A stretch of 59,838 nt of DNA from Alphaproteobacteria bacterium (GTDB lineage: Bacteria > Pseudomonadota > Alphaproteobacteria > UBA7985 > JAUIBT01). The stretch is taken from the NCBI GenBank assembly GCA_030428565.1, contig JAUIDR010000017.1:1-59838 (forward strand), written 5' to 3'. The notes under the pieces were generated by a model. The model saw only the letters and a program-made list of their open reading frames with translations. It was not told where the DNA came from and ran no database searches. A program made the translations under genes and the position numbers. This document shows positions 1-59,838 of this stretch, piece by piece (position 1 is the first letter of the stretch; each line of letters opens with the position of its first letter).

Positions 1-256
1 TCCGACCATGCCAACATCAAATCACCTTGACGCTCTGTCTGACGCCCCATCGCCATCTGCATGTCCCCCGTTCAAATCGAGCTGGCAGAGAATCATGCAT
101 ACGCGACTTCGTCAACGGGCTGTTAGGCCACTGGCAGCCTTCAACCGCTGCCTTCAACCGTTATCGGGCCAAGGCTCCGGCGTTTGTTTGCCGCTTCTCA
201 AACAGACAGCAATAAAAGCCTTGCCAGAAGCGCCCGCCCGCGCTTGATCTGAGGCC
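1..256. other. Left-edge region before cobB, no gene assigned
   Basis: No product can be supported here. One frame is open from the left edge to a stop at about 213-215 and a second ends at position 30, so the 3' end of a gene lying outside the window may be present, but neither tail is recognisable. A short string resembling one conserved box of cobalamin riboswitches (GCCACTG, about 127-133) is seen, without the other conserved boxes. A GAGG motif just before 257 is the likely ribosome binding site of cobB. Confidence 0.3.
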
Positions 257-1606
257 ATGACAACGCCCGCCTTTATCCTCGCTGCCCCTTCCAGCCACAG
301 CGGCAAGACTTCGGTCACGCTGGGCTTGCTGCGCGCGCTCAGCCGACGTAGCGGCCCTGCATTGCGGGTAAAGGCCGCCAAAATCGGGCCTGACTATATC
401 GACCCCGCCTTTCACCAAGCCGCCTGCGGTCAAGCCAGCCAAACGCTCGACCCTTGGGCCATGACGCGCCAGCGCTTGGCCGACCAGCTCCATCAGCTTG
501 GACAGGCGGGCCAACTGGTGCTGATCGAGAGCGCCATGGGGTTATTCGACGGAGCCGCCGACGGCAGCGCCAACAGCGCCAAACTCGCCAAGGATTTCGG
601 CCTACCTGTAATCTTGGTTGTCGATTGCAGCGGTGCGGCAGGCTCAATCGCCGCGCTTGTCCACGGCTTCAACAGCTTTGACCCCGACTTGTCCTTGGCA
701 GGCCTCATATTAAATAAGGTCGCCTCGACCCGCCACGAGCAGATCTTGCGACAGGCGCTGGCGCCGCTCGGCCTGCCGGTTTTGGCTTGCTTGCCGCGCC
801 AAACGGATCTGCATTTACCCTCGCGCCATTTGGGCCTGGTTCAGGCGGGCGATACCCCCGAACTGGACCGCAAACTGGACGCTCTGGCCGATTGGGTGAC
901 GGCGGCGGGCCTTCCTGCGGCGCTATTGGCACTGGCCGCCACCTGCAAGCAGCCAAAGCCCCTGGCCGTTTCGCCGCCGCTGGGCTTGCCCGCTTTGGGC
1001 AGCCATATCGCCATCGCGCGCGACCAAGCCTTCAGCTTTATCTATCCGCACGTGCTCGCAGATTGGCGCAAACAAGGCGCGCGCCTGTCCTTTATATCCC
1101 CCTTGGCCGATGAGCCCCTGCCGAGCGGTGTCGACGCAATCTACCTGCCGGGCGGCTATCCCGAGCTGCACGCCGAGGGTCTCAGCGCGGCCAAGTCCTT
1201 TTGGGCGAGCCTGCATCACTTGGCAGCCCAGGGCGGCACCATCTATGGCGAGTGCGGGGGCTATATGGCGCTGGGCCGGGCTTTGGTGGATGCCGAGGGC
1301 AGCGCTTGGCCCATGGCGGGCCTCTTGGATCAGACCACGCGCTTTGACAGGCCGCAGCGTCATTTGGGCTACCGAGCCATGTGCCTGGCGGGCGATTGTG
1401 CCTTGGGCGGCACCGGCGCGAGCTATCGTGGCCACGAATTTCACTATTCGATGCAAGATCCCCTGCCGATGCAAGACTCCCTGGCACACAAGGTGACACC
1501 GCTGTGGCTCTGCCAAGATGCGCAAGGCCAGGAATTGGGGTCCGCTGGCCAGATAAAAGGCCGGGTTTTTGGCTCGTATCTCCATCTGGTTGATTCGCGG
1601 CCCTGA
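257..1606 (+). CDS. cobB: Cobyrinate / hydrogenobyrinate a,c-diamide synthase
   Basis: This ATP- and glutamine-dependent enzyme amidates the a and c acetate side chains of the corrin ring during cobalamin synthesis in the cytosol. The 449-residue length fits the family. The N-terminal P-loop domain has SSHSGKTSVTLGLL at about residue 12, followed by KIGPDYIDP, which belongs to the dethiobiotin-synthetase-like fold. The C-terminal half is a class I glutamine amidotransferase domain with YLPGGYPELHA and the nucleophile segment YGECGGYM. The start is the ATG preceded by GAGG. The other cobalamin gene in the window, cobO, lies about 41 kb away, so the pathway genes are scattered. Assignment to the aerobic CobB rather than the anaerobic CbiA is inferred from the alphaproteobacterial setting and cobO; the reaction is the same. 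Confidence 0.93.
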   Translation: MTTPAFILAAPSSHSGKTSVTLGLLRALSRRSGPALRVKAAKIGPDYIDPAFHQAACGQASQTLDPWAMTRQRLADQLHQLGQAGQLVLIESAMGLFDGAADGSANSAKLAKDFGLPVILVVDCSGAAGSIAALVHGFNSFDPDLSLAGLILNKVASTRHEQILRQALAPLGLPVLACLPRQTDLHLPSRHLGLVQAGDTPELDRKLDALADWVTAAGLPAALLALAATCKQPKPLAVSPPLGLPALGSHIAIARDQAFSFIYPHVLADWRKQGARLSFISPLADEPLPSGVDAIYLPGGYPELHAEGLSAAKSFWASLHHLAAQGGTIYGECGGYMALGRALVDAEGSAWPMAGLLDQTTRFDRPQRHLGYRAMCLAGDCALGGTGASYRGHEFHYSMQDPLPMQDSLAHKVTPLWLCQDAQGQELGSAGQIKGRVFGSYLHLVDSRP

Positions 1607-1928
1607 TTTTGGGCGGTCTACTCGCGCTTAAGGCGCACCCACGAAGGCCCCAACCAAGACCGACTGCGCTCAAGAAGGCGTGATCGGGGGCCAGTTAAAG
1701 GCCGCTTGTACCGGGCTGTGGCCAGAATGCGGCCAACTGGGATGACTCCAAGGCGACGGCCTCAACAAACCCCTATTTGAGGGCCACTTTCCGGCTTGCA
1801 GCCAATTGATCGAGCCTCGCGAATCGCGTAGTATCCATTTTGTCCTCAGGGTGAAGCGTCACTTATTTCAAGGCGCTTTCGATGACGAAGATTTTAGCAA
1901 AAATGCATAGATAAAAGAGACATTAACC
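1607..1928. other. Intergenic region between cobB and the small gene at 1929
   Basis: This 322-base stretch has no supported gene. The last 120 bases are AT-richer than the surroundings and contain a sigma-70-like promoter candidate (listed separately). I see no convincing terminator for cobB. Confidence 0.4.
1806..1834 (+). promoter_or_regulatory. Candidate sigma-70-type promoter
   Basis: TTGATC at 1806-1811 and TAGTAT at 1829-1834 are separated by 17 bases, the preferred spacing. Each hexamer matches the consensus at four of six positions. It would give a leader of roughly 90 bases ahead of the small gene at 1929. This is motif matching only. Confidence 0.35.
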
Positions 1929-2147
1929 ATGCCATTTGATTTTTCTGACGAGCGCGATTTCCACGACCGTGATGAGTTTGGCGGCCAATTTGAACAATCA
2001 AGCCCCGAGTCATTCCGCGCTTGCTTGGAGTATCTGCAAGAAGAAGCCCAGCGTAACGGCTATGTCTTCCCTGGCCACCTGATTGCTTGCGCCGCCGAAG
2101 CCATGGACTGCTTCGTTGAAGATCACCGCAAGGCCAGCCAGGCCTAG
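1929..2147 (+). CDS. Small acidic protein of unknown function
   Basis: A 72-residue protein with no family I recognise. The N-terminus is rich in Asp, Glu and Phe (FDFSDERDFHDRDEF), and the remainder looks helical with two cysteines (RACLEYL, LIACAAEAMDCFVED). No signal peptide or membrane segment is visible, so it is probably cytosolic. An AGAGA stretch lies before the ATG and a promoter-like pair of hexamers lies about 100 bases upstream, which supports it being real. It stands alone between cobB and alr. Function is unknown. Confidence 0.6.
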   Translation: MPFDFSDERDFHDRDEFGGQFEQSSPESFRACLEYLQEEAQRNGYVFPGHLIACAAEAMDCFVEDHRKASQA

Positions 2148-2428
2148 GCCTTCCAAGACTGGGACGAGCCAAGTTTAGGCCCGCTAAGCATTTGGGCCCT
2201 CTAAAACCATGGCTAGCCAGCTCTAGAGCCATTCATCGCGCGGCCATCGCCACAAACCGAGTGACGACCTTGGCGCGCCGACAGATTTGAACAGCGCAGG
2301 CTGTGCAACACCCTCCTTGTTAGGGGCTTGGGGGATGTGGCACGGCCTGCCTGCTTTGGCGGCCCTTCGACGGGCTCGCGTGGTTTTCGCGCCTATTCAA
2401 GGCCTCGAACTTGGGCTAGAAGGCGCGC

Positions 2429-3517
2429 ATGACCGCTTCAACACTTCGCTCGATCCTTACGATCAACACCCAAGCGCTGGGTGAAAACTGGCATCGCTTG
2501 CAAGCCCAAGCGCCGCAAACTCCTTGCGCCGCTGTGGTCAAAGCCGACGGCTATGGCCTGGGGATTGTGCCCGTAGCAAAGGCCCTGTGGCGTGCAGGCG
2601 CGCGCTTTTTCTATGTCGCCCACTTCGAAGAGGCTCTAGCGCTTCGCCAGACCCTGCCCGAAGCTGAAATTGCGGTGCTGAACGGATTGGTAGCCGAGCC
2701 GCGCGCCTTTTTGGAGGCCCGCTTGCGCCCGGTGCTCAATAGCTTGCCCGAACTTGAGGCCTGGGGCCGCCTTCCCGCCCCTGCACCCGCCAATCTGCAC
2801 CTGGATACCGGCATGGCCCGTCTGGGCTTGGACGATGACGAGCAAGCCGCGCTGTTGCAGCGCCCGGCCATGCTGAAGGCCATGCAGCGCCCCTTTGTCA
2901 TGTCCCACTTAGCCAGCGCCGAAGAGCCCCAAGACCCCAGCAATCGTTCGCAGCTAGACCAACTCAAAGCGGTGACGGCCCGCTTGGGCCTGCCGGTCAG
3001 CTTTGCCAACTCCAGCGGCATTTTCTTGGGCCCGGACTATCATTTCGACCAACTGCGTCCAGGCGTGGCGCTCTATGGTGCCAACCCGACGCCGGGCCAG
3101 GTCAACCCTATGCGCAGGGTCGTGCGCTTGGAGTGCCCCATCTTGCAAGTCCGCAGCCTGCCGCAAGACCGCGCGGTCGGCTATAACGGCACCTGGCGCA
3201 GCGCCAAGCCCAGCCGCATCGCGACGGTCCCGCTTGGCTACGCCGACGGCTTCTCGCGCCAACATTCCAACACCGCAAAGCTGTTCTGGCAGGGCCAACC
3301 CGTGCCGATCGTTGGTCGAGTCTCGATGGATCTTGTCACGCTCGACCTCAGCGATTTGGATGCAAGCCAAGCGCCTTTACCGCAGGCCGGCGACACCTTG
3401 GAATTGCTCGGCGACCAACAATCCGTTGATCACTTGGCTCAAAGCGCCCATACCATCGGCTATGAAATACTGACCTCGCTTGGCGCGCGCTACGAAAGAC
3501 GCTATGAGGCAGCATAG
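2429..3517 (+). CDS. alr: Alanine racemase
   Basis: PLP-dependent interconversion of L- and D-alanine, supplying D-Ala for peptidoglycan. At 362 residues it has normal family length. The PLP-binding lysine is K38 in AVVKADGYGLG, and the second catalytic base is Tyr252 in VGYNGTW. The C-terminal beta-barrel domain carries the family signature GRVSMDLVTLDLS. The start follows a GAAGG motif. Downstream, the mlaE start is about 50 bases away on the same strand, so alr may head the transcript alr-mlaE-mlaF-radA. The PLP precursor pathway genes pdxA and pdxJ are also in this window, in other units. Confidence 0.94.
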   Translation: MTASTLRSILTINTQALGENWHRLQAQAPQTPCAAVVKADGYGLGIVPVAKALWRAGARFFYVAHFEEALALRQTLPEAEIAVLNGLVAEPRAFLEARLRPVLNSLPELEAWGRLPAPAPANLHLDTGMARLGLDDDEQAALLQRPAMLKAMQRPFVMSHLASAEEPQDPSNRSQLDQLKAVTARLGLPVSFANSSGIFLGPDYHFDQLRPGVALYGANPTPGQVNPMRRVVRLECPILQVRSLPQDRAVGYNGTWRSAKPSRIATVPLGYADGFSRQHSNTAKLFWQGQPVPIVGRVSMDLVTLDLSDLDASQAPLPQAGDTLELLGDQQSVDHLAQSAHTIGYEILTSLGARYERRYEAA

Positions 3518-3569
3518 AACAGGGTAAGACGGTGCCGCGCAAGGCACCGCTAACAAAGGAACGAATCGC

Positions 3570-4346
3570 GTGCTGGGCTTTGTCGGATGGATCGGGCACC
3601 GCAGCTTGGGGCTGTTGGGTGCGATAGGTCACTTCACCATGTTCATGGGCATGGCCATCAGCCAAACGCTGATGCCGCCGTATCGTCCAAAGCGTATCAT
3701 TGGCGCTTGCCTCGATCTGGCGCTGCTATCGCTGCCGGTGGTGGGTCTGACCGCGATTTTCAGCGGTATGGTGCTGGTGCTGCAATCCTATACCGGATTT
3801 GCGCGTTTTTCTGCCGAATCGGCCATCCCGCAAGTGGTCGTCGTCTCGCTGACGCGTGAGTTGGGGCCCGTGCTAGCGGGCTTGATGATCGCCGGGCGCG
3901 TCGGAGCCGCCATTGCTGCCGAGCTTGGCACGATGCGCGTCTCAGACCAGATCGAAGCCATGCAAGCCATGATCAAAGACCCCATCTCCTACCTTGTGGT
4001 GCCGCGTCTGATCGCGGGCATTGTCGCCATGCCGATTTTGGTGCTGGTGGCCGATACCATCGGGGTCATGGGCGGCTATATGGTGGCGGTCTATCGCTTG
4101 GGCTTTAACTCGGCCAGCTATTTGGCGGCGACGATCGAATACCTGGAATTCTTCGACGTCGTGTCGGGCTTGGTCAAAGCCGCGGTCTTCGGATTCATAG
4201 TGACGGTTGTGGGAGCCTATAAGGGCTACTACGCCAGCTCAGGCGCGCAAGGCGTTGGCCGCGCAACGACAAGCGCCGTCGTACTGTCGGCGATTTTGAT
4301 TTTGATTTCTAACTACCTGATTACAGAAGCTTTCTTTAATCGTTAA
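3570..4346 (+). CDS. mlaE: MlaE family lipid ABC transporter permease
   Basis: Inner-membrane permease of the Mla system, which moves phospholipids between the inner and outer membranes and keeps the outer leaflet asymmetric. The 258 residues carry several hydrophobic segments and the conserved core around SLTRELGPVLAGLMIAGR and GAAIAAELGTM. The GTG start follows AAAGGA at a good distance. The partner ATPase mlaF follows directly. The usual partners mlaD (MCE-domain protein), mlaC and mlaB are not in this window, so they are presumably encoded elsewhere. Confidence 0.92.
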   Translation: MLGFVGWIGHRSLGLLGAIGHFTMFMGMAISQTLMPPYRPKRIIGACLDLALLSLPVVGLTAIFSGMVLVLQSYTGFARFSAESAIPQVVVVSLTRELGPVLAGLMIAGRVGAAIAAELGTMRVSDQIEAMQAMIKDPISYLVVPRLIAGIVAMPILVLVADTIGVMGGYMVAVYRLGFNSASYLAATIEYLEFFDVVSGLVKAAVFGFIVTVVGAYKGYYASSGAQGVGRATTSAVVLSAILILISNYLITEAFFNR

Positions 4347-4462
4347 GCCAGCGCATGAAGGCCTCGTTCGCGCAAGTACTGTGCATGGACGGGGCCTTTG
4401 CTTTACCTGCCGCCCGGCTGCGCTATAACAGACGGCAAAATGCAAGCGTCGGGACCATCAGC

Positions 4463-5215
4463 ATGACAGACCCCTCTTCCCAGGCCGAAGAGCTGGAGAT
4501 CCAGTTCATCAACGTCAGCAAGGCCTTTTCGGGCCGCAGCGTGCTGAGCCATCTCAACCTGGCCATTCCTAAGCGTCAATCCATCGTGATTTTGGGCCGC
4601 TCGGGCTCGGGAAAATCGGTCATGCTCAAGCACATTACCGGTGCGCTGCGCCCCGATCGCGGTCAGGTTTTGGTCAAGGGCCGTAAGCCCGACCGCGCCT
4701 TGATGGAGAGCATCGGCGTCTTGTTTCAACAAGGCGCGCTGTTCGATTCGATGAAGGTCTGGGAGAACATCACCTTCAGCTTGCGCGACGTCGAGGGTTG
4801 GAACGCACGCCAAGCCCGTGATTTCGCCATCTACTTGTTGGAGCAAGTCGATCTGGCCGCCGATGTCGCCGATAAATTCCCGCGCGACCTATCCGGCGGC
4901 ATGGCCAAGCGTGTCGCCCTGGCGCGCGCGGTCTCGACCCGCCCAGAGATCCTTTTGTGCGACGAGCCCACCACCGGCCTTGACCCGGTCTCGGGCCTGG
5001 TCATCGACACCCTGATCCGCCGCCTGGTCGATCAATTCAACATGACCTGCTTTACCATCACCCACGATCTGGCCAGCGCCCAGCGCATCGCCGATCGCTT
5101 GGTGCTGTTGGCGGACGGGCGGATCGCCTGGGATGGTCGGCCGAGCGATTTTGCTTCCACCGACAACCCAGACGTGGCGGCCTATCGCCAGGCCGTCAGC
5201 CAAGCCCACGTTTAG
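4463..5215 (+). CDS. mlaF: MlaF family lipid ABC transporter ATP-binding protein
   Basis: ATPase that powers the MlaE permease. It has Walker A GRSGSGKSV, the Q-loop region FQQGALFD, signature LSGGMAKRVALARA, Walker B ILLCDEPTTGLDP and the H-loop TITHD. The frame is open 36 codons further upstream, but the ATG at 4463 gives a normal N-terminus (MTDPSS) and a 250-residue protein, so I place the start there. It lies about 115 bases behind mlaE and 9 bases ahead of radA. Function follows directly from the family and its neighbour. Confidence 0.92.
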   Translation: MTDPSSQAEELEIQFINVSKAFSGRSVLSHLNLAIPKRQSIVILGRSGSGKSVMLKHITGALRPDRGQVLVKGRKPDRALMESIGVLFQQGALFDSMKVWENITFSLRDVEGWNARQARDFAIYLLEQVDLAADVADKFPRDLSGGMAKRVALARAVSTRPEILLCDEPTTGLDPVSGLVIDTLIRRLVDQFNMTCFTITHDLASAQRIADRLVLLADGRIAWDGRPSDFASTDNPDVAAYRQAVSQAHV

Positions 5216-5224
5216 AGCGCAGCC

Positions 5225-6691
5225 ATGGCCAAAGCCACCAAGCAATACGTCTGCCAATCCTGCGGCGCGGTCAGCGCCAAGTGGTCAGGAAAGTGCGACG
5301 CCTGCCATGAATGGAACACCCTGGTCGAGGAGCTGATCGAAAAGCCAAGGCCCGGATCGCTGGCGGGCAGCGGGCGCGGTGGCGCCGGTATCGGTAGTTC
5401 CTCCTTGCGCTTTACCGGCCTGAAGGGCCAATCGCAGGCCGCCCCGCGCATGGTCAGCGGCAACAAGGAGTTCGACCGCGTAACCGGCGGCGGTCTGGTG
5501 CCAGGCTCGGCCTTATTGATCGGCGGTGATCCGGGCATCGGTAAATCGACGCTGCTGCTGCAAATCTGTGCCGCACTGGCCGTCGGCAATGGCGAGAGGG
5601 ACGGCATGGCCTGTGCCTACATCTCGGGCGAAGAAGCGGTTGAGCAAGTCCGTTTGCGCGCCGAACGGCTGGGAGTCTCTGAGGCGCCGGTTGCTCTGGC
5701 GACCGGTACGTCGGTACGCGCCATCGTCGAAGCGCTGCAGGTCGAACCCATCCCGCAAGTCGTGGTGATTGATTCCATCCAGACCCTCTATATGGACACG
5801 TTGGATTCAGCACCGGGCACGGTCAGCCAAGTACGCGCCGCCAGCCAGGAGCTGATCTCGCAAGCCAAAAAGCTGGGCTTTGCCTTAATCCTGGTCGGCC
5901 ATGTCACCAAAGAGGGCATGATCGCCGGTCCCAAGGTGGTCGAGCATATGGTCGATGCCGTACTGTATTTTGAGGGCGACCGCGGCCACCAGTTCCGTTT
6001 GTTGCGTGCCATCAAGAACCGCTTCGGCCCAGCAGCAGAAATCGGCGTGTTTGAGATGGCCGAGGCGGGGCTGCAAGAAGTCGTCAACCCTTCGGCTCTG
6101 TTTTTGGCCGAACGCCAAGAAGAAGTCTCGGGCGCTGCTGTCTTTGCGGGCATGGAGGGCACGCGGCCCGTCCTGGTGGAAATTCAGGCGCTAGTCGCCA
6201 ATTCGCCGCTGGCCCAGCCCCGCCGGGCCGTGGTGGGCTGGGATTCGGCGCGCCTATCTATGTTGCTTGCGGTACTTGAGGCCCGCTGCGGGGTGGTGCT
6301 GGCGAACAAGGATGTTTTCCTCAACGTCGCGGGCGGTCTGCGCATCACCGAACCTGCCGCCGACTTGGCGGTGGCCGCCGCCGTGCTGTCCTCGATTACG
6401 GATGTGCCCGTTCCCGCCTCGTGCGTGGTGTTCGGCGAGGTCGGTCTATCGGGCGAGGTGCGCAGCGTCGCCCAGGCCGAAGCCCGCTTGAGCGAGGCCG
6501 ACAAACTGGGCTTTACAGCAGCGCTGATGCCGCCCTTGCGCGGCGCCTCTGGTAAGGCGGTCAAACCCAAGGTCGCCAAGGCGCTTAAGACCTACCCCTT
6601 CGCCCAGCTGATGGACCTCGTGATGCACTTTTCTAAGCGCTCGACCCAGCGCGGCGGGCCGGGCCTGGATTCCCAGGATGATGAGAACTAA
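5225..6691 (+). CDS. radA: DNA repair protein RadA
   Basis: RecA-like ATPase involved in branch migration and processing of recombination intermediates. The 488 residues show the full architecture: an N-terminal C4 zinc finger (C10, C13, C24, C27), Walker A GGDPGIGKST, the RadA-specific KNRFG motif, and a C-terminal Lon-protease-like domain without a protease site. It lies 9 bases after mlaF, and its TAA stop is followed at once by the ATG of the next gene, so at least these genes are co-transcribed. Confidence 0.96.
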   Translation: MAKATKQYVCQSCGAVSAKWSGKCDACHEWNTLVEELIEKPRPGSLAGSGRGGAGIGSSSLRFTGLKGQSQAAPRMVSGNKEFDRVTGGGLVPGSALLIGGDPGIGKSTLLLQICAALAVGNGERDGMACAYISGEEAVEQVRLRAERLGVSEAPVALATGTSVRAIVEALQVEPIPQVVVIDSIQTLYMDTLDSAPGTVSQVRAASQELISQAKKLGFALILVGHVTKEGMIAGPKVVEHMVDAVLYFEGDRGHQFRLLRAIKNRFGPAAEIGVFEMAEAGLQEVVNPSALFLAERQEEVSGAAVFAGMEGTRPVLVEIQALVANSPLAQPRRAVVGWDSARLSMLLAVLEARCGVVLANKDVFLNVAGGLRITEPAADLAVAAAVLSSITDVPVPASCVVFGEVGLSGEVRSVAQAEARLSEADKLGFTAALMPPLRGASGKAVKPKVAKALKTYPFAQLMDLVMHFSKRSTQRGGPGLDSQDDEN

Positions 6692-7330
6692 ATGAGCGAT
6701 CAAGTAGCAGCCCATCCCACCAACGTCCCCTTTGTCCGTCATGTTGACGAACTGGCCAGCGTCTACGGTGAACCCGCGCCCGCCTCCTTGCTCAAAGTCA
6801 CGCCGGTCCTAACGCCCAGCTATCGACGCTGGATCCAAGCCTCGCGGCTATGCATCATTTCAACAGTGGGTCCGGGCGGCACCGATGCCAGCCCACGCGG
6901 TGATGAAGGCCCCGTAGTGACCATCCATGACCAGCGAACTTTGCTGATGCCCGATTGGCGCGGCAACAACCGCATCGATACGCTGCAAAACCTGGTCCAG
7001 GACCCGCGCGCCTCGCTGATGTTTTTCGTGACCGGCAGCACAACCGTCATGCGCATCAATGGTCAGGGCTTCGTTAGCCTTGATCCCGATCTGTGCGCTC
7101 GGTTTGAAAAGAAGGGCAAACTCCCGCGCTCGGTACTGGTCTTTAAGATCCAAGAAGTCTACCCGCAATGCGCCCGCGCGCTGATGCGCTCGCAGGTTTG
7201 GCAGGAGGCCGCCCACACGCCAGAGCTACCCAGCATCGGCGATATGTTGAAGGAAATTAGCCAGGGCGACTTTGACGGCGAGAGCTATGATGCCCAATGG
7301 CCGGACCGGGCCGCCAAATCCATGTGGTAG
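6692..7330 (+). CDS. Pyridoxamine 5'-phosphate oxidase-like flavoprotein
   Basis: A 212-residue protein of the FMN-binding split-barrel superfamily. It resembles the subfamily known as MSMEG_1061-type FMN-dependent PPOX proteins, with STVGPGGTDASPRGDEGP, LLMPDWRGNNR and FFVTGSTTVMRINGQ. These are oxidoreductases of unassigned substrate. It is unlikely to be PdxH itself because the C-terminal PdxH signature is not visible. The ATG directly follows the radA stop codon, so translation is probably coupled. Confidence 0.85.
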   Translation: MSDQVAAHPTNVPFVRHVDELASVYGEPAPASLLKVTPVLTPSYRRWIQASRLCIISTVGPGGTDASPRGDEGPVVTIHDQRTLLMPDWRGNNRIDTLQNLVQDPRASLMFFVTGSTTVMRINGQGFVSLDPDLCARFEKKGKLPRSVLVFKIQEVYPQCARALMRSQVWQEAAHTPELPSIGDMLKEISQGDFDGESYDAQWPDRAAKSMW

Positions 7331-7465
7331 GCCTGGACCGCCCGGCGCACTTGTCTCCATTCCAGGCCGCCAGGTTGCGCAGACAGTACATATTGCGGGC
7401 CAAGCGGGCTAGCTGGCAGGGTCAAGCCACGCTAACTCTGGAGCCTCTGCTGCAATGAGGTGCCT

Positions 7466-9049
7466 ATGTCTGACCAGCCCAACCGCATAAATGAGTCCAG
7501 CGCTGAAGCCCCGAGCCGCCCCGCCCGTCGTGGCCGCCGCCAAGCGGGCGCACGCAGCGGCCCAGCCCTAAACCAGCGGCCCTTCAAGCAGCCCCGGCGA
7601 CCCTTTACGCCCACCGCCATTGTCTCCGACGATCAGCTTGAGGCCATCCACCAAGCCTCCTTGCGCGTGCTAGAAGAAATCGGTCTCGACGTTCTCTACC
7701 CCGAGGCCAAAGCGCTGTTGAAAGAAGCGGGCGCGGAGCTGGCGGCAGACAGCGACCGCATCCGCATTCCCCGCACGCTGGTGGCACAAGCCTTGGCAAG
7801 CGTGCCAAGCGAGCTCACCTTGCACGCGCGCAACCCGGACCACTCGCTGAAGATTGGCGGCGACTGGGCCGCGTTTTGCGCCGTGGCCTCCGCCCCCAAC
7901 GCTTTTGATCGCGATAAGGGCCGCCGTTCGGGTAACTATCAGGATTACAAGGATTTTCTGCGCCTGGGTCAGAGCCTGAATTCGGTACATCTTTGGGGCG
8001 GCTATCCGGTTGAACCCGTCGATCTTCACGCCTCGGTGCGCCACCTGCACGCCATTCGCGATATCATGGTCATGACCGACAAGGTGCCCAACGCCTATTC
8101 GCTGGGGCATGATCGCATTACCGATGCCATGGAGATTGTGCGCTTGGCCCACGGTCTCAGCGAGGCCGATTTCGCCAAGACGCCCTGCATGTTCACCATC
8201 ATCAATTCCAACTCGCCACTGAAGCTGGACATGCCCATGCTCAACGGCGTTATTGAGATGGCGCGCCGAGGTCAATTGGTGGTGCTGACCCCCTTTACCC
8301 TGGCTGGCGCCATGGCGCCCGTCACCATTGCCGGTGCCGTGACGCAGCAAAACGCCGAAGTGCTGGCGGGTCTGGTGGTGCATCAGCTCGCCAATCCTGG
8401 CGCGCCCTTTGCCTACGGCGGCTTTACATCGAACGTGGACATGAAATCTGGGGCGCCGGCCTTTGGCACGCCCGAATACATGAAGGCGGCCATGTTGGGC
8501 GGCCAGCTCGCGCGTAAATACGGCCTGCCCTATCGTTCATCGAATGTCTGCGCGGCCAACACCCTGGACGCGCAAGCCGCCTACGAGAGCGTCTTCTCAC
8601 TCTGGGGCGCGGTGCAGGGCGGGGTCAATATTCTGATGCACGGCGCGGGCTGGATGGAGGGCGGTCTGCATGCGGGCTTTGAAAAGATGGTGCTGGACGC
8701 CGATCTGCTGCACATGGTTTGCGAGTACCTGGAGCCGCTGGCGCTCAGCGATGACGATCTGGCTTTGGAGGCCATGGCCGAGGTCGGCCCAGGCGGTCAT
8801 TTCTTTGGCACCGCCCACACGCAAGCGCGCTATAAGACCGCTTTCTATGAGCCGCTGATCTCAGATTGGCGCAACTTTGAGACCTGGAGCGAGGCGGGTA
8901 GCCCCAGTGCTTATGACAAGGCCAATGCGCTCTATAAGCAGATCCTGGCAACCTATGAAGAACCGGCCATGGACCCGGCCTGCCTTGAAGCGGTGGATGC
9001 CTTTGTCGCCAAGCGCGTCGAGGCAGGCGGCGCGGCGACCGATTTTTAG
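7466..9049 (+). CDS. MttB family (trimethylamine/betaine-type) corrinoid methyltransferase
   Basis: About 527 residues of the MttB superfamily, whose members move a methyl group from a quaternary or tertiary amine to a cobalamin-binding carrier protein. The frame has no internal stop, so this is a member without pyrrolysine, a group that includes glycine-betaine-type enzymes. Recognisable segments are ARNPDHSLKIGG, GGVNILMHGAGWMEGG and GGHFFGTAHT. The first 35 residues are basic and disordered-looking (SRPARRGRRQAGARSG). I choose the ATG at 7466, which sits just after GAGG, over a GTG two codons earlier. No corrinoid carrier protein, ramA-type activator or second mttB lies nearby, so the substrate cannot be read from context. 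The end overlaps the convergent rsmA by 4 bases. Confidence 0.88.
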   Translation: MSDQPNRINESSAEAPSRPARRGRRQAGARSGPALNQRPFKQPRRPFTPTAIVSDDQLEAIHQASLRVLEEIGLDVLYPEAKALLKEAGAELAADSDRIRIPRTLVAQALASVPSELTLHARNPDHSLKIGGDWAAFCAVASAPNAFDRDKGRRSGNYQDYKDFLRLGQSLNSVHLWGGYPVEPVDLHASVRHLHAIRDIMVMTDKVPNAYSLGHDRITDAMEIVRLAHGLSEADFAKTPCMFTIINSNSPLKLDMPMLNGVIEMARRGQLVVLTPFTLAGAMAPVTIAGAVTQQNAEVLAGLVVHQLANPGAPFAYGGFTSNVDMKSGAPAFGTPEYMKAAMLGGQLARKYGLPYRSSNVCAANTLDAQAAYESVFSLWGAVQGGVNILMHGAGWMEGGLHAGFEKMVLDADLLHMVCEYLEPLALSDDDLALEAMAEVGPGGHFFGTAHTQARYKTAFYEPLISDWRNFETWSEAGSPSAYDKANALYKQILATYEEPAMDPACLEAVDAFVAKRVEAGGAATDF

Positions 9050-9945
9050 CCGCCCAGCGCCGCGGCCATGCGGCAGTAGCCCAGCACCGGAACTTCTTCA
9101 GCGCGCTGAGTGGGGGCAACGTTTGCAGCTTCGCACAGCGCTTCGGGTGCCAGCGCCAGCCCTTTTAGCGATTGGCGCAGCATCTTGCGCCGCTGGCCAA
9201 AGGCGGCCTGCGAAACCTTTTCCAGAGCCGTCAGCGGCAAATCCAACAAGGGCTGCTTGCGCGGGATAAGCTGCACCACGCTGGAAGTGACCTTGGGCGC
9301 AGGCGTGAAGGCCTCGGGCGGGATATCGAACAGCCGCTCGCAATGGCACAGCCAAGAGGCCAAGACCGCCAAGCGGCCATAGTGCTTATCGCCCTGCTGA
9401 GCGGTGATGCGCAAAGCGACTTCTCGCTGAAACATGAGCGTCATGCTGGCAAAACTGCCGGGCGTCGCGGCCTCGCGCGCCAGCCAAGCGGTCAGCAAGG
9501 TCGTACCAATGTTATAAGGCAGGTTGGCCGCCACATGGCGCGGCGCGCTGGCCAAGCCCGCCAGGTCCAAGGTCGTGGCGTCGCCCTCAATGACCTGCAA
9601 ACGGCCAGGGTAGTGATCCGCGATCTCCGCCAGAGCCGCCAGGCAACGGGCATCTTTTTCAATGGCAAAGACCGGCAGGTCGGTCTCGTGCAACAAGGCC
9701 CGTGTCAAGCCACCAGGACCGGGCCCGATCTCGATCAAGCAACCAGTCGTGTCTTGGTCAGCTGCCCTACTGGCCACCGGCACGTGTCGAGCGATTTTGG
9801 CGGTCAAATTGAGATCGAAAAGGAAATTCTGCCCCAGGCTCTTCTTGGCCATCAGCTCGTGCTGACGCACGACTTGCGATAGGCTCGGCAGGCCGTCAAA
9901 GGCCAAGCGCGTGGGTATGTCCAGATCGCGCGGGGGCCTAGCCAT
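9046..9945 (-). CDS. rsmA: 16S rRNA adenine-1518/1519 dimethyltransferase (KsgA)
   Basis: SAM-dependent enzyme that dimethylates two adjacent adenosines near the 3' end of 16S rRNA, a late step of 30S assembly. The 299 residues show KKSLGQNFLFD at the start of the fold, the SAM-binding EIGPGPGGLTRALL, and the catalytic NLPYNIGTTLL motif. The start overlaps the end of pdxA by 8 bases, so translation is probably coupled. It is the last gene of the lptF-lptG-lptD-surA-pdxA-rsmA string, an arrangement common in proteobacteria. Confidence 0.95.
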   Translation of the reverse strand: MARPPRDLDIPTRLAFDGLPSLSQVVRQHELMAKKSLGQNFLFDLNLTAKIARHVPVASRAADQDTTGCLIEIGPGPGGLTRALLHETDLPVFAIEKDARCLAALAEIADHYPGRLQVIEGDATTLDLAGLASAPRHVAANLPYNIGTTLLTAWLAREAATPGSFASMTLMFQREVALRITAQQGDKHYGRLAVLASWLCHCERLFDIPPEAFTPAPKVTSSVVQLIPRKQPLLDLPLTALEKVSQAAFGQRRKMLRQSLKGLALAPEALCEAANVAPTQRAEEVPVLGYCRMAAALGG

Positions 9946-10948
9946 GGGCCGCCCCTCCAGCGCTGAGTTGGCCCGCCATGCGCAGCGCTGCTAGCAGGCT
10001 GTCGGCGCGTGCGATGCCCTGGCCCGCGATATCCAACGCCGTGCCGTGGTCCGGCGAGGTGCGCACAAAGGGCAGGCCCATGGTGATGTTGACACCTTCA
10101 TCAAAAGCCAGCGTCTTAATCGGGATCAGCGCCTGGTCGTGGGTCATACAGAGCGCAGCATCATAGTTCTGGCGCGCGCGGGCGTGGAACATGGTATCGG
10201 CGGGTAGTGGGCCGCGCAGATCCAGCCCTTCGGCGCGCAAGGCCTCTAGGGTCGGGGCGATCATATCGAGTTCTTCGCGGCCCATCGCGCCTTGCTCACC
10301 GGCGTGCGGATTGAGGCCCGAGACCGCCAGGCGCGGCTGGGCGATGCCCAAGTGATCGCGCAAGTAGGCGTGGGTCACGCGGCAGGCGTGGGCCAGCGTA
10401 TCAGCATCCAACTGCGCGATGGCCTCTTTCAACGATACGTGCAGCGTGACCGGCACGACCCTTAGCTCATCGCAAGCCAGCATCATGACGGTGGGTTGCG
10501 ACAGACCGGCAAGATGACCCAGGTATTCGGTATGGCCCGGAAAACGAAAGCCCGCGTCATAGAGCGCGGCCTTGTTGATGGGGTTGGTGACGACCGCAGC
10601 TGCCTCACCCGCTTGCGTCAAAGCTACCGCGCTTTCGATTGATTGCAGCACGGCAGGCGCATTGGCTGGATCGAGGTGCCCCGGCTCGGCGGCTACAGCC
10701 AAGGGGTGGTGCAGCACCGGCAGGGCCTGGACGAAGGTGGTCGGCGCTTGGCGCGGCGCATCGATCCGCGCGATCGGTACCTCGAGCCCCAGTCGGCGAC
10801 CGGTTTCAGCCAATAGGTCGCCATCGCCGATATAGAAAAATGCCGGCGCTTTGGGATCGCCGCTTAAGGCCTGCCACGCGCGCAGGCTGAGTTCGGGCCC
10901 GACACCCGCCGGATCGCCCATGGTGAGCGCTAAGGCTAGTGTGACCAC
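9938..10948 (-). CDS. pdxA: 4-hydroxythreonine-4-phosphate dehydrogenase
   Basis: NAD-dependent oxidation of 4-phosphohydroxy-L-threonine in the DXP-dependent route to pyridoxal phosphate. Its product is joined with deoxyxylulose phosphate by PdxJ, also in this window at 19.9 kb. The 336 residues show MGDPAGVGPE near the start, the metal-binding histidine region FPGHTEYLG and LNPHAGEQG. The start is a GTG three bases after the surA stop, and the end overlaps rsmA by 8 bases, so it is embedded in the operon. Confidence 0.95.
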   Translation of the reverse strand: MVTLALALTMGDPAGVGPELSLRAWQALSGDPKAPAFFYIGDGDLLAETGRRLGLEVPIARIDAPRQAPTTFVQALPVLHHPLAVAAEPGHLDPANAPAVLQSIESAVALTQAGEAAAVVTNPINKAALYDAGFRFPGHTEYLGHLAGLSQPTVMMLACDELRVVPVTLHVSLKEAIAQLDADTLAHACRVTHAYLRDHLGIAQPRLAVSGLNPHAGEQGAMGREELDMIAPTLEALRAEGLDLRGPLPADTMFHARARQNYDAALCMTHDQALIPIKTLAFDEGVNITMGLPFVRTSPDHGTALDIAGQGIARADSLLAALRMAGQLSAGGAAHG

Positions 10949-10951
10949 CGC

Positions 10952-12382
10952 TCAGCCCTTGACTTCGATGAAGGCTTGGCGGCGCAATTCGCGCAGCAGG
11001 CGCTCGGCATAGCGTTCGGCCTTGGCGGCGATCAGCCGGGTGCGGATTTCGCCTTCTTCCAGCTCTTGCACTTCGTTGCGTTTGTTGCAGACCATAAAGA
11101 TGGACGCCCCGTTGGGCACCGGCAGCACTGGCGAGGCGCGGCCAATCGGCAGTTGGGCTATCACCGATGCCACTTGCGCGGGCAAGGTGGTCACATCGAT
11201 GCCATTCAGGTCGCCCGAGCCCTGGTCGCCGGCTGAAATCATGGCCTCGTTGAAGGCCGCACAGCCCGTCACGCCTTGGGTCACGCGCTGGGCCAGAGCC
11301 AACTTCTGTTGCGCTTCCAAGCTGTTGGTATCGGCGGGCAAGCGCAAGAAGAGCTGCTTGATGTCAAAGACGCTACGGCCTTGCTTCTGTCCGACCGTGC
11401 GTTGATCGCGAACCGCCACCAGATAAACCCCGTCATTGGTCTGAATCGGCTGCGAGATGCCACCTTTGCCCAAAGCCTGAACCGCGGGTGCGATAACCGT
11501 GGGCAGATCGGCGTCAACCAGCCAGCCCAGCGAACCCCCAGCTGCCGCATTCGGGCCTTTGGAATACTGTTTGGCCGCTTGGGTAAAGCGCAACTGGCCC
11601 GCCCCCATGGTCTGGATCAGAGCTTGCGCCTGGGCGACGACCTGTTGTGGGTCTTGCCCGGTGTAGGGCAAATAGATCTGATAGATATCGCGCTCGACTT
11701 GTCCGGCACGCGCCTTTTCGGCCTCGATCTCGGTCTTCAGTTCGTCGCGGTCGATGATTTGGCTGGCCGGAAGGCGCTTAATGACCAACTTTTGCCAGGC
11801 CGAGCGCGCCCGCACCTGCCGCAAGAACGTCACCGGATCGACCCCCGCTTGTCGCAGGCCGCCCAAGAACTGCTCGGGGCTCTGATTGCTCTGCTTGGCC
11901 AGAGCGGTGACGAACTTGTTGACATCCTCGTCGCTGACGACAACGCCCGACTTTTTGGCTTCTTGCAGCTGCAAGGCCTCATCGACCAGCCCGTCTAGCG
12001 CGTCCTGGTAAAGCTCCTGGCGCAGCGCCTCGTTGTAGGGCCGGTTGCTGGTCAGCGCCAAAAAGCGAATGCGCGCGTCCAAATCGACGTTGGTTATGGC
12101 CTCATCGTTGACCACCACGATGGGCGTGATGGCATAGCTGACGCCGCTCGCTTGCTGCGCCAAGGCTGCGCCAGGTGCCAGCAGGCCCAGGGGCGCCACC
12201 AGGCCCAGGGGCGCCACCAGGCCCAGGGGCGCCAGTAGGCCCAGGGGCGCCAGCAGCGCAAAAGCTGGCGCCACAACGAGCCGCGCTAATAATTTGCGCA
12301 CATAGTGCGGCATACCAGCAGCGTGCTTTGTGAGCCTTGCGGGGAATAAGACGATTGAGCGCCGGGTCGGGCGTTCAAGCAT
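10952..12382 (-). CDS. surA: Periplasmic chaperone / peptidyl-prolyl isomerase SurA
   Basis: Periplasmic folding factor for outer membrane proteins, including LptD, whose gene is directly upstream. After the signal region there is a SurA N-terminal chaperone domain (VVVNDEAITNVDLDARI, about residues 90-220), then one parvulin-type PPIase domain (FTQAAKQYSKGPNAAAGGSLG, about 255-355), and a C-terminal segment. The signal peptide is unusual: its hydrophobic core is built from four copies of a six-residue unit of the type LAPLGL/VAPLGL, encoded by an 18-bp tandem repeat. The start at 12382 has AGGA nine bases upstream; an alternative ATG at 12313 would give a more ordinary signal peptide. It is 11 bases downstream of lptD. 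Confidence 0.92.
   Translation of the reverse strand: MLERPTRRSIVLFPARLTKHAAGMPHYVRKLLARLVVAPAFALLAPLGLLAPLGLVAPLGLVAPLGLLAPGAALAQQASGVSYAITPIVVVNDEAITNVDLDARIRFLALTSNRPYNEALRQELYQDALDGLVDEALQLQEAKKSGVVVSDEDVNKFVTALAKQSNQSPEQFLGGLRQAGVDPVTFLRQVRARSAWQKLVIKRLPASQIIDRDELKTEIEAEKARAGQVERDIYQIYLPYTGQDPQQVVAQAQALIQTMGAGQLRFTQAAKQYSKGPNAAAGGSLGWLVDADLPTVIAPAVQALGKGGISQPIQTNDGVYLVAVRDQRTVGQKQGRSVFDIKQLFLRLPADTNSLEAQQKLALAQRVTQGVTGCAAFNEAMISAGDQGSGDLNGIDVTTLPAQVASVIAQLPIGRASPVLPVPNGASIFMVCNKRNEVQELEEGEIRTRLIAAKAERYAERLLRELRRQAFIEVKG
12183..12254 (-). repeat. 18-bp tandem repeat, four copies, in the surA signal peptide
   Basis: Four adjacent 18-base units at 12183-12200, 12201-12218, 12219-12236 and 12237-12254 share the + strand core AGGCCCAGGGGCGCCA and differ only in the last one or two bases. 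They encode repeated hydrophobic hexapeptides (Leu/Val-Ala-Pro-Leu-Gly-Leu). The unit is a multiple of three, so copy-number change would lengthen or shorten the signal peptide without shifting the frame. Confidence 0.95.
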
Positions 12383-12393
12383 GGGCCAAGATC

Positions 12394-14655
12394 CTAAAAG
12401 GTTCGCGAGAAGGTCGAGCCACCCAGGGTGTCCAGCGACAAAGAAAAAGAGATGCGATGATCAATGCTAGAGGCATCGTCAAAGCGATCATAGGAGATGC
12501 CGATTTGAGCGCAAGGATGGCGGTAGCTGACCCCCAGGCCAATTTGCTCCAATCGCCCATCATCAAAGTCATACAGGTTTCTTTGTTGCAGCGTCCAGTT
12601 TTCAAACAGGCCCTGTGAGAAAGTTGTCCGCAATTGATTGGCCGCCGTCCCTTCCGAGCTGTCCGGTTGGAAGTAAAGGTAGGAGCCAGCGATGCCGGTT
12701 CGACCCAACTGCCAATCGAAACTAAGATCGTGCAGATCAAAGCGCGCTTCGTTCGGGTCCAGGCTGAACAGATAGGTGATATTGGCGTCGTCCTTGGGCG
12801 ACAGGCTGACCTTGCCCACGACGTTGCGATAGGACAGATCGCGCCCCAGGCTGTCTTGCACCATATCATCGCCAGCGATGTGCTGGGACTGGCCCAGTTC
12901 GACCTGCGCCAGTTGGCGGTCCGCGTTGAACAGCGCCCATTCCATCCCGTAGTTGAAGCGCAAACCGGTATCAACGACATCGCTGCCCGCCGAACGATTG
13001 GCTCGGTCATAGTTTGTCACGTCGATGTTGATGCCAATACTGTCCTCATTGGGCATGGTGCCGTACTGGTCTTCGAACAGGCTGGTGGTCAGCGAGGCTT
13101 TGGGCGTCAGATACTGCGTATATTTGGGGCCTTGGCGCATCAGCGGGTAGGCGGCGGCAACCTCAGCGTAAGGCACGATACGATAACCGCTCTCGCCTGG
13201 CATGGCGGCACTGGCATCCTCGGTGGCGTAGTAATCAAATTGCCCGGCGATGGTCGCCTGCCAATCTAGCCCGAACTCGGTCTCAATCGGCATAACTAAG
13301 GCGGGGCGCAGCGAGGCCCGTAAAGAATCGCGACCCTCGGGACGGAAGATGCCACGAAGATCGGCCGCCGCTTCAATGTACGTCTGGCCCAGGACCGGTC
13401 CCGAATCATAGTTGTACTGAACCAAGCTCAAGGCTGGCAGCACCTCTTCGTTTATGGAGGCACGACCGGCTTGCACTTTCTGGGCCTTGAGCTGGCTGTA
13501 AGAACGCTCGTGGAAGCCCTCCAAGTGGACCTGTGATTCTAGAACGCTTGAATTGTCGATATTGAATTCATTGAGATAATCGGGGCTGGAGAAAATCTGC
13601 CCGTTGCCCGTCAGCCGCCATTCGCGCGCAAGGTCCAAGGAGATATCGCCCGCCAGAGTGCCCTCGAAAAAGCCCGCGTCGCCAGTGAGCATATCATCAT
13701 GGCTAGGCATGAAGCTGGGCAGCATAGAGCCCTGCCCTTCAAGACCAATCGTTCCAATTGACAGCGCCTGATTGTAGTCAAAAGCCAGCGAGAGCCCGGC
13801 GAGGGCGTGCAGTTTAGGCGTCAGCGTCAGATCCTTTTGCCCGTCGATCGCCCAGAAATAGCTCGCCTCGGGCGACAGGCCTATCAGGTTGTTGCCGTCA
13901 ATACCCGATCCAATCCAGCCCGACATGCGCTCAACACGCGGATCAGCCTGGCGGAAGTAGGGCAGATAGAGCACCGGTACGCCATAGATATCAAAATAGA
14001 CATCGCGATAGAAGATTTGCTGCTCTTCTTCATCCAGCATGACCTGATTGGCGCGCAGTTGCCAAAGCAGCGGCTTACTAGGGTCATCTTCACAGGCCGG
14101 ACAAGCCGAATAGACCCCGCGTTGCAGGCTATAGGTTTGACCGTCGCGCGCGACCCGGCTAGCTGCCAGGCGGCCTTGATTGGTCAATTCCAGATAAAAG
14201 TCTTTGACCTCGCCAGCGGTAAAGCGGTTGGTCAGATTGACCGATTCGGCGATAATTTCTTCGCCCTCATTGGTCACGGCATAGACACCGCCGGTGGCAA
14301 TGATCGTCTCAGAGTCTTGATAGTAAATAATTTCTTCAGCGCGTAGGTGTTGCTTGCCAGAAAAGATTTCAACGTTGCCCGTAGCTCTGATGATGTTGTT
14401 GTCATCGTCATAGACGATCTCGTCGGCCGCAATAAAGATCTGTTCGCCGTTGAATTCAAAGCTGCGGGTGATGTCGCGCTCTAATGCGGGCTGCGCCAGG
14501 CTAGGCCCCGAGAATGACAGCAGGGCGGCCGCGCTCACTAAGGCCAGCATTAATATCATCGGCGCGCCAAGGCGTGTCCAAGCGGCCAGAAGACCCCTCG
14601 ACCATCGCTCAAATACTTTGCGCGCCTTAGCGCTAAATTCGCTTGCAAGACCCAT
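12394..14655 (-). CDS. lptD: LPS assembly outer membrane protein LptD
   Basis: Outer-membrane beta-barrel that, with LptE, inserts lipopolysaccharide into the outer leaflet. The 753 residues comprise a basic N-terminus and hydrophobic signal segment (MILMLALVSAAALLSFSG), an OstA/LptA-like periplasmic domain (DEIVYDDDNNIIRATGNVEI), and a long C-terminal barrel with alternating beta pattern ending in aromatic residue F, typical of BAM substrates. Two cysteines occur in the SACPACEDD segment. It lies between lptG (about 370 bases upstream, with a repeat cluster in the gap) and surA (11 bases downstream). Confidence 0.94.
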   Translation of the reverse strand: MGLASEFSAKARKVFERWSRGLLAAWTRLGAPMILMLALVSAAALLSFSGPSLAQPALERDITRSFEFNGEQIFIAADEIVYDDDNNIIRATGNVEIFSGKQHLRAEEIIYYQDSETIIATGGVYAVTNEGEEIIAESVNLTNRFTAGEVKDFYLELTNQGRLAASRVARDGQTYSLQRGVYSACPACEDDPSKPLLWQLRANQVMLDEEEQQIFYRDVYFDIYGVPVLYLPYFRQADPRVERMSGWIGSGIDGNNLIGLSPEASYFWAIDGQKDLTLTPKLHALAGLSLAFDYNQALSIGTIGLEGQGSMLPSFMPSHDDMLTGDAGFFEGTLAGDISLDLAREWRLTGNGQIFSSPDYLNEFNIDNSSVLESQVHLEGFHERSYSQLKAQKVQAGRASINEEVLPALSLVQYNYDSGPVLGQTYIEAAADLRGIFRPEGRDSLRASLRPALVMPIETEFGLDWQATIAGQFDYYATEDASAAMPGESGYRIVPYAEVAAAYPLMRQGPKYTQYLTPKASLTTSLFEDQYGTMPNEDSIGINIDVTNYDRANRSAGSDVVDTGLRFNYGMEWALFNADRQLAQVELGQSQHIAGDDMVQDSLGRDLSYRNVVGKVSLSPKDDANITYLFSLDPNEARFDLHDLSFDWQLGRTGIAGSYLYFQPDSSEGTAANQLRTTFSQGLFENWTLQQRNLYDFDDGRLEQIGLGVSYRHPCAQIGISYDRFDDASSIDHRISFSLSLDTLGGSTFSRTF

Positions 14656-14785
14656 GTGCGGCTAAAAATTCAATCAATTCAAAATCCCAAGCTTGGACTG
14701 ACACACAAGCGAGGCGCAAATGTGTAAGCCTTAGGCCTGGATAGGGGCAATTGCTCGCTGCCTAAGTCGGAGGTTAGGTGGGCAC

Positions 14786-15027
14786 GGGTTTTGCTTGGAT
14801 ACTAGCCGCAAAGCCACCGTCGCTGCGCTCGGGTTTTGCTGGGTCAAGCCGCGTCGCTCCGAACCTTGCCATAGCCAGGCCGGTCCTGCGTGGTCCCCGC
14901 GAGCCCAGTCATCGACCTCTGCTGCGGCGCGGCGCCAAAAAATAGGCCCGCAAAGCCACCGTCGCTACGCTCGGGTTTTGCTTGGATACCAGCCGCAAAG
15001 CCACCGTCGCTACGCTCGGGTTTTGCT
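14786..15027. repeat. REP-like intergenic repeat cluster between lptG and lptD
   Basis: A 35-base element beginning CCGCAAAGCCACCGTCGCT and ending CGGGTTTTGCT occurs at 14806-14840, 14948-14982 and 14993-15027. A partial copy (GGGTTTTGCTTGGATA) starts at 14786. The last two full copies are spaced by exactly 45 bases and are identical; the first differs at one base. Within the element GCAAAGCC can pair with GGTTTTGC, giving a hairpin of about eight pairs including one G-T. The last copy abuts the lptG stop codon. Confidence 0.85.
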
Positions 15028-16373
15028 TAGCCATCCTCGCTGGATAGCAAATACACCGTACAAGCGAAAAACAGCAACGCCGCCGGGGCCCAAATCGCAA
15101 CAGCGGCTGGCAACAGCCCGGTCGCACCGAAAGCCACGGTCATCGAACGGCCAAAATAAGCCAAGAGCCCCGCAACCACACCCGCCGCCATCAGCAGAGC
15201 CGCGCCGCCTTTGCGCTGGAGACGCAGCGAGAAGCAGGCCGCCAAAAGAGCCAGCGCCATATAGTAGAGCGGCAAGGACAAGAGCCGATGCCACTGCGTG
15301 TCATAGCCACGGGTGCGAAAGCCCATGCGCGCAGCCTCTTGGGTATAGCTCGGCAACTCATAGATACTGAGCGCATCGGGCGGCGCAAAGGAAGGGATAA
15401 AGCGGTCCAAATCCACCGACAGGTTCAGCACAAGCTGATCATGAAAGGCCAGCGGGCTATCGGGGCGCATCTCCCAAACGTCTTTCAGCACCAATTGCAC
15501 CGCCTGGATGGTCATGGTCTTGGCCTCATAGCGCACTTCAAATTGGTTCTGACCATCAAAGCGCATCAGCGCCGCATTGCGATAACGTGTCGGTGTCTTG
15601 GTCTGGCGGCCAATCTTGATCGCCATGAAGCCATTGGGCAGTTTTTGGGCATACCAGCCCTTCGCATCGCTCGCGTTGCCAATCTCGGCGCTAATCCTAA
15701 GCTGGTACCGCTCGAACAAATCATCGGCCAAGGTCTGATTGAGGTGCTTGGCCATCGGATCCCAGACCAGCATCATAATCAGCCCCGTAAACAAGCTGAG
15801 CGTCACAAAGGGCCGTAAGAAGCGCCAAGCCGATACCCCAGCCGAACGCATAACCACCAGCTCTAAGCTGCGGGTGTTGCGCGACAGCACCACCATGCAA
15901 GCCAAGAACAGCGCAAAGGGCAGCACCTCGCGCGCCAAGAAAGGCAAGCGCATTACGGAAATATATAGGATCTCTATCTGCGCAAGATCGACGTAGGAGA
16001 AACGATCGAGGCCCGCCATGTAGTCGATCAAGAAGACAAAACCGACAAAGCCCGCGAGCAGGCCCAAGAACCAGGCGACCAACTGACGGCGCAAATATCC
16101 GTAAAGCGCCATGGGCGAACCCGAGCCTTTGATCAAGGCGCTGGTCGCGTTCTTGGTCGCTTGCAAAAGCTGGGCTTCACCATGATCGCCGCCAACACTA
16201 GCGCTCTGGCTGGCGCGTTCGACGGCCCCGCTCGTGTCGTCACCAGCCTTATCGTTCTGGGTCTCGGCTGCAGTGGCCATTTTTGCAGTGGCCATTTTTG
16301 CATGGGCCTTTGCTGCTTTGGCCTTTTCTTCTTTAGCGGCCCCCCAAAACCGCAACGGGCTCAAACTAAGCAT
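15027..16373 (-). CDS. lptG: LPS export ABC transporter permease LptG
   Basis: Inner-membrane permease that with LptF and the LptB ATPase extracts LPS into the Lpt bridge. The YjgP/YjgQ fold is clear: three N-terminal membrane segments, a periplasmic beta-jellyroll, and three C-terminal segments (LLSLPLYYMALALLAACFSL onward). The family core begins at MALYGYLRRQLVAWF (residue 88). The preceding 87 residues form an unusual cytosolic extension rich in Ala, Lys and Glu that includes a duplicated AKMAT unit. The ATG at 16373 overlaps the lptF stop by 8 bases and has GAGGG upstream, which favours the long form; a start at 16112 would remove the extension. Confidence 0.9.
   Translation of the reverse strand: MLSLSPLRFWGAAKEEKAKAAKAHAKMATAKMATAAETQNDKAGDDTSGAVERASQSASVGGDHGEAQLLQATKNATSALIKGSGSPMALYGYLRRQLVAWFLGLLAGFVGFVFLIDYMAGLDRFSYVDLAQIEILYISVMRLPFLAREVLPFALFLACMVVLSRNTRSLELVVMRSAGVSAWRFLRPFVTLSLFTGLIMMLVWDPMAKHLNQTLADDLFERYQLRISAEIGNASDAKGWYAQKLPNGFMAIKIGRQTKTPTRYRNAALMRFDGQNQFEVRYEAKTMTIQAVQLVLKDVWEMRPDSPLAFHDQLVLNLSVDLDRFIPSFAPPDALSIYELPSYTQEAARMGFRTRGYDTQWHRLLSLPLYYMALALLAACFSLRLQRKGGAALLMAAGVVAGLLAYFGRSMTVAFGATGLLPAAVAIWAPAALLFFACTVYLLSSEDG
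16270..16299 (-). repeat. 15-bp tandem duplication in the lptG N-terminal extension
   Basis: Two perfect copies of GCAGTGGCCATTTTT (+ strand) at 16270-16284 and 16285-16299, followed by a degenerate third copy. In the protein this reads as a repeated AKMAT pentapeptide. The frame is preserved. Confidence 0.9.
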
Positions 16374-17559
16374 GGCGTGAGGCCCTCAACGACAAGAACC
16401 AGGCCCTAAGGTTCATAAGCTGCCAAAACAGCAGCGCCAAGACAAATGGCATCAGCTCAGCCAGCACCAACAAGGGCGCAGCAGCGGTGCTCTCGGAAGC
16501 CAGGGATTTGGCACTAAAGCGCAGCACTTCGACCCCCACCAAGCTGCCGACCGCTACCAGGGTCTGCGTCGATGTCCCGCGCCGACCTTGCTGGGCTTGA
16601 TTGATGATCGACAGGGCCAACAGAGCATAACCCAGCGGCAAGAGCGGCGTGGTAAAGCGATCAATCAGTTCGGCGATATAGGCCGTTGTGTATTTGGGCG
16701 TGGTCTTGTTGCGTAAGGCCGAAATCAACTCAGTGACAAACAGCTCGCGCGGCTTGACGTAGGGTAGATCGGTATAAGAACGATCCGGGGTATAGGTATA
16801 AACGTGGCGATCAAAATTCAGCAGGCTTGAGGGGCGGTCTTTTTCACGCTGCTCAAAACGCGTGGCGCCCTTTAAGACAATCGCAAAATTTCCGTCCCGT
16901 TCTTCCAGACGCGCTTCATCGGCGGTCACTGTCATGGGGTGATCGCGATCCCGGCGATCGTGCATGATGAACCCGCGATAGACCGAGCCTTGCGCTTTTT
17001 CACGGATATAAAGCGTGATGCCCTGGACGGGGCTAAAGAACACGCCTTCCCGGATGGCTGAGGGTGTCAGCGCGAACACCAGCTCGTTCTTGGTATCACG
17101 GAAGGCCCGGTTGACGCGCGGCATGAGGTTGGTGACCAGTAGGACCATCACCAAGCCCCCGACAAGGCCCAAGTAGATCGCTGGTCGGCCCAAAGAGAAT
17201 TGACTAACCCCGCAAGATTGCATGACCACCGTTTCGGTATCATTGCGCAACCGCGAATAGACCACCATGATCGCCAGATAGAGCGTGATCGGTAGGACCA
17301 GCCAGACCGCCACGGGCACACCGAAGGAGACGAATTTCAGCAAGACCCAAATCGACATATTATCGTTGATGACTTTGGCCAAGAAATTCAACGAATTGAC
17401 CATAGCCGCCAAGAACACCAAGCCCGTAATCAGACCGATCCAGAAGGGGGCCAAGAGCCAAAGAATATAACGGTGAAGAGACAGCAAAGGCAGGCGCTCT
17501 AGACAGACAAAAAAGGGCGTAGCCTTGCGAGGCAACGACGGGTGGTGAACAGGGGCCAA
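16366..17559 (-). CDS. lptF: LPS export ABC transporter permease LptF
   Basis: Second inner-membrane permease of the LptB2FG complex. The family pattern is clear: LHRYILWLLAPFWIGLI as first membrane segment, LPITLYLAIMVVYSRLRNDTETVVMQSCGVS as the coupling region facing the ATPase, a periplasmic jellyroll, and membrane segments at the C-terminus. The longest frame starts at 17559 and adds about 28 residues before the family start; a TTG about 27 codons in (before LSLHRYILW) is an alternative, so the start is uncertain. It is the first gene of the lptF-lptG-lptD-surA-pdxA-rsmA string. Confidence 0.92.
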   Translation of the reverse strand: MAPVHHPSLPRKATPFFVCLERLPLLSLHRYILWLLAPFWIGLITGLVFLAAMVNSLNFLAKVINDNMSIWVLLKFVSFGVPVAVWLVLPITLYLAIMVVYSRLRNDTETVVMQSCGVSQFSLGRPAIYLGLVGGLVMVLLVTNLMPRVNRAFRDTKNELVFALTPSAIREGVFFSPVQGITLYIREKAQGSVYRGFIMHDRRDRDHPMTVTADEARLEERDGNFAIVLKGATRFEQREKDRPSSLLNFDRHVYTYTPDRSYTDLPYVKPRELFVTELISALRNKTTPKYTTAYIAELIDRFTTPLLPLGYALLALSIINQAQQGRRGTSTQTLVAVGSLVGVEVLRFSAKSLASESTAAAPLLVLAELMPFVLALLFWQLMNLRAWFLSLRASRHA

Positions 17560-17859
17560 CCGGGCGACAGCAGGCCCAAGCGATACCGACCACTGGCTTT
17601 GTAACAGGCCAGTGTGGCGAAAATCAAACCTTTGCAGCCCGCGCCGGACCCTCGTCGTTCATCGCCGCTTGGCTCGTACCCCCAAGTCGGAACAAAAAAA
17701 GGGCCCGAGTCCCGACGTTGCCGCCAGAGCCCGAACCCCAAAAAGGAGACGCCTTTGGTGAAGAGCCCCCGAAGGGTCCGCCATCAAAGACAGGAGCAAA
17801 GAGAAGAGAAGGACGGGATAACCGCGCGCCCCACGCGGATCAGGTTGCGTTAGGGCGGC
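17560..17859. other. Intergenic region between lptF and the SQR-like gene
   Basis: Exactly 300 bases without a supported gene. It should hold the lptF promoter on the minus strand and the 3' end of the unit at 17860. A Lys/Arg-rich open frame on the plus strand (17614-17853) looks like a GC-driven shadow. No clear terminator or operator was seen. Confidence 0.4.
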
Positions 17860-19563
17860 CTATTTCTCGTAGACCGGCTTTGCCAGCCACTCGCGTCCTT
17901 TCAACATGGCATTCCAATAAATCGGCGGCAGAATCCGTTCCTTGAGCCACCAAGAGACGCGCGAGGGGCGCGTGCCGTTGATGATAAAGCGCGGGAAACT
18001 GGGCTGAAGCACGCCGCCATAGCCGAATTCGGCCAGCACAATCTTTCCGCGTTCGACGGTCAACGGACAAGAGCCATAGCCGCGGTACAGCGCCTCAAGT
18101 GTATTGGTCTTGTCTTTGATGTGTCGCAGCACGTTTTCCGCCACCACGGGCGCTTGCTTGCGCACGGCAGCCGCCGTCTTGGCGTTCGGCGCGTTGGTGA
18201 CGTCGCCCAGCCCCCAAACGTTGTCAAACTTGGTGCTGCGCAGGGTGTATTGGTCCACATCCATCCAGCCGCTCTCGGCAGCCAACGGGCTGACGCGGAT
18301 AAAATCGGGCGCGATCTGCGGCGGGCAGACGTGCAGCATGTCGAAGCTCTTTTCGACCCGCGAGACTTGGCCCTCGCTGTCGGTGACTTCGAAGGTCGCG
18401 ACCTTATTCGGGCCATCGACCGCCACCAAATTGGAATTAAAGGCCAGATCAATGCCATAGCGCTCAATGTATTCCATCAAGGCGGGCACGTATTCTTTGA
18501 CGCCGAACAGCACGCCGCCGGCGTTATTGAACTCAACCTTGATGTTCTTGAGCGCGCCCTGCTGCTCCCACTCGTAGGCGGACAGGTACATGGCTTTTTG
18601 TGGGGCGCCGGCGCACTTGATCGGCATCGCTGGCTGGGTGAACAGCGCTGTGCCCTCTTTGGTCTCTTGCACCAGCTTCCAGGTGTAGGGCGCCAAGTCA
18701 TAGCGATAGTTTGACGTGACACCGTTGCGGCCCAGCGTCTCGGGCAGGCCGTCGACACCCTCCCAGTTCAGCTTGAGACCGGGGCTGACCACCAAGGCTT
18801 TGTAGGCCAGGCGCTGGCCATTGCAGAGTGTGATCTTGTTGTCTTCGGGTTGAAAGCTCTCAACGCCTTCCACGATGAGGCGGCACCGCGAAGGAATTAC
18901 GTCCTTCATGCGACGCTTGGTAATCTCGGGCTGAAAGACCCCGCCGCCGACAAGGGTCCAACCGGGCTGATAGTAGTGGTTTTCGGACGGATCAACGATG
19001 GCAACCTTCAAAGAGCAATCGCGCGCCAACAAACTGGAAGCCGCTGCCACGCCGCCAGCACCGCCACCGATAATCAGCACATCCCAGAGCGTCGCGCTGT
19101 CTTCGGCCTGGTTAAATTCAGCGGCACCCACGTCCTGGCCGTCAGGGTTAGCCGCCAGCAAGCGGCCCCGAAGCGAGGTGATGTTATAGCCCGCCTTTTG
19201 CGCCGCGCGCAGCAGATCGTCTGCGGGGGCGTTTGCGGCTTGGCTCAGCGCCCAAAGATTGGTCGAGCGCGTACCCGTGCGGCAATAGGCCAGAACCGGT
19301 GCTTCGGCATCAGCCAACAAGCGGCCAAATTCAGCCGCGTGCTCGTCGTCCATTTGGCCCGAGATGATCGGCTGATAGTGCGCTTGCATGCCCAGCTCTT
19401 CGGCCAGGCGCTGGATCTCTACGAAGGTCGTTTGATCGGGGCCTTCGCCGTCGGGGCGATTGCAAATGAGGGTCTTAATACCCGCTTCCTGTGCTTGACG
19501 CACATCGTCAAGGCTGAGTTGTGGCGAGACGCTGAGTTGCGATGAAAGAGCCTGAACCTTCAT
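17860..19563 (-). CDS. Phosphatase-like domain fused to SQR-like FAD oxidoreductase
   Basis: A 567-residue two-domain protein. Residues 1-125 form a tyrosine-phosphatase-like (DUF442/TIGR01244-type) domain with the P-loop YCRTGTRS, catalytic C94. Residues from about 140 form a flavoprotein of the sulfide:quinone oxidoreductase family, with the FAD motif LIIGGGAGGVAAA. C317 in PIKCAGAPQKAMYLS matches the first redox cysteine of type II (human SQOR-like) enzymes. The position of the second redox cysteine (GIGDC in SQOR) is valine here (GLGDVTN, V455); another cysteine, C413, lies in LHVCPPQ. So it may not handle sulfide by the standard trisulfide route. It is divergent from pdxJ across an AT-rich gap. 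Confidence 0.88.
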   Translation of the reverse strand: MKVQALSSQLSVSPQLSLDDVRQAQEAGIKTLICNRPDGEGPDQTTFVEIQRLAEELGMQAHYQPIISGQMDDEHAAEFGRLLADAEAPVLAYCRTGTRSTNLWALSQAANAPADDLLRAAQKAGYNITSLRGRLLAANPDGQDVGAAEFNQAEDSATLWDVLIIGGGAGGVAAASSLLARDCSLKVAIVDPSENHYYQPGWTLVGGGVFQPEITKRRMKDVIPSRCRLIVEGVESFQPEDNKITLCNGQRLAYKALVVSPGLKLNWEGVDGLPETLGRNGVTSNYRYDLAPYTWKLVQETKEGTALFTQPAMPIKCAGAPQKAMYLSAYEWEQQGALKNIKVEFNNAGGVLFGVKEYVPALMEYIERYGIDLAFNSNLVAVDGPNKVATFEVTDSEGQVSRVEKSFDMLHVCPPQIAPDFIRVSPLAAESGWMDVDQYTLRSTKFDNVWGLGDVTNAPNAKTAAAVRKQAPVVAENVLRHIKDKTNTLEALYRGYGSCPLTVERGKIVLAEFGYGGVLQPSFPRFIINGTRPSRVSWWLKERILPPIYWNAMLKGREWLAKPVYEK

Positions 19564-19892
19564 GGCGGGCTTTCCCTAAATTGTGGACTTGATGAATAGC
19601 GACGGCCGTGGCGAGCACAGTCAAAGGCCTCTTTGATGCGAAAGCCGAGCCGGGATGACGGAGTTTTGAAGCGTTATTTTCATATATTCGATTGTTTGTA
19701 TATAAACAAGATCACCCGCCATGCAAGACCCAAAACCTCGCAGGCCTGCGGCTTAGTGCCAGACCCAAGCTTCGGCTGGCTTTTGCCGGATCGCGCAAAA
19801 CAAGCTGCTGATTTGTTTGCTGTCTTGCCCCTGTCCCGGCGCTGCACTAGGCTCACGGCGAACATTCGGGTCACGAAAGGCAAAGGACCGCT
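19564..19892. promoter_or_regulatory. Divergent promoter region between the SQR-like gene and pdxJ
   Basis: This 329-base gap must carry promoters in both directions. The stretch at about 19674-19710 is strongly AT-rich, with two ATATA/TATATA tracts about 12 bases apart, the best candidate for promoter or repressor-binding elements. I cannot name a regulator. The pdxJ start is preceded by AAAGGA. Confidence 0.4.
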
Positions 19893-20645
19893 ATGACTTG
19901 CACGCTTTCGGTCAACTTGAACGCCGTTGCCATGCTGCGCAACCGCCGGGATTTGCCGTGGCCCAGCGTCGCCCACATGGGGCAACTGGCGCTAGAGGCC
20001 GGTGCTGGCGGCCTGACGGTGCACCCGCGCCCTGACCAGCGCCACATTCGTTTTTCTGACCTGCCGGTGCTGCGCGGTCTGATCGACCGCTATGCAGGTA
20101 AGGAATTCAATATCGAAGGATACCCCAGCAAGGATTTCTTGCGCTTGGTCGAGGCCAACAGCCCCGATCAGGTCACGCTGGTGCCCGACTCGCCCGAACA
20201 AGCAACGTCGGACCACGGCTGGGATTTCATCGCTGACCGGGCCGTGTTGGAGCCGGTGGTCGCGCGCTTGAAGGCCCAAGGTATGCGCGTCTCAGCCTTT
20301 TGCGAACCCAACGCCAAGATCGAGCAAATCGAGACCGCACAGGAACTGGGCGTGGATCGCGTCGAACTCTACACCGGGCCCTATGGGGCCTGTTATGACG
20401 ATCTCGCGCTGCAAGATGAACGGCGCGAACAGCTCTGCCGGACCGCGGTTCTGGCCGAACAGCACGGCTTGGGGGTCAATGCTGGCCACGATTTGACCTT
20501 AGAAAATTTAGGATTTTTATTTGAGACCTGCCCGCACATCGCGGAGGTCTCGATCGGTCACGGCATCACAGCCGCCGCCTTAGAATTGGGCATGGCCGAA
20601 GCGGTGCGCCGTTTTGTGTCCATCTGCCAGACCCAGACCGGCTAA
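19893..20645 (+). CDS. pdxJ: Pyridoxine 5'-phosphate synthase
   Basis: Final ring-closing enzyme of de novo vitamin B6 synthesis, joining 1-deoxyxylulose 5-phosphate with the product of PdxA. The 250-residue TIM barrel shows the family hallmarks [15 protein letters not shown] at the N-terminus, [55 protein letters not shown] and EVSIGHG. The ATG follows AAAGGA. It is transcribed alone, divergent from the SQR-like gene. In many proteobacteria pdxJ sits with recO and acpS; that is not the case here. Confidence 0.96.
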
Positions 20646-20778
20646 AGCAAGCCGCGAACGAGTGCCAACACGGGTGAGCACGGACTTACGTTAGAAATCA
20701 GTCAGCTAGAGCGGATTGGCTGTTGTGACACCAGCGCCCGAGGCTCTAGTAATCTTGCGTCTTGTTTTAGGGCGAAGA

Positions 20779-21432
20779 CTAGCAGCCAATCCAGGCCAGC
20801 ACCCGGTCTTGCAGGTTGTCCAGCGGCTGTGTGGCGTCGAGGATGAGACCGCACTCGGGGTTGGGGCCAGCGTTTGTACCGCCAGGCGGCCCCCAAGACA
20901 GGTCTGAATCCTGGCCTGATAACTGGCCTGAATCCTGGCCTGAGGACTGGTTCAGTATCTGGCTCGAGACCTTCAAGGGCTCCAGGGTCGCTAGCTGACT
21001 ATCCAGCAGGGCTGGGCCCATGAAGTGACCGCTCCGCGCCTGCAGTCGGTGCAACAAGACCCCGCGCGGGGCCTCGAGCAAAACATAGCACAAGGGCAGG
21101 CCGCAGGCGCGCTCCAGCGCCCGGCGATAGCGGGCCTTCAGCGCCGAGCAAGCCAAAATGGCGGGACGCTGCTGCTTTGACAAATCCGCCAGCGCTTCGC
21201 CCATGGTCGCTAGCCAAGGCCAACGATCCGCATCGTCGAGCGCAAGACCGCGCGCCATTTTGTCAATGTTGGCGGGCGGGTGAAAATCATCCGCATCCAG
21301 CCAATCGAGTTCAAGGCGAGCCGCTAGCCCCCTCGCCAGACTGGTCTTGCCGCAGCCCGAAACACCCATGATGACCAGGGCGATCGGTCCAACATTTCGC
21401 CTATTTCCATTGTCATCCTGGCGAGCAGCCAT
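20779..21432 (-). CDS. gntK: Gluconokinase (GntK type) with a repeat insertion
   Basis: Phosphorylates gluconate to 6-phosphogluconate using ATP. The P-loop MGVSGCGKTSLARGLA, DADDFHPPANIDKMARG and the LLDSQLATLEPL segment identify the GntK family. Usual length is about 165-180 residues; this one has 217. The extra length is a short N-terminal extension and a roughly 30-residue insertion after LATLEPL, rich in Ser, Gln, Gly and Asp (QSSGQDSGQLSGQDS), encoded partly by a 12-bp tandem repeat. The insertion lies just before the last strand (LILDATQPL), so it may be a tolerated loop. No gluconate transporter or dehydratase lies nearby. Confidence 0.87.
   Translation of the reverse strand: MAARQDDNGNRRNVGPIALVIMGVSGCGKTSLARGLAARLELDWLDADDFHPPANIDKMARGLALDDADRWPWLATMGEALADLSKQQRPAILACSALKARYRRALERACGLPLCYVLLEAPRGVLLHRLQARSGHFMGPALLDSQLATLEPLKVSSQILNQSSGQDSGQLSGQDSDLSWGPPGGTNAGPNPECGLILDATQPLDNLQDRVLAWIGC
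20904..20951 (-). repeat. 12-bp tandem repeat inside gluconokinase
   Basis: Four 12-base units at 20904, 20916, 20928 and 20940. Units one and three are identical (CTGAATCCTGGC on the + strand); units two and four differ at two to three positions. They encode the SGQD/SGQL repeats of the insertion. The reading frame is kept. Confidence 0.88.
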
Positions 21433-21492
21433 GACCCAAATCTCTGCTTGTCATTGGTCCGCAATCCTAACCGCTTGCTGCACAGGTAAGGA

Positions 21493-21537
21493 AACAAAAA
21501 AGGGGAGCGCCAACCAAGGCCTCCCCTTTCTTTTTGC
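21493..21537. terminator. Intrinsic terminator downstream of pnp
   Basis: Arms AAAGGGGAG (21499-21507) and CTCCCCTTT (21521-21529) pair perfectly over 9 bases around a 13-base loop. A run of A precedes and a run of T follows on the + strand, so it can work in both directions. On the minus strand it ends the pnp transcript about 60 bases after the stop. Confidence 0.85.
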
Positions 21538-21590
21538 ATTGCCACAGGGCCCCAGCAGACCGATCGTCCGCCAAGCCCTTTGGTCCCAGC

Positions 21591-23696
21591 TTAGTCTTCC
21601 AGGTCTTCGCCGGTCTCTTGGTCAACGACCTTCATTGACAGCTTGACCTTGCCGCGTTCATCGAAGCCGATGCACTTGACCCAAACTTCTTCGCCTTCTT
21701 TGACGATGTCGCTGGTCTGCTTGACGCGGTAGTCCGCCAAGTTCGAGATGTGCACCAGACCATCGCGCGAGCCCATGAAGTTCACGAAGGCGCCAAAATC
21801 GACGATTTTTACGACCTTACCGCGGTAGATGCGGCCTAGTTCAGGCTCCGCAGCGATGCCGTTGATCCACTCGCGGGCTTGATTGATGGAATCCTGGCTG
21901 ACAGACGAAATGTTGATGGTACCGTCTTCTTCGATGTCCACCTTAGCGCCGGTGACTTCCACGATCTCACGGATAACCTTACCGCCCGAGCCGATGACTT
22001 CGCGGATCTTATCCTTGTTGATCTTCATGGTCTCCATCTTGGGTGCGTGCTCGGACATGCCGGTGCGGGCATTCGGCAGAGCCTTGGCCATCTCACCCAA
22101 GATGTGCTCACGGCCAGACTTGGCCTGGTCCAGAGCGATCTTCATGATCTCAGGCGTGATCGAGGTGATCTTGATATCCATCTGCAAAGAGGTCACGCCG
22201 TCAGCGGTACCGGCCACCTTGAAGTCCATGTCGCCCAAGTGATCTTCGTCACCCAGAATATCGGACAAGACCGCGTAGTCGTCGCCTTCCTTAATCAAGC
22301 CCATCGCAATACCGGCCACCGGACGCGGCAGCGGAACGCCCGCATCCATCAGCGCCAGCGAGCCGCCACATACGGTTGCCATTGATGACGAACCGTTCGA
22401 TTCGGTGATCTCTGACACCAAGCGGTAGGAGTAAGGGAACTCAGACTTGGTCGGCAGTACGGGGTTCAGCGCGCGCCATGCCAACTTGCCGTGACCGATT
22501 TCGCGACGACCCGGTGAGCCAACGCGGCCAGTCTCGCCCACAGAGAAGGGCGGGAAGTTATAGTGCAGCAAGAAGTGCTGCTTGTATTCACCGTCCAAGC
22601 TGTCGATGATCTGCTCGTCTTGGGCGGTACCCAGCGTCGCGGTCACAAAGGCCTGGGTCTCACCACGGGTAAACAGCGCCGAACCGTGGGTACGGGGCAG
22701 GACAGAGACCTGACCCAAGATGTTACGGATATCGGTCGTTGTCCGTCCGTCGATACGCGGCTTGCCAGCCAGGATAGCGCCACGAACCACGTCGGCAGAC
22801 AGGCCCTTGATCATCTTATCAACGGTCAACAGCTGCTCGTCTTCGAACTGCGCCAGCACCTCTTCACGGATGGCGGCCAGGGTCTGAGATCGCTCTTGCT
22901 TGTCGGTCAGGGTGTAAGCGGCCTCAACGCGAGCCTGGGCCAACTCCTTAACTTTGGCGAGCGTGGTGTCGTAGTCGGCAGGCTTGGCGGGCAGATCCCA
23001 GGGCTCTTTGGCGCAGTCTTCTGCCAGATCCACGATCATGTCGATGACCGGCTGGAAAGCCTTGTGGCCGAATTCGACCGCGCCCAGCATGACATCTTCT
23101 GACAGCTCAGAGGCTTCAGATTCGACCATCAGCACACCTTCACGGGTACCGGCAACGATCAGGTCCAGCTTGCCGCTGGGGTCTTTGCAATCAGCAGAGC
23201 TTGGGTTCAGGACGTATTCACCGTCTTTGAAGCCAACGCGCGCACCGCCAACCGGGCCCATGAAGGGCAGGCCAGAGATGGTCAACGCCGCGGACGCCGC
23301 GATCAGGGCAACGATGTCGGGGTTGTTTTCCAAGTCGTATGACATGACGGTCGCGATGACCTGCACATCGTTGAAGAAGCCTTCAGCGAACAAGGGGCGG
23401 ATCGGGCGGTCGATCAGGCGTGACGTCAGGGTCTCGTTTTCAGACGGACGGCCTTCACGCTTGAAGAAGCCACCTGGGATACGGCCAACAGAGAAGGCTT
23501 TTTCCTGATAGTTAACGGTCAAAGGGAAGAAATCCTGACCCGGCTTGACGGATTTGGCGCCAACGACAGTCGCCAGAACAACGGTCTCACCGTATTGAGC
23601 CAGCACCGCGCCGTCAGCTTGACGGGCCACGCGACCAGATTCCAGGGTCAGCGTGCGGCCGCCCCATTCCATAGATTTTTTTGTAATCTCAAACAT
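21591..23696 (-). CDS. pnp: Polyribonucleotide nucleotidyltransferase (PNPase)
   Basis: Phosphorolytic 3'-5' exoribonuclease and degradosome component. About 701 residues: two RNase PH domains (the first from [19 protein letters not shown], the second around [22 protein letters not shown]), a KH domain ([15 protein letters not shown]) and a C-terminal S1 domain ([17 protein letters not shown]). The frame is open 44 codons further upstream, but [13 protein letters not shown] at 23696, preceded by AGAAG, is the family N-terminus. It follows rpsO on the same strand after a 650-base gap containing a strong hairpin, the classic rpsO-pnp arrangement. Confidence 0.97.
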
Positions 23697-24350
23697 ACAT
23701 CTTCTTTCAATTGTGTCGGTCCACCGACAGCGCGGGGGCGCTGCCGCTGGCCTAAGCAGCCAGACCGACGGGTCAAAGATCTTGGGCTTATGCGCCCAGT
23801 ACAAACGAGGCGTACAAACGAGGCGCAAAGATCTCTGACCCGCAGGTCCGAGCGCTCTTGGTGTGGTGTTGCAGACCGCCTGCCATCAAGGATGATGCGG
23901 CCTACAAAGTGCCTTGAATCCAGCGCCATCGGACCGATCGGGACCAATCAAACACTTGGTGACAAAGCGGGTTGGAGGGAGGAGGGCACTGCCGAGCCCT
24001 TGGGCTCACACGGCGCCAAAAGTGTCAGAACTCACAGCGCAGATGGACAGCGAAACGATGGCGTAATCAAACGCAAAAACGGTCTGAGCGCAAACTCAAA
24101 CCGTTTTTATGGGCGCAAATGCGCCTGTGATAATTAGCCTGACCCCAGCGTGGTGCCCCACCATCGTTGAGATTGCGGCCCGGCTGGCATCGCTGCGCAG
24201 CAGCAAAACGCGCTGGCAAAACGTGATGAAGCTGGAGGGCCGCAAGCTGTTCAAAGGACGGTAGAGCTCCTGGTGCAATCGCGTGCGATGCAGGGGGTTG
24301 GGGGCAAAGTTTTGGGGCTATCGCTGTTGACGCCCTTAGCCGTGCTGGCC
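23697..24350. other. Long rpsO-pnp intergenic region
   Basis: This 654-base stretch separates rpsO from pnp. It contains two hairpins (listed separately) and about 380 bases of pnp leader on the minus strand. In other bacteria the pnp leader is where PNPase controls its own mRNA after RNase III cleavage; the length here leaves room for that, but I cannot show it. A 45-codon plus-strand frame with GTG start (24127-24264) looks codon-like but has no ribosome binding site, and I do not call it. Confidence 0.5.
24075..24125 (-). terminator. Terminator hairpin plus second hairpin between rpsO and pnp
   Basis: A near-perfect stem joins 24075-24088 with 24095-24108: AAAAACGGT-C-TGAG pairs with CTCA-A-ACCGTTTTT around a CGCAAA loop, with one mismatch. 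On the minus strand it ends in a T5 run. A second small hairpin, GGCGC/GCGCC, sits at 24112-24125. Together they can terminate or attenuate transcription running from rpsO towards pnp. Confidence 0.75.
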
Positions 24351-24620
24351 TTAGCGGCGCAGTCCCAGGCGCTGAATCAAAGACTGATAGCGCGCGTGAT
24401 CTTTCTTACGCACGTAGTCCAGCAAGCGGCGACGCTGACCCACCATGACCAACAGGCCGCGGCGTGAGTGAAAGTCGTGCTTGTGCTCTTTCATGTGCTC
24501 GGTCAGGTTCAAGATCCGCTGTGTCAGGATCGCAACCTGAACTTCTGGAGAACCGGTATCGCCTTCTGCAAGGCCATATTCTTTAATGAGTTCGGCTTTA
24601 CGCTCTGCCGTAATCGACAT
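24351..24620 (-). CDS. rpsO: 30S ribosomal protein S15
   Basis: Primary 16S rRNA-binding protein of the 30S platform. The 89-residue length and the sequence ([54 protein letters not shown]) are fully typical. It lies 30 bases downstream of truB on the same strand and upstream of pnp, as in many proteobacteria. No frame damage. Confidence 0.98.
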
Positions 24621-24650
24621 CGACTTATTCCTTTCTAGTCGTCTTTAGCA

Positions 24651-25592
24651 TCAACGGTTGAAAACCCGGACCGGTTTCACCACGCCAGCGTCGAATTCAG
24701 CCAGAGCCACCGCTTTCCCCTCTAACCGGAGCCAAAGGCGATTATCGCCATCCTCGAAGGCTTCCCAGAAAGAGGCCGACAAACGATGTTGATCAGATCG
24801 CTTTAAAAGTGGAAGACTTTGACCGTTGCGAACGCTTTGGGCTTCGCCGGGGGTCACGTCCAGCGCCGGGATGTCGTCCAGCGCAGACTCGAGCGACAAG
24901 AGCCGCTCAAACCGCTGCTCCCTATGCTCCAAATCCTCTAGGCTGTCCAGACAAATCGCCTGGGATTCATCAAATGGCCCCACTTGGCAGCGCCGCAGCG
25001 CCACGATGTGCCCCAGAGTTCCCAGAGTCTCTGCCAAATCGCGCGCCAAGGAGCGTACATAGGTGCCTTTTCCGCAATAAACGCGGAAATCCGCCTCCTG
25101 GTCTCGCGCCTCTAACAGTTCCAACGAATCGATCCAGACCTGACGTTCGGCGAGTTTGACCGCCTCGCCAGAGCGCGCCAAATCATAGGCGCGCTGGCCA
25201 TCGACCTTGATCGCGCTGAAAGCGGGCGGGCGCTGCCAAATCTCGCCTTCGAACTGGGGCAGCGCGGCGGTGATAGCGGCTTGGCTGGGGCGCTGATCGC
25301 TGGTCGCGATGATCTGGCCGTCGCTGTCATCGGAATCGGTTGCTTCGCCCCAGCGCACCGTAAAATCATAGGCCTTCATGCCTTCCATGACGAAGTTGAC
25401 CGTTTTGGTGGCTTCGCCCAAGGCAATCGGCAGCAGGCCGCTGGCGAGCGGATCTAGCGTGCCGCCATGGCCGGCTTTTTGCGCGTTGAAGGCGCGGCGC
25501 ACCTTGCCAACTACGGGGGTGGAATTCATGCCCACGGGCTTATCGATGATAATCCAGCCGTGGACGGGATCGCCTTTTTTACGTCGTGCCAA
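24651..25592 (-). CDS. truB: tRNA pseudouridine-55 synthase
   Basis: Converts U55 in the T-loop of tRNAs to pseudouridine. The 313 residues include the catalytic aspartate in GHGGTLDPLASGLLPI, the KxxxNFVMEG and YDFTVRWGEATDSDD regions, PPAFSAIKVDGQRAYDLAR, and CGKGTYVRSLARDL. It is followed by rpsO after 30 bases. The genes usually found upstream in proteobacteria (rbfA, infB) are absent; instead a glyoxalase-like gene lies there, so the infB cluster is split in this genome. Confidence 0.96.
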   Translation of the reverse strand: MARRKKGDPVHGWIIIDKPVGMNSTPVVGKVRRAFNAQKAGHGGTLDPLASGLLPIALGEATKTVNFVMEGMKAYDFTVRWGEATDSDDSDGQIIATSDQRPSQAAITAALPQFEGEIWQRPPAFSAIKVDGQRAYDLARSGEAVKLAERQVWIDSLELLEARDQEADFRVYCGKGTYVRSLARDLAETLGTLGHIVALRRCQVGPFDESQAICLDSLEDLEHREQRFERLLSLESALDDIPALDVTPGEAQSVRNGQSLPLLKRSDQHRLSASFWEAFEDGDNRLWLRLEGKAVALAEFDAGVVKPVRVFNR

Positions 25593-25672
25593 GGGTCTGT
25601 CGTCGTTGCTAGCGGGCCGACAAAGTGGCCCGGTTGAAGGGAGCGCCCTTATACGCTCTGGGGCCTAAAAGT

Positions 25673-26095
25673 CTAGTCGCAGTTGACCATCCAGGGCACG
25701 CCGAAACGATCCCGGCAGGTGCCAAATCCGCGCGCCCAGAAGGTGGCAGCAAAGGGCATCGTCACCTGGCCGCCGTCGGCAAGTGCTTCAAACACGCGGC
25801 GTGCTTCTTCGGGCGTGTCCCAAGCGGTCTGCACCGACATACCCTCAATTGTGACCGGCGGACGGCCGGGAGCGCTATCTGAGGCCATGATGACACTGTC
25901 GCCCAATTTGAGCTGTGCGTGCATGACCCGCTGCTTGTGCTCGTCGGGAATCTCAAAGGCCGGTTCATCCCCGGAGGGCGGCGGCATGTCAGAAAATCGC
26001 ATCAGCGCGATAATCTCAGCGCCAAGAATGTCTGCGTAGGCTTTAAAGGCTTCTTCACAATTGCCATTGAAAACCAGGTAGGGCGCGACTTTCAT
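25673..26095 (-). CDS. VOC family (PhnB-like) protein
   Basis: A 140-residue protein of the vicinal-oxygen-chelate superfamily, closest to the PhnB/YjdN-like group (KVAPYLVFNGNCEEAFKAY, PDEHKQRVMHAQLKLGDSVIMASD, FWARGFGTCRDRFGVPWMVN). Members of this group usually have no known enzymatic role. The open frame extends 23 codons upstream, but the ATG at 26095 is preceded by GAGGAG at ideal distance. It is convergent with nothing close and lies between truB and the DMT transporter. Confidence 0.87.
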   Translation of the reverse strand: MKVAPYLVFNGNCEEAFKAYADILGAEIIALMRFSDMPPPSGDEPAFEIPDEHKQRVMHAQLKLGDSVIMASDSAPGRPPVTIEGMSVQTAWDTPEEARRVFEALADGGQVTMPFAATFWARGFGTCRDRFGVPWMVNCD

Positions 26096-26482
26096 GTAAT
26101 TCTCCTCTTGCGGTTGGCAGAGCGATGGGCGTTCGCTCATGGAATGAGGCAGTATGCCGCTCAATCGACCGCCCGCATAGACCCAAGCTGGCGGCCCAAC
26201 TGGCGGCCCAACTGGCGGCCCCGTATGAAGCCCCCGTATGAAGACTTAGAGCTGGGCACCTTAAAAACTTGCCCCCTCGCCCGATTTGGGCCAAGGCTTA
26301 TGTCCGCCTCGCACCCGGTTGCTCATTTCTAATAGTCAGCTATCTGCCAGTTGGGATTTTACCACTAAGACCGCCTGAATCTCGTTAATTTGGCGACGTT
26401 GGGCGGGCTGATTTGATCTCGTTTGCCAGGCCAGGAGGCAAATTCCGCCTCACCCCACCTATTTTGAAAAGCAAGGTCGCAC
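26096..26482. other. Intergenic region with a small tandem repeat
   Basis: This 387-base gap lies between two divergent genes (VOC protein and DMT transporter) and should hold both promoters. It contains a 12-base repeat (CTGGCGGCCCAA) at 26188, 26200 and, partly, 26212, directly followed by two copies of CCCCGTATGAAG-like sequence to about 26243. No gene or RNA is seen. Confidence 0.5.
26188..26243. repeat. Intergenic 12-bp tandem repeat
   Basis: Two perfect and one partial copy of CTGGCGGCCCAA, followed by a second short duplication based on CCCGTATGAAG. Adjacent duplications of about 12 bases are a recurring feature of this window. Confidence 0.8.
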
Positions 26483-27397
26483 ATGTCGCTTCTGACCCGA
26501 GGCTCGCCCGCCTTTTACCTGATCTCAGCCGTGATGCTGCTGACCTTGGGCACGGGCTTTGGCTTGACATTCAGCCTGTCGAAGATGGCCACCGACGTGG
26601 TCGGGCCGGGAACCTTTGTCTTCTATCAGGCGCTGGCGACCGGACTGATAATCGCACTGGTCTTGCAGGCCCGCGGTAGGCTCTACCCGATACCCGCGCG
26701 CTTTTATTGGCTCTGCCCGCTCTTGGGCCTTGTGACCTTTGTCGTGCCCAACGTGCTGTTCATAACCGCGCTTAAGCACTTGCCCGCTGGGCTGTCGTCG
26801 GTGGTTCTCTCCACGACGCCCTTCTTTGCTTATATGTTGGCGCTTTCTTTCCGTTCTGAGGTGTTCAACTGGCAACGTATCGCGGGAATTCTGGTGGGGT
26901 TCTCCGGTGTGCTGTGCTTGATGCTGCCCGAATCCGCCCTGCCCTCGCGCGGCATGCTCCCTTGGCTCTTGCTGTGCTTGGCACCGCCAATCGCCTATTC
27001 GGGCGGAAACTACACGCTAGAACGCCTCATGCCCGAAGGCGCGAACCCCTTGCAATATACCGCACTATCCATGCTGAGCGCTGCGCTGTTCTGCCTACCG
27101 CTCTATTGGATAGAGGGGGGCTTCTACCTGCCAAACTACGCGACCCGCGGCGATGTCGCCATGGTGGTCATGATGCTTCTGTCCGCCGGTAATTTCGCCA
27201 TGCTATTCACGCTGATTTCCTGGCGCGGCGCGGTCTTCACCAGCCAAGTCGGCAACGTGGTGACGCTGACCGGTCTAGGCTGGGGCTGGGTCTTTTTTGG
27301 CGAGACGCTGACCACCTGGATGGTGGCCGCCACCGTGCTGATTATCGGCGGGGTCTTGCTGGTCAATACCAGTCGGCGCAAGGCGCCCGCCGAATAG
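26483..27397 (+). CDS. DMT superfamily (EamA) transporter
   Basis: A 304-residue inner-membrane protein with about ten hydrophobic segments arranged as two EamA repeats of five. Typical features are ALKHLPAGLSSVVLSTTPFFAYMLAL in the first repeat and SQVGNVVTLTGLGWGWVFFGETLTTWM in the second. Substrates of this superfamily are diverse (amino acids, metabolites) and cannot be read from sequence. The ATG follows an AAGG motif. It converges with the NuoE-NuoF gene, with only 5 bases between the two stops. Confidence 0.88.
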   Translation: MSLLTRGSPAFYLISAVMLLTLGTGFGLTFSLSKMATDVVGPGTFVFYQALATGLIIALVLQARGRLYPIPARFYWLCPLLGLVTFVVPNVLFITALKHLPAGLSSVVLSTTPFFAYMLALSFRSEVFNWQRIAGILVGFSGVLCLMLPESALPSRGMLPWLLLCLAPPIAYSGGNYTLERLMPEGANPLQYTALSMLSAALFCLPLYWIEGGFYLPNYATRGDVAMVVMMLLSAGNFAMLFTLISWRGAVFTSQVGNVVTLTGLGWGWVFFGETLTTWMVAATVLIIGGVLLVNTSRRKAPAE

Positions 27398-27402
27398 GAG
27401 CG

Positions 27403-29109
27403 CTAAAGCTCGCCGCCGAAGTGCTTGATGACCGAATCCAGCGGATTGCAGGCCGCTTGACCCAGGCCGCAAATCGAAGCATCGCGCATGACTTTGGACA
27501 GGTCGGCCAACAACGCCAAATTCCAGTCGTCACGCTCCATAAGCGCGACCGCTTTTTCGGTGCCCGTTCGGCAGGGTGTACACTGACCACAGGATTCAAA
27601 CTTGAAGAACTGCATCAGGTTCAGCGCCACATCGCGCATCTTGTCTTGATCAGACAGCACCACGACCGCCGCGGAACCGATGATACAGCCGTGCTCTTCC
27701 AACGTGCCGAAATCGAGCGGTATATCATCTTTGGCGGCCGGCAGAATGCCGCCCGACGCACCGCCCGGCAAATAGGCCTTAAAGCTGTGGCCGTCTTTCA
27801 TTCCGCCGCAAGCCTCGATCAAATCGCGGATGGTCGAACCCGCGGGCGCCAGCACGACTTGCGGGTTCTTGACATGGCCCGAGACCGAATAAGAGCGCCA
27901 ACCCTGGCGACCATTGACTCCGGCTGAGACGAACCAGTCTGGGCCTTTCGACAAGATCGACGGCACCCAAAAACAGGTCTCAACATTGTGGATCAAGGTG
28001 GGGCGACCAAAGAGGCCGACTTGCGTTGGGAAGGGCGGCTTTTGCCGGGGCAGGCCGCGCTTGCCTTCCAAGCTCTCCAACATGGCGCTCTCTTCGCCGC
28101 AAATGTAAGCGCCAGCGCCGCGTCGCAGCACGATTTGGGTATGATCGGCCAGACCCGAGCCTTGCAGCGCCTCGATCTCACGCTTGAGAATTTCCAGCAC
28201 CGCCGGGTATTCGTCGCGGATGTAGACATAGACCGCCTCGGCTTCAGCCGCCCAAGCTGCGATCAACATGCCTTCAAGAAACTGGTGCGGGCGGCTCTCC
28301 AAATAATGCCGGTCCTTGAAGGTGCCAGGCTCGCCTTCATCGCCGTTGACGGCCATCAAGCGCGGCCCCGCTTCTTTGCGCAGGAATTCCCACTTCATGC
28401 CGGTGGGGAAGCCCGCGCCCCCCAGACCACGCAGGCCTGCATGTTTCAGGTCACCGATCACCGCGTCAACCGGACGGCTGCCGTCCAGACAAGAGCGCAG
28501 CATGCGATAGCCGCCCTCGGCCTCGTAGTCCGCGCGGCTCTGATAGCCCGGCAGGTTGATGTGGGTGTCCTGGCGCTCGACCGCCGAGACCACGCCGTCG
28601 AAGGTCGCGTGCCACAGGTGGTTGTGACCGACTTCGACGATAGGCGCGGCGTGGCAACGGCCCATGCACGGCAGCTTTTGCACCCGCACCGCATCGCCGT
28701 AGTGCTGGGTCAGGCGCGCGGCCAAGTCGTCGGCACCGTGCTGCATGCAAGTCAGACTATCGCAAACGCGGATCGTCAATTCTGGCGGCACTTGATCGTC
28801 GTCAAACACCACGTCGAAGTGAGCATAAAAGGTAGCGACTTCAAAGACTTCAGCCATGGGCAGTCGCATAAGGTCCGCCAAAGCAGCCAAGTGTTCAGCG
28901 CGCAGGCAACGCTCAGCGTCTTGCAGCGCGTGCAGATATTCAATCAGCTCGTCGCGGTGGTAGGGGCCTTGGCCGATCTGCGTTTGAACGCGCGCAACCG
29001 CCGCTTCATCGACCACGCGGCCCTTGGGCGTCGGCGCGGCTTTGCGGCGGCCCGAGCCCGGGTGCAGACGCTGCGGATTGCCATCAAACTTGTTTGCGTC
29101 GTGTGTCAT
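27403..29109 (-). CDS. NuoE-NuoF fusion, NADH-binding flavin/iron-sulfur subunit
   Basis: A single chain of about 568 residues joining a NuoE-like thioredoxin-fold domain to a NuoF-like domain. The first has four cysteines as CDSLTC and CMGRC, a [2Fe-2S] site. The second has the FMN motif GLRGLGGAGFPTGMKW, the NADH-binding NGDEGEPGTFKDR, a SLBB segment, and the [4Fe-4S] motif ESCGQCTPCRTGT. This is the NADH module used by complex I, NAD-linked formate dehydrogenases and hydrogenases. The ATG at 29109 with GGAGG is clearly the start; the frame runs 31 codons further. No catalytic partner subunit is adjacent, so its electron partner is unknown. Confidence 0.9.
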   Translation of the reverse strand: MTHDANKFDGNPQRLHPGSGRRKAAPTPKGRVVDEAAVARVQTQIGQGPYHRDELIEYLHALQDAERCLRAEHLAALADLMRLPMAEVFEVATFYAHFDVVFDDDQVPPELTIRVCDSLTCMQHGADDLAARLTQHYGDAVRVQKLPCMGRCHAAPIVEVGHNHLWHATFDGVVSAVERQDTHINLPGYQSRADYEAEGGYRMLRSCLDGSRPVDAVIGDLKHAGLRGLGGAGFPTGMKWEFLRKEAGPRLMAVNGDEGEPGTFKDRHYLESRPHQFLEGMLIAAWAAEAEAVYVYIRDEYPAVLEILKREIEALQGSGLADHTQIVLRRGAGAYICGEESAMLESLEGKRGLPRQKPPFPTQVGLFGRPTLIHNVETCFWVPSILSKGPDWFVSAGVNGRQGWRSYSVSGHVKNPQVVLAPAGSTIRDLIEACGGMKDGHSFKAYLPGGASGGILPAAKDDIPLDFGTLEEHGCIIGSAAVVVLSDQDKMRDVALNLMQFFKFESCGQCTPCRTGTEKAVALMERDDWNLALLADLSKVMRDASICGLGQAACNPLDSVIKHFGGEL

Positions 29110-29362
29110 GGGCGGGAGCCTCCGGTAGATCAACTGCCCCTCACCTGCGCGGATGATTGGGAAACAGCGTTGCAATTCGCGTGGGTCGAGCGCTGTGGCC
29201 AACGCGACCGTCTGGCCGCAACGCGCTGCGCTAAGTTGACGCCTAACCTAAGTTAGCACACAGGTCCAGCTATCGGAAAAGCTAAGGCTAATGCAACAAC
29301 AGCGACATGGAGCAAAGTAATGGCGCAAAGCTTAAGAGACCGACCCTGGCTAGGTTCTGAGC

Positions 29363-30376
29363 CTAGCCACCACCGGGCGGCGGCGGGGGGCGGCCAAATC
29401 CTGGCTTAAAACCAGGGCCGCCAGATCCAGGGCCTCCCTGGCCGCGGCCCCCGGGACCACGCCCACCAGGTCTACCCAAGGCAAAGCTGTTGTCCGGTCG
29501 ACCCGCAAAACACAGCGGCACAACCGGAAACGCCTCGGTCAGGAAATAGGCATAGCTGCCTTGCGGGAATTCCTTTGAGACCGTAAAGGCGCCATTGCAG
29601 GCATCCAAATTGCCCGAACCGGCCTGATATTCGTAGTCTTGTAAAAAGGCCCCATCATAGCGCCCTGTCGGCTGATCGCCCGCCGGACGCCGTCCGGTCT
29701 TGAGCCGATAGGAGCTGGTCATGCGCACGATTTGGCCATTTTGCGTGCCGGTGAGCGCATAGATAGGAAAGCCATCTGCCGCATAGCCGACCAGAGGCGA
29801 ATGGGCTTGCGGCGACCAGCTAAGACCGCTCAGCAACCCGCTTGGCAGACCGTGGTAGTGGTAAGCCCCGTTGGGTTGAACGTGCGCATAATTGGCGTCG
29901 AGGCCCAGAGCCACCGCGCCGCCGAGGGCGTTGTACTGCCAGCCCGAGCGGGGGTTGCCGTGCCAGAACTCCGCAGCCATAGGATCAAAGACGACGCCTT
30001 TCAGACTGACGCCAAATCGAAAGCCCAACCGCAGCGGCGTTGGGTTCGCGGCCATTTGCGGGCGAGCTGGGATCTGTAATCGCAGGTCTTGCGCGCGCAC
30101 CGCGTTGGGATTGCCTCTGTTGGGGAACGCACCGATGGCGTGGCTCGGCAGGCCGTTGGCGACAAGCTGCCAATAGCGGCCGCTTTGGCTCCAACGCGCC
30201 CGGCTCGGTGAGGGTGGATTGCGATTGACGGGTACCAAGGACAGCGCCCGCGCTTGCGTTGCGTCGTGATAGCGCATGCGTGGCTGGCTCTGGGCTGCGT
30301 TGCTGACCCCTAGCAGCGCCAAAGCGCCCGCGAGGCACCAGGCCAGACTTGGGGCCAGCTTGAAAAGACGCGGCAT
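29363..30376 (-). CDS. Exported YHYH domain protein
   Basis: A 337-residue protein with an N-terminal signal peptide (LAPSLAWCLAGALALLGVSNAAQS) and a YHYH domain, named for its motif (GAYHYHGLPSGLL here). Domain members are secreted or periplasmic and mostly of unknown function. The last 40 residues are Gly/Pro-rich (GRPGGRGPGGRGQGG and a short proline run), probably disordered. I place the start at the ATG at 30376, which directly precedes the signal peptide; the frame is open 25 codons earlier. It is about 80 bases downstream of the DUF3553 gene. Confidence 0.85.
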   Translation of the reverse strand: MPRLFKLAPSLAWCLAGALALLGVSNAAQSQPRMRYHDATQARALSLVPVNRNPPSPSRARWSQSGRYWQLVANGLPSHAIGAFPNRGNPNAVRAQDLRLQIPARPQMAANPTPLRLGFRFGVSLKGVVFDPMAAEFWHGNPRSGWQYNALGGAVALGLDANYAHVQPNGAYHYHGLPSGLLSGLSWSPQAHSPLVGYAADGFPIYALTGTQNGQIVRMTSSYRLKTGRRPAGDQPTGRYDGAFLQDYEYQAGSGNLDACNGAFTVSKEFPQGSYAYFLTEAFPVVPLCFAGRPDNSFALGRPGGRGPGGRGQGGPGSGGPGFKPGFGRPPPPPGGG

Positions 30377-30456
30377 GGCCCGTCTAGACTCCCAGCGATG
30401 CGACCATTCAAAAACCCTGGTCTGGCTCTGTGCGCCTCGTCCTTGGTTCATGGTCT

Positions 30457-30618
30457 TTAGTCCGCCAGTTCCAGGTCAATGACCCGGCTATTGATGACCA
30501 CCTTGCCCGCGTGTTCGAAATTGACGGTGATACGATCGCCGACCACCGACTGGACCTGCCCCAGCCCCCAATCAGGCTGGCCAGGGTGACGAACAAAAGT
30601 GCCAGGTGTAATCAGCAT
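30457..30618 (-). CDS. DUF3553 family miniprotein
   Basis: A 53-residue protein: it starts MLITPGTFVRHP, continues PDWGLGQVQSVVGDRITVNFEHAGK and ends VIDLELAD. The pattern fits the DUF3553 family, small beta-rich alphaproteobacterial proteins of unknown function. A similar fold forms the tail of some UvrD/CarD-like proteins. The ATG follows GGGGACC. It lies 27 bases downstream of the acetyltransferase gene and about 80 bases before the YHYH gene, so it looks like part of the dapE transcript. It is short enough to be missed by automated gene calls. Confidence 0.8.
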   Translation of the reverse strand: MLITPGTFVRHPGQPDWGLGQVQSVVGDRITVNFEHAGKVVINSRVIDLELAD

Positions 30619-30645
30619 GCTTGGTCCCCTTACATTGCTGCCCCA

Positions 30646-31257
30646 TCAAAGCCCGATATCATCGCGCACGCAAGCATACATCAGCACATCGCGCGGTGCG
30701 TCTTGCAATTCGGGCTGCAAGAAGAAGCGGCGCAAGCGGCCTTCAAACCGCATACCGGCCTGTTCCATGACCCCGCGCGAGGCCGGATGCTCGGCATCGC
30801 AGAACGCTTCAACGCGCCAAATTTGCGGTTGACATAGGCCCCATTGCAGCCAAAAGCGCGTCGCCTCCAGCGCCAGGCCTTGCCGCCATTGGTCCGGTGC
30901 AAAGGCGCAGCCCAAATTCAGACGACTGGCCTGGGGCTTAATATGCTGATTGCCGATCAAACGGCTGGGATCATCGCGTCGGTAGATCAAGTAGGAATAG
31001 GCGCGCCCGGCTTGCCAATCCTGCGCCATGGCCTGCAACTTGGCCCAGCTCTCCTCACGGTCCTGGTGCGCGCGAAAGCCGCAAAACCGAGCCACCGCCG
31101 CCTGGCTGAAAAGGGTGTGAAGCTGGTCCAGCACGACTGGGAAAGCCTTGTCATGCTGGCCTTCGTTCGCTTCAGGTGCGGGCGGACGCACAAACCGCAG
31201 GCGCGCGCTTTCGATCTGATCGGGAAACGCAAGATCGGCGGGCGCGGCGCTGCTCAT
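30646..31257 (-). CDS. GNAT family N-acetyltransferase (RimJ/RimL-like)
   Basis: A 203-residue acetyltransferase of the GNAT fold. It shows the N-terminal ESARLRFVRPP strand typical of the RimJ/RimL group, then IGNQHIKP, the acetyl-CoA-binding region LGCAFAPDQWRQGLALEA and the C-terminal EAFCDAEHPASRGVMEQAGMRFEG. The CoA-binding loop is somewhat divergent. The substrate, a protein N-terminus or small amine, cannot be told. It follows the membrane protein gene after 9 bases. Confidence 0.87.
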   Translation of the reverse strand: MSSAAPADLAFPDQIESARLRFVRPPAPEANEGQHDKAFPVVLDQLHTLFSQAAVARFCGFRAHQDREESWAKLQAMAQDWQAGRAYSYLIYRRDDPSRLIGNQHIKPQASRLNLGCAFAPDQWRQGLALEATRFWLQWGLCQPQIWRVEAFCDAEHPASRGVMEQAGMRFEGRLRRFFLQPELQDAPRDVLMYACVRDDIGL

Positions 31258-31266
31258 GGCGATGGC

Positions 31267-31875
31267 CTAGGGCGTCATGCCAATGAGCTGCAGCAGTTCC
31301 ATATTCTGCTGCATCATATAGAGCGTCAACGCAAAGTTGCCGACGACCAAGATCCCGGCAATTTTCGGATTGTCGCCAAAGACTTTGAAATAAGCAAAAC
31401 CTTGGATCACCAAGCGGTAGATCAACAGGCAGAATTGCAACAGGATCGCTAACTCGCTGCCCAGAATTCCCGACAGCAAGACCAACAGCAAAATGCCCAG
31501 CGCATGGGCAGCATCCAACCAATTGTTGATAGCCAGCACCGCCGACAGCGCGGGCTTGCGTAGCGCGGGGGCGGCGGTCAAGCGCATCATCAAGAGGGCA
31601 AACCAGACAAAAACCGCCCAGCCGAACAGGTAGGTCACGAGCCAACCGACCAAAAATAGTTGCCCCTCGTTCTGGCCATGCTGGGCCAATGAGACCCCGC
31701 GCATCAGCGCTTGCCAATCGAAGAACACGACGATCGGCAGCAGATAGACCACCAGCCAAAACGAGCGCAAAGCACCCGCCGGGCTCAGGTCGATCATGCG
31801 CAGACCCTGGGCATCAAAGCGCGCCAAACGCAAGCAGCCAGTCAGGCTAGACCGCCCCTCGGCGCTACTAATCAT
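31267..31875 (-). CDS. Integral membrane protein of unknown function
   Basis: A 202-residue protein with about five hydrophobic segments (SFWLVVYLLPIVVFF, FLVGWLVTYLFGWAVFVWFALLM, LGILLLVLLSGILGSELAILL, and one near the C-terminus). No recognised family motif. I choose the ATG at 31875, which overlaps the end of dapE and has GAGGCGAGGG upstream, over a TTG 18 bases earlier. The overlap suggests translational coupling with dapE. Role unknown. Confidence 0.75.
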   Translation of the reverse strand: MISSAEGRSSLTGCLRLARFDAQGLRMIDLSPAGALRSFWLVVYLLPIVVFFDWQALMRGVSLAQHGQNEGQLFLVGWLVTYLFGWAVFVWFALLMMRLTAAPALRKPALSAVLAINNWLDAAHALGILLLVLLSGILGSELAILLQFCLLIYRLVIQGFAYFKVFGDNPKIAGILVVGNFALTLYMMQQNMELLQLIGMTP

Positions 31876-31876
31876 G

Positions 31877-33046
31877 TCATGCCCTCGCCTCAAAATAGTT
31901 GACCAATAGTCGGCGATAGACCTCGGTCAACGGCTCCAACTCGTCGATAGAGACGAACTCATCGACCTTGTGCATAGAGCTGCCCACCGCCCCGAACTCG
32001 GCCACAGGACACATGTCTTTGATAAAGCGCGCGTCCGATGTGCCGCCATTGGTCATATAGTCGGGGGTTTGTCCGGTTACAGCTTCGACAGCCCGAGCAA
32101 TTGCCGCACCCAGCTCGTCTGGCTCAAACACGAAGGCATCCCCTGAAGAGCGGAACTCCAGCGAATAGTCCTCATAGATCGCGTCCAAGCGTCGGCGAAT
32201 TTCTGCTTCCAAGCGTTCGCCCGTCCAGGTGTCGTTGTAGCGCACATTAAAGACCAACTGGCCCTCAGCGGGGATAATGTTATTGGCTGGGTTGCCCACA
32301 TCGATACTGACCACCTGCAAGCTGGTGGCTTGGAAGTGCTGGTTGCCTTGGTCCAAGGGCGTATCGACCAACTCGACGCCCATGCGCAGCAAAGGATGCA
32401 AGGGGTTCAGGGCATGATCGGGGTAGGCCGCGTGGCCTTGGACCCCAAAGACCGTCAAGCGGCCGGTGCCAGAGCCGCGACGACCGATCTTGATGGTGTC
32501 GCCCAGCGTTTCAACGCAGGAAGGCTCGGCGACCAGGCAGTGATCGGCCTTTTCGCCATGCGCGCGCATCCAATCCAAGATAGCAGTGGTGCCCGCTACG
32601 GCTTCGCCCTCTTCATCGCCGGTGATCAAAAACGCGATCGAGCCTTGCGGCGCGCCTTGCTCCAGCAGGCGACCGACGGCCGCCATGAAACAGGCGACGC
32701 CCGATTTCATATCCACCGTACCGCGGCCAATGAGTTTGCCGTTCACTTCGTTGGCGGCAAAGGGGGGTTGGCTCCAGGCTTCTTCATCGCCCACCGGCAC
32801 GACATCGGTGTGCCCGGCGAAGGCAAACATGGGCGCGCTTTGGCCCCATCGGCAATAAAGGTTATCGACCGGATAGCTGGTGCTTTCGGCCGGAATGCGG
32901 GTGCAGACGAAGCCGCGCGCTTCACACCAGGCCTGAATCAAGTCAAGAGCCGCGCTCGAATCGGGCGTCAGCGATGGGTAGCGCACCAAGGCTTGGGTGA
33001 GCAGAAGGGGATCGTTGGAGGCGATTAGATCGTTATCAAAAGTCAT
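31877..33046 (-). CDS. dapE: Succinyl-diaminopimelate desuccinylase
   Basis: Zinc metallohydrolase that removes the succinyl group to give LL-diaminopimelate in lysine and peptidoglycan synthesis. About 389 residues. Metal-binding signatures include FAFAGHTDVVPVGD, RGTVDMKSGVACFM, ITGDEEGEA and YMTNGGTSDARF. The ATG at 33046 (MTFDNDL) is preferred to a TTG seven codons upstream. dapD, which makes the succinylated precursor two steps earlier, lies directly upstream, separated by a terminator. Downstream genes overlap or nearly touch, suggesting a dapE-led operon of five genes. Confidence 0.94.
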   Translation of the reverse strand: MTFDNDLIASNDPLLLTQALVRYPSLTPDSSAALDLIQAWCEARGFVCTRIPAESTSYPVDNLYCRWGQSAPMFAFAGHTDVVPVGDEEAWSQPPFAANEVNGKLIGRGTVDMKSGVACFMAAVGRLLEQGAPQGSIAFLITGDEEGEAVAGTTAILDWMRAHGEKADHCLVAEPSCVETLGDTIKIGRRGSGTGRLTVFGVQGHAAYPDHALNPLHPLLRMGVELVDTPLDQGNQHFQATSLQVVSIDVGNPANNIIPAEGQLVFNVRYNDTWTGERLEAEIRRRLDAIYEDYSLEFRSSGDAFVFEPDELGAAIARAVEAVTGQTPDYMTNGGTSDARFIKDMCPVAEFGAVGSSMHKVDEFVSIDELEPLTEVYRRLLVNYFEARA

Positions 33047-33118
33047 GCAGCCGTCTGTGGCCCGCAAGCGTGGCCAGAATTAGAAAAGGGAGTTAGAGTT
33101 GAGAAAAAACACACAAAC

Positions 33119-33144
33119 GCGGGCGTCGACCGATCGGCGCCCGC
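33119..33144 (-). terminator. Terminator between dapD and dapE
   Basis: Arms GCGGGCG (33119-33125) and CGCCCGC (33138-33144) pair perfectly, with further pairing inside. On the minus strand the hairpin is followed by a T-rich stretch with a run of six T. It sits about 27 bases after the dapD stop and upstream of dapE, so dapE probably has its own promoter or relies on read-through. Confidence 0.75.
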
Positions 33145-33170
33145 GCTGGCCCTAAGAAAGCGGTTTTTGA

Positions 33171-34034
33171 TTAATCGCGCAACAGGTCGTTGATGGACGT
33201 CTTGGCGCGGGTCTTTTCATCGACGCGCTTGACGATCACCGCACAATAGAGCGAGGGCCCCGGTTCACCGTTGGCCATCGGCTTGCCCGGCATGGAGCCC
33301 GAGACCACCACCGAATAGGCAGGAACGCGGCCCATAAAGACTTCACCGGTAGTGCGATCAACGATCTTGGTCGATGCACCGATAAACACACCCATCGAAA
33401 TGACCGAGCCTTCCTCGACGATCACGCCTTCCACCACTTCTGAACGCGCGCCAATGAAGCAGTTGTCTTCGATGATGACCGGCCCCGCTTGCAGCGGCTC
33501 CAAAACGCCGCCGATGCCAGCACCGCCCGACAGGTGGACGTTTTTGCCGATCTGGGCGCAAGAGCCGACCGTTGCCCAGGTATCGACCATGGTGCCGCTA
33601 TCGACGTAAGCCCCCAGATTGACGAATGAGGGCATCAGCACCACACCAGGTGCAATGTGGGCCGAGCGGCGCACGATACAGTTGGGCACAGCCCGGAAGC
33701 CTGCGGCCTGGAACTCGTCGCGGCCCCAGCCTTCAAACTTGGACGGCACTTTATCCCACCAAGGCGTATTAGCGTTGCCAAAAGCCGGCCCGCCGTTCAT
33801 CAGGTCCATGTCGTTCAGACGGAACGACAGCAGCACAGCTTTTTTGGCCCACTGATTGACCTGCCAGCCTTGATCGCCTTTCTCGGCGACCCGCAGTTCG
33901 CCGCGGTCCATGGCGAGCAGCGCGGCGTTGACGCCATCGCGGATTTCGCCTTGGGTCTGGGTATTGATGGTGTCGCGATCGTCGAAGGCCTGGTTGATGA
34001 GGCTCTCAAGCGCGGCGCGCTGGGCGGTATCCAT
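33171..34034 (-). CDS. dapD: Tetrahydrodipicolinate N-succinyltransferase
   Basis: Uses succinyl-CoA to succinylate tetrahydrodipicolinate in the lysine/diaminopimelate pathway. The 287 residues show an N-terminal helical domain, then a left-handed beta-helix of hexapeptide repeats ([41 protein letters not shown]) with [17 protein letters not shown]. The frame stays open 84 codons upstream, but [10 protein letters not shown] at 34034, preceded by GGAG, is the family N-terminus and normal length. Confidence 0.95.
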
Positions 34035-34376
34035 AAGTCGGGCTCCATTCCTAATTTGCAACGCCGCTAGCCAGAAAGCCGCGACGCCAAGGTCTTTTCG
34101 GGGGGTCTGCTTACACTTGAAGTAGCGGGAAGCAGACAGGCGGTCAACACAAGGCGAAGTCCCTAAGCAAAGCGGCGGAAATAAGGTAAGCTTCCGCTTA
34201 GCCGTCGTGTCCGTTTTCGACCTTGTTTCGCTCTTTCTTACCGCCAAAGCTGCGGTGCCAAACCGCGTTTTAGAGACAAGCAGCAAACAAGGCGCGACCC
34301 ATGGCCTCTCTATCCGCCAGGCAAGCGGACCACCGCCGCCTGTGATTCTGCTGACTTTTGCTCTCCAAGGTCCCCT
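34035..34376. other. Divergent promoter region dapD / hybrid kinase
   Basis: 342 bases between two divergent genes. No gene, RNA or clear operator seen; it should contain both promoters. Confidence 0.4.
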
Positions 34377-37760
<3,384 letters not shown>

Positions 37761-37772
37761 CCGGCAAGCAGC

Positions 37773-38702
37773 CTAATCCAGCGGCTGCAACTCCTGCTCC
37801 AGCTTTTCGCGCAAATGAGCGTGCTGGGTCGGCAGTTTGAGCTGTGAGCCCAGCGCGGCCAGATCTTCATCGCGGTCAAAACCGGGCTCGTTGGTCGCCA
37901 CCTCAAACAGAACCCCGCCCGGCGTGAGGAAATAAATGGCCCAAAAGTAGTCGCGGTCAATCGGCGGCGTCACCGCATAGCCTTCGTCTTTCAAAGCCTG
38001 GCGCAGTTTGTCTTGAGCGGCGCGATCAGCAACCGCAAAAGCGATGTGATGCACAGATCCCGCGCCTTGTCCTGCGGCGGCCAGGCTCGGCTGTTCGTCA
38101 AGGTCGATGTGGTCCGCGCCGTTGCCATCGGGGACGATAAAGCGGGTACGCCCCTCGCGCGTCTCCAACTCTTCATAGCCCATGAAAGTCAACAGCTCGC
38201 GCATAGGGCCCATGTCCGCCAAGCGCAGACTAGCACCGGCAAAGCCCTTGATCGCGAGTTCGGCTTCCAAGTTCGGACCATGAAAACCGGGGCGCTCATC
38301 GCCCTGGTTCTCAATCAGCAAAAAGCGGTCGCCGTCGGGCGCCGCGAATTCCAGCGCTGCCTGCCCAAAGACTTGGCGGCGGGTCGTACCCTTCAGGCCG
38401 TACGCGGCTAAGCGTTCTTGCCAGGCGTCCAAGGTTGCGGGATTGACGCTGAAGTGGGTGACGCCAACCTCACCATTACCGCGCCGACCTTGCGCCATGC
38501 CTTGGAAGGGAAAATAGGTCATGACGGTGCCCGGTTCGCCGCGCTCATTGCCATAGTAAAGGTGGTAGACGCTGGGATTGTCGAAGTTCACGGTCTGCTT
38601 GACCCGACGCTGGCCCAAGGCGCCTGTGAAAAAGCGATCATAGGTCACGGCATCCGAAGATAAAGAGGTAACGTGGTGTAGGCCCTTGATGAGGCGATCC
38701 AT
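37773..38702 (-). CDS. Ring-cleaving dioxygenase of the VOC superfamily (MhqO/PcpA-like)
   Basis: About 309 residues with two tandem glyoxalase-fold modules, GLHHVTSLSSDAVTYDRFF at the start and SVHHIAFAVADRAAQDKL in the second module, each with histidine metal-ligand candidates. A glutamate ligand candidate is in GVLFEVATNEPGF. This matches the family of hydroquinone-type ring-cleaving dioxygenases such as MhqO and PcpA, some of which take part in quinone detoxification. The start at 38702 (MDRLIKGLHH) has GAAAGGG upstream; the open frame is 33 codons longer. No regulator or co-operating azoreductase gene is adjacent. Confidence 0.87.
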   Translation of the reverse strand: MDRLIKGLHHVTSLSSDAVTYDRFFTGALGQRRVKQTVNFDNPSVYHLYYGNERGEPGTVMTYFPFQGMAQGRRGNGEVGVTHFSVNPATLDAWQERLAAYGLKGTTRRQVFGQAALEFAAPDGDRFLLIENQGDERPGFHGPNLEAELAIKGFAGASLRLADMGPMRELLTFMGYEELETREGRTRFIVPDGNGADHIDLDEQPSLAAAGQGAGSVHHIAFAVADRAAQDKLRQALKDEGYAVTPPIDRDYFWAIYFLTPGGVLFEVATNEPGFDRDEDLAALGSQLKLPTQHAHLREKLEQELQPLD

Positions 38703-38819
38703 AGCAAAGCCCTTTCTTTGTTGCTTGCTATAAAGATAATCCGGTAGCTGCTGGCCATCGAGCCCCGTCCATGAAACCAATTGTGTCGCCTGCGGCAACA
38801 ATCGGCCCGCTGCGTCCGA

Positions 38820-39737
38820 CTAGCTCGTCTGTTGAGCCTGCAATGCTTGCCACTCGTGATCCAGCCCTTCGCGATAGGTTGGGAAACTCAAAGTATAGCC
38901 CAGTTCGCGCGCCAGCTTGCTGCTGTCCACGCGCTTGTTGTCGGCATAAAAGCTGCGCGCCATGGGGCTCAAATCTGCCTCCTCAAAGGGGATGAGCGGC
39001 GGCGGCTCTACCCCCATCAGTTGGGCCGCGTATTCGATGACCTCTCCAGGCGGACAAGAAAAGCTGTCACAGACGTTATAAATCTCGACCTGGCCCGCTT
39101 TGGCGACCGGCCTGGCTAATGAGGCCGCCACTACGCCCGCGATGTCCTCAACGTGGATACGGCTAAAGACCTGGCCGGGCTTATCCAAACGCCGCGCCTT
39201 GCCGCTCTTGAGGCTCGCCAGCGCCGAACGACCCGGCCCATAGATACCCGCCAAGCGGAAGATATGCAGCGGCAGGCCCAGCGCGCTCCAGGCTTGCTCG
39301 AAGGCCAAGCGGCGCAGGCCGCGTTCGGTGGTGGCCTTGGTCTCACAGCTCTCATCGACCTTAGCGCCCTGCCAATCGCCATAGACAACCGTGGTCGAAA
39401 GGTAGCCCGCCCAGTTGAGACCTGCCAAAGCTTGCGGCCGGTCCGCCAACAGCGCGCGCACCGCCTCAAGCGCCACATCACCTCGATCATTGCCTGGCAC
39501 ACTAGACAGCATCGCGTCAGCGCCACAAAGCCAGTCTATAGCCTGCGCAGAGAGGCCTTGATATTCATCGAAAACAAAGGCTTGGATGCCAGTTTGAGCC
39601 AAGGCTTGCGCCTTTTCATCGCTGCGCACCGTACCAGCGATGCGCCAACCTTGCGCCAGCAAGCGGCGCGCCAGGGTCTGAGCGCTGTAGCCCAGGCCAA
39701 AACAAAACAAACGCGGAGCTTGTATGCTGTCAGTCAT
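38820..39737 (-). CDS. NAD-dependent epimerase/dehydratase family protein (YeeZ-like)
   Basis: About 305 residues of the extended short-chain dehydrogenase fold. The dinucleotide motif is slightly atypical (LFCFGLGYSAQTLARRL), as in the YeeZ-like group, and the active-site YLSTTVVYGDW matches that group's conserved motif. RLAGIYGPGRSAL and SRIHVEDIAGVV are further family segments. The substrate is unknown. I choose the ATG at 39737 with AAAGGA upstream. The start overlaps that of the divergent TPR gene, so the two start codons face each other within 14 bases. Confidence 0.87.
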   Translation of the reverse strand: MTDSIQAPRLFCFGLGYSAQTLARRLLAQGWRIAGTVRSDEKAQALAQTGIQAFVFDEYQGLSAQAIDWLCGADAMLSSVPGNDRGDVALEAVRALLADRPQALAGLNWAGYLSTTVVYGDWQGAKVDESCETKATTERGLRRLAFEQAWSALGLPLHIFRLAGIYGPGRSALASLKSGKARRLDKPGQVFSRIHVEDIAGVVAASLARPVAKAGQVEIYNVCDSFSCPPGEVIEYAAQLMGVEPPPLIPFEEADLSPMARSFYADNKRVDSSKLARELGYTLSFPTYREGLDHEWQALQAQQTS

Positions 39738-40638
39738 GCGGCCAGTTTCCTTTGTTAACGTCATCATCTGCCGTTTGGCGCCTCGCCATGCTGCAGCCCA
39801 GGCCCCAACCCAGGCCGCAGGTCGGGCCTCAGCCCTGCTGCGCGCCTTGATGCTGGCGGCATTGAGCGCCTGTGTTTTCGTCAGCGCCGCCTTCAGCCAA
39901 GAAAACAACCCTGCACCAGCCCCAACGACCCAAACAACGAACCAGAATCTTGCTTCTGCCTATGATTTATGTCTGAGGCAAGCCCAAGACCAGCCCCAGC
40001 AGGCCTTGATGATGACCAGCGATGCGGGCCTAGCTATGGATGATGTGCAAGTCAGTCATTGCCGCGCCGAAGCGCTGCTGAGCTTGGGGCGCTTTGAAGA
40101 AGCCGCCAAGCTGTTCGAGCAGCTCGCGGCGGCTTTCGATCAACACGCCGCGGGCGATGCCGGTTTTTTGCTACAACAGGCCGCCTATGCATGGCAAGAA
40201 GCGGGCCAACCGCAACAGGCGATCGCCGTCATCGACCTCTTGATCGCGCGCTTTGATGGCCAGGCCGATCTATGGATCCAAAAAGCCAGCTTACAGGTAC
40301 AAGCCGGAGACGCCAGCGCCGCGCTCGCCACCTTGACCAGCGCTCTGGAGGCCATGACGAGCGAGGCCAGCTCCGATGCGTTGGGTCGCCTCTGGGTCTA
40401 TCGCGCGGGCGCACACCGCCGCCTGGATCAGATCGACGAGGCTAAAGCGGCCCTGGTCGAGGCTCTGCGCCAACCGGGTCTTGATCAACCGCTTTATTTG
40501 TTGGAACTGGCCCTGGTTGAGGCCGCCCAAGATAATCTGCCCGCTGCTCAGACCGCCTTTGAGCAGATCATCCAGCATTTTCCAGACAGCCCCGAAGCTG
40601 CGCTGGCCCAACGCTACCTTCAGCGCCTCGAGGGCTAA
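39724..40638 (+). CDS. Exported TPR-repeat protein
   Basis: A 304-residue protein with a hydrophobic signal-like segment at about 38-58 (ALLRALMLAALSACVFVSAAFS) and several tetratricopeptide-like repeats: ALLSLGRFEEAAKLFEQL, AYAWQEAGQPQQAIAVIDLL, KASLQVQAGDASAALATL, AHRRLDQIDEAKAALVEAL and ALVEAAQDNLPAAQTAFEQI. TPR proteins of this sort act as scaffolds in the periplasm or at the membrane; the partner is unknown. The start is uncertain: the first ATG overlaps the divergent epimerase start, and an ATG at 39736 is also possible. Confidence 0.75.
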   Translation: MLSVMRPVSFVNVIICRLAPRHAAAQAPTQAAGRASALLRALMLAALSACVFVSAAFSQENNPAPAPTTQTTNQNLASAYDLCLRQAQDQPQQALMMTSDAGLAMDDVQVSHCRAEALLSLGRFEEAAKLFEQLAAAFDQHAAGDAGFLLQQAAYAWQEAGQPQQAIAVIDLLIARFDGQADLWIQKASLQVQAGDASAALATLTSALEAMTSEASSDALGRLWVYRAGAHRRLDQIDEAKAALVEALRQPGLDQPLYLLELALVEAAQDNLPAAQTAFEQIIQHFPDSPEAALAQRYLQRLEG

Positions 40639-40640
40639 GG

Positions 40641-42056
40641 CTAGTCGCTGAGCGCCGCAGCTCGCAGATCATGCAGACTGCTCCCCGTCAGACGCTCAAA
40701 GTTGGCCGCCGTCTTGGCCTCATAGGCCTTGCGTTGCTCCAGATATTCGATGCCACAGACCAGCTTTTTTTCGGCATCGTTTAGAACCGCCGCGTGGCGC
40801 ATGATATAGCGTCCTTGGAAATTCTCTTTATTATCCGTGACTTGCATGATCAATTCGTTGGGGTGCGTCTCCTCGCGATAGCGCATATGAACGCGGGTCA
40901 CAAAAGCATTGCGCGTCTGGGGCGGTCGCGGCAAGCCACCGCGCCGCATGATCAGCGCCTGGCGTACCGCGTCTTGATCCTTGGCATTAAAACGCTGAAT
41001 AAGCGCCTCTTCGGCTTCGCTAATGACCGGTTTGCGCGCTTCGATCCAAAAGGCACCCAGGTCTTGCAATTCGGCGTTGGACAAGGGGTCAGCCGCGCAA
41101 GGATCGCACCAATTCATATCCCAAGCGTATTCTAGGAAGGCCGTCGAATAGGGACGGTCGGAAATGGCCTTAGCGAAGGTCCGGCGGTAGAAATCTTGAA
41201 ACACCGTGTCCGTCCTGACCGGCACTTCAACATCGGCCGGAATGCGCGTCAGCGGATAGCTCAACAGATCCACTTGCCCGCGATCGGTCAGGAAATAGGC
41301 GATCAGGTCTTGATCCTGGCCCGGCCTAGCGTTGGCCATACCCAAGCGGATCGGCAGCATGAACTCGGCGCTCTCAAAGCGCATCTGCAAGGGATTTAGC
41401 TCTTGGGCCTCGGCCTTGACCGCCTCAAGCGACACCTTGGCGACAAAGAACTTCATACCCGCCGCCAAGTAGTCTTTCACCACCGGCGTCGCTTTGGGCG
41501 GGATCTGATAACCCTCACGATTGAGCCAAGTGATGAGGCCATCGGCCTGCTCGGCGGACAGAATGAGAATGTCGTACTCGCCGACCGAATAGGCGCGCTC
41601 TATGGTAACGCCCGTTTCGGCGTCGGCTTCCAGCATGGGCGCGGCCCCCAGCATGGGCGAAGCCAAGGGCACAGCCGTTCGGAACTTCTGCACTTGGCAG
41701 GGGTTCGGGTCATGGTATTCGACCAAGCGCGGGGCACTGTAGTCGTCCAAATGTGTGACAGAAGCCGAAGAGGCCAAGCGCACATCGTCTTCTTCCAATA
41801 TGACCGGCACCGGTACTACCAGCGCAAAGTCTTTCAGCGCGCCTTGGTAGTCTGAGACCATGGTGATGACCGATTGCTGCCCCTTGCGGGCGTAGACCAC
41901 CTTTGAGGCTTGGTTGAACAGATCGCCGGTCGCGCGCCCCACATAAAACCCGCAAAAGGCCTGTGCCGAGTTCGCGCTGGCCAACAGCGCCAGGGCGGCG
42001 GCGGCCTGCAGGACCGCCAAGCAGGAATGGCGAAACACGGTTGCAATCTTGAGCAT
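40641..42056 (-). CDS. Exported DUF2330 family protein
   Basis: A 471-residue secreted protein with a signal peptide (CLAVLQAAAALALLASANSAQAF). The start of the mature part, FCGFYVGRATGDLFNQASKVVYAR, and DFALVVPVPVILEEDDVRL are characteristic of DUF2330, whose function is unknown. Cysteines occur in pairs (CDPCAADP). The ATG at 42056 has AAGGAGG at ideal distance; the frame extends 60 codons upstream. It ends 2 bases from the convergent TPR gene. Confidence 0.85.
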   Translation of the reverse strand: MLKIATVFRHSCLAVLQAAAALALLASANSAQAFCGFYVGRATGDLFNQASKVVYARKGQQSVITMVSDYQGALKDFALVVPVPVILEEDDVRLASSASVTHLDDYSAPRLVEYHDPNPCQVQKFRTAVPLASPMLGAAPMLEADAETGVTIERAYSVGEYDILILSAEQADGLITWLNREGYQIPPKATPVVKDYLAAGMKFFVAKVSLEAVKAEAQELNPLQMRFESAEFMLPIRLGMANARPGQDQDLIAYFLTDRGQVDLLSYPLTRIPADVEVPVRTDTVFQDFYRRTFAKAISDRPYSTAFLEYAWDMNWCDPCAADPLSNAELQDLGAFWIEARKPVISEAEEALIQRFNAKDQDAVRQALIMRRGGLPRPPQTRNAFVTRVHMRYREETHPNELIMQVTDNKENFQGRYIMRHAAVLNDAEKKLVCGIEYLEQRKAYEAKTAANFERLTGSSLHDLRAAALSD

Positions 42057-42421
42057 AGCGCTGTCCTCCTTAGTTACCGCTGCGGATGCCGTTGTCGGCG
42101 GTTGTGCCGGTCTTTTGGGCCAGCGTTGCGGCGAGTGGTGCCATTGCGCGCGCCAACTATGGCAAGAATGCGGAGCCCAGCCATCGCCTGCCACAAGCAC
42201 TTTTCGAGACAGCAAGGCTAGCGCCAGCGGCAGCATGCTGGGGTGCCAATAGGCTGCAAACAGGGGGCAAAAAAAGAGCGCCGGACCGATTGGCCGACGC
42301 TCGTCGAGGTCTAGGATCAGGGAGGAACGATGAAACCTATCATCACCAGGGCCAGTGGATGGCCTAGACCGATTTTTGACTCGCCACCGCTCGTTTTTCG
42401 TCGGTGCTGGCGGCCCAGAGC
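42057..42421. other. Intergenic region between the DUF2330 gene and cobO
   Basis: 365 bases holding the DUF2330 promoter, the cobO terminator and, on the plus strand at 42330-42425, a 31-codon frame (MKPIITRASGWP...) with an excellent AGGGAGGAA ribosome binding site seven bases before its ATG. That frame runs antisense to the last bases of cobO. I leave it as a candidate only. Confidence 0.4.
42269..42302 (-). terminator. Terminator downstream of cobO
   Basis: Arms GAGCGCCGG (42276-42284) and CCGACGCTC (42294-42302) pair with one mismatch around a 9-base loop. On the minus strand the hairpin is followed by seven T (42269-42275). It lies about 120 bases downstream of the cobO stop. Confidence 0.8.
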
Positions 42422-43087
42422 CTAGAACTCCACGCCTTTTTGCGCTTTGACGCCTTGCTCGCGGAAGGGGTGCTTGATTTGGGTCATTTCTGTCACCAGG
42501 TCGGCGGCCTCGATAATCTCCTCTTTGGCGTTGCGCCCGGTCACGACGATGTGCAGGTCTTCGGGCCGTCCTTGCAAGGTCGCAATGACTTCCCCCAAAT
42601 CCAGGTGGTCATACCGCAACACGATATTCAACTCATCAAAGATCAGCATGTCATAGGCAGGATCAGGCCCGCGGCAGGCCTCGATCATCTCCTTAGCCGC
42701 CTCCCAGGCCCGTTGAGCCGCGGCAATATCGCGCTCGCGGTCTTGGGTCTCCCAGGTAAAGCCCTCGCCCATGGTCTTGATAACGATTTGATCGGGGAAG
42801 GCCTCCAGCACTTTGCGTTCGCCCGTCTCCCACTTGCCTTTGACGAATTGCACAACGCCAACGCGCATATCGTTGCCAATGGCGCGCGCTGCCAGGCCAA
42901 AAGCGGCGGTCGACTTGCCCTTGCCTTTCCCGGTGTGGACGATCAAAAGGCCCTTCTCATTGGTCTTATCTGCCAGCATTTTATCGCGGGCGGCCTTCTT
43001 CTTGCGGGCCTTCTCGTTGAAGTGCGCGTTGATCTTCTCCTGGCTCCAGCCAGCGTATTTGTCAGGCTTGGCGGCTTCGTCGGTCAT
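42422..43087 (-). CDS. cobO: Cob(I)yrinic acid a,c-diamide adenosyltransferase
   Basis: ATP:corrinoid adenosyltransferase of the CobA/CobO/BtuR type, which attaches the adenosyl ligand to cobalt late in cobalamin synthesis and in salvage. The P-loop is HTGKGKGKSTAAFG, followed by VVQFVKGKWETGE and DMLIFDELNIVLRY, then HIVVTGRNAKEEI. The 221-residue form starting at 43087 (MTDEAAKPDKYAGWSQ) is the family N-terminus and has GAGG upstream; the open frame is 25 codons longer. The adjacent genes are not cobalamin-related, but cobB is at 0.3 kb. Confidence 0.95.
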   Translation of the reverse strand: MTDEAAKPDKYAGWSQEKINAHFNEKARKKKAARDKMLADKTNEKGLLIVHTGKGKGKSTAAFGLAARAIGNDMRVGVVQFVKGKWETGERKVLEAFPDQIVIKTMGEGFTWETQDRERDIAAAQRAWEAAKEMIEACRGPDPAYDMLIFDELNIVLRYDHLDLGEVIATLQGRPEDLHIVVTGRNAKEEIIEAADLVTEMTQIKHPFREQGVKAQKGVEF

Positions 43088-43167
43088 GGGCGGGGCCTCG
43101 TGTTGGTGATCGGGGGGCAAGTTTCGCCGCCTGGCTGGCGAAATGCAAGCCCGCTTGCCCACGGGAC

Positions 43168-44055
43168 CTAGTATAGGGCTTCCAGATCGGCCAACAGCTC
43201 ATAGCACATGAGGATTTCGCGCTCCTCGTGGTCATAAAAGGCGTTGGCCTCATCGCAAGCGTCAAAGCGAATGGTCAGCGGTTCGGGCAGCTTCAGATCC
43301 CCCTCGAGGCGCTGCTCAAAATAGCGCAGCCACGGCCAGTCTTTCAGCCAAGCCTCATAACGACGATGCGCCTTGGTCTTACCGGGCTCAATGATCAAAG
43401 TGAGGCCGCGGCTTCCCTGGTCCTTCCAGCTCTCGTCGCGTTCGACCTCCAGCAAATAGCGCCAGTCTTCGGCCTGCAATAAGGCGGTCTCCTCGCAACG
43501 CTCCAGGTCCAGCGCCTCGGGTTCTATGTCAAAGTCTTCCAACCAGGAGCCATAGACGTCGGGCTCTCGGCCAACCAGCAGGCACATATGAGCAAAAAAG
43601 CGCTGCATATCCAAGGAATGCTCGTCGGCATAGAGGCTTGTGTCTGCCAGGTCGTTGCCCTCGGCGTAGGCCAGCCAAGCGCCCGCGGTCACAAACAGGG
43701 CATCGTCGAGCTGTTCGATCTTCTCAGGGCCCAAGCTGGCGTCATCTGCGATGGTATCCAATAGATAGGTGATCGAAAAGCTATCGGCGGCATCTTCCTC
43801 ACGCCCCAGCACGGGCAGCGCCCAGAGCGCCACCAGGCCGTGGCCAACCTCGTGCAACAGCACGGTCAAGACGTTGCCCAACACCCAGTCGCGTTCGTCA
43901 AGCGGGCGCTCCTCGTCTTGGGCGCTGGCGGGCGCTTGGGCAAGCAAGGCCAGAGTTGCCAGAACAGCCCCAAACCCCACCACCATAGCTTTGAAGCGTC
44001 GCTGCCAACCAGGTGCGATGCGAAAGCTAAGATGATCTGCGCAATGTGCGGTCAT
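43168..44055 (-). CDS. DUF4344 putative metallopeptidase, exported
   Basis: About 295 residues with a signal peptide (MVVGFGAVLATLALLAQAPASA) followed by a DUF4344-type putative zinc peptidase domain. The metal-binding motif is LLHEVGHGLV (HExxH with H68 and H72). Acidic residues EEDAADSFS just downstream could supply the third ligand. Other conserved parts are DEHSLDMQRFFAHMCLLVG and the C-terminal CYELLADL. The start at 44055 is preceded by GGGAAGGG. Substrate unknown. It lies 80 bases upstream of cobO on the same strand. Confidence 0.83.
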   Translation of the reverse strand: MTAHCADHLSFRIAPGWQRRFKAMVVGFGAVLATLALLAQAPASAQDEERPLDERDWVLGNVLTVLLHEVGHGLVALWALPVLGREEDAADSFSITYLLDTIADDASLGPEKIEQLDDALFVTAGAWLAYAEGNDLADTSLYADEHSLDMQRFFAHMCLLVGREPDVYGSWLEDFDIEPEALDLERCEETALLQAEDWRYLLEVERDESWKDQGSRGLTLIIEPGKTKAHRRYEAWLKDWPWLRYFEQRLEGDLKLPEPLTIRFDACDEANAFYDHEEREILMCYELLADLEALY

Positions 44056-44190
44056 GGCAGCCCTTCCCCGTTGGCATTGGCAAGGCCTCAGCCTAGCCTG
44101 CATTAGTCTGGGAGTCTCGCTCTTCTATCCCGCATCCGCCCCTGCACGCGCGGATTTCAAGCCCAAGGCTCTGGCAATCATTTTTGGCAC

Positions 44191-44221
44191 AAAAAAACCC
44201 GCCAAACCGAAGCTTGCGGGT
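44191..44221 (-). terminator. Terminator of the tRNA-Glu gene
   Basis: On the minus strand, directly after the tRNA, ACCCGC pairs with GCGGGT and AAGC with GTTT (one bulged G) around a TTCG tetraloop, followed by a run of T. This is a textbook intrinsic terminator about 14 bases after the CCA end. Confidence 0.88.
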
Positions 44222-44235
44222 CATCTGTTCCACAG

Positions 44236-44311
44236 TGGTGATCCCTACGGGATTCGAACCCGTGTTGCCGCCGTGAAAGGGCGGTGTCCTAGGCCTCTAG
44301 ACGAAGGGACC
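44236..44311 (-). tRNA. tRNA-Glu (anticodon TTC)
   Basis: A complete 76-base cloverleaf including an encoded CCA. The acceptor stem GGTCCCT pairs with AGGGATC (one G-T). The anticodon stem-loop carries CTTTCAC, anticodon TTC, decoding GAA/GAG. The T-arm is ACGGG-TTCGAAT-CCCGT. The discriminator base is A. A strong terminator follows. It stands alone between the DUF4344 and L,D-transpeptidase genes. Confidence 0.97.
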
Positions 44312-44383
44312 ATCTGTGTGGGAGGGTTGTATATCCAGACTCGATTGCTGGCGCAAGCCCCTTTTTTCGACAAAACCAAAGTT

Positions 44384-45757
<1,374 letters not shown>

Positions 45758-45851
45758 TTAGCCTGCTGGTGCCAGATTTTCTGCAAGATTTCAACCTAAA
45801 GTAATCATTGTCGCGCTTTTGCGACTAGAGATTGCCATATTCGAACTAGAT

Positions 45852-47204
45852 CTAGGCGACCTGGCGCAGCTCCGGTGCGGAGCGCGCGGCCAAGACCGCC
45901 GCTAGGGCCTCCGGTTCCGGGCCGCCGGTGGCCCAGTCCAACAGCTCGGCGGTATGGAGGATAGGCGCGCCTTCGCCCGCTTCTTTTAGACCTCGCCCGA
46001 TCTGCGAAATGCAGCCAATGTTTCCCGTTGCCAGAATGTTGGGGGCGGTCTCTTGGATGGTGGCTACTTTGGCATCCAGCAGCTTGCCCGCGATCTCAGG
46101 CTGCAAGATGTTATAGGTACCCGCCGAACCACAGCACAGATGCGCGTTGCGCGGCTGGCGCACCTCAAAGCCCGCCGCGGCCAACAGCGCCACCGGTTGC
46201 AGCTTGATTTGCTGGCCGTGTTGCATAGAGCAGGCCGAATGGTACGTGAGCCGCAGGCCTTGGGCCTCTGGGCGCGCCTCTTTCAGGCCGATAGTGTCCA
46301 GCCACTCGGTGATATCTTTGGCCAGGCCCGCAACCGCCGCGGCCTTTTCGGCGTAATCCGGGTCATCCGCCAGCATATGGCCGTAGTCCTTGACGGTGGT
46401 ACCACAGCCCGAGGCATTGATGACAAAGGCATCCAGACCAGCGCCGCCGCCCGCTTCGGTTAGAGCCCAAATCGCATCCACCATGGCGCGGGCATCGGCC
46501 AGGGCGTCCTTGCCCATGTGGTGCGCCAGCGAACCACAGCAGCCGACGTCAGGGTAGATCACCTGGCAGTCATGGCGCTGGAGCAAGCGCAGCGTCGCCG
46601 CATTAATGGAAGGGGCCAGCGCGCGCTGTGCACAGCCGGGCAGCATAGCGACGCGATAGCTCTGTCGCGCCTCGGCCTCATAGATGCCGGGTCGATCGCT
46701 GGGCTCATGCGCCGGCAGCTGCTCGGGCACCAGATCCAGCATGGCCCGCATGCGCGCGGTCGGCGCCAAGGTCCGGAAGGGGCGCGCCAGCCAACCCAGT
46801 TTCATCGCTAAGCCAAAGCGCCGATGATAGGGAATCAGCACGGCCAACAGGGCACGGGTCCAGCGATCCACCAGAGGACGCTTGTAGGTCGCTTCGATGT
46901 GCTGACGACCCAAATCGACCAGGTGCATATAATCCACCGACGACGGGCAAGTCGTCATGCAAGACAGACAAGACAAACAGCGGTCCAGATGCTGCACCAC
47001 CTCGCGCGTTGCCGGGCGATCGTTCTCGAACATGTCCTTCATCAAATAGATGCGCCCGCGCGGGCTATCCAGCTCATCGCCCAGCGTCACGTAGGTTGGA
47101 CAGGTCGAGGTGCACATGCCGCAATGGACGCAGGTTCGTAAAATGGCGTCAGCGGCGGCCAGGCGCTCGTCCTTGAGCTGATCGGGGCTAAAGTGGGTCT
47201 GCAT
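45852..47204 (-). CDS. glcF: Glycolate oxidase iron-sulfur subunit
   Basis: Electron-transfer subunit of the membrane-associated glycolate oxidase that converts glycolate to glyoxylate. The 450 residues begin with two [4Fe-4S] motifs (CVHCGMCTSTCP and CLSCLSCMTTCP), followed by two CCG domains (VGCCGSLAHHMG and LCCGSAGTYNI) typical of heterodisulfide-reductase-like subunits. It is the last gene of glcD-glcE-glcF, 11 bases after glcE. Confidence 0.95.
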   Translation of the reverse strand: MQTHFSPDQLKDERLAAADAILRTCVHCGMCTSTCPTYVTLGDELDSPRGRIYLMKDMFENDRPATREVVQHLDRCLSCLSCMTTCPSSVDYMHLVDLGRQHIEATYKRPLVDRWTRALLAVLIPYHRRFGLAMKLGWLARPFRTLAPTARMRAMLDLVPEQLPAHEPSDRPGIYEAEARQSYRVAMLPGCAQRALAPSINAATLRLLQRHDCQVIYPDVGCCGSLAHHMGKDALADARAMVDAIWALTEAGGGAGLDAFVINASGCGTTVKDYGHMLADDPDYAEKAAAVAGLAKDITEWLDTIGLKEARPEAQGLRLTYHSACSMQHGQQIKLQPVALLAAAGFEVRQPRNAHLCCGSAGTYNILQPEIAGKLLDAKVATIQETAPNILATGNIGCISQIGRGLKEAGEGAPILHTAELLDWATGGPEPEALAAVLAARSAPELRQVA

Positions 47205-47215
47205 GGCAAGTGCCC

Positions 47216-48412
47216 TTAGAAGTCAGAATAGAGGCGCTGGGGATTGAGGCGGCCGTCGGGATCAAATGCGCGCTTGATGCCACTTTGCAGCTCGGTTTGC
47301 AGCGGGTGGAGCGGCTCAAAGGGCTGGTCATCGGAGCCGATAAGCTGGGTCTTTTGTCCCGGCAGCCCGGCCAGGTCCGCGCGCGAGATGGCTTGATCGC
47401 TGGCCAGCCACACCAGGTTGCCCCCCCAATCGACCAGCATTTTCAGGCCTGGCCCGTCGAAACGAGCGCGAAGCTGGGCCATAACTGCGGCCGCGTCGCT
47501 GGGTTTGGGCTTCAAGCGCCATAGGCATTGCGGCTGGCCCAGTACTGGCGCCAGGTCTTTAATCGACCGCCAGAGATTGGCGGATTGCTCCTGATCCAAA
47601 TTGCGACAGCTTGGCGCTTGGCCGGTCAGTGTCTTGGCAAGCAGGGTTGCGATTTGCTCACTGCGGTAGAGCACCGAGGGCTCAAGGCCTTCGATTTCCA
47701 GCAGGCTCACCGACGCGTCAAAGCCCAAGGTCGCCGCTTCGCCCGCGGGCAGGTAGGCTGCGGCCACCAAATCATAGGGTGAGCGGCTGGCTGCGATCAG
47801 GGCGGCTAGATGCTGGGCTTCCTCTAAGCCCTGCACAACGACCGTTCGGCGCATCTCCATCAAAGGCGCGGTCTTCATCGTAACCTGGCTCAAGACCCCA
47901 AGCGTACCCCAAGACCCGGTCATCAGCTTGCAAAGATCATAGCCCGAGACGTTCTTCATGACCCGCCCGCCAGACTTGATGGCCTCGCCCTGACCGTTGA
48001 CAAACTGGACGCCCAACAGGTGGTCGCGGGGACCGCCGCGATAGGCGCGCCGCGAGCCCGCTAGGTTGGCCGCGATGGCCCCGCCCACCGTCGGCTGTGC
48101 ATCTGGCTTGCCAAACAGAGCGGCGTAGTCCGGCGGATCGAAAGCCAAGCGGTGCCCGCCTGCCGCCAGCTCGCTCTCCAAAGTGGCAAGCTTAGCGCCG
48201 GGCCCGCATTGCACCACCATTTCGGCGGGATAAAAAAAGTCGATACCCGCCAGGTCTGCCGTCGTGAGGCTTTGGGTAGGCTGGGATGTTTGCCGGCTCC
48301 AAGCCGCTTTGCTGCCGCTACCCTCGATGGCCAAGGCGCCGCTGGCAGCCGCGATCATGGCCTGCAACTCTTGCGCGGAGCCGGGCCGTAAGATGTCATT
48401 CGATTGCGTCAT
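47216..48412 (-). CDS. glcE: Glycolate oxidase FAD-binding subunit GlcE
   Basis: A 398-residue FAD-linked protein, shorter than GlcD and paralogous to it. The PCMH-type FAD-binding motifs are QPTVGGAIAANLAGSRRAYRGGPRDHLLG and GGRVMKNVSGYDLCKLMTGSWG. GlcE is required together with GlcD and GlcF for oxidase activity. The start overlaps the glcD end by 4 bases, a sign of translational coupling. Confidence 0.94.
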   Translation of the reverse strand: MTQSNDILRPGSAQELQAMIAAASGALAIEGSGSKAAWSRQTSQPTQSLTTADLAGIDFFYPAEMVVQCGPGAKLATLESELAAGGHRLAFDPPDYAALFGKPDAQPTVGGAIAANLAGSRRAYRGGPRDHLLGVQFVNGQGEAIKSGGRVMKNVSGYDLCKLMTGSWGTLGVLSQVTMKTAPLMEMRRTVVVQGLEEAQHLAALIAASRSPYDLVAAAYLPAGEAATLGFDASVSLLEIEGLEPSVLYRSEQIATLLAKTLTGQAPSCRNLDQEQSANLWRSIKDLAPVLGQPQCLWRLKPKPSDAAAVMAQLRARFDGPGLKMLVDWGGNLVWLASDQAISRADLAGLPGQKTQLIGSDDQPFEPLHPLQTELQSGIKRAFDPDGRLNPQRLYSDF

Positions 48413-49869
48413 GCGGCGATCCTTTGCCCCTTGGTATCGGCGGGGTTGATATCCAGGGGGAAGACCTTGGCACCATTGAGCAGCCAGAGCGGATCAAAGA
48501 CCCGCTTGATACGCATTTGTTGCTGCAAGTCGGTCTCATTGAACATCAGCATCATAGCGTCGCGCTTTTCGATGCCGACGCCGTGCTCGCCGGTGATGCA
48601 GCCGCCGACCTCAACGCAGATCTTCAAGATGTCCTCACCCGCCGCCTCGACGCGATCAATCTCGCCGGGTGCGTTCGCATCATAGAGGATCAGCGGGTGC
48701 AGATTGCCGTCGCCCGCATGGAAGATATTGGCGATTTGAAAACCGTAGGCCTCGCCCACTTGCTTGATGCGCGATAAGACCTCGGGCAGCTTGCCGGTGG
48801 GAATGGTGCCGTCCATGCACAGATAGTCGGGGCTAATTTGACCCATGGCGCCAAAGGCCGACTTGCGGCCGCGCCAAATGGCTTCAGCCTGGGCGGCGTT
48901 CTCGGACAGCTTGATACTGACCGGATCATAGCGGCCCGCGATCTCCTGGATACGCGCTTCTTGGGCCTCAATCTCCAGGGTGGAGCCTTCAACCTCGATG
49001 ATGAGCAGCGCCTGCGCGTCGGTGGGATAGCCCGCCTTGGCGAAGGCCTCGGAAGCCAAGATCGCGGGCTTGTCCATGAATTCGATCGCAACCGGTACGA
49101 TGCCTTGACCGATGATCTCCGCCACGCAAGCGCCCGCCAGCTCCTCGGACTTAAAGCCGACCAACATGGGCCGCGCGCCTTCGGGCTTAGGCAAGATGCG
49201 CACTAAGACCTCGGTGACCAGGCCCAACATGCCTTCCGATCCGGTAAACAGACCCAGCAAATCATAACCGTCGCCGTCCATGGCCTCAGAGCCGATGGTC
49301 ACGACGCGCCCATCCATCAGCACGACGGTCAGGCCCAGCAGGTTGTTGGTGGTGACGCCGTATTTCAGGCAGTGAGCACCGCCCGAGTTCATGGCAACAT
49401 TGCCTGCAATGGTGCAGGCTAGTTGGCTCGATGGGTCCGGGGCATAGAAGAAGTTCTCCATCTCGACCGCGTTAGAGACATTGATGTTGGTCACGCCCGC
49501 CTGCACCCGCGCGCAGCGATTGTCATAATCAATGTCCAGCACCTGGTTCATTTTGGAGAGCCCCAGCACCAGCGCATCTTGCGTCGGCAGCGCGCCGCCC
49601 GCCAGCGAAGTGCCTGAACCGCGCCCAATGACCTTGATGCCCTGCTGGTGGCAATAGGCCAGCAGTCGGGCCACTTCCTCGGTCGTGCGCGGCAGCGCCA
49701 CCGCCAAGGGGAGCTGGCGGTAGGCCGACAGACCGTCGGTCTCATAGACTTTGAGCGCCAGATCTTCGCTGATCAGATCACTGGGCCGGTCCATCAAAGC
49801 GCGCAGCGCCTCTTGAATCTGAGTCCGTTTGGCCAATATGGCGGAATCAGGAGCGGGCATAGGGATCAT
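48409..49869 (-). CDS. glcD: Glycolate oxidase catalytic subunit GlcD
   Basis: FAD-dependent 2-hydroxyacid oxidase, 486 residues, first gene of the glcDEF operon. FAD-binding segments are VIGRGSGTSLAGGALP and GNVAMNSGGAHCLKYGVTTNNLLG. The C-terminal substrate domain has FHAGDGNLHPLILYD and ITGEHGVGIEKRD. D-lactate dehydrogenases share this fold, but the downstream GlcE and GlcF identify glycolate oxidase. A 9-base inverted repeat about 50 bases upstream of the start is a candidate operator. No GntR-type glcC gene lies within the window. Confidence 0.95.
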   Translation of the reverse strand: MIPMPAPDSAILAKRTQIQEALRALMDRPSDLISEDLALKVYETDGLSAYRQLPLAVALPRTTEEVARLLAYCHQQGIKVIGRGSGTSLAGGALPTQDALVLGLSKMNQVLDIDYDNRCARVQAGVTNINVSNAVEMENFFYAPDPSSQLACTIAGNVAMNSGGAHCLKYGVTTNNLLGLTVVLMDGRVVTIGSEAMDGDGYDLLGLFTGSEGMLGLVTEVLVRILPKPEGARPMLVGFKSEELAGACVAEIIGQGIVPVAIEFMDKPAILASEAFAKAGYPTDAQALLIIEVEGSTLEIEAQEARIQEIAGRYDPVSIKLSENAAQAEAIWRGRKSAFGAMGQISPDYLCMDGTIPTGKLPEVLSRIKQVGEAYGFQIANIFHAGDGNLHPLILYDANAPGEIDRVEAAGEDILKICVEVGGCITGEHGVGIEKRDAMMLMFNETDLQQQMRIKRVFDPLWLLNGAKVFPLDINPADTKGQRIAA

Positions 49870-49919
49870 GACGGCAACCTCTATAACGTGCTAAACCGGA
49901 GCCCGTCTCAGGCTCCCAA

Positions 49920-49942
49920 CTTGGTAAACTTTTTTTACCAAG
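49920..49942. promoter_or_regulatory. Inverted repeat upstream of glcD, candidate operator
   Basis: CTTGGTAAA (49920-49928) and TTTACCAAG (49934-49942) form a perfect 9-base inverted repeat with a 5-base spacer, about 50 bases before the glcD start. GntR-family regulators of the FadR group, which include GlcC, bind inverted TGGT/ACCA half-sites, though usually with a shorter spacer. Alternatively it could act as a hairpin in the leader. Confidence 0.5.
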
Positions 49943-50044
49943 CAACCCTAGAGCAATTTTGCACGCTTGCCAATCTGAATCCGCGCCTCCTCTCGTAATA
50001 TAATACAAGTTTCCGAAATATGGGAAAAGCTGCCAAAGCAGTCG

Positions 50045-50944
50045 CTAAACGATGGGTTCAGCCCGCATCTCTATGGCGTCAGCGAAGCTAGTCGGGGCCT
50101 CTTGGGGGACGTTGTGGCCGACACCTGCCAAAATTCGCCGCTCATAGGGCCCGGCGAATCGGTGATATTCTTTATCCGTAGCGCTGGAAACTATGACGCC
50201 ATCATCGGCGCCCAGCAAGACCGTAGTGGGCACCGATATCACCGGCTGGGCTTCTAACCGATCTTCGATGGCCTGATAGGCCGGATCACCCGCCACCACG
50301 CCATAGCGATGCTGGTAGGAGTGCAGCACAACCTCGACAAAATCGGGGTTCTCAAAGGCCTCGGCGCTCTGGGTGTAGGTCGGCGCGTCAAAGTCCCAAG
50401 AAGGCGACCAAAGTTTCCAAAGATACCGGCAAAGTTCAAAGCGATTTTCCGTCAGGCCCGCCCGTCCGCGCGCTGTGTGAAAATAGTACTGGTACCAAAA
50501 GCGCGCCTCAGCATCTGGTGAGGCCGGTCGCCCCGCGCCTGGAATGTCGTGTATGTTATAACCCTGGCCCGCGCTTACCAGACCAACAACGCGTTCTGGC
50601 CACAGCGCCGCAACGATACAAGCGGCGCGTCCCCCCCAGTCGAAACCGCCCAGCACGGACGCCTCGATGTCCAGCGCGTCCATGAAGGCCAAAAGATCCG
50701 CCGCCAGCGCCGCCTGCTGGCCAGAGCGCGGGGTATCTGCCTGCAAAAAACGGGTCGGGCCATAGCCGCGCAAATAGGGCATGAGGCAGCGATAGCCCCG
50801 CCCTGCCAGGCGTTCACTGACGGCATCATAAGCATGAATATCGTAGGGAAAGCCGTGCAGCAGGATGACCGGCGGCCCAGCGGCCGGCCCCCGCTCAACA
50901 TAAGCAATTTCTAGGACGCCTGCGGCAACGCGCTTGATCTGCAC
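50045..50944 (-). CDS. Alpha/beta hydrolase, epoxide-hydrolase-like
   Basis: A 299-residue alpha/beta hydrolase. The oxyanion region is LLHGFPYD. The nucleophile elbow is GGFDWGG, giving Asp102 as nucleophile, the hallmark of epoxide hydrolases and haloalkane dehalogenases rather than esterases. The catalytic histidine is in GVGHNVPQE and the acid probably in LLGADDGVI. Which epoxide or halide it acts on cannot be told. It lies 5 bases downstream of the TerB gene, so the two are probably co-transcribed. Confidence 0.86.
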   Translation of the reverse strand: MQIKRVAAGVLEIAYVERGPAAGPPVILLHGFPYDIHAYDAVSERLAGRGYRCLMPYLRGYGPTRFLQADTPRSGQQAALAADLLAFMDALDIEASVLGGFDWGGRAACIVAALWPERVVGLVSAGQGYNIHDIPGAGRPASPDAEARFWYQYYFHTARGRAGLTENRFELCRYLWKLWSPSWDFDAPTYTQSAEAFENPDFVEVVLHSYQHRYGVVAGDPAYQAIEDRLEAQPVISVPTTVLLGADDGVIVSSATDKEYHRFAGPYERRILAGVGHNVPQEAPTSFADAIEMRAEPIV

Positions 50945-50949
50945 GGGGT

Positions 50950-51357
50950 CTAGGCGCGCATGTAGCGCGCGCGCGCGCCACGCTCGATCGCGGCGGCCGC
51001 CAAGCGGTCAACCCCGATGGCTTGGCGTAGAGCCATCAACAGCTCTGACTCCTCCACCGAGACGACGCTGTCCGCCGCCGCCACATCGCAGGCCAAAGCG
51101 TAGGCGGTCTCGCGCAAATGGCTGGGCAACATCTCGCAAATCAGCGTCAAGATGGTGTCGAGCCCGTCCTCGTCGGCCGCCAAAATCGCGGCGTACTGAT
51201 TGGACGCGTGGTGCAAATCTTCCAAGCGGTAGCCTTCAAACACGGGCAAGCGCTCTAAGAGCTGGGCCATGCGGTTGATCTCCACCTCGGCGACGTCGCC
51301 GTCCGCGGCCGCCACCAGGCGCATGGTATAAATCAGAGCGTCGTGATAATCGGCCAT
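50950..51357 (-). CDS. TerB family protein
   Basis: A 135-residue all-helical protein of the tellurite-resistance TerB fold. It shows duplicated acidic helices, LVAAADGDVAEVEINRMAQLL and VAAADSVVSVEESELLMALRQ, each with the conserved acidic positions of the family. Stand-alone TerB proteins are widespread and usually not tied to tellurite; their role is unclear. The ATG is preceded by GAAAGA. It pairs with the alpha/beta hydrolase gene downstream. Confidence 0.85.
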   Translation of the reverse strand: MADYHDALIYTMRLVAAADGDVAEVEINRMAQLLERLPVFEGYRLEDLHHASNQYAAILAADEDGLDTILTLICEMLPSHLRETAYALACDVAAADSVVSVEESELLMALRQAIGVDRLAAAAIERGARARYMRA

Positions 51358-51574
51358 GGGGTCTCTTTCTTGTTCGTTGGTCTTGTCATCGTTGGGTGCA
51401 GCGCCCTTACCCAGGGCGGGACGCGAGCGGGTCTTGGGCGAGTCTTGGGAGGGTCTTGAGCGGATCTAGTCTGCCATCCCAACTTAAGCGCTCGCCGAGG
51501 CATCAGCAAGATGATCGCACCGCTTTAGCTAAATCTTCACATGAGAATATTTATAGGTACATCTAGAGAACACA

Positions 51575-51593
51575 GCATGTACATTCTACATGC
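51575..51593. promoter_or_regulatory. Inverted repeat before the AT-rich islet gene
   Basis: GCATGTA (51575-51581) and TACATGC (51587-51593) form a perfect 7-base inverted repeat with a 5-base spacer, 22 bases before the ATG at 51615. It could be an operator or a hairpin in the leader. No regulator is known. Confidence 0.45.
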
Positions 51594-51614
51594 ACGCGGC
51601 TTAGGGAGTGCTGG

Positions 51615-51938
51615 ATGCGTAAGGGGAACATCTGGCGGATTACTTGGGTGAGTTTACTCGCCGCTTTTTGCAGCCTAGAGACCGTGTATCAGGCCAATAA
51701 TGCCCACATGTGGCACAAGACCAGTCAGCTCTACAAAGAATTTGAGCCTCAGCTAGTGGTGCCCAGTGTAGCTCGATTCAATTTGTTCGATATATATTAT
51801 TATTGCAATCAACCCATTGATAGCTGCCTGGAAAGGCGGCTCCGAGAAGGCGTCGCACCTGTTAGCAACCTGATTACAGCTCAAGATGAATGTTTGAATT
51901 CAAACTCATTTTATTGCCCAGCATATAAAGAAATATAA
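51615..51938 (+). CDS. Small exported or membrane-anchored protein of unknown function
   Basis: A 107-residue protein in a clearly AT-richer stretch than anything else in the window. The ATG is preceded by GGGAG. The N-terminus (RITWVSLLAAFCSLETVY) looks like a signal or anchor segment. The rest contains four cysteines (YYYCNQPIDSC, DECLNSN, FYCPAYKEI), which could form two disulfides outside the cytosol. No family recognised. A perfect palindrome begins right after the stop codon. Base composition suggests acquisition by transfer. Confidence 0.6.
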   Translation: MRKGNIWRITWVSLLAAFCSLETVYQANNAHMWHKTSQLYKEFEPQLVVPSVARFNLFDIYYYCNQPIDSCLERRLREGVAPVSNLITAQDECLNSNSFYCPAYKEI

Positions 51939-51958
51939 TTTGTTAATAAATTAACAAA
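51939..51958. terminator. Palindrome directly after the islet gene
   Basis: TTTGTTAAT (51939-51947) and ATTAACAAA (51950-51958) are perfect 9-base inverted repeats with a 2-base spacer, starting at the base after the stop codon. The stem is AT-rich and lacks a T run, so it is a weak terminator at best. It could equally be a protein-binding or recombination site. Confidence 0.4.
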
Positions 51959-52350
51959 TCTGAGCAATCATGACCTATTTAATAAAACGATATCTTTTTG
52001 TTTTATTGATATCAGACCAACTACTTCAAAAATGATTGCCACTTACGAAACTGTTCTACTAATTTGGCGTCGACGATCGTTCATTACTGGTTCTATTTTG
52101 TTCAGCATGCCAGATTGGACACATGAAAGTATTTGCTACGGGAGATTTCACAAAGCATTCAAACCCGAATTTATGAGGGAGGAGTGCTATATCACCAAAC
52201 TTGGAATGGAAAACGGCTAGTGTATTCACGGCGGCGCAAGCCTCGCGCGTCGCTCAATTTCGAGGCGACCACAGAGCTGAACGGGCAGACGGTAGAACGT
52301 TGAGCGACGTTTCGTTAATCGGCAAGACAGACGCTCTTGCTTGAACGCCT
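51959..52350. other. AT-rich tail of the islet and gap before the helicase gene
   Basis: The first 260 bases keep the low-GC composition and contain short open frames (for example 52032-52220, 62 codons, ending TKLGMENG) with no ribosome binding site or recognisable product. They may be remnants of decayed genes. From about 52220 the composition returns to GC-rich. Confidence 0.4.
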
Positions 52351-55200
52351 CTATTGGCCAGTGAAGAAGTGCGTAACATCAGACACCGCATCTTGCAGTC
52401 CAACGCGCTCCACCTCTAGCCCCTCGGGAAAGGCGCTGGTCAGTCGCGTTGGCAGCGCGCCATCCAACATGACAAAGACGCCGCGATCATCCTGGCGGCG
52501 AATGAGACGCCCAAAAGCCTGGCGCAGCTTGAAGCGAACCAACTGCTCATCATAGGCGCGTCCGCCAAACGCCTGACGGCGCGCGCGGTGAATGATGGTC
52601 GGTCGCGGCCAAGGCACGCGGTCCATGATGACCATGCGCAGCGCCAAGCCTGGGACGTCGATGCCATCGCGCAGCGCATCGGTTCCCATGAGGCAAGCGT
52701 GCGTGTCGCTGCGGAACATCTCGATCAGCGAGCCCGGGTCGCTGGCGTCAATGTGCTGCGCCAGCAAGCTTAAGCCCGCCTGTTCCAGGTCTTCGGCCAT
52801 CAGGCCGTGAACTTGGCGCATACGTGCGATGGAAGTAAACAGCCCCAGTGCGCCGCCGCCGCTGGCCTGCATCAGTGCTCGCATCGCCCCCGCCAGTTGT
52901 GCCGGGTCTTGCTTGTTGAGGTCGGTAACGACCAGAATGCGGGCCGCCTTGCCATAGTCAAAGGGCGAAGGATGGCGTGTCATCACCGGCGACTGCGGCA
53001 GGTGGCAAGCACCGGTGCGTTGCTCAGCCAAGCGCCAATCGGCCTCGACATCACCGCTGGTATCGCCCAGTGTTGCCGAGGTTATCAGAAGGCCGTGGCT
53101 TTGATAGCGCAAGGTCTGCATCAGCGGTTGGGTCGGATCGATGAAGTGGCGGAAAGCCCCCAAATCGCGATCTTGACCATCGATCCGCACCACCTCCAGC
53201 CAATCAACTTGCCCCTCTAGTGGCTCGTCGGACAAGAGGCTGGCGGTCATTGCACGCCAAGAGCGCAGCGGCTCGATTGCCCTTAGCGCCAGACTACGAA
53301 TAAGGCCTTCCAAACGCCGACGTTGGTCGCTGTCGAACTGCTCGGGCTGGTTGGCCAGCAGCTCGGCCAGCAGGCGTTCCAGTTCGACCAGCGGCTTTTC
53401 CAGCTTGCCCAGCGCTTCGTTCAGCGCCGCCGCCGCCTCGGCCAGCTCGGGCAGTACCGGGCGCACATCGCATTCCAGCGTATAGGGATCTTGCGGCTTG
53501 GCCGTGCGGGCGTAGACCTGCCGTCCCACCGCCAGCAAAAATTGTTCCACCGCGCCTTGGGGCTCTTGGGAGGCCAGACGCTTGGCCCAAAACGGTGCCG
53601 GCAAGCAGGTGGCCGAGAATATCGCCTGCTGGGTGGCACGATCGATTGCATCGTTTTCCAGCAACAGATCGTCAAGCCGCGATTGCAGTCCCCGGCGTCG
53701 GCCCGGCCGCGCGCGCCCATCCTCACGCCCCAACAGCCACCGGCGCATCTCTTGCGTTTCACGCCCCGTCAGCCGCGCACAAAATACCGAGTCCGCCGCA
53801 TCGAACAGATGGTGGCCCTCGTCGAAGACATAGCGGGTCGGCAGGCTGTTCTCGCTGGCTTGCTGGCTGGCTGGCTGACTGGCTGGCACGCTGGGACCAA
53901 TGGCCTGGGTGGCAGCTTGATGCAGCACAAGAGCATGATTGGCGATGACCAGCTTGGCCTGGCGCGCTTTGCGGATCGAGCGCTCAACATAACAGCGCCG
54001 ATAGTGGTTACAGGCCGCAAACAGGCACTCACCGCGATGATCGGCCAGCTCGCCCAGGGCGGCGCCGGAAAAGAGTTCGCCCATCCAGACCGGCAGATCG
54101 CCGCCCACCAACTCGCCCGAACGGCTGGCTTGCACCCAGCGCGCCATTAGCGCCAAGAACACCAAATCACGCGGACGCAGCGTCATCGACTGACTGGCTT
54201 CTTCGAAGTTCATCAGACAAAGGTAGTTTTCGCGGCCCTTGCGCACCACGACCTGGCGCTGTTTCTGGGCGGGCTCGGGATACAGGCGGTCCAGTTCTTG
54301 ATCCAGTTGGCCCTGCAACACGCGCGTGAAGGTCGACAGCCAAACGCTGCCTTTATTTTTGTCCGCCCAGACGCTGGCCGGGGCCAGATAGCCCAGCGTC
54401 TTGCCCGTGCCCGTGCCCGCCTCGGCCAACACGGTCTGCGGCTCGCCAAAGGCCTGGGCTGGGGCAAAGGCATCAGCCACCGCTTGCGCGTAGGCGGCTT
54501 GTTGGGGGCGAATTTCGGCTTGGCTGCCCGCAGCGATCAAATCGGCCAGCCGCCCGCGCACTTCATCAGCGCGCAAGGGCTGCGTACCCGGCGGATCAAC
54601 GGCGCCACTGTCTTCCCACTCGGGCAGGTCGCGCCAGACCGCAAGATTGCGCTGGGCATTGGCTTGGCCCCCCAAACCTTTGGCCCGCAAGATGGCGTTG
54701 ACGTAGGGCGACCAGGGCCAATCGGCTTCGCTCAAAACCTGTGCCAGGCCAACGATGGCGCCTTGTTTTAGTGGCAAGCTCGCGTCTAGTTCGCGCAGCA
54801 AGAGGTTGGCCGCCTCCATTAAGACCTGTGCTTGCTGGTAATCATCGTCTGGGACCGGTAAATCCAGCGCCAGCGCCAGGCCTTGCGGCGAGGGCGCGCA
54901 GCTCTGCGCCGGGCGCACAAAGGCAAACAGCTCCAACACATCCAGCCCCTTGAGACCCGACAGACCCAAACGGCGTTTGGTCAGTCCCGCATGGCAAAAG
55001 ATCAGGGCTCCGGCTTGTCCTAGGCGCGAGACCTCGCTAGGCTCAAGCTTTCGCAGCCGCAATTGGCCGCTTTCGACTTCATCCAACAGACCCAGGCCCG
55101 TGTCGGCCACGTAGACCCAGGCATAGCCGGTTCTTGCCAGAACCACGGCTGCGCTTGGCGAGAGCTGTTTGGGGTCAAAATCAGGGGTCACGGCTACCAA
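52351..55200 (-). CDS. DinG/XPD-like ATP-dependent DNA helicase
   Basis: A 949-residue superfamily 2 helicase. Walker A is AEAGTGTGKTLGYLAP and the DEAH box is FDEGHHLFDAAD. Four cysteines between them (CLMNF, then CLFAACNHYRRC) fit the [4Fe-4S] cluster site of the XPD/DinG family. The C-terminal motifs include LLITSATLGDTSGD, LGLFTSIARM and FKLRQAFGRLIRRQDDRG. The first 220 residues are an N-terminal region with a segment (LDVLELFAFVRP) reminiscent of a degenerate exonuclease-type domain seen in some DinG proteins. A Gln/Ser/Ala insertion (ASQPASQQAS) just before the DEAH box is encoded by a tetranucleotide repeat. Probable role in DNA repair. Confidence 0.88.
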   Translation of the reverse strand: MVAVTPDFDPKQLSPSAAVVLARTGYAWVYVADTGLGLLDEVESGQLRLRKLEPSEVSRLGQAGALIFCHAGLTKRRLGLSGLKGLDVLELFAFVRPAQSCAPSPQGLALALDLPVPDDDYQQAQVLMEAANLLLRELDASLPLKQGAIVGLAQVLSEADWPWSPYVNAILRAKGLGGQANAQRNLAVWRDLPEWEDSGAVDPPGTQPLRADEVRGRLADLIAAGSQAEIRPQQAAYAQAVADAFAPAQAFGEPQTVLAEAGTGTGKTLGYLAPASVWADKNKGSVWLSTFTRVLQGQLDQELDRLYPEPAQKQRQVVVRKGRENYLCLMNFEEASQSMTLRPRDLVFLALMARWVQASRSGELVGGDLPVWMGELFSGAALGELADHRGECLFAACNHYRRCYVERSIRKARQAKLVIANHALVLHQAATQAIGPSVPASQPASQQASENSLPTRYVFDEGHHLFDAADSVFCARLTGRETQEMRRWLLGREDGRARPGRRRGLQSRLDDLLLENDAIDRATQQAIFSATCLPAPFWAKRLASQEPQGAVEQFLLAVGRQVYARTAKPQDPYTLECDVRPVLPELAEAAAALNEALGKLEKPLVELERLLAELLANQPEQFDSDQRRRLEGLIRSLALRAIEPLRSWRAMTASLLSDEPLEGQVDWLEVVRIDGQDRDLGAFRHFIDPTQPLMQTLRYQSHGLLITSATLGDTSGDVEADWRLAEQRTGACHLPQSPVMTRHPSPFDYGKAARILVVTDLNKQDPAQLAGAMRALMQASGGGALGLFTSIARMRQVHGLMAEDLEQAGLSLLAQHIDASDPGSLIEMFRSDTHACLMGTDALRDGIDVPGLALRMVIMDRVPWPRPTIIHRARRQAFGGRAYDEQLVRFKLRQAFGRLIRRQDDRGVFVMLDGALPTRLTSAFPEGLEVERVGLQDAVSDVTHFFTGQ
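53862..53889 (-). repeat. GCTG tetranucleotide repeat in the helicase gene
   Basis: Four perfect GCTG units at 53862-53877, with imperfect units on both sides (53853-53889). It lies within the coding frame. Unlike the other repeats in this window the unit is not a multiple of three, so slippage would shift the frame. Confidence 0.8.
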
Positions 55201-55297
55201 GTGCGAATGAGAACCAGAGCGAGGAAAGGCCGGGCATAATCCTGCCCCGCCGAACGGTCCGAAGGGGCCGCCTCAGATCAGAGAGTAAAGAGCGATC

Positions 55298-56302
55298 ATG
55301 CCAAGCCAACCGAATGAAGCCCATGTTCGTAGCCTGTTCAAGCCCGTCGCGTGGGTTCGCACCCTTCTTAGCCCTGCTATGCAGGCCGTGGTGCTGGTTG
55401 TTCTGTCGGCGTTCTTCTTTTCGATCATGAACGTGACCATTCGTATCGTCACGCAAGGCGACATTCCTGTGCTTGAGGTTGTGGCCTTTCGCAACCTGTT
55501 TGGGTGGATGGTGTTGTGGCCCTGGTGGCTGCGCGTCGGGCGTTATGCCTTTCAGAGCCCCGCGCCGCGCTTTTATGCCTTCCGCTCTTCCATCGGGATG
55601 CTCGGCATGATTTTGATGTTCTGGTCGGTCAAACTGCTGCACCCCGCTGAGGCGGTGGCCCTGAATTTCACCTTGCCCCTGTTCGCCGTCATTGGGGCCT
55701 ATTTCTTCTTGGGCGAGAAAGTGGGTGCACGGCGTTGGGGGGCGACCGCCGTTGGCTTTATCGGCGTTCTGATTATGCTGCAACCAGGCGCGGGCACCTT
55801 CAAACTGGCCGCTATCGTTCCGATTGCGGCTGCCGCCGCCATGGCCGCTGCCATATTGAGCGTCAAGCACCTGACCCGGCTGGGCGAAGATCCGGTTCGC
55901 GCGGTGTTTTTGAACGGTATGATCGCGACGCCCTTGACCTTTGCCATGGCCGCTACGGTCTGGGTCATGCCAAGCTGGAGCCAGCTCGCCATTCTATTCT
56001 TGATCGGCATTATGGGCACCTTGGCCCACATCACCTTTACCATGGCCTTCAAACTGGCCGACGCCTCTTATTTGATCGGCTTTGACTACCTACGCCTGCC
56101 CTTCGTTGCGATCTTGAGCTACTTTTGGCTGGGTGAAGTGCCGACCGTCTGGATCTGGCCCGGGGCTGGTCTGATTGCGCTATCGTCGATCTATATCGCC
56201 CAGCGCGAGCGCAAACGAGCTTTGGAAGCTATGGCCAAAGACCCGCAATCTCAGCCTGCAAAGCCGGTAGCAAAGTCTCATGAAACCAAGGATGCTTTTT
56301 GA
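55298..56302 (+). CDS. DMT superfamily (EamA) transporter
   Basis: A 334-residue inner-membrane protein with about ten hydrophobic segments in two EamA repeats. Typical are FRNLFGWMVLWPWW, KLLHPAEAVALNFTLPLFAVIGAYFFLGEKVG, and DASYLIGFDYLRLPFVAILSYFWLGEVP near the end. The hydrophilic C-terminal tail (AMAKDPQSQPAKPVAKS) is cytosolic. The ATG follows GAGAGTAAAGAG. Its 3' end overlaps the convergent uracil-DNA glycosylase gene by 74 bases. It is not closely similar to the first DMT transporter at 26.5 kb. Confidence 0.88.
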   Translation: MPSQPNEAHVRSLFKPVAWVRTLLSPAMQAVVLVVLSAFFFSIMNVTIRIVTQGDIPVLEVVAFRNLFGWMVLWPWWLRVGRYAFQSPAPRFYAFRSSIGMLGMILMFWSVKLLHPAEAVALNFTLPLFAVIGAYFFLGEKVGARRWGATAVGFIGVLIMLQPGAGTFKLAAIVPIAAAAAMAAAILSVKHLTRLGEDPVRAVFLNGMIATPLTFAMAATVWVMPSWSQLAILFLIGIMGTLAHITFTMAFKLADASYLIGFDYLRLPFVAILSYFWLGEVPTVWIWPGAGLIALSSIYIAQRERKRALEAMAKDPQSQPAKPVAKSHETKDAF

Positions 56303-56813
56303 GCCAAGCGGTGGTGCGCCACGAGGGGTGCGGCAGGGGCCAAAGTTGGGGCGCGCTGTCCTGCCATGCCGCTACCCTTTGGGTAAGGCTCCAAGATTTG
56401 CGCTCTGGCATGTAGGCGCGCTGGGCATAGTGGCCGACCAAGAGGGTCATGCGAAGATCGGACATTTGCGCCAGCAAAGCCTGATGCCACAGCGGCGCAC
56501 ACTCGGGACGCGGCGGCGCATCACCACCACCGGCCAAGCGGCCAGGATAGCAAAAGCCCATCGGCATGATGGCGATCTTACTGCTGTCATAGAAGTCCTC
56601 GGGCGATAAGCCGAGCCAAACCCGTAAGCGATCACCGCTGGCGTCGTTCCAAGGAATGGAGGACTCGTGGACCCGGGTGCCAGGCGCTTGGCCGATGATC
56701 AGCAAGCGGGCCGTGGTGCTGGCCCGCACCACGGGGTTAGCGCCCAATGGCAGCTGCGCGGCGCAATGCTGGCACCCCGCGATTTGATCCAACAAGGCTT
56801 CAAGCGTCGCCAT
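56229..56813 (-). CDS. Uracil-DNA glycosylase family protein
   Basis: A 194-residue protein of the uracil-DNA glycosylase superfamily, which removes uracil from DNA as the first step of base excision repair. Motif A is IIGQAPGTRVHESSIPWND and motif B is PLPHPSWR. Four cysteines are spaced C14-x2-C17 and C88-x16-C105, matching the [4Fe-4S] pattern of family 4-like enzymes. Family assignment inside the superfamily is tentative. The last 74 bases overlap the convergent transporter gene. Confidence 0.85.
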   Translation of the reverse strand: MATLEALLDQIAGCQHCAAQLPLGANPVVRASTTARLLIIGQAPGTRVHESSIPWNDASGDRLRVWLGLSPEDFYDSSKIAIMPMGFCYPGRLAGGGDAPPRPECAPLWHQALLAQMSDLRMTLLVGHYAQRAYMPERKSWSLTQRVAAWQDSAPQLWPLPHPSWRTTAWLKKHPWFHETLLPALQAEIAGLWP

Positions 56814-56839
56814 GACGCGATGGCCTAGTTGGTACTGGT

Positions 56840-58033
56840 CTAGTTGGTACTGGTCTGCCCGTCATTTTGATCACCATCTGAAGCCGCTTGCTGGGGCGGC
56901 TCGGCGGCTTGGCGCTGGCACAAACGGCAGTCTTGGTCGATCTGCACCAAGAGCTGTTCAAGCTCCAGGGCCCGGTCGCGCGTAAACATGAGTTGGCAGG
57001 TCTCGCGGTGGCTCTTGAGGACCGGCGGCGCGTCATCTTGAGCAAAGTCATCGCAGGTACCTTGGGCGTAAGCGCGCCAAGCCGACTGATTGCGCTCAAG
57101 GTCTTTGTTGGTTCTTGAAGTGGTGATCTGGCGGTGTCGCTCAAGGGCTTCAGCCATGGCGCGCTGCCAAGCACTCAAGGATGCTTGCACGCAGACCGCT
57201 TCACTGGCGGGGTCTTGTTCGGCCTCGGCGATGCAGTCTAGATAGGGGTCGGTACTGGGAGCCCGCCCAAGACGGCGGCCCGTGCTGGTCAATCGGATCG
57301 GCAGATTGAATTCGTCGGTGGCGATTTTGGTCAGCTCACCATTGGTAAAGCGGGGCAGAACGCCGCCGGTCAAGCCCCCCGCAACGGGCGCTGAGACCAG
57401 GCTGCCGTCGCTGCCCTGGGCCGCTGGATCGGAGTTTATGCCCAAGGGCCCGACCGAGCGACACCGGTGAACCGGGCTCTCGTTATTGAGCATTGGCGCC
57501 GTAAAGGAGGCCGCGACCCAGCCCTCAAAACCGCAATACGAAATCTTGGTCCAACGCCCGAAGGCATCGATTGGCAGGATGCCCACGGTATCGCCTGGTA
57601 GCAGCGAAATGCGTCGGTACTCGGTGCCTGGCCCTTCTCGTAGGCTCAGCGAACCCGATGGACCCAAACGGATAAGCTTCAAGAAACCCTGGCCCACCGG
57701 CGGCGCCACTCCCGGGTCGGCGGGTAGCGCGGGACGGCTGCTGCGGGTCGATCCGCTGGAATTGGAAGCCTTTTTCTTGTTCTGGGTCGTTGGCTCTGGT
57801 GCGGGCGCGACCTGGTCGACCGAATTCGTCCGAGGAATGACCGTGCCGCTTTGCGCCCAAACCGCGCTGGTCGTTGCCAGCGTTCCCATTGCCAACATTC
57901 CCATTGCCAACACTCCCCGGGCCGCAAAGGTTGTCAACGCCCCCAGCGCCGCGCTGACGAGCGGGCGGTTGGTTTGTCGGTTTATGGTGCGACCCGAATT
58001 GGCGGGGCACGATGCGAGCGTCGCGCTAGGCAT
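56840..58033 (-). CDS. Exported SH3-domain protein with LprI-like C-terminal domain (paralogue 1)
   Basis: About 397 residues. A long N-region precedes a signal segment (GVLAMGMLAMGTLATTSAVWAQ). A Pro/Ser/Lys-rich linker leads to a bacterial SH3 domain at about 140-210 (LSLREGPGTEYRRISLLPGDTVGIL, CGFEGWVAASF). The C-terminal part is Cys-rich and helical (LDCIAEAEQDPASEAVCVQASLSAWQ, ending CRLCQRQ) and resembles DUF1311/LprI-type lysozyme-inhibitor domains. Such proteins act in the periplasm. The ATG at 58033 has AGGAGA upstream; the open frame is 54 codons longer. It is a tandem paralogue of the next gene. Confidence 0.8.
   Translation of the reverse strand: MPSATLASCPANSGRTINRQTNRPLVSAALGALTTFAARGVLAMGMLAMGTLATTSAVWAQSGTVIPRTNSVDQVAPAPEPTTQNKKKASNSSGSTRSSRPALPADPGVAPPVGQGFLKLIRLGPSGSLSLREGPGTEYRRISLLPGDTVGILPIDAFGRWTKISYCGFEGWVAASFTAPMLNNESPVHRCRSVGPLGINSDPAAQGSDGSLVSAPVAGGLTGGVLPRFTNGELTKIATDEFNLPIRLTSTGRRLGRAPSTDPYLDCIAEAEQDPASEAVCVQASLSAWQRAMAEALERHRQITTSRTNKDLERNQSAWRAYAQGTCDDFAQDDAPPVLKSHRETCQLMFTRDRALELEQLLVQIDQDCRLCQRQAAEPPQQAASDGDQNDGQTSTN
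57883..57912 (-). repeat. 15-bp duplication in the signal peptide of paralogue 1
   Basis: Two perfect copies of TTCCCATTGCCAACA at 57883-57897 and 57898-57912, with a degenerate copy on the left. They encode the repeated MGMLA/MGTLA of the hydrophobic core. This is the second signal peptide in the window enlarged by a tandem duplication. Confidence 0.85.
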
Positions 58034-58229
58034 GGCGCCTCTCCTGTTTCCTGTTCGCCAGCCAGGTTGCGCGCGATGGGGCGCACGCACGGCAGGCAAG
58101 CCCATAAGTGCAAGTCCGGCTTTTCCACAAGCTTGGCGTGTGCTCGTGAGAATGAAGCCTACTCCCGGGTGTAGCGGATTCGCCAGAAATTTCAAACCCC
58201 AATGCGGGCGCGAATCGTCTAGATCGCCG

Positions 58230-59838
58230 CTAATCCTGGGCGACAGTCAAAGGGGTGTCGCCCTCTTGGCGCTGGCACAAGCGGCAGGCCGCATCACGCT
58301 GAACCAACAGCTTTTCCAGCTCTAGGGCCCGATCACGCACGAATTCCAAGCGACAATTTTGTTGGTTGCTCTTCAAAATGGGCGAGGCTTCGGGCTCGGC
58401 AAAGACGGCACAGGTTCCCGCGACATATTCGCCCCAAGCGGCCTGTGTCTCCGCCAATTCCTGATCGTAGGTTCGATCTGCAGTGAGCAACTTCAGGCCT
58501 TGAATGGCGAGCTCCATTGACTGCTCCCAGGCGCGCAAAGATGCCGCTAGGCAGACCTGGACGTCCTCAATCCGCTCTTCGGCCTGGACCAAGCAGTCCA
58601 AATAAGCATCGCGCGTGGCCGGTTGCCCCAAGTGGCGGCCGTCGGCGCTTAAACGAATGGGGAAATCGTATTCATCGCGCACGATGTCGGCATCAGCCGA
58701 TTCGCCCAGCCGCAGACCGGCGCTGGCGACACCATTTGACGCCACGAACCGCAAGCTACGAGCATTTTCCAGAGCGGCTTGATCAGACTCCAAGCCCAAA
58801 GGACCGGCGGTTTCGCAAGCGTGCAGCGGATTTTCAGCCGTCACCATAGTGTCGGTGTAGTCGGTGGAGACCCAGCCTTCGAAGCCGCAGAAACGGATCT
58901 TAGCCCATTCATCCGAACGTTCCAGCAATTGCAGGCCAACGCTGGCACCGGGCAACAAGGCCAGGCGTCGATAGTCGGTGCCGGGGCCTTCGCGCAAGCT
59001 CAAGCGACCGGTCTGCGTCAGGCGAATGATCTTGATATAGGTGATATCTGGAGCCGGAGACGCCGCGATGGGCGCGACTTCGGGCTCGGCGCTTGGCGCG
59101 CTGGTGGGTACAGCAACTTCCGGGTCTAGAGCGGCGACTTGGGGCGCGGTTTCTTCGACTGGTTCTGCGACCGGCTCTTCAACCGGCGCGACGACAGCGA
59201 CCTGTGGCGCGGGCTCTGCGACGGGTTCTTCAACCGGCGCGACGGCGGCGACTTGCGGCGCGGGCTCTGCGACGGGTTCTTCAACCGGTTCGACGGCGGC
59301 GACTTGCGGCTCAGGTTCTGCGACGGGTACTTCAACCGGCGCGACAGCGGCAACTTGCGGCGCGGGCTCTTCGACTGGTTCTTCAACCGGCGCGACGGCG
59401 GCGACTTGCGGCTGAGGCTCTGCGACCGGCTCTTCAACCGGTTCGACGGCGGCGACTTGCGGCTCGGGCTCTGCGACCGGCTCTTCGACCGGTGCGACGA
59501 CAGCGACCTGCGGCGCGGGCACTGCGACCGGCTCCTCGACCGGTGCGACGACAGCGGCTTGCGGCGCGGGCTCTGCGACCGGCTCTTCAACCGGTTCGAC
59601 GGCGGCGACTTGCGGCGCGGGCTCTGCGACCGGCTCCTCTACCGGCGCGACAACAGCGACCTGCGGCTCGGGCTCTGCGACCGGCTCCTCGACCGGTGCG
59701 ACGACAGCAACCTGCGGCTCAGGTTCTGCGACCGGCTCTTCAACCGGTTCGACGGCGGCGACTTGCGGCTCGGGCTCTGCGACCGGCTCTTCGACCGGTG
59801 CGACGACAGCGACCTGCGGCGCGGGCACTGCGACCGGC
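58230..59838 (-). CDS. SH3-domain protein with long Pro/Val/Glu/Ala repeat (paralogue 2, 5' end missing)
   Basis: The gene runs off the right edge, so the start and signal peptide are not seen; at least 535 codons are present. The N-terminal part is an array of 17-residue units of type APVEEPVAEPEPQVAVV. It is followed by a linker, an SH3 domain (LSLREGPGTDYRRLALLPGASVGLQ, CGFEGWVSTDYT) and the same Cys-containing LprI-like C-terminal domain as paralogue 1, ending CRLCQRQ. Acidic Pro-rich arrays of this sort often span the periplasm or bind the cell wall. The paralogues are adjacent with a gap of 196 bases, pointing to tandem duplication. Confidence 0.8.
   Translation of the reverse strand, partial: PVAVPAPQVAVVAPVEEPVAEPEPQVAAVEPVEEPVAEPEPQVAVVAPVEEPVAEPEPQVAVVAPVEEPVAEPAPQVAAVEPVEEPVAEPAPQAAVVAPVEEPVAVPAPQVAVVAPVEEPVAEPEPQVAAVEPVEEPVAEPQPQVAAVAPVEEPVEEPAPQVAAVAPVEVPVAEPEPQVAAVEPVEEPVAEPAPQVAAVAPVEEPVAEPAPQVAVVAPVEEPVAEPVEETAPQVAALDPEVAVPTSAPSAEPEVAPIAASPAPDITYIKIIRLTQTGRLSLREGPGTDYRRLALLPGASVGLQLLERSDEWAKIRFCGFEGWVSTDYTDTMVTAENPLHACETAGPLGLESDQAALENARSLRFVASNGVASAGLRLGESADADIVRDEYDFPIRLSADGRHLGQPATRDAYLDCLVQAEERIEDVQVCLAASLRAWEQSMELAIQGLKLLTADRTYDQELAETQAAWGEYVAGTCAVFAEPEASPILKSNQQNCRLEFVRDRALELEKLLVQRDAACRLCQRQEGDTPLTVAQD
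59164..59838 (-). repeat. 51-bp minisatellite, at least 13 units, in paralogue 2
   Basis: The array keeps an exact 51-base period from 59164 to the right edge: unit starts are at 59164, 59215, 59266 and so on to 59827, with no insertions or deletions. Each unit encodes 17 residues. Units differ by scattered substitutions and fall into a few recurrent types (ending in AVE or AVA/VVA). The array continues beyond the window. Confidence 0.97.

What the first reader, a model, noticed from the sequence alone, without database searches (positions are those of the whole stretch)
51540..52215. AT-rich islet with a self-contained unknown small secreted-protein gene
Over about 670 bases the composition drops sharply against a GC-rich background. 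The islet holds a 107-codon gene with a good ribosome binding site, a signal-like N-terminus and four cysteines in the presumed exported part. A perfect 7-base inverted repeat lies just upstream and a perfect 9-base palindrome starts right after the stop codon. It looks like a discrete transferred unit between conserved genes (terB, helicase). I recognise no family, so this is the best candidate for something undescribed.
Basis: partly seen in the sequence, partly recalled or inferred. Interest (0 to 1): 0.55.

Follow-up and report, generated by a model that had tools for sequence, protein, structure and literature searches.

The report
Broken relic of a lipase-partner gene pair
The AT-rich islet is not a complete small gene but the decayed remains of a two-gene unit, a membrane-anchored protein plus a lipase, which a sister species still carries intact at the same place; the pair resembles known toxin and self-protection pairs, but this was not tested.

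Summary
The islet is real: 40.5% G+C against 60.5% for the window, with an open 107-codon frame. The reading as a self-contained small secreted-protein gene is wrong. A sister species (G001) carries in the same terB-helicase gap an intact 201-codon gene, 77% identical over the 107 residues, followed by an intact lipase-like gene (Lipase_3, above Pfam cut-off). In the window the 201-codon frame is interrupted by one TAA after codon 107 and then runs on in the same frame to its natural end. The lipase is reduced to about 40 codons without its start codon. A second sister species (G002) has the empty site. Among the genomes searched the family occurs only in this genus: six copies in two of three species. 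Full-length copies have an N-terminal membrane segment and six invariant cysteines, and nearly all have a lipase frame directly behind. Copies share near-identical starts and strongly divergent ends. Both lipases in the window's genome are broken; two of its three partner genes are intact. Best reading: relic of a lipase and membrane-immunity pair, arranged like TslA/TilA or T6SS Tle/Tli. T6SS sheath and VirB4 were not found, so delivery is unknown.

The parts
51615..51938 (+). N-terminal 107 codons of a disrupted 201-codon gene (hydrophobic anchor, 4 of the 6 family cysteines), ending at an in-frame TAA (51936-51938)
   Evidence: ORF; 77% identical to the intact G001 copy; family profile matches 51618-52187, 231.7 bits, with 1 TAA inside; codon alignment with G001
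51939..52220 (+). C-terminal continuation in the same frame (93 codons and natural stop TAG), with the last two family cysteines
   Evidence: aligned codon by codon with G001, 201 codons each; piece 51939-52217 matches profile A2, E 1.5e-17; 63% identical
52213..52344 (+). Remnant of the start of the lipase gene; start codon lost; most of the gene including the catalytic motif is missing
   Evidence: alignment with L044:3240-4450; frame 52177-52341 matches lipase profile A3 weakly (E 0.0021)
51938..51959 (.). 22-base palindrome (two 10-base arms), within the fast-evolving middle of the gene; not conserved in G001
50950..51357 (-). terB-like gene, conserved left neighbour
   Evidence: Pfam TerB; 35 of 61 genomes have a match
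52351..55200 (-). Helicase gene (Helicase_C_2), conserved right neighbour
   Evidence: Helicase_C_2 E 2e-24; (helicase found beside terB in 22 of 30 loci)

Best explanation
Shown: the islet is an inactivated remnant of a two-gene cassette, a membrane-anchored six-cysteine protein followed directly by a lipase-like alpha/beta-hydrolase, which sits intact between terB and the helicase in a sister species. Inferred: in the intact state the lipase damages membranes from the periplasmic side (its own kin's or a rival's), and the upstream protein, anchored by its N-terminus with a disulphide-bonded domain in the periplasm, binds and neutralises it. The outer part of the partner diversifies to match different lipases. 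In the window's species the lipases have decayed and some partners are kept, as happens with immunity genes. Delivery of the lipase is unexplained. My estimate for the relic alone is 0.93; the number below is for relic plus lipase-immunity function.
For: Relic. Empty site in G002. Pairing: in the intact loci (G000:C30, G001:C121, G001:C142) a lipase frame starts within about 30 bases of the end of an upstream membrane-protein gene or overlaps it, and the window remnant shows the same order. Topology: a hydrophobic segment behind a short N-terminus with 3-10 basic residues, six cysteines invariant in 5 of 5 full-length rows, no hydrophobic N-terminus on the C142 lipase. Motif GHSLGG / GLSLGG present in 3 of 3 lipase rows; Lipase_3 above the curated cut-off for the C142 lipase (27.4 bits, cut-off 22) and marginally for the C30 fragment (22.1), below it for C121 (17.2). 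Asymmetric decay in G000: C30 lipase has an in-frame TGA before the motif, C104 lipase truncated; partner genes of 206 and 231 codons intact at C30. Diversification: C30 against C121 shows 0.94-0.98 identity over the start of the membrane gene, 0.38-0.56 over its remaining 450 bases, then 0.74-1.0 in the lipase. Precedent read: TslA, a phospholipase with immunity lipoprotein TilA encoded directly upstream, with a variable number of TilA homologues (PMC10730906, abstract and passages).
Against: No secretion route: T6SS VipB absent in 5 of 5 genomes and VirB4-type family absent in 3 of 3. Neutralisation, toxicity and lipase activity are untested. The partner matches no known immunity family and no solved structure. 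The 231-codon copy at C30 has no lipase behind it. The C30 and second C121 lipases are near-identical over the part available while their upstream partners differ strongly, which is not what a strict cognate lock predicts, although the C30 lipase is broken and the 3' part of the C121 copy is missing at the contig end. Structure models are poor (mean pLDDT 41.7 and 43.4). The stops could be assembly errors; reads were not available. The sample is four loci in two genomes.
Confidence: 0.55

Rival explanations
1. The 107-residue ORF is now a working shortened protein (anchor plus four cysteines) kept as an orphan inhibitor or for some other use.
For: Codons 1-107 show dN/dS 0.28 against G001; start and upstream GGAG conserved.
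Against: The last 68 codons, beyond the stop, show the same constraint (0.27), so the constraint acted on the full-length protein for most of the divergence; two of six invariant cysteines and the C-terminal part are lost.
Confidence: 0.12
2. The upstream protein is a helper of the lipase (foldase, anchor or adaptor) and the pair is an ordinary lipolytic unit.
For: Conserved adjacency and order; lipase-specific foldases are also membrane-anchored periplasmic proteins (recalled, from no call).
Against: No foldase among Pfam matches at E up to 1; the C142 lipase lacks an N-terminal hydrophobic export signal; partners stay intact where lipases are broken; strong divergence of the partner's outer part is unexpected for a helper.
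Confidence: 0.22
3. A phage-sensing or contact-sensing abortive unit: the variable outer domain senses, the cytoplasmic lipase damages the cell's own membrane.
For: No export signal on the lipase and no T6SS sheath or VirB4 found; variable outer domain, conserved anchor.
Against: No PADLOC match, no defence neighbours identified, no cytoplasmic coupling domain beyond a short N-terminus.
Confidence: 0.1

Closest known systems
TslA/TilA (T7SS phospholipase and immunity lipoprotein, Staphylococcus aureus; PMC10730906, abstract and passages)
   Same: Immunity gene directly upstream of a lipase gene, partner membrane-bound outside the cytoplasm, variable number of partner copies. The lipases here also have a weak similarity to the N-terminal part of NCBIfam SA1320_fam (E 2e-10, below cut-off), whose relation to TslA was not established.
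   Different: No targeting domain recognised, partner is not a DUF576 lipoprotein (no such Pfam match), alphaproteobacterial host, no secretion system identified.
T6SS Tle lipase effectors with Tli/Tsi periplasmic immunity proteins (general features recalled; listing only)
   Same: Lipase without signal peptide beside a probably membrane-anchored periplasmic protein.
   Different: VipB sheath gene not found in any of 5 genomes searched; VgrG-related PF05954 not found in G000 or G001.
X-T4SS effectors and X-Tfi immunity proteins (PMC6536674, passages)
   Same: Immunity gene usually upstream of its effector; periplasmic inhibitors.
   Different: VirB4-type family PF03135 not found in 3 of 3 genomes; an XVIPCD domain was not tested for specifically.

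Membership tests
Lipase_3 / GXSXG hydrolases (for the partner lipase) | Nucleophile elbow GXSXG and profile match over curated cut-off | tested here: met
   C142 lipase 27.4 bits, cut-off 22; C30 fragment 22.1; C121 lip1 17.2, below cut-off. GHSLGG/GLSLGG in alignment A3. The window remnant itself lacks the motif.
T6SS lipase effector and immunity pair | T6SS present in the genome (VipB/TssC) | tested here: not met
   PF05943: 0 of 5 genomes; control rings in E. coli
T6SS lipase effector and immunity pair | Toxicity of the lipase and neutralisation by the partner | not testable with these tools
   needs experiment
X-T4SS effector and immunity pair | VirB4 ATPase in the genome | tested here: not met
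   PF03135: 0 of 3 genomes; control rings in Caulobacter vibrioides
TslA/TilA | TilA-type (DUF576) lipoprotein upstream | tested here: not met
   No DUF576 match; only DUF1206 at E about 0.3, far below cut-off
Any known protein family for the 201-231 aa partner | Match in Pfam, NCBIfam, PHROGs, PADLOC or PDB sequences | tested here: not met
   only weak matches (Pfam DUF1206 E 0.3, NCBIfam Wzy_O6_O28 E 0.024), far below cut-offs
   Same-frame continuation under the same constraint and intact 201-codon orthologue

The most novel reading that the evidence does not exclude
A genus-restricted family of recombining gene pairs in which a nearly constant membrane anchor carries a strongly variable six-cysteine outer domain, paired with a lipase that needs no known secretion system: either a new contact-dependent lipase weapon with diversifying immunity, or a surface-sensing abortive lipase system.
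Probability: 0.15. Interest if true: 0.65.

Novelty: new member of a known kind. Interest (0 to 1): 0.3.

Why it matters
It shows that a short ORF in a compositional islet with good start signals can be half of a broken gene, which one comparison with a sister species reveals. It also exposes a small, fast-diversifying lipase-partner family absent from the family libraries searched, in a lineage where no T6SS sheath or VirB4 was found. If the lipase is an antibacterial toxin, its route of delivery would be a new question.

Tried and rejected
Viral relative L040: matched 25 residues in a repetitive phage-like stretch, taken as chance and dropped. Weak genome hits at E 0.02-0.5 (G010, G059, G057, G033, G028, G025) and at E about 0.005 (G213 with three stops, G352) were not pursued and treated as chance; L049 of G352 gave E 0.0014 in the local profile search, also treated as chance. 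The G001:C49 hit (E 0.33) was fetched as L046 and gave no profile match. G332 and G039 lipase hits are weak and were treated as general hydrolase similarity. No match in plasmids or phages for the 107-residue protein and for the C121 lipase, nor in plasmids for the 206-aa protein, which was not searched in phages; none in viral contigs by profile. Rfam: nothing over 50500-53000. Structure predictions were too poor for a fold search, so none was run. A regulatory role for the two palindromes was rejected because neither is conserved. In the other two long terB-helicase gaps (G006 and G025) the inserts are unrelated ORFs.

A published description of this family was not exhaustively sought: three literature searches aimed at lipase effectors and immunity proteins; two papers were read in passages.

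Full report
Observation. The islet 51540-52215 has a G+C content of 0.405 against 0.605 for the window, and only one of 1184 sliding windows of its length is lower, one that overlaps it. The 107-codon ORF 51615-51938 exists. The 7-base inverted repeat upstream is ordinary: 42% of dinucleotide shuffles hold at least one such pair. The palindrome at the stop is longer than reported (10-base arms, 2-base loop) and rarer (0.7% of 300 shuffles), but neither repeat is conserved in the sister species.

What it is. The 107-residue protein matches no Pfam or NCBIfam family at E up to 1, no PHROG at E up to 0.1, and no plasmid or phage record. Among 61 genomes (own and 60 relatives) the own genome and G001, of the same genus, have strong matches; G002, the third of the genus, has none; six other genomes match at E 0.02 or worse. 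In genome contigs one record encodes a relative: contig JAUIHE010000005.1 of an alphaproteobacterial MAG; its length, 53,907, and its match equal those of G001:C142, so I take them for the same contig. There the gene has 201 codons from the same start (213 from an upstream ATG), lies between terB and the helicase, and is followed by a lipase-like gene of 308 codons. The lipase has the GHSLGG motif and passes the Pfam cut-off for Lipase_3 (27.4 bits, cut-off 22).

Decay in the window. A profile of the family (which includes the window's own 107 residues as one of six rows) matches 51618-52187 at 231.7 bits with exactly one TAA inside. Codon by codon the window and G001 align over 201 codons without gaps. 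dN/dS is 0.28 for codons 1-107, about 1.1 for the 25 codons after the stop, and 0.27 for the last 68. The equal constraint before and after the stop says that selection acted on the whole protein for most of the divergence, so the stop is probably recent. Flanking genes are more constrained (terB 0.018, helicase 0.047, abhydrolase 0.13). Behind it, about 40 codons of the lipase remain, without the start codon, before similarity ends. The synonymous divergence of the islet (0.46-0.57) is lower than that of its neighbours (0.80-1.22); composition bias or later exchange could cause this and I did not separate them.

Site. I gave 30 terB loci (of 35 genomes with a match) to tblastn. The helicase was found beside terB in 22 of them; in 19 of these 22 the gap, measured from match ends, is about 60-280 bp, in G002 about 97. 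The three long gaps are the window, G006 (an unrelated methyltransferase-like ORF, name by eye) and G025 (an unrelated ORF). G001 is not among the 22 because its fetched flank ended before the helicase, which one search shows beyond the lipase. So the cassette is an extra unit seen only in G000 and G001. No transposase or bounding repeat was identified in the stretch that I read; the only tRNA in the window is at 44236-44311.

Family. In the three genomes of the genus the profile finds six copies: three in G000, three in G001, none in G002. In a draw of 385 genomes of the class only G000 scored well (two others near E 0.005, one of them with three stops), and in 398 of the phylum only G000 (the draws overlap, and G001 is not listed in either). 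All five full-length rows have a hydrophobic segment near the N-terminus behind 3-10 basic residues, and six invariant cysteines. The AT-rich composition goes with the gene family: four intact copies have G+C 0.39-0.41, while the lipases have 0.51-0.54 and a fifth copy, of 231 codons, 0.58. Lipase frames lie directly behind partner genes at C30, C121 (two) and C142; the 231-codon copy has none behind it.

Mosaic structure. Two partner genes in G001:C121 share 168 identical bases and then fall to 0.3-0.5 identity. G000:C30 against the second C121 pair shows 0.94-0.98 over the anchor part, 0.38-0.56 over the next 450 bases, and 0.74-1.0 in the lipase, including 127 identical bases up to the contig end; the neighbouring holA-like gene (name by eye) is at 0.72-0.96. 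The anchor is thus nearly constant and the outer domain exchanged or very fast-evolving. The window against G001:C142 shows a milder dip in the middle of the gene.

Mechanism. Shown: gene order, hydrophobic segment, catalytic motif, decay, variability. Inferred: the lipase attacks membranes from outside the cytoplasm and the anchored partner neutralises it there. In the window's genome both lipases are broken (C104 truncated; C30 with an in-frame TGA before the motif and no ATG in frame near its expected start) while two of three partner genes are intact, as expected if partners protect; the numbers are small. The closest described arrangement that I read is TslA/TilA (PMC10730906, abstract and passages). 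X-Tfi genes also lie usually upstream of their effectors (PMC6536674, passages). Against a secretion-system effector, VipB was not found in 5 of 5 genomes and VirB4-type PF03135 not in 3 of 3; the VgrG-related family PF05954 gave one match below cut-off, in G002 only. Structure predictions were poor; only the stretch around the lipase motif was moderately confident.

Verdict. The relic reading is close to certain on sequence grounds (my estimate 0.93). The lipase-immunity reading is the likeliest function (about 0.55), with helper and sensing readings as rivals.

Noticed in passing
window 51414-51468: Imperfect 11-base tandem repeats (GGGTCTTGGGC-like, four overlapping 22-base copies) in the spacer upstream of terB, not conserved in G001.
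   Followed up: no
L042:6119-6200: Short GATGGTGTGGGGCCAC-like repeats upstream of the C30 partner gene, seen by eye; repetitive DNA also lies upstream of the C121 copies.
   Followed up: no
L042:7268-7394 and L043:1-127 (minus strand): 127 bases identical between two species over the lipase core, although the neighbouring holA-like gene is only 0.72-0.96 identical: recent exchange or gene conversion is possible.
   Followed up: partly
L014:731-1522 and L022:682-1302: Two other genomes carry unrelated genes in the same terB-helicase gap, so the gap tolerates insertions.
   Followed up: partly
L042:7962-8654: A 231-codon family member with a Gly/Ser-rich N-terminal extension and G+C of 0.58, without a lipase behind it: a candidate orphan partner.
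   Followed up: partly
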